37,498 nucleotides of DNA from Meiothermus sp. Lineage in GTDB: Bacteria; Deinococcota; Deinococci; Deinococcales; Thermaceae. Below the pieces are notes generated by a model, which saw nothing but the letters and a program-made list of their open reading frames with translations, had not been told where the DNA came from and did no database searches. Positions 1 to 37,498 of the stretch are shown here, piece by piece; positions within the stretch are counted from its first letter, which is position 1, and the number at the start of each line of letters is the position of its first letter. The stretch is taken from contig NZ_JANWVH010000020.1 in assembly GCF_025056915.1 (NCBI RefSeq), positions 1 to 37,498 of the forward strand, written 5' to 3'. A program made the position numbers and the translations under genes.

Positions 1-1130
1 CCCTGAAAAAAGAGGTTGAGATTCTGCGCTTGCTGGGGCCAACGGTCACCTTCCACGTGGGCCCGGTACCGGTGGTGATGCAGCCATCTTTCGTGGTGAG
101 TGTGGGGGTAAGCGGCAAGTACGAAATCAAGGTGAGTTTCGGGGTCAAGCATGAGTCCAGCTTGCAGGTGGGGGTGAGCTATCTCAAAGGTTCAGGCTGG
201 AGCCTGATCAACGACCGGCAGGGCAACTGGACACCCATAAGCCCACTTGAGAAAGAGAACCTGCGTATCAAATTTGCCCTCGAGGCTTTTGCCAGCGCCT
301 CCCCTGGCCTGACCTTTTACGGCACCATCACCGCAGCCGTGGTGGCCCAGGTCTTCGCCAAGTTTGACCTCGAGATCCCCCGTAACCCCTGGTGGAAGCT
401 GGTTGCAGGGCTGCGCTTCGGCTTCAAGGCCGACCTCTCGCCACTGTTCAAGGACGTCAAGCTCGATTTGATGGCCCCCGACATCGAACTGCTCAAGCTA
501 GATAGCCCCAACAGCCCGCCCGACACGCCCATCATTGCCTCGCCCAGGTCAAACCAGCAAGCCTTCACACTGGTGCCTATTGTGCTGTCCGGCAGCGCCT
601 TTGACCTGGATGACGGGGAACTGGCCACGGGCTTGCTACCCTGCACGGCCCTGCGCTGGAGCAGCAGCAATAGCCTGGACACGCCCTTGCTGCCAGGCAA
701 TGCCTGCGGCAATCCCACCGTTACTTTCCAGACCCCTGGCCAGCGTACCCTGACCCTGACCGCTACCGACCCACGGGGGGCCAGCGCCTCGGCCAGGGTT
801 GAAATCAACGTGCAGGCCGCGCCCAGCCTGCGAATTCTCACCCCCCAAGCCAATACAACTCCCCCAAACTACTGCTTACGGGGCACCGTAACGCTGGAAG
901 GCCAGTTGGACGGCAGCGGCCCGGCCACCAACGACCTGCGCTGGTCGTGGCGGGATAGCAGCGGGGTTGTTAGCGAGATTCGCAGGGGGGGACGGGAAAT
1001 TCTCAACATGGTCTGGACACCGCCATCTGTGCCCGGTGGCTCTGGACTGGGCCGCATCACCCTGCGCCTCGAGCAGATCTCTCGCAGCCTGGTGTTTGAA
1101 GTCCCGGTGAACCTGATCTGCATCAACTGA
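1..1130 (+). CDS. Partial exported beta-rich protein with PKD/Ig-like domain (5' end missing)
   Basis: The reading frame is open from the first base, so the start lies outside the window; the TTG at position 30 is only an internal codon. About 375 residues are visible. The first half, roughly to residue 165, is rich in alternating hydrophobic residues, as in beta-sheet proteins. A proline-rich linker (SPNSPPDTP) leads to a segment with the typical end of a PKD or Ig-like fold (LTLTATDPRGASASARVEINV). A second beta-sandwich-like segment with two cysteines closes the protein. No catalytic motif is seen. The next gene, 100 bp downstream, encodes a lipoprotein with Ig-like repeats, so an exported surface role is inferred. 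The function is unknown. Confidence 0.75.
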   Translation, partial: LKKEVEILRLLGPTVTFHVGPVPVVMQPSFVVSVGVSGKYEIKVSFGVKHESSLQVGVSYLKGSGWSLINDRQGNWTPISPLEKENLRIKFALEAFASASPGLTFYGTITAAVVAQVFAKFDLEIPRNPWWKLVAGLRFGFKADLSPLFKDVKLDLMAPDIELLKLDSPNSPPDTPIIASPRSNQQAFTLVPIVLSGSAFDLDDGELATGLLPCTALRWSSSNSLDTPLLPGNACGNPTVTFQTPGQRTLTLTATDPRGASASARVEINVQAAPSLRILTPQANTTPPNYCLRGTVTLEGQLDGSGPATNDLRWSWRDSSGVVSEIRRGGREILNMVWTPPSVPGGSGLGRITLRLEQISRSLVFEVPVNLICIN

Positions 1131-1175
1131 TGAGCTTACCTAAAAAGTTGCAGTGCATTGCCGGGGTCAGTGCTT

Positions 1176-1202
1176 TTGGAGCGTTTGGGTTCGAAGCGTT
1201 CC
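1176..1202 (+). promoter_or_regulatory. Imperfect dyad upstream of the Ig-repeat lipoprotein gene
   Basis: TTGGAGCGTT and AAGCGTTCC face each other around a short spacer, and AGCGTT also occurs twice as a direct repeat 15 bp apart (1180 and 1195). A possible -10 box, CATAGT, lies at 1205-1210, just before the ribosome site. This may be an operator but is based on short matches only. Confidence 0.25.
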
Positions 1203-1230
1203 ATCATAGTGACCCGCAAAGGAGGGTTGA

Positions 1231-3342
1231 ATGGGCTTTGGAGTCTTCTCTTGGTTCAAGCTAGTGGGGCTGTGTGCGTTGCTGGCACTCGGCGCCTGTC
1301 GAAATGCGCCGCCCGACTTCCAGATTGGTGTACCTGCCCAGGCCGTGGAGGTGCGGCGTGGTTCGAATGCCAATATCCCCGTTAACATCAACCGCCTGAA
1401 TGGCTTTGCGGGGGCCGTGACGCTCGAGCTGAGCAACCCCCCAGCGGGCCTCAGCGCCCCCAGCTTCAACATTCCAGACGGGGCTTCCAGCGGTCAGCTG
1501 GCCCTGCACGTGGGCCCATCGGTAGCGCTGGGGGCAGTTGAGCTTGCCCTCAAGGCCACCGGCGGCGACCTGGTCAAAACCGTCCCCCTGAAACTAAGCG
1601 TACAGGCCGCTGCGGTAGACTTCAGCCTGCGGGTGCCCAGCAGCCCCAGTGTTACCGCAGGGCAAAGCGTGCTGCTGGCGGTGCAGGTGGAGCGCGGGCC
1701 GGGCTTTGGCGGCCCGGTTCAGCTCGAGCTGGCCGACCCTCCGGCGGGCATCACCGCAGCCCCCCGCACGGTTGCGGAGGGGGCCTCGAGCGCCACCCTC
1801 TCTATCGCGGTGGCCGCCAGCGTGGCCCCCGGTACCCTGGCCCTCACCCTGCGGGGCGAGGCTGAAGGGGTCATCCGGACGGCCCCGTTTAGCCTGAGCG
1901 TGAGCGCCTTGCAAGATTTCTCGGTGAGCCTTGAGGGCCTCTCGAGCCTGACCAGCCCAGCCGACCGAACCCTGACTGTACCCCTTACCCTAAGGCGGCA
2001 AGGGGGATTCGCCGAGACGGTGCAACTGGCCCTGGAGGGTGGCATTTTAGGCAGTGGGCGAGACCAGGTGCAGGCTACCTTTACCCCTGCCGAGCTATCG
2101 GGGAGCGCCAGCACCGCCAACCTCGAGCTGCGCATCGGTTCAACCGTGCCCCCCAACACCTACGACCTGATGCTGAGGGCCACTGCGGGCGGACGCGTCC
2201 GTACCGCAACGCTGCGACTCGAGGTCGAGGCCCCACCCGTGGCCTTCGTGCTACCGCCAAACCCCGTTCAGCTCCTGCGCGGAACCCTGGGGACGAGCCG
2301 AACGGTTGGCATCCGCCGGCAGGGCGGCTTTAGCGGGCCGGTTGAGCTTCGGGTGGAGGCTCCGGCGGGTCTGCGGGCCAGTATCAGCCCCAACCCCCTG
2401 CCAGGAAGTGAGGCCACGCTCTATGTGCAAGCGGAAGGAACCGCTACGCTTGGCCCCCAAACGCTCACCCTCTCGACCGTCAACCTAGGCGGACGCAACG
2501 TGAGCACACGCCTCCTGGTGGAGGTGCTTCAGCCCGACTTCACCGTTGTGGTACGCAACCCTACCAACCCCACTGCCAACTCGCTGACCATGCCCAGCGG
2601 AGCCGGACTGTTCGTATCCAGCCGCAGCCTCGAGGTGAGCGTGGCCGACCCGCAAAATGGTTTCAGCGACGCGGTACTGTTCAACGCAACCGGTCTACCA
2701 GATGGCGCGAGTGCACGGGGCGTAAGCGTGACCCCCGGCAGTGTGGGTTCGCTGGAAATCCGCCTCAGCCCCGGTACCCGGTGGGGCACGTACCCCATTA
2801 CCATCACCGCCTCGCACCCCGGTCTGACTGCGCCCAAGACCGTGCCCTTTACCCTGAACGTGGAGCTGGGTGAGCGCCTCTACCAGGATTTCTCTTACAT
2901 CGGGGAGAGATTGCCCAGCGGCTGGAGCACCACTCAGACCCCTTCGAGGTCTGACCACTGGATCAAGACCGAGGGCGCAGCCTACGCCATTGCCAGCCGA
3001 ATCGGGGCCAACAACGCCGCTGTTCTAACCACTGGCGACCTGCTCATGCCCAACCAGGGCTTTCCTTGCTCGAGCAACCTGGAGCTAAGCTTTACCAGTT
3101 TCTTTGGTTCCATTGGAACAGCCTTTTTACAGGTACTGGCAATCAACGGATCGGAAACCAGAGAGGTCGTCAGGCCCACCTACAGCCCAGGTGCCCTGTT
3201 CCGCAACGAGGGGCCGTTCACCCTCGACAAGGACTTCTTCACGAGGGGCACTACAGCCCGTTTGCTGTTCGTGTTCTCCCCCGGAACCAGCAGCCCGGAT
3301 GAACGCTGGGGCATTGACAATATCCTGGTGGCCTGCCGCTAA
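1231..3342 (+). CDS. Lipoprotein with five Ig-like repeats and C-terminal jelly-roll-like domain
   Basis: 703 residues. The ATG is preceded by a strong ribosome site, AAAGGAGGG (1218-1226). The N terminus is a lipoprotein signal with lipobox LGAC and acylated Cys23. Residues of about 27-545 hold five related segments of about 95-105 residues. Most begin with an aromatic-hydrophobic strand (DFQIGV, DFSLRV, DFSVSL, DFTVVV) and carry a GF(A/G/S)xxVxL motif and a PAG turn, as in stacked bacterial Ig-like domains. Residues of about 548-703 (starting at LYQDFS and ending with WGIDNILVACR) resemble the cleaved-adhesin/choice-of-anchor type beta-sandwich. It is probably a surface adhesin or binding protein. 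The repeats are seen in the sequence; the domain family of the C terminus is from memory. Confidence 0.85.
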   Translation: MGFGVFSWFKLVGLCALLALGACRNAPPDFQIGVPAQAVEVRRGSNANIPVNINRLNGFAGAVTLELSNPPAGLSAPSFNIPDGASSGQLALHVGPSVALGAVELALKATGGDLVKTVPLKLSVQAAAVDFSLRVPSSPSVTAGQSVLLAVQVERGPGFGGPVQLELADPPAGITAAPRTVAEGASSATLSIAVAASVAPGTLALTLRGEAEGVIRTAPFSLSVSALQDFSVSLEGLSSLTSPADRTLTVPLTLRRQGGFAETVQLALEGGILGSGRDQVQATFTPAELSGSASTANLELRIGSTVPPNTYDLMLRATAGGRVRTATLRLEVEAPPVAFVLPPNPVQLLRGTLGTSRTVGIRRQGGFSGPVELRVEAPAGLRASISPNPLPGSEATLYVQAEGTATLGPQTLTLSTVNLGGRNVSTRLLVEVLQPDFTVVVRNPTNPTANSLTMPSGAGLFVSSRSLEVSVADPQNGFSDAVLFNATGLPDGASARGVSVTPGSVGSLEIRLSPGTRWGTYPITITASHPGLTAPKTVPFTLNVELGERLYQDFSYIGERLPSGWSTTQTPSRSDHWIKTEGAAYAIASRIGANNAAVLTTGDLLMPNQGFPCSSNLELSFTSFFGSIGTAFLQVLAINGSETREVVRPTYSPGALFRNEGPFTLDKDFFTRGTTARLLFVFSPGTSSPDERWGIDNILVACR

Positions 3343-3360
3343 ATATGCGATACCATACTT

Positions 3361-3394
3361 GGTTGGTTCGTCGCCAAACGGCGACGAACCAACC
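3361..3394 (+). terminator. Perfect 15-bp hairpin after the lipoprotein gene
   Basis: GGTTGGTTCGTCGCC (3361-3375), loop AAAC, then its exact complement (3380-3394). It starts 18 bp after the stop codon of the Ig-repeat lipoprotein and 245 bp before the SARP gene. Its position suggests transcription termination, but no T-run follows on either strand, so it could instead be an mRNA-stabilising stem. Confidence 0.55.
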
Positions 3395-3601
3395 TGGCCG
3401 AAGTGATCCGCATTGCAGAGGGCGTTAGCGCCCCATGATGCGGAGACGCTTCTTTCACCGATCCAAAGGGAGGGGTGTGCTCTGGGATTCAGAAAGGCGA
3501 CCTGTAAGGCTTTTGGTTTTGCAAATGGTATGAGCGATGGCGCAAGGGGCTCGAGTTCCGGCTCGTGCCTTCGGCGATTGGGGTTGGAATTGTTTCAAAA
3601 T

Positions 3602-3632
3602 CTGACCTGAGAAGGTCGGGGTCTATTAGCAT
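3602..3632 (+). promoter_or_regulatory. Candidate leaderless promoter of the SARP gene
   Basis: A -10 box TAGCAT (3627-3632) lies 12 nt before the chosen ATG at 3639, the spacing expected for a leaderless transcript. A weak -35 (CTGACC, 3602-3607) lies 19 bp upstream and overlaps a small dyad, GACCT-GAGA-AGGTC. No Shine-Dalgarno sequence is present before the ATG, which fits leaderless translation. The rest of the gap from 3395 to 3600 shows nothing I can name. Confidence 0.4.
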
Positions 3633-3638
3633 GAAAGT

Positions 3639-6600
3639 ATGCAACCGCAGGGGGATAGAGCAGTCTCCTGGGGGTTGGTTCTGCTGGAGAGCCCCCGACT
3701 GCAAGGCCCAGGGCAGGCTCCGCTACGCCTCGAGCGCAAGACCGCCGCCCTGCTGGCTTACCTGGCCCTGGAGGGGCCCACCCCCCGCTCGAGGCTGGCC
3801 GGACTGCTCTGGCCCAACTCGCCCGAGTCCACCGCCCGCAACAACCTCTCCCAGGTGCTGCGGCGGTTGCGTCAGGCGGGTGGGGAGGGGTGGGTAACGG
3901 GGAGCGACACCCTCAGCTTGCAGGGCATCGCCACCGATGTAACCGAGCTCGAGCTGGCCCACTTTGCCGGGCGGCACGCCGAGGTGGTGCAGGGCCAGGG
4001 CCAACTGCTGGAGGGCCTCGACTACGACGACTGCCCGGAGCTGGAGGACTGGCTGATCACCAGGCGAGAGTACCTGAACGACCTGCGTCGCAGATCCCTG
4101 ACGGCCCTGGCCGATGCAGCAGAGCAAGCGGGCGAGTACCGCGAGGCGCTGCACCTTGCCCGCAGTCTGCTGGAACTTGACCTCATCTCCGAGGCCGCCC
4201 ACCGTCGGGTGATGCGGCTTTTATACCTGTTAGGCGACCGGGGGGCCGCACTGGCAGCCTACCACCGTTGCCAGGAAATTCTGCACAAGGAGCTGGGCAC
4301 CCAGCCCCTGCCCGAGACCCAGGCCCTGGCCCGGCAGATTGACCAGGGGCAGCGCCTGGAAGCCCGCGCCCCCGAGCGAAATGAAATGCCTCTGGGCTTG
4401 CTGCGCCCACCCCACGCAGTTGGACGCAAAGCCTTGCTGCGGCAGATGGAAAGGGCCTGGTTGGCGGGGCAGCACCTGATCCTGAGCGGGCCGCCTGGGG
4501 TGGGCAAGAGCCGCCTAATGCAGGAGTTCCTGGGCACCAGGGGGGCGTATCTGGCCCTCGAGGGCCGCCCAAGTGACCACGGCATACCCTATGCCAGTCA
4601 TAGCCGAATCTACCGACAGCTGCTCGAGCACCTGCCCGCGCTACCGCTGCCCGACTGGGTTCGCTCCGAGCTGAGCCGCATCGTGCCCGAGTTGGGGCAA
4701 GCCCCCGGCCCCATCCAGTCCGAGGCCGACCGACTGCGCTTCTTGCAGGCCAAGGCCGAGCTGATCCGTTTGGGCATGGCAGCAGACCTCGGGCCGGTGG
4801 CCCTCGACGACCTGCAATATTTCGACGAGGCCAGCCTTGAAGCCTGGCAGTTTGTGTTTGCCCAGGGCTACCCCCAGAGCATCCTCACCTACCGGATTGG
4901 CGAGCTGCCTCCAGGGGTACAGGGTTTTCTGAACGAATTGCTCGAGAGCAACCAGGCGGTACTGCTCGAGGTAGGGCCCCTGGATCAAGCCGCCCTTGAG
5001 GAATTGCTGGACAGCCTGGAAATTCCCCCGGCGGGCTTGTCCGAGGCCCTGTTCAAGCACACCGGAGGCAATCCGTTTCTGGCGCTCGAGACCCTGCGCA
5101 ACCTGTGGGAATCCGGGGGGTTGCAGCAGCCCCATTCGAAGGGTCTACCCAGCTCCAAAAAAGCCCAGACCCTGATCCAGCACCGCCTGGGGCGCCTTTC
5201 GCCCATTGCGCTGAACCTGGCCCGTACAGCCGCTATTGCGGGCTCCAACTTCAGCCCCGGCCTGGCCGCAAAGGTGCTGGAGGTGGGGCCCATGCACCTG
5301 ACCGAACCGTGGGCCGAGCTCGAGGCCAACCAGGTGCTCGTGGGCCACCGCTTTGCCCACGACCTGATCTACGAGGCTACCCTGAACGGTATTCCCCAGG
5401 CCGTGCGTACCCTGCTGCACTGGCGCACCGCCCAGTTTCTGCCCCCCGAGCCTGCCGCCGAGCATTACTGGACTGCCCTCTCTGCCCCCGGCGGAGCCCT
5501 GCACGACCAGCCGCTGGACAAAGCCCTCGAGGCCTTCAGTCAGGCCGCCACCCTGCACTTCCTGCGGGGGCAGCAGGAGACCGGGCGGCAGTGGTTTGAG
5601 CGGGCCTTGCAGCTAGCCCCCGACGAGGCCAGCCAGGTGCGGATTCTGGTACAAAGGGCGCGGATGGAAGAGCGTCACCTGCACTACCCCGAGGCCGCCG
5701 CCACCCTGAACCGGGCCGAGCAACTGCTGGGTGAGGTGGGGCCGGTGCTCCAGGCCAGTGTGTGGAACAGCCGGGCAGCCTTGCAGGTGCTGGGCTTTGG
5801 CGATGCCACGGGCGCACAGGGGGCGGCCCAGACGGCCCTCGAGGTGTTGGGCGACCTCGACTCGCGGGAGGCCCAGGCGGCTCGGGCCGATGCCCTCAAC
5901 TACCTGGGCGAGGCGGCCCGGATGCAGCGCGACTTTGCCCAGGCCGAGGCCCACCACCGCCAGGCCCTGGAGATTCGCCGCAGCCTGGAGGACGAGGCCC
6001 GGCTGGCCGGTTCCCTGCAAAACCTGGCCTCGGTGCTGATTGAGCGCCACCAGCCCGGCGCACAGGCTTTGCTCGAGGAGGCCCTGGTGCTGTGGAAAAA
6101 ACTGGGCCACGCGAGCAACGTGGTACGCACGCTCAACAACATGGGTAACCTGAGCTGGCGGCTGGGGCAACTGGAGCGGGCCGAGGGCTACTTCCGCCAG
6201 GCGCTCGAGCTGGCCCAGCCCAGTCAGGCCGGACTGCCCACCTTCTACCTGCACAACAATCTGGGCGCGGTGCAGTTCCGCCAGGGCAAATACCAGCAGG
6301 CCAAGGCTTCCTACCAGACTGCCCAGGCAACCTCGGAGGCTCGGCTCAACCCCCTGATGCAGGGCATGGCCCTGGGCAACCTGGTCGAAGTCCAGCTACG
6401 CCTGGGTGAGTACGATAGCGCCCGGCATAACCTGAACCGTGCCCTGCAGGTTCTGGCCGACACCAATAACCCCTACTACGAGGCCGACCTGCACTGGTAT
6501 GCGGGCGAACTCGAGGTGCTGCAACACCGCCCCGAACAGGCCCTAGAGCCCTACCAGATGGCCACCCGCGCCGCCCAGGCGGGCCGCTACCCCCTCCGCG

Positions 6601-6875
6601 AGGCCGAGGCCTGGGCCCGGCTGGCCCGCCTGCAAGCCCAGCCTGGGCTGGCCGAGCAGGCTCTGGAGCTACACCAGGCCCCCACCACCCGTGCCGCTCA
6701 GTTGCTGCTGGAGGGCCACCTCGAGGCGGCTCTAAAGGCCATCCGGGAAACCGACGACCCCTACGAGGAGGCCCGGCTGCTGCTGGATGCCAGCCGCCTG
6801 CTGGAACGGCCTGAGCTCCTGGCCCAGGCTCTGGCCCTGCTGCAAAAGCTCAGAGATTCTGACCCAACCGACTAG
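3639..6875 (+). CDS. SARP-family regulator with BTAD, STAND-like ATPase and TPR domains
   Basis: 1078 residues. Residues of about 12-95 form the winged-helix DNA-binding part of SARP/AfsR proteins (LRLERKTAALLAYLAL...LLWP...NNLSQVLRRLR). Residues of about 100-236 are the BTAD helical domain, ending with the typical ELGTQPLPET. A P-loop ATPase follows: Walker A GPPGVGKS at 284-291 and a Walker B-like PVALDD at 386-391. From about residue 640 to the end there are tetratricopeptide repeats (for example ALNYLGEAARMQRDFAQAEAHHRQAL). The architecture is that of ATP-dependent one-component activators of the AfsR/MalT type, where the TPR part usually senses a ligand or partner. The subtilase gene 124 bp downstream has a SARP-type direct repeat in its promoter, so it is a likely direct target. 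The start was chosen from the leaderless promoter; a TTG or GTG a few codons downstream is possible. Confidence 0.9.
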   Translation: MQPQGDRAVSWGLVLLESPRLQGPGQAPLRLERKTAALLAYLALEGPTPRSRLAGLLWPNSPESTARNNLSQVLRRLRQAGGEGWVTGSDTLSLQGIATDVTELELAHFAGRHAEVVQGQGQLLEGLDYDDCPELEDWLITRREYLNDLRRRSLTALADAAEQAGEYREALHLARSLLELDLISEAAHRRVMRLLYLLGDRGAALAAYHRCQEILHKELGTQPLPETQALARQIDQGQRLEARAPERNEMPLGLLRPPHAVGRKALLRQMERAWLAGQHLILSGPPGVGKSRLMQEFLGTRGAYLALEGRPSDHGIPYASHSRIYRQLLEHLPALPLPDWVRSELSRIVPELGQAPGPIQSEADRLRFLQAKAELIRLGMAADLGPVALDDLQYFDEASLEAWQFVFAQGYPQSILTYRIGELPPGVQGFLNELLESNQAVLLEVGPLDQAALEELLDSLEIPPAGLSEALFKHTGGNPFLALETLRNLWESGGLQQPHSKGLPSSKKAQTLIQHRLGRLSPIALNLARTAAIAGSNFSPGLAAKVLEVGPMHLTEPWAELEANQVLVGHRFAHDLIYEATLNGIPQAVRTLLHWRTAQFLPPEPAAEHYWTALSAPGGALHDQPLDKALEAFSQAATLHFLRGQQETGRQWFERALQLAPDEASQVRILVQRARMEERHLHYPEAAATLNRAEQLLGEVGPVLQASVWNSRAALQVLGFGDATGAQGAAQTALEVLGDLDSREAQAARADALNYLGEAARMQRDFAQAEAHHRQALEIRRSLEDEARLAGSLQNLASVLIERHQPGAQALLEEALVLWKKLGHASNVVRTLNNMGNLSWRLGQLERAEGYFRQALELAQPSQAGLPTFYLHNNLGAVQFRQGKYQQAKASYQTAQATSEARLNPLMQGMALGNLVEVQLRLGEYDSARHNLNRALQVLADTNNPYYEADLHWYAGELEVLQHRPEQALEPYQMATRAAQAGRYPLREAEAWARLARLQAQPGLAEQALELHQAPTTRAAQLLLEGHLEAALKAIRETDDPYEEARLLLDASRLLERPELLAQALALLQKLRDSDPTD

Positions 6876-6902
6876 CCCCCCTGCTCTCATCGCGCTTCCA
6901 CC

Positions 6903-6929
6903 ATTGCGCCGCACACGGTGCGGCGTAAT
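6903..6929 (+). terminator. 12-bp hairpin between SARP gene and subtilase operator
   Basis: ATTGCGCCGCAC, loop ACG, then GTGCGGCGTAAT; 12 pairs with one G:U. It lies 28 bp after the SARP stop codon and only 5 bp before the first heptamer of the operator. No T-run follows. It may end SARP transcription or act as an additional dyad at the subtilase promoter. Confidence 0.5.
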
Positions 6930-6934
6930 GTACC

Positions 6935-6969
6935 CAGTCATCCTCCAGTCATGCCGAGTTTGCTACCAA
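6935..6969 (+). promoter_or_regulatory. SARP-type operator/promoter of the subtilase gene
   Basis: CAGTCAT (6935-6941), CCTC, CAGTCAT (6946-6952): a perfect heptamer repeated with 11-bp period. Exactly 11 nt later comes TACCAA (6964-6969), a plausible -10 box preceded by TGC, an extended -10. SARP proteins are known to bind such directly repeated heptamers spaced by one helical turn close to the -10. The same heptamers and spacing recur at 8735. Transcription would start near 6976, leaving a leader of about 24 nt. Confidence 0.7.
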
Positions 6970-6999
6970 TGTCTTGTGTTTGATGAAAGGGAGAAACGT

Positions 7000-8331
7000 A
7001 TGAACCGAGTCATCCTTGCACTGGTCGGCTTATTGGTACTGGCGGCTTGCAGCAATCGCATCTTTCCTACGTCCCCCGAGAGGGCGCACAGCCTAACGGC
7101 CCCATTGCTGGATTGGAAGCCAGCACCCGAGTTTGACAAGCTCTTGCCCGAACTGGACTACGACCCCAGCCAGGTGGTGGGGATTTTCGACTGCCCCGGC
7201 AACCAGACCCCCGAATGCCTGCCCAACCTCGAGCGTATTGCCAACCTCGCGGGACTGAGCCTGATTGCCGCCTATGGGCTGGATAGTGTGAGCGGTTCGA
7301 GCCTGGCCTGCGGCAAGACCCTGGTGCAGTATCGCGTGCCCCGCGGCATGGACGTGTTCACTGCCATTCAGAGGTTGCAAGCCGCTGCAGCCCAGGTAAC
7401 CGGCCGCAACGCGCTGTATGGGGTCAACCCCCAGGTAGGGCTCTACGGCGACCTAGGGAGTGCCTCCGCTCAGCGGGCCACACCCGACTGGGCGTACCAG
7501 GCCGTAAACCCGGCGCGCGGCCCGCTCTCCTCCAACCCGCTGGTGGGGGTGCTGGACACCGGGGTGAGCCCCGTGGGCGCGTTTCCCCTTCAAGGTGGGG
7601 CCGACTACACCGGCAGCGGCAGCACCGAGGACGACTTTGTCCACCCACAGCACGGCCAGCGGGGCCACGGCACGGGTGTTGCGGGCCTCATCGCAGCCAG
7701 GCCATCACTGGGGGTAGCCGAGGGCGCGGTGGTGCTGCCGGTCAAGACCAACGATGCGCGGGGCAAGGGGAGCGACGTAACGGTGGCCCGTGGCCTCTGC
7801 TACGCTGCCAGCCAGGGGGCACGGGTCATCAACACCAGCCTGGGCACCCTGCTCAACTCCAAGGTGCTCGAGCTGGCCCTCTACGACCTGAGCCAGTCCG
7901 GGGTGGTGACGGTGGCCTCGGCGGGCAACACCCGTGGCTTCAGCGGCCCCCGCCGCAACCTGCCCAACTACCCCGCCGCCTATAGCCGCACCATCAAGGG
8001 TCTGATTGCGGTGGGTTCGGTAAGCAGCGGGCTACAGACCTCGAGCTTCGCCACCGCCCAGGGCTACACCGATCTGGTAGCCCCCGGCGAGGCCGTCTAT
8101 GCCCTCGACCCCAACGGCAGTACGGACTTTTACACCGGAACCAGCTTTGCCGCCCCGTTCGTGGCAGGCACGTTGGCCCGCATAATGGACAAAAACCCCC
8201 GCCTGACCCCCTCCGACTACAAGGCCATCCTGCTGGCTACCGCCAACCCCAAAGGGTGCCGCAGGGTGCAGGGCGGGGAGTGCGGGGCTGGGCTCCTGGA
8301 CATCCAGAATGCCCTGAACAAAACACCCTAA
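7000..8331 (+). CDS. Subtilisin-like (S8) serine protease lipoprotein
   Basis: 443 residues from the ATG at 7000, preceded by AAAGGGAG (6986-6993). An upstream in-frame extension is rejected because it overlaps the SARP gene and lacks a signal. The N terminus is a lipoprotein signal with lipobox LAAC (Cys17). A propeptide-like region of about 150 residues follows. The catalytic triad is visible: Asp186 in VLDTGV, His223 in GHGTGVAG and Ser382 in GTSFAAP; the oxyanion Asn is in SAGNTRG. The enzyme should act outside the cytoplasmic membrane. It sits directly behind a SARP regulator gene and behind the CAGTCAT operator. A second SARP-subtilase pair lies at 33366-37401 on the other strand. The substrate is unknown; the neighbouring exported proteins are candidates (inference). 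Confidence 0.93.
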   Translation: MNRVILALVGLLVLAACSNRIFPTSPERAHSLTAPLLDWKPAPEFDKLLPELDYDPSQVVGIFDCPGNQTPECLPNLERIANLAGLSLIAAYGLDSVSGSSLACGKTLVQYRVPRGMDVFTAIQRLQAAAAQVTGRNALYGVNPQVGLYGDLGSASAQRATPDWAYQAVNPARGPLSSNPLVGVLDTGVSPVGAFPLQGGADYTGSGSTEDDFVHPQHGQRGHGTGVAGLIAARPSLGVAEGAVVLPVKTNDARGKGSDVTVARGLCYAASQGARVINTSLGTLLNSKVLELALYDLSQSGVVTVASAGNTRGFSGPRRNLPNYPAAYSRTIKGLIAVGSVSSGLQTSSFATAQGYTDLVAPGEAVYALDPNGSTDFYTGTSFAAPFVAGTLARIMDKNPRLTPSDYKAILLATANPKGCRRVQGGECGAGLLDIQNALNKTP

Positions 8332-8580
8332 TGCTGCGTCTACAGGTATTTTTGGGGCTATGCCTTCGCACCGGGAATAATCCGGCGACGTATTGGACGC
8401 AGTTCGCTTGAAAAACCATTGGCCACCAACCTGCCGCTTATCTGTTGACGGTGTACTGGTACTGATCAGGCCGTTTGGATTCTTGTTTGACTTCCTAACC
8501 AAGCCGGGCATCCTCAACACTGCGGCCTTTGGAGAATAAACAGGACGCAACCGCACGGGGCTGGCACAGGGGAGCGAACG

Positions 8581-8703
8581 TTGGACTGGGCGCGGGTGTT
8601 GCTCGAGAGTGCCCGCCTGCACGTTCCCGGCCAGGCCCCGCTGCGTCTCGAGCGCAAAACCGCAGGGCTGCTGACTAACCTGGCCCTGACCGGCCCCACC
8701 CCC
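8581..8703 (+). pseudogene. Relic of a SARP regulator N terminus
   Basis: The translation from the TTG at 8581 aligns without gaps with residues 11-49 of the SARP encoded at 3639: about 30 of 39 residues are identical, including VLLES, PGQAPLRLERKTA and GPTP. Similarity stops abruptly inside the winged helix and no BTAD, ATPase or TPR part follows, so the gene was lost by a large deletion. The frame happens to run on into the gene at 8800, which is not a functional fusion because a terminator, a promoter and a signal peptide intervene. Between 8332 and 8580 I see no gene. Confidence 0.75.
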
Positions 8704-8731
8704 GGACAGAAAACTGCGGGGGTCTGTTTTT
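8698..8731 (+). terminator. Rho-independent terminator behind the SARP relic
   Basis: ACCCCCG (8698-8704), a GA bulge, CAG, loop AAAA, CTG, CGGGGGT (8717-8723), then CTG and five T (8727-8731). The stem begins inside the last codons of the SARP relic, so the deletion end point may lie here. It insulates the next promoter, which starts 4 bp later. Confidence 0.7.
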
Positions 8732-8734
8732 GTT

Positions 8735-8769
8735 CAGTCATTCTCCAGTCATGCTGCTGTTCCTATCGT
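8735..8769 (+). promoter_or_regulatory. SARP-type operator/promoter of the exported-protein operon
   Basis: CAGTCAT (8735-8741), TCTC, CAGTCAT (8746-8752), then 11 nt to TATCGT (8764-8769) as -10 box. The heptamers are identical to those at 6935 and the distances are the same to the base, whereas the 11-nt spacer sequence differs (GCTGCTGTTCC versus GCCGAGTTTGC). This argues for selection on the repeat and its phasing. The predicted start is near 8776, 24 nt before the ATG at 8800. Confidence 0.7.
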
Positions 8770-8799
8770 ATGCACAACACGGTGAATGGAGGAGACAAT

Positions 8800-11427
8800 A
8801 TGAAAAAATCACCCACATTCCTGGCCCTAATGGTTGTGATGGCGATCTTCTGGGGTCAGGCTGCTCAAGCCCAGCAGGGCTGGCTTTCGGGCCGGTTTGG
8901 GTTCATACCGGGTTTGGCCTGCGTGGTCTTTATCCCGGAGACGGCCGTTACTGCCTACACAGCCTACTGGGGCAGTGCCACCCCGCTGTTTCCCCAGACC
9001 GGCGATGTGACCTATGTGCAGGGGGTGGCTGCTGTGGTGGGCAACCCTTGCTCAGGGGCGGATGCGCTGGGGTTCGAGTTCTTCTTGCCTCAGGGAGCCG
9101 AGCTGGCGGTGAGTTCTCAAACCCCAGTGCGCTGTATTCTTCGGCGCTTGAGGGATGGCTACAGCGAGAACGTTCCGCTACCTGGCAACACCGGAGCCTG
9201 CTCCCAAACGCCGGCCAGCGGGCCCAATGGTGGTTTGCAGTTTGGTTTTGCGGTGGTACCTGCGGGGTGGAGTTTCGAAATTAACGTGCCGGTGCGGTTC
9301 AACCGTGCGCTCACTGGTTTGGCCGAGCCTCCCGAGCGCCGTTTGCGCGTCTTGACCAGCAGTGCCAACGGCACCGTGGTCACCGAGCAGTTTGTGGTGG
9401 TAGGGTATCGGGCGCTGGTTAACTACGATGCACCTAGCTCGACCCGCTCGGGTAATACATTCGACTTTAGCGGTTTCATCCATCACTACGGGCGAACCGG
9501 TACGGGTTTCATGGATTTTCGCTTGTCTCAAGGAGACCCTTACTCTGTACTTTCGAATTCGGGTGGCCCGGTTACGGTCAACTTACCCAGCACCAACACC
9601 ATCAGCCGGGCTACCTGGAGCATTACCATCAATCCTGGCCAAAACTACACCCTATACTGGCGGGTGCGATTTCGCGATAGCGGCGGGGTAGAGTACGTTG
9701 GGCCTGAGCAAATTGCCCAGATCAACACCACTTCAGGCGGAGGGAATCCTTCGACTACCTTCGCCCTTACCCTGAACAAGGGGGGCGCAGGCTCGGGTAG
9801 CGTGAGCAGCAACCCCCAGGGGCTGAACTGTGGGGCCACCTGCACCCAAAACTTCACCGGCGGTACGGTGGTCACGCTCACCGCCACCCCCGACCCCGGC
9901 TCGAGCTTTACCGGCTGGTCGGGCTGTACGGGCGTGGCGGGCAGCCCGACCTGCAACGTGACCATGGATCAGGCCCGCACCGTCACGGCCAACTTTGCGG
10001 TGCTGCCCCCGCTCACCACCGGCTCTTTTAGCATCACCACTAACGGCCTGCCCAACGGCTCCACGGCCAGCGTTCCCGTCACCGGCCCCAACGGCTACAA
10101 CCGTACCTTCACCATCCTGAGCGGCACTGGGCAGAGCGTCTCGAGCGCCGATGCAGGCCAGTACTTCACCACCCCGCCCAATGTGAGCTTTGGGGGCAGT
10201 ACCTATGTGGCCAGCCCGGCCACCCAGTCCTTTGTGGTGCCGGGGGGTGGCAACCCTACCTTCACCGTGGAGTACAAGTTAGGGCGCAGCCTCACCCTGA
10301 ATAAGAGTGGTGCAGGTTCGGGCAGTGTAACCAGCAACCCCGCCGGCATCAACTGCGGCGCAACCTGCACTTATGCCTTTGCCGATGGGGCCAGCGTCAC
10401 CCTGACCCCCAGCGCAAGCGCAGGCTCGGTGTTTGCAGGCTGGAGTGGGGCTTGTTCGGGCACCGGAGCCTGTACTGTGACCATGAACACAGCTCAGACC
10501 ATCACGGCTACGTTCAATCAAAGCCCCACCCAGACCCTTACGGTGAGCAAGGCGGGCAGTGGTACGGGCAGTGTCAACAGCAATCCAGCAGGTATTAGCT
10601 GTGGAGCCAACTGCGCGGCCAATTTCGCACAGGGCTCCACGGTAACACTCACCGCTGCCCCTGATAGCGGCTCCACCTTTACCGGCTGGAGTGGAGCCTG
10701 TAGCGGCACCGGAACCTGCTCAATCACAATGGACGCGGCCAAGACCGTTACAGCGACCTTTACCAACCCTAACGCCGCCCCTGCCACACTCACCGCAGCC
10801 AAGCCCGTCAACGCCCCCGCCGATGCCACCCGGCTCAAGGGCGATACAGGGGTGCCCGCACTGGCCTTCACCCTTACTCCCAGTGGTAGCCCAACTATCA
10901 CTTCCTTCACCTTGCAGGCTTCCGGAAGTGGCAACGATGTATTGGATATTACCGCCGTTCGGATCTACCTCGATACCAACCGCAATGGGCAGGTAGACTC
11001 CGGCGAGACCTCCCCGCCCGCCCAGCGTTTCAACGCCGACAACGGTACCCTCAGCTTCAGCCTCACAGGCAGTAGCAGCTCCGGCCTGAGCCTGGACCAA
11101 CCCGCACAGTTTCTGGTGACGGTGGATTTCAACACCACCCTGGCGAGTCGGCCTGCGGTGCTGAAAGCCTCGAGCCTGCCACTGCCCGCAGGGTTGCTAC
11201 TGGCCCTGGCTCCCATGGTGCTGCTGGGGGCCTGGCGGCTGCGCTCGACCAGTGGCCGACTGCTGGGTCTGAGCCTGATCCTGCTGCTCACCGCTGGCCA
11301 GTGTGGAAACAGCCCTACTTTGCCAGCTGCTCCCAGGACTTACCAGATCAACCTGACCGCTGTGGGTACGACCGCTACACCTAGCGGCCTGCCCATTACC
11401 GGCGCCACCATCACGGTGCAGAAATAA
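8800..11427 (+). CDS. Large secreted protein with three bacterial repeat domains and a sorting-like hydrophobic C-terminal region
   Basis: 875 residues from the ATG at 8800, after ribosome site GGAGGAGA (8788-8795). The signal peptide ([16 protein letters not shown]...) ends near AQA-QQ. A unique N-terminal domain is followed by three copies of the Cys-containing repeat GSGSV-SNP-G--CGA-C...GWSGxC..GTGxC at about residues 322-398, 497-572 and 578-654, with a separate insert between the first two. A domain with the calcium-loop-like [12 protein letters not shown] follows. Residues 793-815 read LPLPAG, a hydrophobic stretch and RLR, like PEP-CTERM-type sorting signals. A second hydrophobic stretch then ends in TAGQC (Cys835), with 40 more residues after it. 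It is the first gene of a run of eight under the SARP-type promoter. The function is unknown; a surface or matrix protein is inferred. Confidence 0.88.
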
Positions 11428-11434
11428 AGCCTCG

Positions 11435-11473
11435 GGGTGTCGGCTCCGGGCTGCCTCCTCAGGGCCGACACCC
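11435..11473 (+). terminator. Intercistronic hairpin, possibly attenuating the operon
   Basis: GGGTGTCGGC (11435-11444) and its exact complement GCCGACACCC (11464-11473) form a 10-bp stem with a 19-nt loop, 7 bp after the stop codon of the first operon gene. No T-run follows; the ribosome site of the next gene starts about 10 nt later. It could protect the upstream mRNA or reduce read-through into the later genes. Confidence 0.45.
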
Positions 11474-11493
11474 ACCCCCTCCAGGAGCGGTTT

Positions 11494-12081
11494 ATGCAAA
11501 CATCAAACCAGGATCTTGTTCCAACTTCGGCAAATCCCCCATTCCGATTCAGGCCAATCCTCAATACCGGTCGCTGGATGCGCGGCATGGGGGCCTTATG
11601 GGGCTGGTGCCTAATCTTGCTGCTTTCCGGCTGCAAAGTGTGGGAGGCCGACTTCAACGGTTCGTTCATCCTGCGCGGGGTGTATGCAGGCCAGGTGTCC
11701 GACTACCCTAATCCCGGCGAAACCACCTCGCTGCGCTTCGAGGCCACCCCCACCTGGGAAGACGAGAAGACCTACCGCATCAGCGGGCAACTGCAATTGG
11801 GTAACCAGCCCCCACAACCCATGCAGGGCACCGGCTATGCCAACCAGTACAAGTTTGTGCAAAAGACCTTGAGCGAACCCAGACCTCCCAGTGCGATCCT
11901 CGAGGTGCCTGCACTCAACATAAGGCTCTACCTGGGCTATACGGATTCAAGACCGGCCCCATCACCCCCCAATGGGCCGTGGCACCGCTATGTGCTGGTG
12001 GTGGAGTGCCCTGCAACCACAGCTTGTACGCCCGGCTACCACCCCGTTCAGTTCGACCCTCCTGCACCGTGGGGTCGTTGA
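11494..12081 (+). CDS. Small lipoprotein of unknown function
   Basis: 195 residues from the ATG at 11494, preceded by CAGGAG (11482-11487) at good spacing. A lipobox LLSGC puts the acylated cysteine at residue 47, which leaves an unusually long N-terminal extension. The ATG at 11578 (MRGMGALWGWCL) would give a normal-length signal but has a poorer ribosome site. The mature part has a beta-strand pattern (FILRGVYAGQVSD, TTSLRFEATPTWED, YRISGQLQLG) like small lipocalin-type or calycin-like lipoproteins, but I do not recognise a family. It is the second gene of the exported-protein operon, 66 bp after the first. Confidence 0.75.
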   Translation: MQTSNQDLVPTSANPPFRFRPILNTGRWMRGMGALWGWCLILLLSGCKVWEADFNGSFILRGVYAGQVSDYPNPGETTSLRFEATPTWEDEKTYRISGQLQLGNQPPQPMQGTGYANQYKFVQKTLSEPRPPSAILEVPALNIRLYLGYTDSRPAPSPPNGPWHRYVLVVECPATTACTPGYHPVQFDPPAPWGR

Positions 12082-12151
12082 GGGATGAAATCCACGACAC
12101 GTTTATAGCAGTTTTTGCCTGGCTTTGAACCGCCTGAAACGGAGTTATCCC

Positions 12152-12910
12152 ATGCCCCATCTCAATCAAACCCTCGTTCTCGTTTTGGCTCTTCTCACCA
12201 GTGCTGCCCTGGCCCAGTGGGTTGCGCCGGGCACCACCTTTGGCGCCCCCAGCAGCCTGAGCTACTCCCAGGCCATGGCCTACGTGACCGTCCAGATGAA
12301 CGCGGCGGCGGTGCAGCGAGCCCAGGCCGAACTGAACCGGATCAACGGCCTCTCCCGCAACAACCCCAGCGCCCAGGCCACCGCCCGCACCCAGGCCCAG
12401 ACCCGGCCCCAGACCAGCTTCAAGCCCGGAGCCCAGCGCCTGCTGCTGAACCCGTTCGTCCGCAGCCTGAGCAACAAGCCCGCCGAGGTGCAGGAGCTGA
12501 CCCGGGCCTTTACCGAGGGCTTCAAGGGCTTCGAGGCCGAGGCCAGGCGGCTGGGCCGCCCCCACAACGTGGCCATGGCCTTTACCTACCTGGTGGGGGT
12601 CTGCTACCTGGTGCACTACGGCGAGGAACCCACCGAGGCCGCGCTGCTGAACCTCCAGGCCAACACCGACGCGGCCTTTGGGGCTTCCGAGGCCTTCCGG
12701 CGGCTCACCGACGGCGAGCGCCAGCGCATGTACGAGGCCTTTGTGCTGATGGCCACCCTGCCGCTGTTGGGCTATACGGTGGCCGTGCAGGAGAACGACC
12801 CCAAGCTCCTCGAGGACTACCGCGAGATTGCCGGGGTGGCCCTCGAGGCGACCCTTGGGGTGCGCCCGGAACGGCTCAAGTTCACCCCGACCGGTCTCGA
12901 GCTGCGCTAA
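12152..12910 (+). CDS. Secreted helical protein of unknown function
   Basis: 252 residues from the ATG at 12152, chosen because a clear signal peptide starts there (MPHLNQTLVLVLALL...ALA-QW) and GGAG lies just upstream. After a linker rich in Asn, Gln, Ala and Pro, residues of about 105-252 form an alpha-helical region (KPAEVQELTRAFTEGFKGFE, GVCYLVHYGEEP, TDGERQRMYEAFVLMA) that looks like a conserved domain. It reminds me of the DUF6683 group, but I cannot confirm that. It lies 70 bp after the lipoprotein gene and 11 bp before the next small gene. Role unknown. Confidence 0.8.
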   Translation: MPHLNQTLVLVLALLTSAALAQWVAPGTTFGAPSSLSYSQAMAYVTVQMNAAAVQRAQAELNRINGLSRNNPSAQATARTQAQTRPQTSFKPGAQRLLLNPFVRSLSNKPAEVQELTRAFTEGFKGFEAEARRLGRPHNVAMAFTYLVGVCYLVHYGEEPTEAALLNLQANTDAAFGASEAFRRLTDGERQRMYEAFVLMATLPLLGYTVAVQENDPKLLEDYREIAGVALEATLGVRPERLKFTPTGLELR

Positions 12911-12921
12911 AGGCAGAAGCC

Positions 12922-13104
12922 GTGGCCACGACCTGCACGCAAATTTATGTGGTTCGCATCTGGTACGAACCCACCCCCGAAGGCGAGGTCTGGCGGGCCT
13001 CGGTCAGCCAGGGCGAGGAGCGCCATTACTTCGCCGAGCCCAGTGCTCTAACGGCTTTTTTGCAGCAGCAGATGGAAGAGTCCAGGGTGGAGGCGCCGGA
13101 GTAG
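12922..13104 (+). CDS. Small conserved-looking protein of 60 residues
   Basis: The GTG at 12922 opens a frame of 60 codons that fits exactly between two operon genes, 11 bp after the previous stop. The sequence has the pattern of small cytoplasmic hypothetical proteins: RIWYEPTPEGEVWRASV, then GEERHYFAEPSALTAFL, an alternating beta pattern with a terminal helix. No signal peptide is present, so it differs from all its operon neighbours. The ribosome site is weak (AGGCAG), so it may be coupled to the upstream gene. The exact start is uncertain. Confidence 0.6.
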   Translation: MATTCTQIYVVRIWYEPTPEGEVWRASVSQGEERHYFAEPSALTAFLQQQMEESRVEAPE

Positions 13105-13158
13105 CCCGTCAAGCTTCAGCCATGCTGGATTGACCAGCCTTTGCATCAGGAGGTACGG

Positions 13159-14226
13159 ATGAACAGAATTTCTTTCGCCCTGGGGGGGTTGTTACTCGCC
13201 GCCTGCGGAGGCGGCGGTGGGGGCAACCCCACCAACCCCACCGGCAGTTTCCCCGCCGAGCTTTCGGGGGTCTGGCAGGACACCCTGGCCAGCAGCGGCA
13301 ACTTCCGCAATCCCCTCACCGGCTTCGAGTTCAGCATGACCGAGGGCTACTCGGCCCAGCTCAAGGTGAAGCCCAACGGCGAGTTCTACTTTGCCCACTA
13401 CGCCCAGGGAGTCGCGCCCAACTGTAGCCTGGTGAGCTTCTTCGACCAGATGGTGGGGCAGGCCGAGTGGGGCAACAACCGGCTCACCCTGCGGCCCCGC
13501 GAGCGCCGGCTGGATGTGCGGAACTGTGCCCAGTCGGGCACCTTCAACCAGCGGCTCGAGCCGGTGGTGTTCGAGGCTTCCGTCAGCGAATACCCCACCT
13601 TTCTGGATACCAGCCTGCTGATGGAGCTCTCGGGCGGCCCCTATCCCCTGCGTTTCAAGCTGCTGAACCGTACCCCCCCTGCCAACCTGCCCAAACTACC
13701 CCAACCCCCCGGCTTCGAGCTAGGCCAGGACGGCCCCTACGACGAAATCCTGGGGCTGTGGGGTCGCTACGAGAACCACTTCTACAACCCCCAGACCGGG
13801 GCCTACCGCTTCCCGGACTGCTGCGGAGAGAACCGCTTTTTGCGCTTTTCGCCCGAGGGCTACGAGCTGGGCATGGCCTTTGTGCGGGTGAACCTCGAGG
13901 GGGTCTGCAAGAAAGACCTGATCTACTACGAGAAGGGCCAAGCCCGGTTCAAAACCACCGACCAGCGCGGCACCGACACCTACCAGGGGGATGTGCGGCT
14001 GGCCGCCAGCCAGGCCCGGCTGATTGTGCGCATCCGCGAGTGTGGGGCGGAGGACGGGGTTCAGGAATACACCCTAGAGCCCCTCACCCGCTACCACCGC
14101 TGGAGCTACACCCTGCCCCAGGGCGGGGAGAGCTTCATGCTGGGCTGCCAGTACCCCACGCACTTCTGGGGTTTTGCGGTCTGCTACGAGGCCAACCCCT
14201 GGTACACCTACCAGCGGCAGCCATAG
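13159..14226 (+). CDS. Lipoprotein of unknown function
   Basis: 355 residues from the ATG at 13159, with ribosome site CAGGAGG (13147-13153). The signal ends in lipobox LAAC (Cys16), followed by a run of six glycines as a flexible tether. Two related halves seem present: a segment with LSGVWQDTLASSGNF...NPLTGFEF near the start and ILGLWGRYENHFYNPQTGAYRF in the second half. Both are followed by a long stretch with paired cysteines. This suggests an internal duplication of a beta-rich domain. No catalytic motif was seen. It is the fifth gene of the operon, with only 13 bp to the next start. Confidence 0.8.
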   Translation: MNRISFALGGLLLAACGGGGGGNPTNPTGSFPAELSGVWQDTLASSGNFRNPLTGFEFSMTEGYSAQLKVKPNGEFYFAHYAQGVAPNCSLVSFFDQMVGQAEWGNNRLTLRPRERRLDVRNCAQSGTFNQRLEPVVFEASVSEYPTFLDTSLLMELSGGPYPLRFKLLNRTPPANLPKLPQPPGFELGQDGPYDEILGLWGRYENHFYNPQTGAYRFPDCCGENRFLRFSPEGYELGMAFVRVNLEGVCKKDLIYYEKGQARFKTTDQRGTDTYQGDVRLAASQARLIVRIRECGAEDGVQEYTLEPLTRYHRWSYTLPQGGESFMLGCQYPTHFWGFAVCYEANPWYTYQRQP

Positions 14227-14239
14227 GCGCAAGGTTATC

Positions 14240-15349
14240 ATGCGTACAACAAGTGCCTTGATCTTAATGCCGTTCCTGGTAGCGTGCTCATCCGCATGGC
14301 CACGCGATGCGCATCTGGTGCTGGTGAGCCAGGCAGGCTCCAGCACGGTTGCGGTCATAGACCCCAGGCAGGGTAAAACCCTCCAGCGCATCACGGTGGG
14401 TGGGCTGCCGCACCGGATGGTTCTCTCGCCCGATGGCAGCAAGGTGTATGTGGTGCTGGTGGGCTCGCAGGCGGTGGCCGAGGTGGACGTTCGCTCGCTG
14501 GCTGTTACCCGCACCTTCCTCACCGCCCCCGTGCCCGAAAGACGCGCCGACGGAAGCCTGATTCAGGCCCACTTCGACCAGGACGCTTTTACCCAGACCA
14601 CCTGCTTTGCCTGCCACAACCCCGGCGGAGCCAAGCCCTTCATCGTGGGCGAGCGACCGGTGGGGATTGCGCTCTCGAGCGACGCTTCCCGATTGTTCAT
14701 CTCGCACATCCGTCAGGGGCGCTTGAGCGAGATTAGCCTGAAGGATGGGGCAGTAGTTCGCTCGCAAGACCTACCCCCTACAGGCGCTGCCAGCGAGGCC
14801 GCCGACGTGGCCAGGGTGGGTTCTAAGCTGGTGGTGGCCCTGCGCCCCCGTCAACCCAGCACCGAGGCCAGCGCGGTGCGCTGGCTCGACGCGCAAACCT
14901 GGCAGACCCTGGCCGAAGCCCCCACCGGCGCCGACCCCGCGTTTGTGCTGCCGCTGGAAGAGGGGGCTTTGGTCTCCAACTTCGAGTCCAACACCCTCAG
15001 CCTGCACACGCCAGGTGCGGCCCCAAGGCTCTTTACCGTCACGCCAGGGCCTTTGGGAATGCTCCGGGTGGGGAAGGGGCAGGTTCTCTCGCTTAACTAT
15101 TACTCCAACGCGGTTTCGCTACTGAACCTGGAGACGGGGGAAAGCCAGAGCTACCGGCTCGAGCTTGCGGGTCAGACCTTCGTCAACCCCACCCACGCGG
15201 CCCTTTCGCCGGATGGACGCCTGGCCTACATCGTGAGCAGTGGCACCGAGGGCCACCTGTTGGTGTTCGATTTGAAAAGTTCCAGAGTTCTGCGGGCCAT
15301 CCCGATTGATGGCCTTTCGTTTGATGTGGTGGTGGTCGGGCGCAAATAG
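14240..15349 (+). CDS. YncE-like beta-propeller lipoprotein with a heme c motif
   Basis: 369 residues from the ATG at 14240, preceded by AAGG (14231-14234). The signal has lipobox LVAC (Cys16). The mature part carries the surface-propeller repeats of the YncE family: STVAVIDPRQGKTLQRI, PHRMVLSPDGSKVYVV, AVAEVDVRSLAVTRTF, PVGIALSSDASRLFIS, THAALSPDGRLAYIVSSG. Inserted in one blade is CFACH (Cys122, Cys125, His126), the CxxCH signature for covalent heme. This points to a membrane-anchored extracytoplasmic propeller that may carry electrons or sense redox state. Related propellers with cytochrome-type motifs are known from cytochrome-peroxidase-like and nitrite-reductase-like proteins; which applies here is unknown. 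Sixth gene of the operon. Confidence 0.85.
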   Translation: MRTTSALILMPFLVACSSAWPRDAHLVLVSQAGSSTVAVIDPRQGKTLQRITVGGLPHRMVLSPDGSKVYVVLVGSQAVAEVDVRSLAVTRTFLTAPVPERRADGSLIQAHFDQDAFTQTTCFACHNPGGAKPFIVGERPVGIALSSDASRLFISHIRQGRLSEISLKDGAVVRSQDLPPTGAASEAADVARVGSKLVVALRPRQPSTEASAVRWLDAQTWQTLAEAPTGADPAFVLPLEEGALVSNFESNTLSLHTPGAAPRLFTVTPGPLGMLRVGKGQVLSLNYYSNAVSLLNLETGESQSYRLELAGQTFVNPTHAALSPDGRLAYIVSSGTEGHLLVFDLKSSRVLRAIPIDGLSFDVVVVGRK

Positions 15350-15390
15350 CACGTTGGAGAACGGGGCTGGGGAAGCCCCAGGAGGAAACC

Positions 15391-17265
15391 ATGAAAAAGA
15401 CCCTAGGTTTAGTTGCATTACTGGGCGTACTGGTGGCTTGTGGCGGCGACAACAATGGCGGGGGCAACACCGCCCCCAGCGCGCCCAACACGGTGGCCGG
15501 TCTGGTGACCGATATCGGCTCGGGGGTGCGGCTTTCGGGCGTGACGGTGCGGGTGGTGGGCAGCAGCCGCACCACCACCACCGACAATCGGGGGGAGTTC
15601 ATCCTGCAAAACCTGCCTGCCGGTCTGGTCAAGCTGGACTTCGAGAAGGCAGGCTACGCCCCAGGGCACGGCATCGCCGAGTCGGCCAGCAGTGCCCAAA
15701 CGGTGGTGGTGGCGCTCAAGAAGGAGGGCGCCGAGCAGGGCTACAACCCCACCCAGGCCCGTACCCTCTATCAGCGCACCGAGGCTGGCCCCTATGCCGT
15801 GATCTTCCAACCCAATAGCCTGAACACCACCGATACCAACCTGCGGGTGGTGGTCACGCCGCTCGACCCTACCAAGGAAGATGCCGCCCTCCCCGGCGAC
15901 CTGGTGGCCGGGGGAGCCAGCCCCACGCCGCTGGCCCCGGTGACCTTTGCCGAGTTCAGCATCCTCGACTCGCAAAACCGCCGCATTAACCTGAAGCCCG
16001 GTTCCAGCGCTATTGTGGAACTACCCATCCCACCCGAGCTGCGCAGCCGCTACCGGATTGGCGACAAGATTCACTGCTACGCCTACAACCCCCAGACCGG
16101 GCGCTGGGAAGACTTTGTGGAGGGCACCGTGGAGCGCTCGAGCGTGGATGGCACTACCCCGGTGCTCAGGGCCAGCATCCGGCACTTTTCCTGGTACGGG
16201 GGCGCTCCGGCGGTGCAGGATCAGGAGTGTGTGTTGGTCGAGGTAAGCAACCGTTTTGGGAAGCTCGAGGGTGCCGTGGTTACGGCGCGTCCGGGGCTGC
16301 GGGCCGTTACCAATCGCTTGGGACAGGCCAACATCACGGTAGAGAAAGGGGTGCCCATCAACTTTACCGCCACCAAAACCTATACCGATACCTTTGTGGA
16401 TGCCAACGGCAACCTGGTGCCCAAACCGGGGGCCAAAGTTATAGACATTGGCCGGGTCTACGAGGACGACTTGATTGGGCTGGACGGAAAGAACTATACC
16501 CGCACACCAGGCCCGTGTCCAAGCGGTTCGAGCCAGTCGGTGCGAACGGCAGCCACCAACCCTTTACCCATCCGGGTGGCCCCGGCTCCGGAAGGTTTCT
16601 TCCAGGCCACTGCGCTGTTGCAGCCGGGGGGTCTGGCTTTTGTGCAACTCGAGAAGGGTATCCCCAACGCCGACGGCGACCTCGAGAATGCCAAGCCTGC
16701 CAGCGGGGCCAACATCACCATTACCGACAACGCTGGTAAAACTGCCACTCTGAGTGAACTCGCACCGGGCAGCGGGGCGTATTTTGCGAATAACTTCACC
16801 GTCGAACCTGGCAAACGTTACACCCTGAACATCGACGCCGATGGTAACGGCAGCGTGGATGGCAGCGGCTCGGCCTTTGCAGTGGGCAACGTGGCCTGGA
16901 GCAACCTGGTAAACGGCGGGAGCTACAGTGCTTCCAACCTCACCGCCACCTGGAGCGACAGCGCGGCCAGCCAGCCCGGCTACAACGCCTTGTACATGGT
17001 CTCCTTCCAACGCAACGGCGGCTCGGGGGTTTCCGACTTCGCGGTTTATGTGGGCTCGGAGCGCAGCTTCCAGCCGCGGGCCCAGACCAGCCCGCCCACC
17101 CCGCTCGCGCCGGGCACTTATACCGTCACGCTCAATGCGTTTAGCGGTGCGCTCAACGGCAGCAACCTGAACATCACCGACAACATCACCGGGGTGGGGA
17201 TGCAGGGCCAGATTTACAGCATCCAGCCAGTGAACCCCATCACCATCACCCTCACCGGGCCATAA
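15391..17265 (+). CDS. Lipoprotein with carboxypeptidase-regulatory-like domain
   Basis: 624 residues; the ATG follows AGGAGGAAACC. Lipobox LVAC (Cys17) precedes a Gly/Asn-rich tether. Residues of about 33-112 match the carboxypeptidase regulatory-like (transthyretin-like) fold: VAGLVTDIGSGVRLSGVTVRVVGSS, TTTDNRGEFILQNLPAG, VKLDFEKAGY. The rest is a series of beta-sandwich segments, with a second similar unit near SNRFGKLEGAVVTARPGLRAVTNRLGQANI. The C-terminal third is Asn/Gly/Ser-rich (for example YTLNIDADGNGSVDGSG, calcium-loop-like). Such domains often bind carbohydrate or serve as surface scaffolds. It lies 41 bp after the propeller gene, in the same operon. Confidence 0.85.
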   Translation: MKKTLGLVALLGVLVACGGDNNGGGNTAPSAPNTVAGLVTDIGSGVRLSGVTVRVVGSSRTTTTDNRGEFILQNLPAGLVKLDFEKAGYAPGHGIAESASSAQTVVVALKKEGAEQGYNPTQARTLYQRTEAGPYAVIFQPNSLNTTDTNLRVVVTPLDPTKEDAALPGDLVAGGASPTPLAPVTFAEFSILDSQNRRINLKPGSSAIVELPIPPELRSRYRIGDKIHCYAYNPQTGRWEDFVEGTVERSSVDGTTPVLRASIRHFSWYGGAPAVQDQECVLVEVSNRFGKLEGAVVTARPGLRAVTNRLGQANITVEKGVPINFTATKTYTDTFVDANGNLVPKPGAKVIDIGRVYEDDLIGLDGKNYTRTPGPCPSGSSQSVRTAATNPLPIRVAPAPEGFFQATALLQPGGLAFVQLEKGIPNADGDLENAKPASGANITITDNAGKTATLSELAPGSGAYFANNFTVEPGKRYTLNIDADGNGSVDGSGSAFAVGNVAWSNLVNGGSYSASNLTATWSDSAASQPGYNALYMVSFQRNGGSGVSDFAVYVGSERSFQPRAQTSPPTPLAPGTYTVTLNAFSGALNGSNLNITDNITGVGMQGQIYSIQPVNPITITLTGP

Positions 17266-17334
17266 GCTGAAGGCGGAGGGTTTTGCCACGACCTGCAAAC
17301 TTGCGTTCCTCCCGGCAACGCGAGAGGAGGTTTT

Positions 17335-19254
17335 GTGAGAAGTGTGGTACTGCTTATCTTGGTGTTCGCTTCGCTGGCCCTGGCCCAGCCCCGCATGGCC
17401 GCCCTGAGCGACCTGCAGATGCAGTGGGCCGAAGCCCAGTGCCCCAAGCCCCGCGAGCTGGGCTTGAGCTTTTCGGGCCTTACCAACCCCCAGCGCGATG
17501 TGCAGACCGAGGCGGGCCGGGAGGCCCTGCGGCAAAACCTGAGCGGCCCCATGAAGGAGATGATTGCGGCCCTCGAGCAGCAGCTAAGGGAGCTTCCGCC
17601 GGACGACCCCAGCCGCCCGCAGCTCCAGCAGGCCCTGAACCAGCTCAAGGCCGAACAGGCCCGAACCCCAAGCCCCGCTGCCCAAAGCCCCTCCCCGCAG
17701 GCGGCTCTGGCCAACCTGCGCCGCGCCCTGAACGCGGTGGCGGGGCCGGGCAGCCTGCGGCTGATGGAGACCCAGCCCGAGTACCGTGAGGCCGCCGCCG
17801 CCAGCCGCAACGCGGCCCTGGCCGCCGTAATGGGCAAGCCCCAGCTGGCCCTGGGACTCTTGCTCCGGGCGCAGCAGCTCGAGCCCCGCAACCCCGCCCA
17901 CCTGGTCAACCTGGCCGGTATCGCCAACTACTACGGCCTTTTTGCCGAGGCCCTGGCCCTCATCACGGCTGCCGAGGGGCTGAACCCCCCGGTTGCCCTG
18001 CGCCCCTGGCTGCAAAACAACAAGGGCCACGCCCTGCTGCGCCTGCGCCGCCTGCCCGAGGCCGAAAGTGCGCTCCGGGCCGCCGCCCAGGCCGACCCCA
18101 ACCTGCAGGAGGCCCGCCTGAACCTGGCCTACACCCTGGGGGCCCAGAACAAGTGCCCCGAGGCCAGCGTCTGGGCCAAGCGGGCCTGGTGGCGGCACGG
18201 CCTGAGCGGGGCCGATAACAGCCAGGTGCGCCCCTTGAGCGAGCTATTTGTGCCCGTGAGCGGCGTGCCCACCCTGCCCAGCCTGAGCTTTGTGCCCCCC
18301 GGCCAGACCGCCGGGGCAAGGGAGGCGCTCGAGGCCCTGCGCCTGGAGATTGAGGCCAAGCGGCCCAAGCTTGAAGAGTTCCAGGCCGCCAGCGCTGCCG
18401 AAGGTCGCCGCAGCGTGGAAATTCGCGCCGAGCGGCGGGTGGGGGTGGCGAAGGGCCGCTTCATCACCTTCCTGTCCCAGGCCCTGGCTTCTGCCGTTGC
18501 GCTTAGTGATCGCAACTACTACGCGGCGCGGGAAGGGCAGGCCCTCGAGGCCGCCGAGGCCACCCTGAGGGGCACGGTGTCCGAGCTCAACGCCCGCTTT
18601 GGCTCCAGCCCAGGCTGTGCCAGCGCTGCCGCCTGGCGCGAGGCGGCCCTCCCCGCCTTTCAGGCTGCCGATAGCGCCCTGCGTAGCCTGTATGCCCAGG
18701 CCTGGCGCAGCGGCGCTACCCTGACCACCCGCTTTTCCGAGCCTGCCTATCGTGCCCGTGCCGTGCTGCGCCTGCGGGGCCTGTATTACGAGGCCGCCAG
18801 TAAGCTCTACGACTACGCTTCAACCTACCTAAGTGGCCTCGAGGCCGCCCGGGGCAGCGAGAACTGCGGCAGCGAGAGCGCCCTGGTGGTGGGTGCGCTT
18901 TCCACCCCCCAGGTTCCCCTGGCCTGTACGCCCGGCGCCGCACCAGCCACCCCGGCGCGGGGCTGGCGGCTCTTCCTGAGCTGCGACCGCACCGCGTTCA
19001 ACTTTGCCCACCCTGCCTGGATGGACCGCTTCCAGATTCCGCGCGACAGCCTCTCGCCGCTGGTCTTTTCCCAGCTCGATTTCCGGCTCGCGGTGTTTGT
19101 GCCCGGCGGCTTTGTGCGTCTGACCAACGAGGGCGGCATCATGGATGCGGGGCTTTTTGCGCCGGGTGGAGAGCGCAACTGGAGCCTGGTGTGGAACGCC
19201 AGCAGCGGCAGCGTGGGGTTTGCCTCGAGCGAACCGCAGTTAGGGGTCAAGTAA
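17335..19254 (+). CDS. Secreted TPR-containing protein, last gene of the operon
   Basis: 639 residues from the GTG at 17335, with a strong ribosome site GAGAGGAGG (17321-17329). A cleavable signal peptide (MRSVVLLILVFASLALA-QP) starts the protein. A coiled-coil-like region follows at about residues 70-110 (ALEQQLRELPPDDPSRPQLQQALNQLKAEQ). TPR-type helices lie at about 150-285 (ALGLLLRAQQLEPRNPAHLVNLAGIANYYG, AESALRAAAQADPNLQEARLNLAYTLGA). The C-terminal part has several cysteines and ends in beta-like segments. TPRs on the outside would suit assembly of or binding to the other exported proteins (inference). The gene is 69 bp behind the previous one. Its 3' end is part of a tandem duplication. 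Confidence 0.82.
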   Translation: MRSVVLLILVFASLALAQPRMAALSDLQMQWAEAQCPKPRELGLSFSGLTNPQRDVQTEAGREALRQNLSGPMKEMIAALEQQLRELPPDDPSRPQLQQALNQLKAEQARTPSPAAQSPSPQAALANLRRALNAVAGPGSLRLMETQPEYREAAAASRNAALAAVMGKPQLALGLLLRAQQLEPRNPAHLVNLAGIANYYGLFAEALALITAAEGLNPPVALRPWLQNNKGHALLRLRRLPEAESALRAAAQADPNLQEARLNLAYTLGAQNKCPEASVWAKRAWWRHGLSGADNSQVRPLSELFVPVSGVPTLPSLSFVPPGQTAGAREALEALRLEIEAKRPKLEEFQAASAAEGRRSVEIRAERRVGVAKGRFITFLSQALASAVALSDRNYYAAREGQALEAAEATLRGTVSELNARFGSSPGCASAAAWREAALPAFQAADSALRSLYAQAWRSGATLTTRFSEPAYRARAVLRLRGLYYEAASKLYDYASTYLSGLEAARGSENCGSESALVVGALSTPQVPLACTPGAAPATPARGWRLFLSCDRTAFNFAHPAWMDRFQIPRDSLSPLVFSQLDFRLAVFVPGGFVRLTNEGGIMDAGLFAPGGERNWSLVWNASSGSVGFASSEPQLGVK

Positions 19255-19366
19255 GTCAAATTCCCGTTTCTCGCTCCAGGAACTCGCGCCTTCGGCCTCG
19301 AGCGAACCGCAGTTGGGGGTCAAGTGAGGTCAATATCCGTCCCTTTGGCCAAAGCTCGCGCCTTCG
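19222..19366. repeat. Tandem duplication covering the 3' end of the TPR gene
   Basis: Two imperfect units of 73 bp (19222-19294) and about 72 bp (19295-19366) stand head to tail. The first 31 bp of each differ by one base (A versus G), and the ends CTCGCGCCTTCG also match; the middles have diverged. The first copy contains the stop codon of the TPR gene, and the second is outside the gene. Confidence 0.75.
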
Positions 19367-19378
19367 GCCTGAAGCCAA

Positions 19379-19836
19379 CTACCAGCCCTGGGTGCCCGGC
19401 CCGCCCTTGAAAGGTCCCCTGATGTCCTGGGTGATCCAGCCCCCATAGAAGCGGCCCGGCTGGGGTATAGCCTTCTCGCCATCCACAAACCCCTCGAGGG
19501 GCTCCAGGTAAAACGCCAGGTAGCCCCGGATGGCGGCAAACCCAGGCGTGGGGTCGGGGTAACTCCAGGCCACGTTGGAAGGGCGATATCGTTGATCCGC
19601 AGCGTCCAGTAGCTGGCCCGGCCCTTGAACTCGCAGTAGGTCTGGCGGGCGGTGGCCTCCAGCCAGTCCATGCGAATATCGGCAGGGGGAAGGTAATAGA
19701 CCGGCGGATGGCTGGTCTTCAGTGCCCGGTAGGCCCGGGTGCTATCGGCGATGACCAGCGGGCCCAGCCGAGCCTGGATGCGCCGGGCCGTAGGCTCGCA
19801 GCGGGGAGGACGGAGGTAATCTCAGACCGATTCCAT
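19379..19836 (-). pseudogene. DUF427-family protein gene, broken by nonsense and frameshift
   Basis: Read from 19836 on the minus strand, the codons give MESV, a TGA stop, then DYLRPPRCEPTARR and LGPLVIADSTRAYRALKTSH, PPVYYLPPADIRMDWL, TYCEFKGRASYWTL. All are typical of the DUF427 (beta-tent) family, in which the N terminus commonly reads ESVWDYPRPP, so TGA has probably replaced a Trp codon. Near 19571-19577 one base is missing: the frame changes between RINDIALP and AWSYPDPTPGFAAIRGYLAFYLEPLEGF, which then runs to a normal end at GTQGW. A MITE (19838-19981) sits directly in front of the start codon. Without the three lesions the gene would encode about 150 residues. The family's function is unknown. 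Confidence 0.8.
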
Positions 19837-19837
19837 A

Positions 19838-19981
19838 GAGCGCTCTTCACATATTATGAGCCATTCGAGTTTGAGAAAGCCTGATTCTGAACAGAACAGT
19901 GGCCGCCTGGAAACTCGAAAACATGCGTCGGCCCAGACGTATTTTCGTTTTCGTGGGCGGCCACGTCTGTGAAGAGCGCGA
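19838..19981. mobile_element. MITE copy 1 (144 bp, TA target duplication)
   Basis: The ends are GCGCTCTTCACA (19840-19851) and TGTGAAGAGCGC (19968-19979), perfect 12-bp terminal inverted repeats. One more G-A lies outside each end, and TA flanks on both sides (19836-19837 and 19982-19983). The interior is an imperfect palindrome: CGAAAACATGCGTC against GACGTATTTTCG around GGCCCA, and GGCCGCC against GGGCGGCC. No transposase is encoded. The TA duplication and the size suggest mobilisation by an IS630/Tc1-type transposase (inference). It separates the stop codon of the membrane-protein gene (minus strand) from the ATG of the DUF427 pseudogene; without it the two would be 2 bp apart. Confidence 0.8.
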
Positions 19982-19984
19982 TAA

Positions 19985-20443
19985 TCAGGCCTTCCTGTGC
20001 AGGGCCTCGAGGAAGGCCCACAGGGCATATTCCAGGTCTTCGATGGCCTTTTTGCTGCCCACCACCAGGAGGGGTGCGGCGTTGCCGTCGTGGAGGTACA
20101 GAACCCGGATGGGAAACAGCAAATACGAGGCGAAGGCAATCAGCGCCAGTGCGAAGGCGCCATATTCCAGCAATGCCGGATTTACCTTCAGAAGCTGGGG
20201 GAGGTTGAGCCATCCCAGCCAGCGCAACCCCAGGCTGGCCAGCCCCACGAAGAAGCCCACAAAGGCCAAAGCCATCAGCCAGTCGCGCATCTGGTAGGAA
20301 AGCTCGAGCCGGGTGACCAGGGGCAGATGGAGGCGAACCGTGACCGCGCCGTTCTGGAAGCACAGCCAGCCGGTCTCGATAGAGGCTTCGCGGAAGCGTG
20401 AACCGCTGACCAGATAACGATGAGACAGGGTGATTTTCTGCAT
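19985..20443 (-). CDS. Small membrane protein of unknown function
   Basis: 152 residues. The ATG at 20443 was chosen because GGAGG precedes it on the minus strand and the upstream codons look non-coding. An N-terminal cytoplasmic-type segment (KITLSHRYLVSGSRFREASIETGWLCFQNGAVTVRLHLPLVTRLEL) has the look of a small beta domain. Two membrane spans follow (WLMALAFVGFFVGLASLG and YGAFALALIAFASYLLF), then a short tail with LYLHDGNAAPLLVVG and a helix. No family is recognised. It was originally 2 bp upstream of, and probably cotranscribed with, the DUF427 gene before the MITE inserted. Confidence 0.7.
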   Translation of the reverse strand: MQKITLSHRYLVSGSRFREASIETGWLCFQNGAVTVRLHLPLVTRLELSYQMRDWLMALAFVGFFVGLASLGLRWLGWLNLPQLLKVNPALLEYGAFALALIAFASYLLFPIRVLYLHDGNAAPLLVVGSKKAIEDLEYALWAFLEALHRKA

Positions 20444-20707
20444 GCAACCTCCGGTGGGCAGGCCGCCCGTAGCCTGATCGGGCGCAGGAGACAGGCTCAT
20501 TTTGTCACGACAAGCACTTTTTGCGTAAACCAGGCTCGAGGATTCGGGTTCTCCTGCCAACTTTTGCCGTACAAGCAACGTTCCAGCATCCCGAGGTGGG
20601 CGTGGGTGGTTGCAGACAGTGGCTCCTTATGCCGAACCCCCAGACCCTGCTCCTTGCCCGACCACTCCTATAGCCTGCCCAGTGTTCGAGGCAAAGATAG
20701 TGTAAAA

Positions 20708-20728
20708 GGCCTGGCTGTGCCAGCCAGG
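20708..20728. terminator. GC-rich hairpin in the divergent intergenic region
   Basis: CCTGGCTG (20710-20717), loop TGC, CAGCCAGG (20721-20728). No T-run follows. It lies about 12 bp before a perfect TTGACA and may insulate the kinase promoter. Confidence 0.4.
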
Positions 20729-20739
20729 GCCACTTGAGT

Positions 20740-20771
20740 TTGACAATGAATACATTTACAAACATTTACAA
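20740..20771 (+). promoter_or_regulatory. TTGACA followed by a 10-bp tandem repeat
   Basis: A consensus -35 TTGACA (20740-20745) is followed at once by ACATTTACAA repeated perfectly twice (20752-20761 and 20762-20771). The stretch is clearly more AT-rich than its surroundings and lies about 105 bp before the sensor-kinase gene. It could be a regulated promoter with an operator for the response regulator, or a site for another factor. The rest of the gap from 20444 to 20862 shows nothing else I can name. Confidence 0.4.
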
Positions 20772-20862
20772 AGCCCATTTTTCCTTCCAGGCCCGGAAAG
20801 CTGACCGGTGCGTCAAGCCCCTCATTGAATGTTGTTTCGCAAACGGGCTCGGGTCGGTAGGC

Positions 20863-20868
20863 TACAAT
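20863..20868 (+). promoter_or_regulatory. -10 box of a leaderless promoter for the kinase gene
   Basis: TACAAT lies 13 nt before the ATG at 20876, and no Shine-Dalgarno sequence is present. Both point to a leaderless mRNA, common in Deinococcota. No clear -35 is seen. Confidence 0.45.
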
Positions 20869-20875
20869 TTTTGGG

Positions 20876-22162
20876 ATGAGTAGGGCCTTCAAGCGCTTTT
20901 TTGCAGGCCGCCCTGTGGCGAAGGTGGTGGTGCTGCTGACAGCGCTCAATCTGCTGACGGTGCTGATTTTTACCTTGTTGGTTCCGGCCCGTCCGCTCGA
21001 AGTGCCGCTGGTGCTGCCCTGGCAAGACCCCGCCCAGACCGCCGGGCGCCTGGGGGCGGCCCTGGCTCTGTTCGTGGTGGTGTTGTGGGCGGTGCGCCCA
21101 GGTCAACGCCGGGCCTGGGAGTTTGGGGTGCTGGTGGCGATTGGGGTGGGGGTGGTAGCCTGGCTGAGCCAAAACTACCTGCCGTTTCTGGCCCTAGGGC
21201 TGATTCCGGTGGTGGCCCGCTACTGGCTGCCGCTGTGGGTGGTGTTGCTGGTGGTGGCCGGGCTGGGGGGGTTGTCGGTTTGGTGGGCTCAGCGGGAACC
21301 GCTACAAATCACCTTCGAGATTCTGCTGAGCCAGGGGCCGCAGGGCAATACCGCCTGGAGCGCACTTCCCACCCCCGCCGAGTATCCCAACCTGAGCCTG
21401 GCTTTCTTCATCTTCATCGCCTTCCTGTACTCGGGCTATGCGCTTTTCACCCTCGAGCTGCTGATACGCGAGACCCGGGCCCGGGAGGAACTCGAGCGCA
21501 CCCGCCGTGAGCTCGAGCAAACCTCGCGCCAGGCCGGGGTCTTGGAAGAGCGCCAGCGCCTGGCCCGCGAGATTCACGACACCCTGGCCCAGGGCTTTGC
21601 CAGCATTGTGGTGCAGCTCGAGGCCGCCGAGACGGCCCAGAGTCCGGCCTCTGCCGCACGCCACCTCGAGCAAGCCCGCAGCGCGGCCCGCGAAGGCCTG
21701 TCCGAGGCCCGCCGCATGGTCTGGGCCTTGCGCCCGGAAATCCTGGAGAACACCTCGCTGCCCGAAGCGCTGGGGCGCCTGCTCCAGCGCTGGCAGGAGG
21801 AGAGCGGGGTCAGGGCCCAGTTCACCCTGACCGGCGAGCCCCGCCCGCTGCACCCCGAGCTCGAGGTCGGCCTTTTACGCATTGCCCAGGAGGCCCTGGC
21901 CAATATCCGCAAGCATTCCAGGGCCCGGCAGGCCACCCTCACCCTTTCCTATCTAAGCGACATGGTGCTGATGGACGTGCAGGACGATGGGGTGGGCCTG
22001 CAACCGCCCACTTCGGGCAGCTTCGGCCTGCGCTCCATGCGCGAGCGGGTCGAAGCCCTGGGCGGACAGATGACGGTGGAAAGTGAGCCTGGACAGGGCA
22101 CCACGCTGGCCTTCAGCCTGCCCCTGTACCGGGTAGAGTGGGCCAGGATGGAGACTTCATGA
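20876..22162 (+). CDS. NarL/DesK-type sensor histidine kinase
   Basis: 428 residues. About six membrane spans lie between residues 14 and 198 (for example VVVLLTALNLLTVLIFTLL and LAFFIFIAFLYSGYALFTL). A coiled coil at about 198-222 leads to the HisKA_3 dimerisation domain with the phospho-acceptor His234 in REIHDTLAQGF. The HATPase domain follows, with N-box EALANIRKHSRA, G1 box DDGVGL, GSFGLRSMRERV and GQGTTLAF. It should autophosphorylate His234 and pass the phosphate to Asp59 of the regulator encoded next; the two genes overlap by ATGA, which indicates coupled translation. The signal is unknown; the sensor part is mostly within the membrane, as in kinases that sense membrane state or envelope stress. 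Confidence 0.92.
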   Translation: MSRAFKRFFAGRPVAKVVVLLTALNLLTVLIFTLLVPARPLEVPLVLPWQDPAQTAGRLGAALALFVVVLWAVRPGQRRAWEFGVLVAIGVGVVAWLSQNYLPFLALGLIPVVARYWLPLWVVLLVVAGLGGLSVWWAQREPLQITFEILLSQGPQGNTAWSALPTPAEYPNLSLAFFIFIAFLYSGYALFTLELLIRETRAREELERTRRELEQTSRQAGVLEERQRLAREIHDTLAQGFASIVVQLEAAETAQSPASAARHLEQARSAAREGLSEARRMVWALRPEILENTSLPEALGRLLQRWQEESGVRAQFTLTGEPRPLHPELEVGLLRIAQEALANIRKHSRARQATLTLSYLSDMVLMDVQDDGVGLQPPTSGSFGLRSMRERVEALGGQMTVESEPGQGTTLAFSLPLYRVEWARMETS

Positions 22163-22803
22163 CCGGCTCGGCGACCATTCGAATCCTGCTGGTGGACGAT
22201 CATCCCGTGGTACGGGCGGGCCTCTCGGGGCTGCTTTCCTCCCAGCCCGACTTCGAGGTGGTGGGCGAGGCCTCCAACGGCCTCGAGGCCCTCGACTTGC
22301 TGGAGAAGCAGAGCCTGGATGTGGTGCTGATGGACCTGCGGATGCCCCAGATGGATGGGGTGAGCGCCATCCGGCAGATCCGGGCCAAATTCCCCAAAGT
22401 GCAGGTTCTGGTCCTCACCACCTACGACACCGACTCCGAGATTGTCCGGGCGGTCGAGGCCGGGGCTACGGGCTACCTGCTCAAGGATGTGCCCCGCGAG
22501 GAGCTTTTCCGGGCGGTGCGGCTTTGCGCTCGAGGCGAGGCGGTGCTCTCCCCGCCGGTGGCGGCCCGGCTGCTGGGCCGGATGCGCGGCCATGCCGAGG
22601 AGTACCTCTCGGTGCGCGAGCTCGAGGTGCTCTCCCTGGTGGCGAAGGGCTTTTCCAACAAAGAAATTGCCCGAAAGCTCAAAATCAGCGAAGCCACTGT
22701 CAAAACCCACCTGCTGCACGCGTTCGGCAAGCTAGGTGTGGACGACCGCACCGCAGCGGTCACCGTTGCGCTAGAGAGAGGCATTCTCCGACTGGAAAGT
22801 TGA
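22159..22803 (+). CDS. NarL-family response regulator
   Basis: 214 residues from the ATG at 22159, which overlaps the kinase stop by four bases (ATGA). The receiver domain (about 7-125) shows acidic Asp13/Asp14 in LLVDDHPVVRAG, phospho-acceptor Asp59 in VVLMDLRMPQMDG, the Thr of LVLTTYD and the Lys of GYLLKD. The LuxR-type helix-turn-helix is at about 150-210 (LSVRELEVLSLVAKGFSNKEIARKL, SEATVKTHLLHAFGKLGV). It should dimerise and bind DNA when phosphorylated by the kinase at 20876. Its targets cannot be read from the sequence; the tandem repeat at 20752 is one candidate site. Confidence 0.94.
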   Translation: MTGSATIRILLVDDHPVVRAGLSGLLSSQPDFEVVGEASNGLEALDLLEKQSLDVVLMDLRMPQMDGVSAIRQIRAKFPKVQVLVLTTYDTDSEIVRAVEAGATGYLLKDVPREELFRAVRLCARGEAVLSPPVAARLLGRMRGHAEEYLSVRELEVLSLVAKGFSNKEIARKLKISEATVKTHLLHAFGKLGVDDRTAAVTVALERGILRLES

Positions 22804-22923
22804 ACCGGGCCTCTGGGCCAGGAGCCCCTGCCCTCGCTTTTTTGAGAGCAAGGGTGATGCCGGATGTGCCCGATTTATCTGCATGGCGAACGGCGGTGCA
22901 ATACTTTCCCCAACCGGAACCGG

Positions 22924-22929
22924 TATGCT
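22924..22929 (+). promoter_or_regulatory. -10 box of a leaderless promoter
   Basis: TATGCT lies 12 nt before the ATG at 22936, with no ribosome site between them. Confidence 0.4.
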
Positions 22930-22935
22930 GGTGGT

Positions 22936-23337
22936 ATGAGCCCCGGCATACGGAGATTGCTCCGCTACCTGATTCCAGCCAGTATTGGCTTCCTGGTAGC
23001 GCTCGGCGACCTGGGCAACGTGGACTTGCTTTTTGCCGGAACCTTGCTGCTCCTGATGGGGTTTGTGGTGGGGTGGTGGTGGCCCCGGCAATGGTGGGTG
23101 AGTGGGCTATTGATGGGGGGCATTCTGCCCCTGGTTCAACTCTGGGCCACGGTGACCCAGTTTCCAATGCCCTACGTGCCCGACCCCCTTCAGGGTCTGC
23201 TGCTGCTCATCCCTGCCTTGCTCATGGCCGGCTTTGGGGCCATTGTGCACCAAAAAACTCCCTTTACACCTGCCTCCCTCCGCGCTCGACTGCGACGGGC
23301 ACGGCAGGCCGATTATCACGACTACGAAGAATCCTAG
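22936..23337 (+). CDS. Small multi-span membrane protein of unknown function
   Basis: 133 residues from the ATG at 22936, chosen from the -10 box 12 nt upstream; the longer frame from 22864 has non-coding character. About four hydrophobic segments can be seen (LIPASIGFLVALGDLGNV, LLFAGTLLLLMGFVVGWWW, WWVSGLLMGGILPLVQLW, LQGLLLLIPALLMAGFGAIV). A basic cytoplasmic tail follows (RARLRRARQADYHDYEES). No family is recognised. It follows the two-component genes by 132 bp and may have its own promoter. Convergent with the next gene: the two stop codons do not overlap and no clear terminator lies between them. Confidence 0.7.
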   Translation: MSPGIRRLLRYLIPASIGFLVALGDLGNVDLLFAGTLLLLMGFVVGWWWPRQWWVSGLLMGGILPLVQLWATVTQFPMPYVPDPLQGLLLLIPALLMAGFGAIVHQKTPFTPASLRARLRRARQADYHDYEES

Positions 23338-23657
23338 ACCACTTCTGCTGCTTTGCGAACCTCGCGCACAAACTGCTGGGTTTTGTCGTCTAGGTCGTGG
23401 ACGGCCCAGGGAATGGTTTTGGCACCTGGCCACCGGTCAAAAAGGGTCTCCAGCCATTGCAGCAGCAGGTCGGCGGTCATCGGCCCCGAAGACTGGTAGC
23501 TCACGCTGGCGTTGCTCAGGGTCACCTTTCCCAGGGCTTCGTAGTGGCTGGGGGAGGTGTGCAGAATGAGCATGCGGAAGGTATCCCCCGAGTCCTGCCC
23601 CACGCATTCCAGAACCTGTCCCTCTGGTAGAGCGTTGATTTTATGCAGTGTGATCAT
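23334..23657 (-). CDS. Small cytoplasmic protein of unknown function
   Basis: 107 residues from the ATG at 23657. A -10 box TACCAT (minus strand, 23669-23664) lies 12 nt before this ATG, again a leaderless arrangement, which supports this start over the longer frame beginning at 23816. The sequence is a mix of beta and alpha (MITLHKINALPEGQVLECVG, TFRMLILHTSPSHYEALGKV, LLLQWLETLFDRWPGAKTIPW). No signal peptide, membrane span or catalytic motif was recognised. Its 3' end overlaps the end of the convergent membrane-protein gene by 4 bp. Confidence 0.6.
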   Translation of the reverse strand: MITLHKINALPEGQVLECVGQDSGDTFRMLILHTSPSHYEALGKVTLSNASVSYQSSGPMTADLLLQWLETLFDRWPGAKTIPWAVHDLDDKTQQFVREVRKAAEVV

Positions 23658-23849
23658 GCTCAGATGGTACGTTGTCCGGCAGGGAGTTTCCAGTGTCATT
23701 TGTCCAAATTGGTCGGGGTGCACCTTTTCTGAACCCAAGATGAAGGTGGGTGATACCAACGTTGCTTGAAGCGGTGCGACGAAGCAGGGTTTAGGGCAGT
23801 TGCTGGAGCCCCCCATCCTGGGTTTCCTTGAAGGTTGCTTCTACGCCTA

Positions 23850-24012
23850 GAGCGCTCTTCACATATTGTGAGCCATTCAAGTTGGAAAAAGCCTAGTTCT
23901 GAACGGAACAGTAACCGCCTGGAAACTCGAAAACATGCGTCTCGGCCCCGACGCAACGCAGACACTTGTCCCTTCTCGTTTTCGTGGGCGGCCCCGTCTG
24001 TGAAGAGCGCGA
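23850..24012. mobile_element. MITE copy 2 (163 bp, TA target duplication)
   Basis: It has the same perfect 12-bp terminal repeats, GCGCTCTTCACA (23852-23863) and TGTGAAGAGCGC (23999-24010), and TA on both sides (23848-23849 and 24013-24014). Most of the interior matches copy 1, including CGCCTGGAAACTCGAAAACA and TTTTCGTGGGCGGCC. It carries about 19 extra bases in the middle and several substitutions, so the copies are not from the same recent event. It contains no open gene of its own. On the minus strand it extends a small open frame of the flanking debris. Confidence 0.8.
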
Positions 24013-24293
24013 TAAAGTTGGTTTGACCAACCTCCAGGAATGCGCCCGGCATTGGCGAGAATCGCCATGGCCAGGAGGCCACAGGCCGACCAGGCAATCC
24101 AGAAGCAGGTCGCCTGTCCTACAGGGCTGTCCGGGTAATCTGGGTCGCATTCTGTGGCCTTGCCTCAGAGTCGCAACAACGCCTTGATGCACAGAGCCAG
24201 TTCGTCGGGTCTCAAGTGAGTGACTGAGGTGCAGTACACAATCGTAAAGATACCCAGACACGCCCACGGACTCCAAAGAGAGATGGCCCTCAA
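24013..24293 (-). pseudogene. Possible decayed two-span membrane protein
   Basis: On the minus strand one frame runs from a TTG at 24293 (preceded by GGGAGG) through a hydrophobic segment WACLGIFTIVYC and LRPDELALCIKALLRL to a TGA at 24167-24165. It continues in the same frame as GKATECDPDYPDSPVGQATC, then FWIAWSACGLLAMAILANAG and GGWSNQL. Restoring the MITE target site would place a TAG directly after GGWSNQL, so the frame once ended exactly at the insertion site. This looks like a gene of about 90-100 residues carrying one nonsense mutation, but no family supports it. Confidence 0.3.
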
Positions 24294-24656
24294 GCGCCTC
24301 CCTACCGATAGGGGGCTAAGGCGAGGCCCTCAAACAGATTGCGTGAAGGGCCGTGTCGGCAACCCCACCTGGCCGACCCTACGAGGTTGGGAAGGAACCG
24401 AGCGTGTCCAGGCTAGGATTGACTTGATTCGCTCCCCGTGCGGGTGTGGTTGTACGGGCTTTTGTGCGACGCAGTAGTAGTTGAAAGCCCAACCTCGATG
24501 GAGCCACGTAGCCCTGCACCGCTTGCATCCCAAAGTGGTCTGGGTTGCGCTCAGCCAGAATGTTCTCGGCAAATCTCGTGGCTTTGCTCAAGACAATCCG
24601 ACGGCAAAAAAGCCTGAAAGTTTACTGCGTGGGCCTGGCCCAAGAACAAAACCTGC
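24294..24656. other. Stretch without a recognisable gene
   Basis: Between the debris at 24293 and the rimO promoter only short overlapping frames exist on both strands. A minus-strand frame from 24591 ([15 protein letters not shown]...) and a second one in another frame at 24572 look like pieces of a lost gene, but I do not recognise a family. No RNA gene or repeat was seen. Confidence 0.4.
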
Positions 24657-24662
24657 TATACT
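24654..24662 (+). promoter_or_regulatory. Extended -10 promoter of rimO
   Basis: TGC-TATACT (-10 box 24657-24662). An in-frame ATG at 24668 lies 11 nt after the start of the box and could be a leaderless start; the conserved protein starts at the ATG at 24701. Confidence 0.5.
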
Positions 24663-24700
24663 CGGCAATGTTGTCGCGCTTTGGGCGCACAGGAGAGCAA

Positions 24701-26077
24701 ATGGCAGGCAAGGTTGGGTTTGTGAGTCTGGGCTGTCCCAAGGCCCTGGTGGATTCGGAGCAGATACTCTCACGCCTGCGGGCCCAGGGGTACGAGACCG
24801 CCCCCACGTATCACGACGCCGATGTGGTGGTGGTGAATACCTGCGGCTTCATCACCCCGGCGGTGGAGGAGTCGCTCGCCGCCATTGGCGAGGCCCTCTC
24901 GGAGAACGGAAAGGTCATTGTGACCGGCTGCTTAGGAGCCCGCCCTGAGGTGATTCAAGAGGCGCATCCGCAGGTGCTGGAAGTCACCGGCCCCGGCGAA
25001 GTAGACCGGGTGCTGGCCGCCGTGCAGCGGGTGGCGCCGGTAGACCGAAACCCTTTTACGGCCCTGGTGCCGCCCCAGGTCAAGCTTACCCCCCGCCATT
25101 ACGCCTACCTGAAAATTGCAGAGGGCTGCAACCACCGTTGTAGCTTCTGCATCATCCCCAAGCTGCGCGGCCTGCAACAAAGCCGCGATGCCGCCGAGAT
25201 TCTCTACGAAGCAGCCCGGCTGGTCGGCAGCGGCACCAAAGAACTCCTGGTGATCGCCCAGGACACCTCGGCTTATGGGGTGGACCTTCAGCACCGAACC
25301 TCCGACTATGCTGGCAACCCGGTTCGGGCACACCTGGTGGACCTGGTCAACGAGCTGGCGAAGCTGGGGGCCTGGCTGCGGCTGCACTATGTGTATCCCT
25401 ACCCGCACGTGCGCGAGCTGATTCCCCTGATGGCCGAAGGCAAGCTGCTGCCCTACTTGGACGTGCCGCTGCAGCACGCCTCGCCCAAAATCCTGCGGGC
25501 CATGCGCCGCCCTGGAGGGGCCGAGAGCCACCTCAAAACCATCCAGGAATGGCGCGCCATCGCCCCCGACTTAGCGATTCGCTCGAGCTTCATCGTGGGC
25601 TTTCCCGGTGAGACCGAGGCCGACTTTGAACTCTTGCTGGACTTCCTGGCCGAAGCCCGGCTCGACCGGGTGGGCTGCTTTACCTACTCTGAGGTGGAGG
25701 GGGCCGAGGCCAACGCCCTGCCGGGGGCGGTGCCCGAAGAGGTCAAGGAGGAACGCCGCAACCGGCTGATGGCCCTGCAACAGCAGATTAGCCTCGAGAA
25801 AAACCGGGCCAGGGTGGGCCAGACCCTGGAGGTCATCGTGGACGACTACGGCGAGCTGCCCGGCCAGGTGGTGGGGCGCACCCAATTCGACGCGCCCGGT
25901 ATTGATGGGCTGGTGTACGTCGAGACCGACGGAACGGTCAAAATCGGCGACCTGATCCGGGTTCGCATCACCCAGGCCGAGGCCTACGACCTTTCGGGCG
26001 AGATGGTGGCACGGGTGCCCTGGAAACCCGGGGTTCCGGTGACGCACAACGTAGCCATAGAAACAATTCAGGTGTAA
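24701..26077 (+). CDS. rimO: RimO, ribosomal protein S12 methylthiotransferase
   Basis: 458 residues. RimO is a radical-SAM enzyme that adds a methylthio group to a conserved aspartate of ribosomal protein S12. The N-terminal MTTase domain has the three cluster cysteines Cys12 (SLGCPK), Cys48 (NTCGF) and Cys77 (TGCLG). The radical-SAM core has CNHRCSFC (Cys143, Cys147, Cys150) and the RimO-type IPKLRG. A TRAM-like domain closes the protein ([21 protein letters not shown]). The start was chosen at the ATG behind AGGAGA (24691-24696), which fits the family's N terminus; the ATG at 24668 would add 11 residues. RimO rather than MiaB is indicated by [12 protein letters not shown] and by the DAPGIDG segment. 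Confidence 0.95.
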
Positions 26078-26151
26078 GCTGAACCCGGTCTGGCTTATGG
26101 AACCTTTTCAGGTCTTCCTGGACTTGAGCATTCGGCAATACCTGAAGACTG

Positions 26152-26187
26152 AGCCCTCTAAAAACCTTCCTCCCGAGGGCTTTCGGC
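26152..26187 (+). terminator. Possible terminator hairpin between rimO and trkA
   Basis: AGCCCTC (26152-26158) and GAGGGCT (26175-26181) pair across a 16-nt loop, followed by TTCGGCTT. The T-run is poor and the loop long, so the call is weak. Confidence 0.3.
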
Positions 26188-26230
26188 TTCTGGCCTTTGG
26201 CATTCGGCATGTAGTAAAGCGGAGCCCGCT

Positions 26231-27568
26231 ATGTACATCGTGATTGCCGGTGGCGGCGAAATCGGCTCGCAGATTGCCAAAGCCCTGCACACCCAGCACG
26301 ACCTGGTGGTGGTGGACACCAACCCCGAGGCCAAAGAGCGCCTGGGGGGGCTCGATGTGCAGGTGGTGATTGGCAGCGTGACCGACCCCGAAACCCTGCG
26401 CGAAGCCAAGGTGGATTTGTGCGACACCTTCATTGCGACCACCAACTGGGACGAGGTCAACCTGATTGCCTGCATGCTGGCCAAGGGGCTGGGGGCCCGG
26501 GAAACCCTTTGCTTTGTGGGCAAGCAGTCTTATGTGGACATCCTGACCGACCCCCGCACGGTGGAAATCCTGGGCACCCGCATTGACCAGGTTTTCTGGC
26601 CCCAGCGCTCGCTGGCCAAGGAAATTGTCGAGGTGATTCGGATTCCGGGTGCAGTGGACACCGAGGTGCTGGCCGGAGGGCGGCTGCGTTTTGTGGAGTA
26701 TCAGGTGCGGGAGGGCGGCCCCTACGTGGGGAAGGAGCTTGCACTGCTGGACTGGCCCAGCGGAACCTTTCTGGCAGGCATCCTTCGGGAAGGCAAATTT
26801 TTTGCCGCCACCGACCCCCGGTTCAAGGAGATGGCCCTCGAGCCCGAGGACCGCATCTTCTTCATGACCACCCCCCAGGGCTTCGATGCCATCCAGGCCT
26901 GTTTTGCCCCCCGCGAGCGGGTGCGGCGGGTGATGGTGGTGGGAGGTGGCAATGTGGGCTACATGGTGACCAAGGAGCTGCTCAAGCACCGCCTCGAGGT
27001 CACCATCATAGACCACAACCCCGACCGCTGCGCCTGGCTGGCCGAACACCTGCCGGGGGCGCTGGTGCTCGAGGGCGACGGCACCGACCTAGAGCTTCTG
27101 GAGTCGGAGGGCCTTGACCACGTGGACGTAATGGTCGCGGTCACCGAAAACGACGAGAAAAACCTGCTGGTCTCGCTCCTGGCCAAGCAGGTGGGGGTGG
27201 CCAAGGTGATTACCCGGGTCAACCGGGGCGAAAACCGCCGCCTGTTCGAGCATGTGGGCATTGACATCCCCCTCACCCCCCGCGCGGCTGCCGTGCGCGA
27301 GGTGGTGGACTGGATTGCCCCCGACAACGTGGACCACCTGGCCCTGATTGAAGACCAGATTGAGCTTTTAGAGTTCGAGGTTCCCTCCGACTTCCGCGAA
27401 ACGCCTTTCGACAAGCTGGACCTGCCGCAGGGCGCGGTGGCGGTGGCCCTCGAGCGCGGCACCAAGGTGTACCTGCGCTCCCCCATGCTGGCCGTTACGG
27501 CGGGCGACAAGCTCCTGGTGCTCACCGAACGGCAGGTGGCCGATGAAGTCCTGGCCCAGGTTCGCTAA
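26231..27568 (+). CDS. trkA: TrkA, NAD-binding regulator of potassium uptake
   Basis: 445 residues with two tandem RCK units, each a TrkA_N Rossmann fold plus a TrkA_C domain. The first has GGGEIG (7-12) and the acidic end of strand 2 in VVVDTNP. The second has GGGNVG (238-243) and IIDHNPDRC. TrkA is the cytoplasmic, nucleotide-binding subunit that gates TrkH-type potassium channels. The ribosome site is GGAG eight bases before the ATG. The next gene, a trkH, starts inside the 3' end of trkA (26-bp overlap), so the two are translationally coupled. Confidence 0.94.
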   Translation: MYIVIAGGGEIGSQIAKALHTQHDLVVVDTNPEAKERLGGLDVQVVIGSVTDPETLREAKVDLCDTFIATTNWDEVNLIACMLAKGLGARETLCFVGKQSYVDILTDPRTVEILGTRIDQVFWPQRSLAKEIVEVIRIPGAVDTEVLAGGRLRFVEYQVREGGPYVGKELALLDWPSGTFLAGILREGKFFAATDPRFKEMALEPEDRIFFMTTPQGFDAIQACFAPRERVRRVMVVGGGNVGYMVTKELLKHRLEVTIIDHNPDRCAWLAEHLPGALVLEGDGTDLELLESEGLDHVDVMVAVTENDEKNLLVSLLAKQVGVAKVITRVNRGENRRLFEHVGIDIPLTPRAAAVREVVDWIAPDNVDHLALIEDQIELLEFEVPSDFRETPFDKLDLPQGAVAVALERGTKVYLRSPMLAVTAGDKLLVLTERQVADEVLAQVR

Positions 27569-29027
27569 AGCAGTTCAGGCCAACCCCATCCCGGTGGCCA
27601 CCTACATGACCGGCAGCGTGTATGTGGCCCTGGGCGCGGTGATGGGGGTGCTGGGGCTGGCCGATGCCCTTTTGGGGGAGGATGCCCTGGGCTTTTTGGT
27701 GGGCGCGGCCATCGGGCTTTCTCTGGGCCTGGTGCTCCGGCAACTCGGCAGCCCCCAGGCCGAGCCGCGCCGGGCCGAAGCCCTGCTGACCGTAGCCGGG
27801 CTCTGGATTCTGGTGCCCGTGCTGGGGGCCATCCCCTACTGGATTTCCGGAGGGCTCAGCTACCTGGACGCGCTCTTCGAGGCCACCTCGGGCTTCAGCA
27901 CCACCGGGGCCACCATCCTGGCCGACTTTTCGCAGCTCAGCTACGGGCTTTTCTTCTGGCGCAGCCTAAGCCAGTGGTTTGGCGGAATGGGCATCCTGCT
28001 CCTCTTCATCGTGGTCTTGCCGCACCTGGCCCTGGCCGGACGGCAGATGTTCTTTGCCGAGACCACCGGCGTTCAAAAACAGCAGCTCACCCCCAAGCTG
28101 CGCCAGACCGCCCACTCCATCCTGCGGGTTTACCTGCTCCTGACCCTGCTGACCCTGACCGCTTACCTGCTGACCGGCGTGCCGGTGTTCGAGGCCATCA
28201 CCAACACTTTCTCGAGCGTCTCCGCGGGCGGTTTCAGCCCCAACCCCCAGAGCTTCGCGGCCTACGCGCCCCTCACCCAATGGATTGCGGCGGTGGTCAT
28301 GTTCCTCACCGGGGTCAACCTGCTGCTCCAGTACCGGGCCATTTTTGGCCGCGAGTACACCGCGCCCCTGCGCGACCCCGAGTTTCGCGCCTATGCCCTG
28401 ATTGTGCTCGGGGTGGCCCTGGTCATGGCGGGGGTGCTGTACTTTCGTCACGATTACACCCTGGAGCCGGCCCTGCGCCACGCGTTTTTTCAAACCGCCT
28501 CCATCATCACCGGCACCGGCTTTGCCTCGGCGGACTTTGCGCAGTGGGTGGTGCCAGCCCAGACCCTCCTGGTCATGCTGATGTTCGTCGGGGGGAGCGC
28601 CGGCAGCGTGGGCGGCAGTATCAAGGTGATTCGCTGGCTGGTGATTGGCTCCCTGGTGCGGCGGGAGCTGCAACGGGCGTTGCATCCCCAGGCGGTGCTG
28701 CCATTGCGGGTCGGCAACAAAAACATTGGCGAGGACGTGCTGCGGGCGGTTTCGGCCTTCATCACCCTGTACGTGGGCCTGTTTGCCCTGGGCGCACTGG
28801 TGATGGGGGTGCTCGAGGAGGATTTTGTGGTCGCCTTCACCGCTTCGGCGGCAGCCATCGGCAACGTGGGGCCGGGGCTGGGCGAGGTGGGGCCCATGGC
28901 CCACTACGGCGACCTGCACCCCATCTCCAAAGCCGTGATGATTTTTCAAATGTGGGCGGGGCGCATCGAGCTGATTGCGGTGCTCTCGCTCTTCACCCCC
29001 GAGCTCTGGCGTCGGCTGCGGGCCTGA
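27543..29027 (+). CDS. trkH: TrkH-type potassium uptake channel subunit, first copy
   Basis: 494 residues, polytopic membrane protein with the four M1-P-M2 repeats of the TrkH/KtrB family. The selectivity loops are visible: TTGAT (120-124), SAGGF (227-231), TGTGF (323-327) and IGNVG (439-443), each with the filter glycine. The intramembrane-gate region GGSAGSVGGSIKVIR is present in the third repeat. The gene starts within trkA; another ATG at 27606 (MTGSVYVALG) is a possible alternative. With TrkA it should form the potassium uptake system. A second trkH follows after 279 bp. Confidence 0.93.
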   Translation: MKSWPRFAKAVQANPIPVATYMTGSVYVALGAVMGVLGLADALLGEDALGFLVGAAIGLSLGLVLRQLGSPQAEPRRAEALLTVAGLWILVPVLGAIPYWISGGLSYLDALFEATSGFSTTGATILADFSQLSYGLFFWRSLSQWFGGMGILLLFIVVLPHLALAGRQMFFAETTGVQKQQLTPKLRQTAHSILRVYLLLTLLTLTAYLLTGVPVFEAITNTFSSVSAGGFSPNPQSFAAYAPLTQWIAAVVMFLTGVNLLLQYRAIFGREYTAPLRDPEFRAYALIVLGVALVMAGVLYFRHDYTLEPALRHAFFQTASIITGTGFASADFAQWVVPAQTLLVMLMFVGGSAGSVGGSIKVIRWLVIGSLVRRELQRALHPQAVLPLRVGNKNIGEDVLRAVSAFITLYVGLFALGALVMGVLEEDFVVAFTASAAAIGNVGPGLGEVGPMAHYGDLHPISKAVMIFQMWAGRIELIAVLSLFTPELWRRLRA

Positions 29028-29034
29028 GACCTCC

Positions 29035-29310
29035 ATGAACTTCCACCGAGCAGCGCCCAAGAATCCGCAGGCTCATCCCTACGCTGAAGCAACCGCCCAT
29101 GGGACGCCCCGCCATGCACAGAAGTTTCCGCCTTTTCCGGAGCGCTTCGCTGCCAAAATCAACCCACAGCAACGAACCATGCGCCTCGTCTCCCCTGCCA
29201 TGACCGCTCACCCCAGCAAGCATAAGTCGTCCGGCATCGCCCAGACTGCCTGGGTGAAGATGTATGGCAACCGCTTGGGGCCAAAAAACGTTGCGGGCAG
29301 GTTTTCATGA
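29035..29310 (+). CDS. Doubtful 91-codon frame between the two trkH genes
   Basis: An ATG at 29035 opens a frame of 91 codons whose TGA overlaps the ATG of the second trkH (ATGA at 29307-29310), as in coupled genes. The product would be basic and rich in Pro, His and Ala (APKNPQAHPYAEATAHGTPR) with no recognisable domain and no ribosome site. The stretch otherwise shows no gene, promoter or RNA that I can name. It may be chance. Confidence 0.2.
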   Translation: MNFHRAAPKNPQAHPYAEATAHGTPRHAQKFPPFPERFAAKINPQQRTMRLVSPAMTAHPSKHKSSGIAQTAWVKMYGNRLGPKNVAGRFS

Positions 29311-30791
29311 AAAAAACCAGACCCTGGCTGCTGGAAAACCTGCGCTTTGCCTACTACTTCCTGGGCGTGGTGTACCTGGCCTTGGGCCTGGTGATGCTGG
29401 GGCTGGAGGCCCTCTCGCTGGTACTGCGGGAGTCGCCCTGGGGTTTCCTGACCGGTGCGGTGGTGGGCCTGGGGCTTGGCGGGTGGTTTCGCAAACTGGG
29501 CGACCCCAAACACGAGCCGGGCCGGGCTGAAGCACTCCTCTCGATTGCCCTCATCTGGCTCTTGGTGCCTGCCTTGGGGGCCATTCCATTCTGGATTTCC
29601 GGCGGAATGTCTTACCTGGACGCGCTTTTTGAGGCCATGTCGGGCTTTACCACCACCGGGGCCACCGTCCTGGCCGACTTTTCTCGGTTTGGCTACAGCC
29701 TGTTCTTCTGGCGCAGCCTGATGCAGTGGTTCGGCGGGGTGGGATTCCTGGTGCTGGTTGCGGCCCTGCTCGCGCACCTGGCCGTCGCGGGCCGCCAGCT
29801 CTTCATCACCGAGAGCACCGGCATTCAAAAGGAGCCTTTCACCCCCCGGCTGCGCACCGCTGCCCAGAGCATCCTCAAGGTATACAGCGCCCTCACTGTG
29901 GCCGCCGCGATATGTTACTGGGTTGCCGGAGTTCCGGCCTTTGAAGCGGTCTGCAACGCCCTGACCACCCTGCCCGCCGCCGGGTTTAGCCCCAACCCCC
30001 GCAGCTTTGAGCAGTACAGTCCGCTGGCCCAGTGGTTCGGCACTTTGTTCATGTTCCTGGCCGGGGCGGGGTTTGTCTTGCAGTTTCGGCTGTTTTTTTC
30101 GCGCGACCCCCGCCCGCTCCTGCAGGATGTGGAGCTGCGGGTCTATACCCTCATTGTGCTGGTGTTCAGTCTGTCGCTGGCAGCTTTCTTGATGACCCAC
30201 CACACCAGGGACATGAACTATAGCTGGAGCGACGCCCTGCGCCATGCCTTCTTCAACGTGACCTCCATCATCACCACCACCGGTTATGCCAGCGCCGACT
30301 TTGCCCTGTGGGTTCCGGCAGCCCAGGCCATTCTGGTTGCGGCGATGTTTGTGGGGGGATGTGCAGGCTCGGGTGCGGGCGGTATCAAGGTCATTCGGCT
30401 GCTGGTGGTGGGGGCCATTGTGCGGCGAGAGCTCATTCGCTCGCTCCACCCCCAGGCCATCATCACCCTGCGGCTGGGCAGCAAGTCCCTGGGGGAGGAG
30501 GTGATGCGCTCGGTGGCGGCCTTCATTACCCTGTATGTAGCCCTGGTGGCCGCCGGAGCGGTGCTAATCTCGCTTCTGGAAAACAACTTTGTGGTGGGTT
30601 TTACCGCCAGCGCTCAAGCGGTAGGCAACATTGGGCCTGGCCTGGGCGAGGTGGGGCCCATGGGGGGGTTCGCCGGGCTCGAGCCTCTCTCCAAGACCAT
30701 CCTGATTTTTCAGATGTGGGCCGGACGGATTGAGCTAATCCCGGTGTTTTTGTTGTTTACTCCGGAGCTGTGGAAAAAGCTACGAGGCTAA
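29307..30791 (+). CDS. trkH: TrkH-type potassium uptake channel subunit, second copy
   Basis: 494 residues, the same length as the first copy and alignable throughout. The filter loops are TTGAT (116-120), PAAGF (223-227), TTTGY (323-327) and VGNIG (439-443). The second loop has Pro-Ala-Ala-Gly instead of Ser-Ala-Gly-Gly, and the third has Thr-Thr-Thr-Gly-Tyr instead of Thr-Gly-Thr-Gly-Phe, so the conductance or ion preference may differ from the first copy. The gate segment is GGCAGSGAGGIKVIR. It has only one trkA to share with the first copy. No ribosome site is obvious before the ATG. Confidence 0.92.
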   Translation: MKKTRPWLLENLRFAYYFLGVVYLALGLVMLGLEALSLVLRESPWGFLTGAVVGLGLGGWFRKLGDPKHEPGRAEALLSIALIWLLVPALGAIPFWISGGMSYLDALFEAMSGFTTTGATVLADFSRFGYSLFFWRSLMQWFGGVGFLVLVAALLAHLAVAGRQLFITESTGIQKEPFTPRLRTAAQSILKVYSALTVAAAICYWVAGVPAFEAVCNALTTLPAAGFSPNPRSFEQYSPLAQWFGTLFMFLAGAGFVLQFRLFFSRDPRPLLQDVELRVYTLIVLVFSLSLAAFLMTHHTRDMNYSWSDALRHAFFNVTSIITTTGYASADFALWVPAAQAILVAAMFVGGCAGSGAGGIKVIRLLVVGAIVRRELIRSLHPQAIITLRLGSKSLGEEVMRSVAAFITLYVALVAAGAVLISLLENNFVVGFTASAQAVGNIGPGLGEVGPMGGFAGLEPLSKTILIFQMWAGRIELIPVFLLFTPELWKKLRG

Positions 30792-30876
30792 AGAGGTCAA
30801 GGGTCGAGGGCCGTGTGGGTACTAATGGCGTGGCTTTCGTCGTTCAGCATTTGGATGATTATCTTTTTGAATCCGG

Positions 30877-30882
30877 TATAAA
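30877..30882 (+). promoter_or_regulatory. -10 box of luxS
   Basis: TATAAA lies 15 nt before the luxS ATG. A TTGGAT at 30851 is 20 bp upstream, long for a -35. There is almost no room for a ribosome site, so the mRNA is nearly leaderless. Confidence 0.45.
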
Positions 30883-30891
30883 CTGAAGTAG

Positions 30892-31368
30892 ATGTCCAAG
30901 CCACCTCTCCCTGAATCGTTTCGCCTCGACCACCAAAAGGTTCAAGCGCCCTATGTGCGGCTGGCCGGCGTGAAGGAAACCCCCAGGGGCGACCGGATTG
31001 AGAAGTACGACCTGCGGCTGGCACAGCCCAACCGGGAGGCCCTCGACACCGGCGCGGTGCACACCCTCGAGCACCTCCTGGCCACCTACATCCGCAGCCA
31101 CCTCGAGGGCGTGGTTGACCTCTCGCCCATGGGCTGCCGCACCGGGTTTTACCTGGTGGTGCTGGGCGAGCCTGGCCCCCAGAAGGTACTGGAGGCTTTC
31201 CGGGCAACGCTAAAAGACGTGGTCAGCCATACCGAACCCGTACCGGGGGTGAGCGAACTCGAGTGCGGCAACTACCGCGACCACGACCCCGAGGGTGCTC
31301 GAGCCTGGGCCCGGCGGGTGCTGGAAACGGGCTTGCACATCCAGGAAACCATCGAGATCGCCGACTAG
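30892..31368 (+). CDS. luxS: LuxS, S-ribosylhomocysteine lyase
   Basis: 158 residues, normal length for the family. LuxS splits S-ribosylhomocysteine into homocysteine and DPD, the precursor of autoinducer-2. The metal-binding HTLEH (His57, His61) with Glu60 and the third ligand Cys125 in ECGNYRDHD are present. The active-site Cys82 is in SPMGCRTGFY. The gene next to it, mtnN, makes the substrate of LuxS from S-adenosylhomocysteine, so the pair forms the two-step branch of the activated methyl cycle. Whether autoinducer-2 serves as a signal here cannot be told from the sequence. Confidence 0.96.
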   Translation: MSKPPLPESFRLDHQKVQAPYVRLAGVKETPRGDRIEKYDLRLAQPNREALDTGAVHTLEHLLATYIRSHLEGVVDLSPMGCRTGFYLVVLGEPGPQKVLEAFRATLKDVVSHTEPVPGVSELECGNYRDHDPEGARAWARRVLETGLHIQETIEIAD

Positions 31369-31450
31369 CACCGGCCCCGCCCGGTTTACGCCACCCGTGA
31401 ATGGGGCGTGTCCCGCCATCTGGGTGCTGGATGTTGGCTGGGGTGAATGC

Positions 31451-31456
31451 TAGGCT
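31451..31456 (+). promoter_or_regulatory. Candidate -10 box of mtnN
   Basis: TAGGCT lies 14 nt before the ATG at 31465; no ribosome site is present. Confidence 0.35.
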
Positions 31457-31464
31457 AACTCAAT

Positions 31465-32148
31465 ATGCCCATGGTTGCCCTTTTTGCTGCCGAAGGAGCC
31501 GAAGCCCAGGCGGTGCGCCGAAAACTCAGCCTGCAAGAGGACGTGGATGGCCCCTGGAACATTCACCAGGGGGAGCTCGGGCGCTATCCGGTGGTGCTCA
31601 TCGAAACCGGGGTGGGCAAAGCCGCCGCCGCCGCAGCGGTGGCCTATGCCAAGGTTCGCTTCAATCCCACCCAGTCGTTCTGGGTGGGCGTGGCCGGAGC
31701 CCTGAACCCCGACCTCAAAACCCTCGACCTGATCCTGGCCCAGGATGCCGTGCAGTACGACGTGGACATCACCGCGTTTGGTCGTGCGCCGGGCGAGCTG
31801 GCAACCGGCGAGCGCTTTATTCCCGCCGATGCCGGGCTCACCTCGAGGGTGCTGCGCACGGCCCTGAACATGGGCCTGCCCATCTACCTGGGGCGCATTG
31901 CCAGCGCAGATCGCTTTCTGGCCCACCGCCACCAGGCCGAAGAGGTGCGCCGGGTATTCGCCGCCGACGCCGTTGAAATGGAAGGTGCCGCCGCCCTTTG
32001 GACTGCCAAACGCATGGGCCTGCCAATGGCCCTGCTGCGGGCCATCACCGACCAGGCCGGCAGCGAAGCACCCCTCGCCTTCGAGGCTTTTTTGGAGAGC
32101 GCCTCGGAGCGTCTGGCCGCTCTGATTGGCCAGGTCTTGAGTACCTGA
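31465..32148 (+). CDS. mtnN: MTA/SAH nucleosidase
   Basis: 227 residues, purine nucleoside phosphorylase fold. The enzyme removes adenine from S-adenosylhomocysteine and methylthioadenosine. Seen are the N-terminal FAAEGAEAQ with an acidic residue, ETGVGKAAAA, the FGRAPGELATG loop, the substrate-binding VEMEGAA (Glu171, Glu173) and the catalytic Asp196 in AITDQAG. It lies 96 bp after luxS, the next enzyme of the pathway. The probable promoter just upstream suggests it can be transcribed alone. Confidence 0.93.
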   Translation: MPMVALFAAEGAEAQAVRRKLSLQEDVDGPWNIHQGELGRYPVVLIETGVGKAAAAAAVAYAKVRFNPTQSFWVGVAGALNPDLKTLDLILAQDAVQYDVDITAFGRAPGELATGERFIPADAGLTSRVLRTALNMGLPIYLGRIASADRFLAHRHQAEEVRRVFAADAVEMEGAAALWTAKRMGLPMALLRAITDQAGSEAPLAFEAFLESASERLAALIGQVLST

Positions 32149-32204
32149 CCAAAAATTTGTGCACCAACAAAGGCTTCCCTTGGCCAGTCACAAGTTGCCC
32201 TAGT

Positions 32205-32242
32205 GCGCCTCCCTTGAGCAAGATGCTTGTGAGGCGCTTTTT
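32205..32242 (+). terminator. Rho-independent terminator after mtnN
   Basis: GCGCCTC (32205-32211) pairs with GAGGCGC (32231-32237), with an inner CAAG-ATG-CTTG stem, followed by TTTTT (32238-32242). Confidence 0.75.
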
Positions 32243-32310
32243 CGCCGCAGTCGTCCCCTGCCCAAAGGCCGCAGCCGGAAGACGCCGTGATGCGGGCCGG
32301 GGTGCCTGGG

Positions 32311-32316
32311 TATACT
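32311..32316 (+). promoter_or_regulatory. -10 box of prs
   Basis: TATACT, one base from the consensus, 60 nt before the ATG at 32371. The leader carries GAGGAGGAAGC directly before the start codon. Confidence 0.5.
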
Positions 32317-32370
32317 GAAGCATCAAGGTCTGTTGGATGGGCATGTGCGGGAACTCGAGGAGGAGGAAGC

Positions 32371-33369
32371 ATGGGGGCAGCATCCGTAACCGAGCAGCGG
32401 CTGGGGTCTGAGCTGGTGGAGGCTTCGGAGCACATCAACGGCGGACACGTCAAACTCTTTTGCGGCAATGCCAACCGCCCCCTGGCCGAGGCCGTCGCCC
32501 GGGCGCTGGGAATCCAGCTCGGCCAGGCTACCGTGGAGCGCTTTCCCGACGGCGAGGTGCGGGTGCGCCTTTTGGAGAGCATCCGGGGCGACGATGTCTA
32601 CCTGCTTCAGCCCACCGCCCCCCCGGTCAACGACAACCTGATGGAGCTACTGGTGCTGGCCGACGCGGTGCGCCGCAGCAGCGCCGGGCGCATCAATGCG
32701 GTGATTCCCTACTTTGGCTACGCCCGCCAGGACAAGCAAACCCAGGGCCGTGAGCCCATCACCGCGCGGCTGGTGGCCGGCTTGCTGGAACATGTGGGCA
32801 TCCACCGGCTCATCACCGTAGACCTGCACGCCCCCCAGATTCAGGGGTTTTTTTATCAGCCGGTGGACGAGCTTTCGGCGGTGCGGCTGTTTGCCGAGTA
32901 CCTCGAAAGCCAGCGCCTGACCGAAAACGCGGTGGTGGTCTCGCCCGACTCGGGCCGGGCCGAGCAGGCCCGCCGGCTTTCCGAGCGGCTCAACCTGCCC
33001 TTAGCCATCCTGGCCAAACGCCGCACCGGCCCCCGCGAGACCCAGGTCAGCTACGTGATTGGGGACGTGGCGGGCAAGCGCCCCCTCATCATTGACGACA
33101 TAATCTCGACCGGCGGCACCATCCGGCGCGGGGTGGAGGCTTTGGTGGCCGCCGGGGCCGCACCGGAGGTGGTGGTGATGGCCTCCCACGCGGTGCTGGT
33201 GGGCAACGCCCGCGAGAACCTGGCCCACCCGGCCATCCGCGAGGTGGTCTTTACCGATACCATCGCACTTAACCCGGCGCTGGGCTACACCATTCTGCCC
33301 ACCGCCCCCCTGCTGGCCCAGGCCATCCGGCGGGTGCACACCAACCAGTCGGTGAGCGTGCTGATTTAG
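32371..33369 (+). CDS. prs: Ribose-phosphate pyrophosphokinase
   Basis: 332 residues from the ATG at 32371, behind a strong ribosome site (GAGGAGGAAG). The enzyme makes PRPP from ribose 5-phosphate and ATP for nucleotide, histidine and tryptophan synthesis. Present are the flexible-loop RQDKQTQGREPITA, the metal-binding VDLHAPQIQGFF, VSPDSGRAEQARR and the PRPP-binding LIIDDIISTGGT. The protein has about 15 extra N-terminal residues before KLFCGNANRPLAEAVA, the normal start of the domain. Its stop codon overlaps that of the convergent subtilase gene (33366-33369). Confidence 0.95.
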   Translation: MGAASVTEQRLGSELVEASEHINGGHVKLFCGNANRPLAEAVARALGIQLGQATVERFPDGEVRVRLLESIRGDDVYLLQPTAPPVNDNLMELLVLADAVRRSSAGRINAVIPYFGYARQDKQTQGREPITARLVAGLLEHVGIHRLITVDLHAPQIQGFFYQPVDELSAVRLFAEYLESQRLTENAVVVSPDSGRAEQARRLSERLNLPLAILAKRRTGPRETQVSYVIGDVAGKRPLIIDDIISTGGTIRRGVEALVAAGAAPEVVVMASHAVLVGNARENLAHPAIREVVFTDTIALNPALGYTILPTAPLLAQAIRRVHTNQSVSVLI

Positions 33370-34955
33370 GGCCCGCCGCTCATATCCAGCATGCCCTGGC
33401 CCCGGGCTTCCGGGGGCGCTCCTGCCGGGAGGCCCGGGTTGGTCAGGTTGGCCAGCAGGGTAAGCTCGAGGGCCTCCGGCGTGAGGGGGGTGAAGGCGCT
33501 GGCCTGGCGCACAACCGCTGCGGCTCCGGCCACCAGGGGGGCCGCAAACGAGGTGCCGGTGAACTCGGCCTCGAGGCCCCCCGGACGCAGGCTCCGCACC
33601 CGCTCGCCGGGGGCCACCAGGTCTACATAGTCGCCCTGGTTGCTGAAGCCGCTCACCCGAAACTCGGTTCCATACAGCCCCACCGCCCCCACGCTCAAAA
33701 GGCCCTTCAACAGGGTCATGCGGCGGGCGGGGTCACGGCTTGCCGAGAGCCCCCGCAGGCCCCCGAAGGAGGCCGGGAAGTGGTGCAGGGTGCCCTTTTT
33801 GCTGCTGCGGATGGCCCACTGGTTGCCGGCCGCGGCCACCACCGGAATCCCCCCCACCCCGCGCTTCATCAGGGCGTCCTTGAGCAGGATGTACACGATC
33901 TCGCTGGGGGTGTCGCTGCCCAGGCTCAGGTTCAGCACCAGCTTTTGGTTCTTGTTCTGCTCGGCGTAGGCGATGGCATAGCAGATGCCCCGGATGACCG
34001 CAGCCAGGGGGCATTTGCCGTTTTTATCGCAGCTCTTGACGGGCAGAATCCCGGCAGCGGGCGCGACCCCATAGGCAGCCCCGGCGGCCAGCACGGCCAC
34101 GGCGGTGCCGTGGCCCTGGCCATCTCTGTACTCGTCGAGGTTGGGGTTGGGGGCCTCGAGGTTGGTGAAGTCGGCCCCCGGGCGCAGGTTGAGGCTGGTC
34201 AGGCTGGCCACCCCGGTGTCCACCACAGCGATGGTGGTGCCCGCACCGGTAAAGTTGCTGGCGGGGTTGCGCTGGATGGCCTGCCGGGCGTTGATGGGGC
34301 TGCTGTTCGGGCTGGGGGGCAGGTCGGAGCCGGTGTCGTAGCCGGTCAGGGGGTCTATGCCCAGAATGCCGTCCAGGTCCACCACCTGGCTTCCCGCCGC
34401 GGCCTCGAGCCGCTCCAGCAGGGCCCCCACGGCCAGCGGCGGGCCGGAGGCCTGGCCCACCTGGGCCAGCCGCCCCGCGCAGGGCCCGGAAGCGGCGCCC
34501 AGAGGCACCGAGGGTTCTCCCCTGGTGTTGGGTACCAGGCGCAGCCCGGCCCCGGCCAGCTGCTGGGCAAAAGCGCTGTCGCTGACCCCCGGCTTCAGCA
34601 CCACCAGGGCCCCCGCGCCTACGCTCTCGCCCAGCACCGTAAGGCTGCCCGTGGCCCGGTTGGCCCCGTCGGCGATGTCGAGCGCCTGGGGGCCGCCCCA
34701 GACGCTGCTGGGCACCTTGAAGATGACCGCGCTGCCGGCCCCTTCCGGCTCAGTTCGCAAACCCGCTATGGCCTCCCCCGCCAGGCGCAGACTCAGGCTC
34801 GAGCCCGCCCGCCAGGGCAGGCTCACGCGCACCTCCTCCTCCCAGGCCGCCCGCCTTGGGGCGGGGTAGACCTCCGCCGTGATGGGGCTCGTCCCACCCC
34901 CGCGCAGCAGGTCGCAGCCCACCAGACTCACCGCCAGCACCAGCATCCATCGCAT
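33366..34955 (-). CDS. Second subtilisin-like (S8) serine protease lipoprotein
   Basis: 529 residues from the ATG at 34955, chosen because TGGAGG precedes it and a lipoprotein signal starts there (MRWMLVLAVSLVGC, Cys14); the longer frame lacks a signal. A segment of about 100 residues (TAEVYPAPRRAAWEEEVRVSL...LTVLG) forms a beta-sandwich-like domain, then a fervidolysin-like propeptide region (LVVLKPGVSDSAFAQQL). The catalytic residues are Asp246 (VVDTGV), His282 (GHGTAVAV) and Ser469 (GTSFAAP), with oxyanion Asn378 (AAAGN). It lies 70 bp behind a SARP regulator gene on the same strand, the same order as the pair at 3639-8331. Its own upstream gap shows no clear promoter, so it is probably cotranscribed with the regulator. 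Confidence 0.93.
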   Translation of the reverse strand: MRWMLVLAVSLVGCDLLRGGGTSPITAEVYPAPRRAAWEEEVRVSLPWRAGSSLSLRLAGEAIAGLRTEPEGAGSAVIFKVPSSVWGGPQALDIADGANRATGSLTVLGESVGAGALVVLKPGVSDSAFAQQLAGAGLRLVPNTRGEPSVPLGAASGPCAGRLAQVGQASGPPLAVGALLERLEAAAGSQVVDLDGILGIDPLTGYDTGSDLPPSPNSSPINARQAIQRNPASNFTGAGTTIAVVDTGVASLTSLNLRPGADFTNLEAPNPNLDEYRDGQGHGTAVAVLAAGAAYGVAPAAGILPVKSCDKNGKCPLAAVIRGICYAIAYAEQNKNQKLVLNLSLGSDTPSEIVYILLKDALMKRGVGGIPVVAAAGNQWAIRSSKKGTLHHFPASFGGLRGLSASRDPARRMTLLKGLLSVGAVGLYGTEFRVSGFSNQGDYVDLVAPGERVRSLRPGGLEAEFTGTSFAAPLVAGAAAVVRQASAFTPLTPEALELTLLANLTNPGLPAGAPPEARGQGMLDMSGGP

Positions 34956-35025
34956 CTCGAACCTCCAGATAAAGGGTCTCCTCGAGCCAGTACGCGCTTC
35001 TGGGCATGGCGGCATCCTGCCCCAG

Positions 35026-37401
35026 CTACCCTGAACGCTCCATGAACGCCTGGAGCTGCGCCCGCTGCTGCGCGGCCAGGTCGAAGTACCCGGCGTTTTC
35101 CGAGACTGCGATGGCCTCCTGCCAGACCTCGAGGTCGCCCATCAGCTCGGCCAGGTTGGAAAGGGCCAGGGCCAGCACGTAGGCCTCGCCCGCCTCCCGC
35201 GCGGCTTCGATGGCCTTGAGGTAGTAGGCGCGGGCCTCCGCCGGGCGGTTCTGGATGTGCCAGAGAGCCCCTGCGTTGTTCTGGGCCAGCGCCGCTTTCT
35301 TGAGGTTGCCGATCTCCAGGGCCAGTTGCTCGGCTTCGCGGTAGCTTTGCAGCGCAGCCTCGAATCGCTGCTGCCGCTCCAGCTCCTTCCCCAGGTTGAT
35401 GAGGGCCTGGGCCCGCAGGCTTGGGTTGTCTTGGGCCGCCTCCAGCAGCTCCTGGAAGACCTGGGCCACCTCCTCGCCCATGCGGGCGCGGGCAATGGCG
35501 GCATTGTTGAGGGCATCCAGGCGCCGGTTTTCGTCGCCCAGGCCCAGCCACAAGGCCGCAGCCCGCCGGAAAGCGGCGGCGGCTTCGGTAAACTGGCCCT
35601 TAGCCAGAAAAATCAGGCCCAGGGTGTTCTGGGCCTCGGCCCGGGCCTCCATCCCGCCCGCGAGGGCCTGCTCCGCCGCCTGCCGGGCCTCCTCGGCGCG
35701 GCCCAGGCGGTGAAAGAGGGTGGCCCTGAGGGCCTGGTGCTCGGGCGCATCGGGCAGCAAGCGCATTGTCTGCAGGGCCTCCTTGTAGAGCCCGGCCCGC
35801 TCATAAGCCCTGGCCTGGAGCAGAGCCACTTCGGGATGGTTGGGGGCCTCGGCCAGCACTTCGGCGGCCCGTTTGGGAAAACCGCGCCGGATAAGCTCGG
35901 CGGCCCAGGCCAGGTAGGCCTGCACCACCCGGGGCCGGTCGGCCTCCTCGAGGAGGGCCCGGGCCCGCCGGTAGAGGGGCAGGGCCTGCTGGGGCTTGAG
36001 CTGGCGGGCCAGCCTCAGGCTGAGCCGGGCCTCCAGGGCGGGGTGCTCGGCCACGTAGCGCAAAGCCGCCTCGCGCCCATAGACCCGGCCTTGCAAATCC
36101 ACCAGGCCCGCCGAGAGCAGCTCGTCTACGGCCTCGGCCATCTGGGCCGCATCCAGGCCCACCGCCTCGCGGGCCAGGAGGAGGTCGGGGCTTTCCAGCA
36201 GGGCCAGGGCCATGTAGACCTGGCGGGCCTCCTCGCTCAAGGCCAGCAGGCGGGCCTCGAGGGCCCCTTCCAGAGGCTCCCCCCGGAGCCAGGCCGCCAC
36301 CAGCGCGGGCAGGCCCCCGGTGGCCTCGAAGGCCCCCGGAAAGGCTTGGAGCGCCTCCTCGCGCAGGGGTTCCAGCTCCAAAAGCCCGTCCACCGCAAAA
36401 GGCGGCTCGCCCTGCCCGGCCACAATGGCCCGCCCCCGGGGCCGCAGGCCCCGCAGCCGGACAAGAAGCCGCCGGCTCTCGGGGTCCATCTCCTCCCAGC
36501 CGTCCAGCAGGAGGCTCTCCCCCAAGGCGGCCAGGCGGCGCAGAAGAACCTCCTCGCCCCCCTGCACCGACTCCAGCAGGGGCTCCAGGGTGGCGTAGGG
36601 CAGCCCGGAGCGGGCGGGCAGGTAGACCCAGCCGGTGCGGGCCTCGAGCTCGCGCAACAGCGCGGTCTTGCCCAGCCCCACCCCGCCTTTCAGCCAGAAC
36701 CACTCCCCCTCCCCCACGGCCATCAGCCGCCTGAGCTCGCGTTCCCGCCCCACCAGGCCCGGCCCGGTCGGGCTTCGCGGGGTGAGGAGGGTTCGGCTCA
36801 GGCGGATGCCCAGCTCCCGCGCCTCGCGCTCGAGCTGCTCGGCCAGCGGGTGCGCGGCCAGCAGCAAGAACCGGTGCAGCCGGGGCAGGTCTTCGGGCTC
36901 CAACGGCGGGGCCCCCGCCACCCGGTAGGCCCGCTCGGCCCAACCGGCGGCCTCGGCAAAGCGGGCCTTGGCGGCGGCCTGCTCGGCGAGCACCAGATGG
37001 GCCCGGCGCACCTCCCCCGCCAGCCGCTCGCGCACCTCCAGGAGCCACTCCTCGAGCTCCGCCCCCAAGCTTTCCTTCAGCCCCTCGGCAAAAGGCCCCC
37101 GATAAAGCCGCACCCCTTCTTCCCAGCGCCCCGCCCGCAGGGCATCCTGCAAGGCCAGGGCGTCGCAGTCCAGGTCTACCCAGGCCCGGCTCTCATCGTT
37201 GTAGGCCACCCCCAGCTTGCGCAGCTTGGCCAGGGCCACCGCCAGCGAGTTCATGGGATCGGCGGCCTCGGGCCAGAACAGTTCGGCCAGAAAGCGCCGG
37301 GGCCTAGGGCCTTCCAGGGCCAAGTAGGCCAGCAGCAGCAAGGGCTTTTCCCGGCTGAAGCCGCTCCCCTCCAGCCGCAGGCCCCCCAGCGTGTGGAGCA
37401 T
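35026..37401 (-). CDS. Second SARP-family regulator with BTAD, ATPase and TPR domains
   Basis: 791 residues from the ATG at 37401, with GGAGG six bases upstream. The winged-helix part (about 1-75) begins LHTLGGLRLEG and includes KPLLLLAYLALEGPRPRRFLAELFWPEA, clearly related to the SARP at 3639. The BTAD region is about 78-205. The ATPase has Walker A GGVGLGKT (239-246) and a Walker B-like SLLLDGWEE (Asp300). TPRs fill about residues 470-791 (AQNTLGLIFLAKGQFTEAAAAFRRAAALW, ALINLGKELERQQRFEAALQSYREAEQ). It is shorter than the first SARP because ATPase and TPR parts are reduced. It probably controls the subtilase gene 70 bp downstream, and perhaps itself. Confidence 0.9.
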   Translation of the reverse strand: MLHTLGGLRLEGSGFSREKPLLLLAYLALEGPRPRRFLAELFWPEAADPMNSLAVALAKLRKLGVAYNDESRAWVDLDCDALALQDALRAGRWEEGVRLYRGPFAEGLKESLGAELEEWLLEVRERLAGEVRRAHLVLAEQAAAKARFAEAAGWAERAYRVAGAPPLEPEDLPRLHRFLLLAAHPLAEQLEREARELGIRLSRTLLTPRSPTGPGLVGRERELRRLMAVGEGEWFWLKGGVGLGKTALLRELEARTGWVYLPARSGLPYATLEPLLESVQGGEEVLLRRLAALGESLLLDGWEEMDPESRRLLVRLRGLRPRGRAIVAGQGEPPFAVDGLLELEPLREEALQAFPGAFEATGGLPALVAAWLRGEPLEGALEARLLALSEEARQVYMALALLESPDLLLAREAVGLDAAQMAEAVDELLSAGLVDLQGRVYGREAALRYVAEHPALEARLSLRLARQLKPQQALPLYRRARALLEEADRPRVVQAYLAWAAELIRRGFPKRAAEVLAEAPNHPEVALLQARAYERAGLYKEALQTMRLLPDAPEHQALRATLFHRLGRAEEARQAAEQALAGGMEARAEAQNTLGLIFLAKGQFTEAAAAFRRAAALWLGLGDENRRLDALNNAAIARARMGEEVAQVFQELLEAAQDNPSLRAQALINLGKELERQQRFEAALQSYREAEQLALEIGNLKKAALAQNNAGALWHIQNRPAEARAYYLKAIEAAREAGEAYVLALALSNLAELMGDLEVWQEAIAVSENAGYFDLAAQQRAQLQAFMERSG

Positions 37402-37415
37402 GCCTCCAGTTTACC

Positions 37416-37465
37416 GAGGTCAACCGGTGTTCATGGAGCGTTAAGGCCTGTTTCGTTAACTTCCG
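37416..37465 (-). promoter_or_regulatory. Repeat-containing promoter region of the second SARP gene
   Basis: Read on the minus strand, TTAACG occurs twice (15 bp apart), then TGAAC follows 11 bp after the second, then TTGACC. A possible -10 (TAAACT) lies just before the ribosome site. The 11-bp step between TTAAC and TGAAC resembles SARP phasing, but the heptamers are degenerate and unlike CAGTCAT. Autoregulation is possible. Confidence 0.3.
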
Positions 37466-37498
37466 GGCGTGCTCGAGTGTGGCACACTACAAGCAAGG

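Follow-up and report, generated by a model that had tools for sequence, protein, structure and literature searches.

Tandem CAGTCAT sites as probable operators of a large SARP regulator and its exported-protein targets in Meiothermus

Introduction

SARPs are known as the antibiotic switches of actinomycetes. AfsR of Streptomyces coelicolor is a large SARP with an ATPase and TPR domains, and it acts on two 11-bp direct repeats that overlap the -35 position. The AfsR box comprises 22 bp at positions -40 to -19, on which the protein sits as a side-by-side dimer with region 4 of the sigma factor docked on the SARP (PMC10936776). The AfsR heptamer is CGTT(C/T)AT (PMC10972967). The SARP-LAL regulators PimR, SanG, and PolR also use heptameric direct repeats with 4-nt spacers, which are bound by at least two protomers (PMC5930380). 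Tandem heptamers, CTGTCAT, occur as well in the Pho box, which is recognized by PhoB through an OmpR-type DNA-binding fold (PMC4415409). In the bacterial family to which Meiothermus belongs, DnrS of Thermus thermophilus is a BTAD protein that acts as a transcriptional activator (PMC5748679). No description of a Meiothermus SARP was found in the literature searched, which likewise contained no such SARP regulon from thermophiles.

Results

The window analyzed here (37,498 nt) is a complete contig, C104, of a 3.02-Mb Meiothermus draft genome in 191 contigs. The gene at 3639..6875 on the plus strand encodes a protein of 1078 aa (P0001), named a SARP in a preliminary description of this DNA. Domain analysis confirmed the assignment. 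The deduced protein carries the N-terminal OmpR-type DNA-binding domain and the BTAD domain (Pfam, 3.9e-16) of the large AfsR-like SARPs, together with AAA/NOD (AAA_16, 2.5e-13) and TPR (TPR_12, 4.9e-27) domains. The AF2 model of its 253 N-terminal residues (pLDDT 89.7) matched best, in the Protein Data Bank, the AfsR-promoter complexes 8k60 and 8hvr (E 5e-11, TM 0.69), with EmbR next. The AfsR equivalog model NF053617 of NCBIfam gave 43.2 bits against a cut-off of 1430; the product is a SARP and not an AfsR orthologue. Its recognition helix reads ...ESTARNNLSQVLRRLRQ, and a 94% orthologue is present in genome G013.

Two exact copies of CAGTCAT-N4-CAGTCAT were located on the plus strand of the window, as the preliminary description had claimed. 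Operator 1 (6935..6952) consists of heptamers at 6935-6941 and 6946-6952 with the spacer CCTC, and operator 2 (8735..8752) of heptamers at 8735-8741 and 8746-8752 with the spacer TCTC. The heptamers are thus identical and the spacers different, as had been noted, but the spacers differ by a single base only. A -10-like box lies 11 nt past each operator on the same strand: TACCAA(T) at 6964..6969 for operator 1 and TATCGT at 8764..8769 for operator 2. The reported geometry was therefore found at both sites, but the box behind operator 1 does not conform to TAnnnT and is poor, the weaker of the two. Operator 1 is nevertheless kept in G013 with the same -10. The -35 position, 17 nt upstream of the -10 box, is occupied by TCCTCC or TTCTCC and does not resemble TTGACA. 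The sites thus share with large-SARP operators the direct repeats, the 11-bp period, the proximity to the -10 box, and the overlap with the -35 position. A terminator-like GGGGGTCTGTTTTT sequence adjoins the upstream side of many intergenic operators (window 8710-8734; loci L021, L097, L098, L101, and L108).

Operator 1 precedes a gene for a subtilase-family (S8) lipoprotein of 443 aa (7000..8331, plus strand; Peptidase_S8, 1.9e-42) with a lipobox-like N terminus, LAAC. Operator 2 precedes a gene for an exported protein of 875 aa with InlB-type repeats (8800..11427, plus strand; Flg_new_2, 2.2e-28), which has a hydrophobic, signal-like N terminus and homologues that follow the site in other genomes. 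Operator 2 is directly preceded by a remnant of a second SARP gene at 8569..8724 (plus strand), which matched residues 5-56 of P0001 with 65% identity in blastp. This remnant suggests a tandem duplication of SARP-operator-target cassettes. A second cassette on contig C108 of the same genome is composed of a SARP gene, a site, a subtilase lipoprotein gene, a site, and a small lipoprotein gene. A position weight matrix (PWM) also detected a third, decayed operator, CCGTCAA-GCTT-CAGCCAT-N11-CAGCCT, at 13106..13140 (plus strand), upstream of a gene for the lipoprotein MNRISFALGGLLLAACGGGG... (13159..14226, plus strand), which is a third, probably weakened target. The decayed operator scored 17.8 compared to 43-47 for operators 1 and 2, and 1 of 20 shuffled windows reached 16.9; its counterpart at the homologous gene is intact in G007, G010, and G018. 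Genes for a family of small proteins (about 60-75 aa) immediately follow many SARP 3' operators (L045, L156, L150, L047, L164, and L112), and one such gene lies at 12922-13104, just before the decayed operator.

Within the window alone, four matches with at most 3 mismatches were obtained compared to a mean of 1.39 in shuffled sequences. This excess is only modest, and the real evidence is therefore the comparison across genomes. In the entire genome, the 18-mer is exact at three places (6935, 8735, and C108:307-324) and nearly so at three more, and the geometry does not vary among them. The search of related genomes proposed in the preliminary description was positive: the 35-bp pattern with at most 2 mismatches was present in 19 of the 50 genomes of the family, and the reversed pattern in none. 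When the -10 box was left out of the query and two mismatches were allowed, 58 sites were found in these genomes versus 11 matches to the reversed pattern, and 52 of the 58 still have a TAnnnT-like box exactly 11 nt downstream. On the basis of the reversed-pattern controls, a chance origin of the motif was rejected. The exact 35-bp pattern occurred in only 14 of 11.3 million prokaryotic contigs, 5 of them from Meiothermus. The exact-pattern sites in unrelated phyla are isolated, and no obvious SARP adjoins those inspected.

A logo of 54 sites revealed an invariant GTCA in both repeats, which is partly a result of the search design, and an informative spacer (NCTY) between flanks that carry little information. 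An 11-bp unit, CAGTCATNCTN, describes the repeat better. In the fetched loci, paired heptamers were numerous only at spacer 4, besides pairs at spacer 11 inside SARP coding sequence; the latter run antisense to the stretch of the SARP gene that encodes the conserved YDDCPDFDDW and were rejected as sites.

The sites are linked to one clade of SARP genes. The distance from the stop codon to the start of the first heptamer is 2-11 nt in 15 members of the close clade and 59-60 nt in two further ones, the gene at 3639-6875 and its G013 orthologue; in an eighteenth, frameshifted gene, the site lies just inside the gene end. With a close SARP relative defined by an E value of at most about 1e-135, the motif was present in 17 of the 18 genomes with such a relative and in 2 of the 32 without (Fisher 3e-10, phylogeny ignored, so that phylogenetic dependence inflates the P value). 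The pattern recurs in genus g4: a close SARP occurs in 3 of its 27 genomes, and the motif is found in the same three only. The single genome with a close SARP and no strict match, G001, has a degenerate site after the SARP gene, TTGTCAC-GCTC-CGGTAAC-N11-TAACCT, with exact geometry. The site-linked SARPs have the helix ARNNL[ASV]Q in common, which paralogues without the CAGTCAT motif do not. G008 and G021 have the site and no close SARP, which counts against the SARP reading, as does the poor -10 box of operator 1. In G008, a Meiothermus genome, the same cupin-like target and site were observed as in the g4 genomes (L115, L110, and L114); horizontal transfer or loss of the SARP is a possible explanation.

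The Pho box has the same 7+4+7 tandem layout near the -10 box. The sites could accordingly be Pho boxes at which a PhoB-type response regulator acts under phosphate limitation. The E. coli heptamer CTGTCAT (PMC4415409) differs from CAGTCAT by one base, the Meiothermus genome encodes eight OmpR-type DNA-binding domains, and AfsR and PhoP of Streptomyces have sites in common (PMC10972967). By sequence, the motif is as near to the E. coli Pho box as to the AfsR site, so that PhoB had to be excluded. PhoU, however, is present in 49 of the 50 genomes and the motif in 19, and the distribution of the motif follows that of the SARP rather than that of the Pho system. The pstS and phoU regions of the Meiothermus genome lack the site, no recognizable pho gene lies behind any site inspected, and the site abuts SARP gene ends. 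Identity with the Pho box was rejected on the basis of the PhoU distribution and the site-free pstS and phoU regions, and we consider this explanation very improbable.

The position 2-11 nt past the SARP stop codon would also fit a SARP that binds the sites mainly as a repressor or blocks read-through from its own gene. Many sites do not lie behind SARP genes, however, and an invariant -10 distance combined with a missing -35 element is typical of activation, which makes this variant less probable still. The rigid spacing to the downstream box might also mean that an alternative sigma factor, and not an activator, recognizes the motif. Against this, the downstream box has the TAnnnT form used by the housekeeping sigma factor, tandem repetition at one helical turn suits a dimer bound side by side, and the linked gene encodes a SARP, no linked sigma factor gene having been seen; of the three alternatives, this is the one to which we give the least credence.

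The genes behind the sites differ between genera. Sites in Meiothermus precede genes for the subtilase lipoprotein, a small Gly-rich lipoprotein, large exported repeat proteins, and a lipoprotein family, as well as two genes unlinked to a SARP gene, encoding a 450-aa exported protein and a DUF11 protein. In the g4 and g3 genomes and in G008, they precede genes for a methyltransferase-like protein and for small proteins, cupin-like and other (named by eye). In Meiothermus, the predicted targets are thus exported proteins and lipoproteins, but in other genera the genes behind the site mostly encode cupin-like or different proteins. Since the targets differ in this way, the regulon is not a fixed exported-protein regulon; the regulator and its site, as a pair, are either older than the targets or more mobile. 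The gene for the 450-aa protein, a trans target, is present in 9 of the 50 genomes with the site upstream in 8; no site was listed upstream of the divergent copy in G015. The copy in the genome studied here is a remnant of 45 aa, still preceded by a site (L022 9009-9204, contig C120), whereas relatives have the protein intact.

A survey of the other large SARPs of the family revealed 3' operators with heptamers of their own. A paralogous SARP gene on contig C109 of the same genome carries at its 3' end CAGTGAC-GCTG-AAGTGAC-N11-TACCCT (PWM scan), the same layout with another heptamer, and one further AGTGAC-type site precedes a gene for an exported protein on C184. Elsewhere in the family, CAATGAC/GAGTGAC sites go with the helices GQHNLRQT and ARHSLRQV, an AGTAAC/ATATAAC site with RRNLRQE, a double TTGCAAC with ARRNLRRE, and a CCCTAAC/GGCTAAC site with SARNNLRQT; further variants exist. 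In the ARHNLRVV subfamily, the -10-like box has an ATG within about 6 nt on its downstream side (L047 4285-4330 and L164), so that the mRNA of a small protein would be leaderless.

When a 3' operator was defined by NNNTNA[CT] in both repeats and TAnnnT at N11, 14 of 46 SARP gene ends outside the CAGTCAT clade qualified compared to about 1 of 281 control gene ends, a control set cleaned up from 299 after the hits had been seen. Before the clean-up, 19 of the 299 had qualified: 17 CAGTCAT regulon members, 1 frameshifted SARP end, and 1 that remains. Outside the family, 4 of 21 SARP gene ends qualified, and in G097 the helix TARNNLVQ again occurs with CTGTCAT-CCTA-GTGTCAT. Four SARPs of G050 with a similar helix have no such 3' site, so the rule is not universal.

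Operator similarity correlated with helix similarity (r 0.61) and with overall protein relatedness (r 0.73); a partial Mantel test of operator versus helix gave r 0.26 (p 0.0015). Because relatedness over the whole protein accounts for operator similarity no less well than the helix does, the covariation is inseparable from shared descent, and co-descent alone could explain the correlation of operator with helix. A clean operator-helix code is not claimed, as overall relatedness explains more than the helix does. We lean toward the view that the large SARPs of the Thermaceae and some relatives form self-addressed cassettes, in which many genes have an operator of their own no more than about 100 bp from the 3' end, its geometry conserved and its heptamer particular to the subfamily. 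ARNNL[AS]Q with CAGTCAT, GQHNLRQT with CAATGAC-GAGTGAC, RRNLRQE with AGTAAC-ATATAAC, and ARRNLRRE with TTGCAAC would, with the same moderate confidence, be examples of such pairings.

Discussion

We propose, with a probability of about 0.88, that the large SARP encoded at 3639-6875 binds both sites and that these serve as operator-promoters. This reading is based on sequence, geometry, conservation, linkage to SARP genes, co-occurrence, and the SARP fold; physical binding, activation rather than repression, the start sites, and the inducing signal are what we infer from them. The SARP paralogue on C108 probably also binds both sites. The preliminary description had read a regulator, its recognition sequence, and two target units in a single window, and the clade-linked position, the distribution across genomes, and the AfsR-like layout argue for this.

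Two SARP protomers would sit side by side on the two 11-bp repeats (CAGTCATNCTN) and cover the place of the -35 element. By analogy with AfsR (PMC10936776), the box is placed at about -41 to -20, with the SARP substituting for the missing -35 contact. The pair may then bring RNA polymerase to the TAnnnT box that lies 11 nt further on, which would switch on the secreted proteins and lipoproteins. The AAA and TPR modules presumably gate this activity, as reported for AfsR.

We regard the system as a new regulon in which a regulator of a familiar type appears in a setting new for it. It provides a regulator, a predicted operator, and a multi-member regulon that would act on secreted proteins in thermophiles. 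The 3' operator position pairs regulators with probable binding sites from sequence alone, which makes a SARP recognition code directly testable. If the self-addressed cassettes hold true, SARP-DNA specificity could be read from genomes and used to derive such a code.

Comparison with the known systems revealed the following differences. The site is not tied to phosphate genes as the Pho box is and tracks the SARP. DnrS has a GAF-BTAD architecture and is concerned with nitrate respiration, and the accessible part of the report names no operator (PMC5748679). PimR, SanG, and PolR recognize CGGCAAG in antibiotic clusters, in three repeats in the case of PimR (PMC5930380). AfsR belongs to another phylum and has other targets. 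It is nevertheless matched by the Meiothermus SARP in fold (TM 0.69), with about 24% identity over the SARP domain; its heptamer CGTT(C/T)AT and CAGTCAT have 5 of 7 bases in common, and the layouts of the two boxes agree within 1 bp, with the Meiothermus box about 1 bp further upstream.
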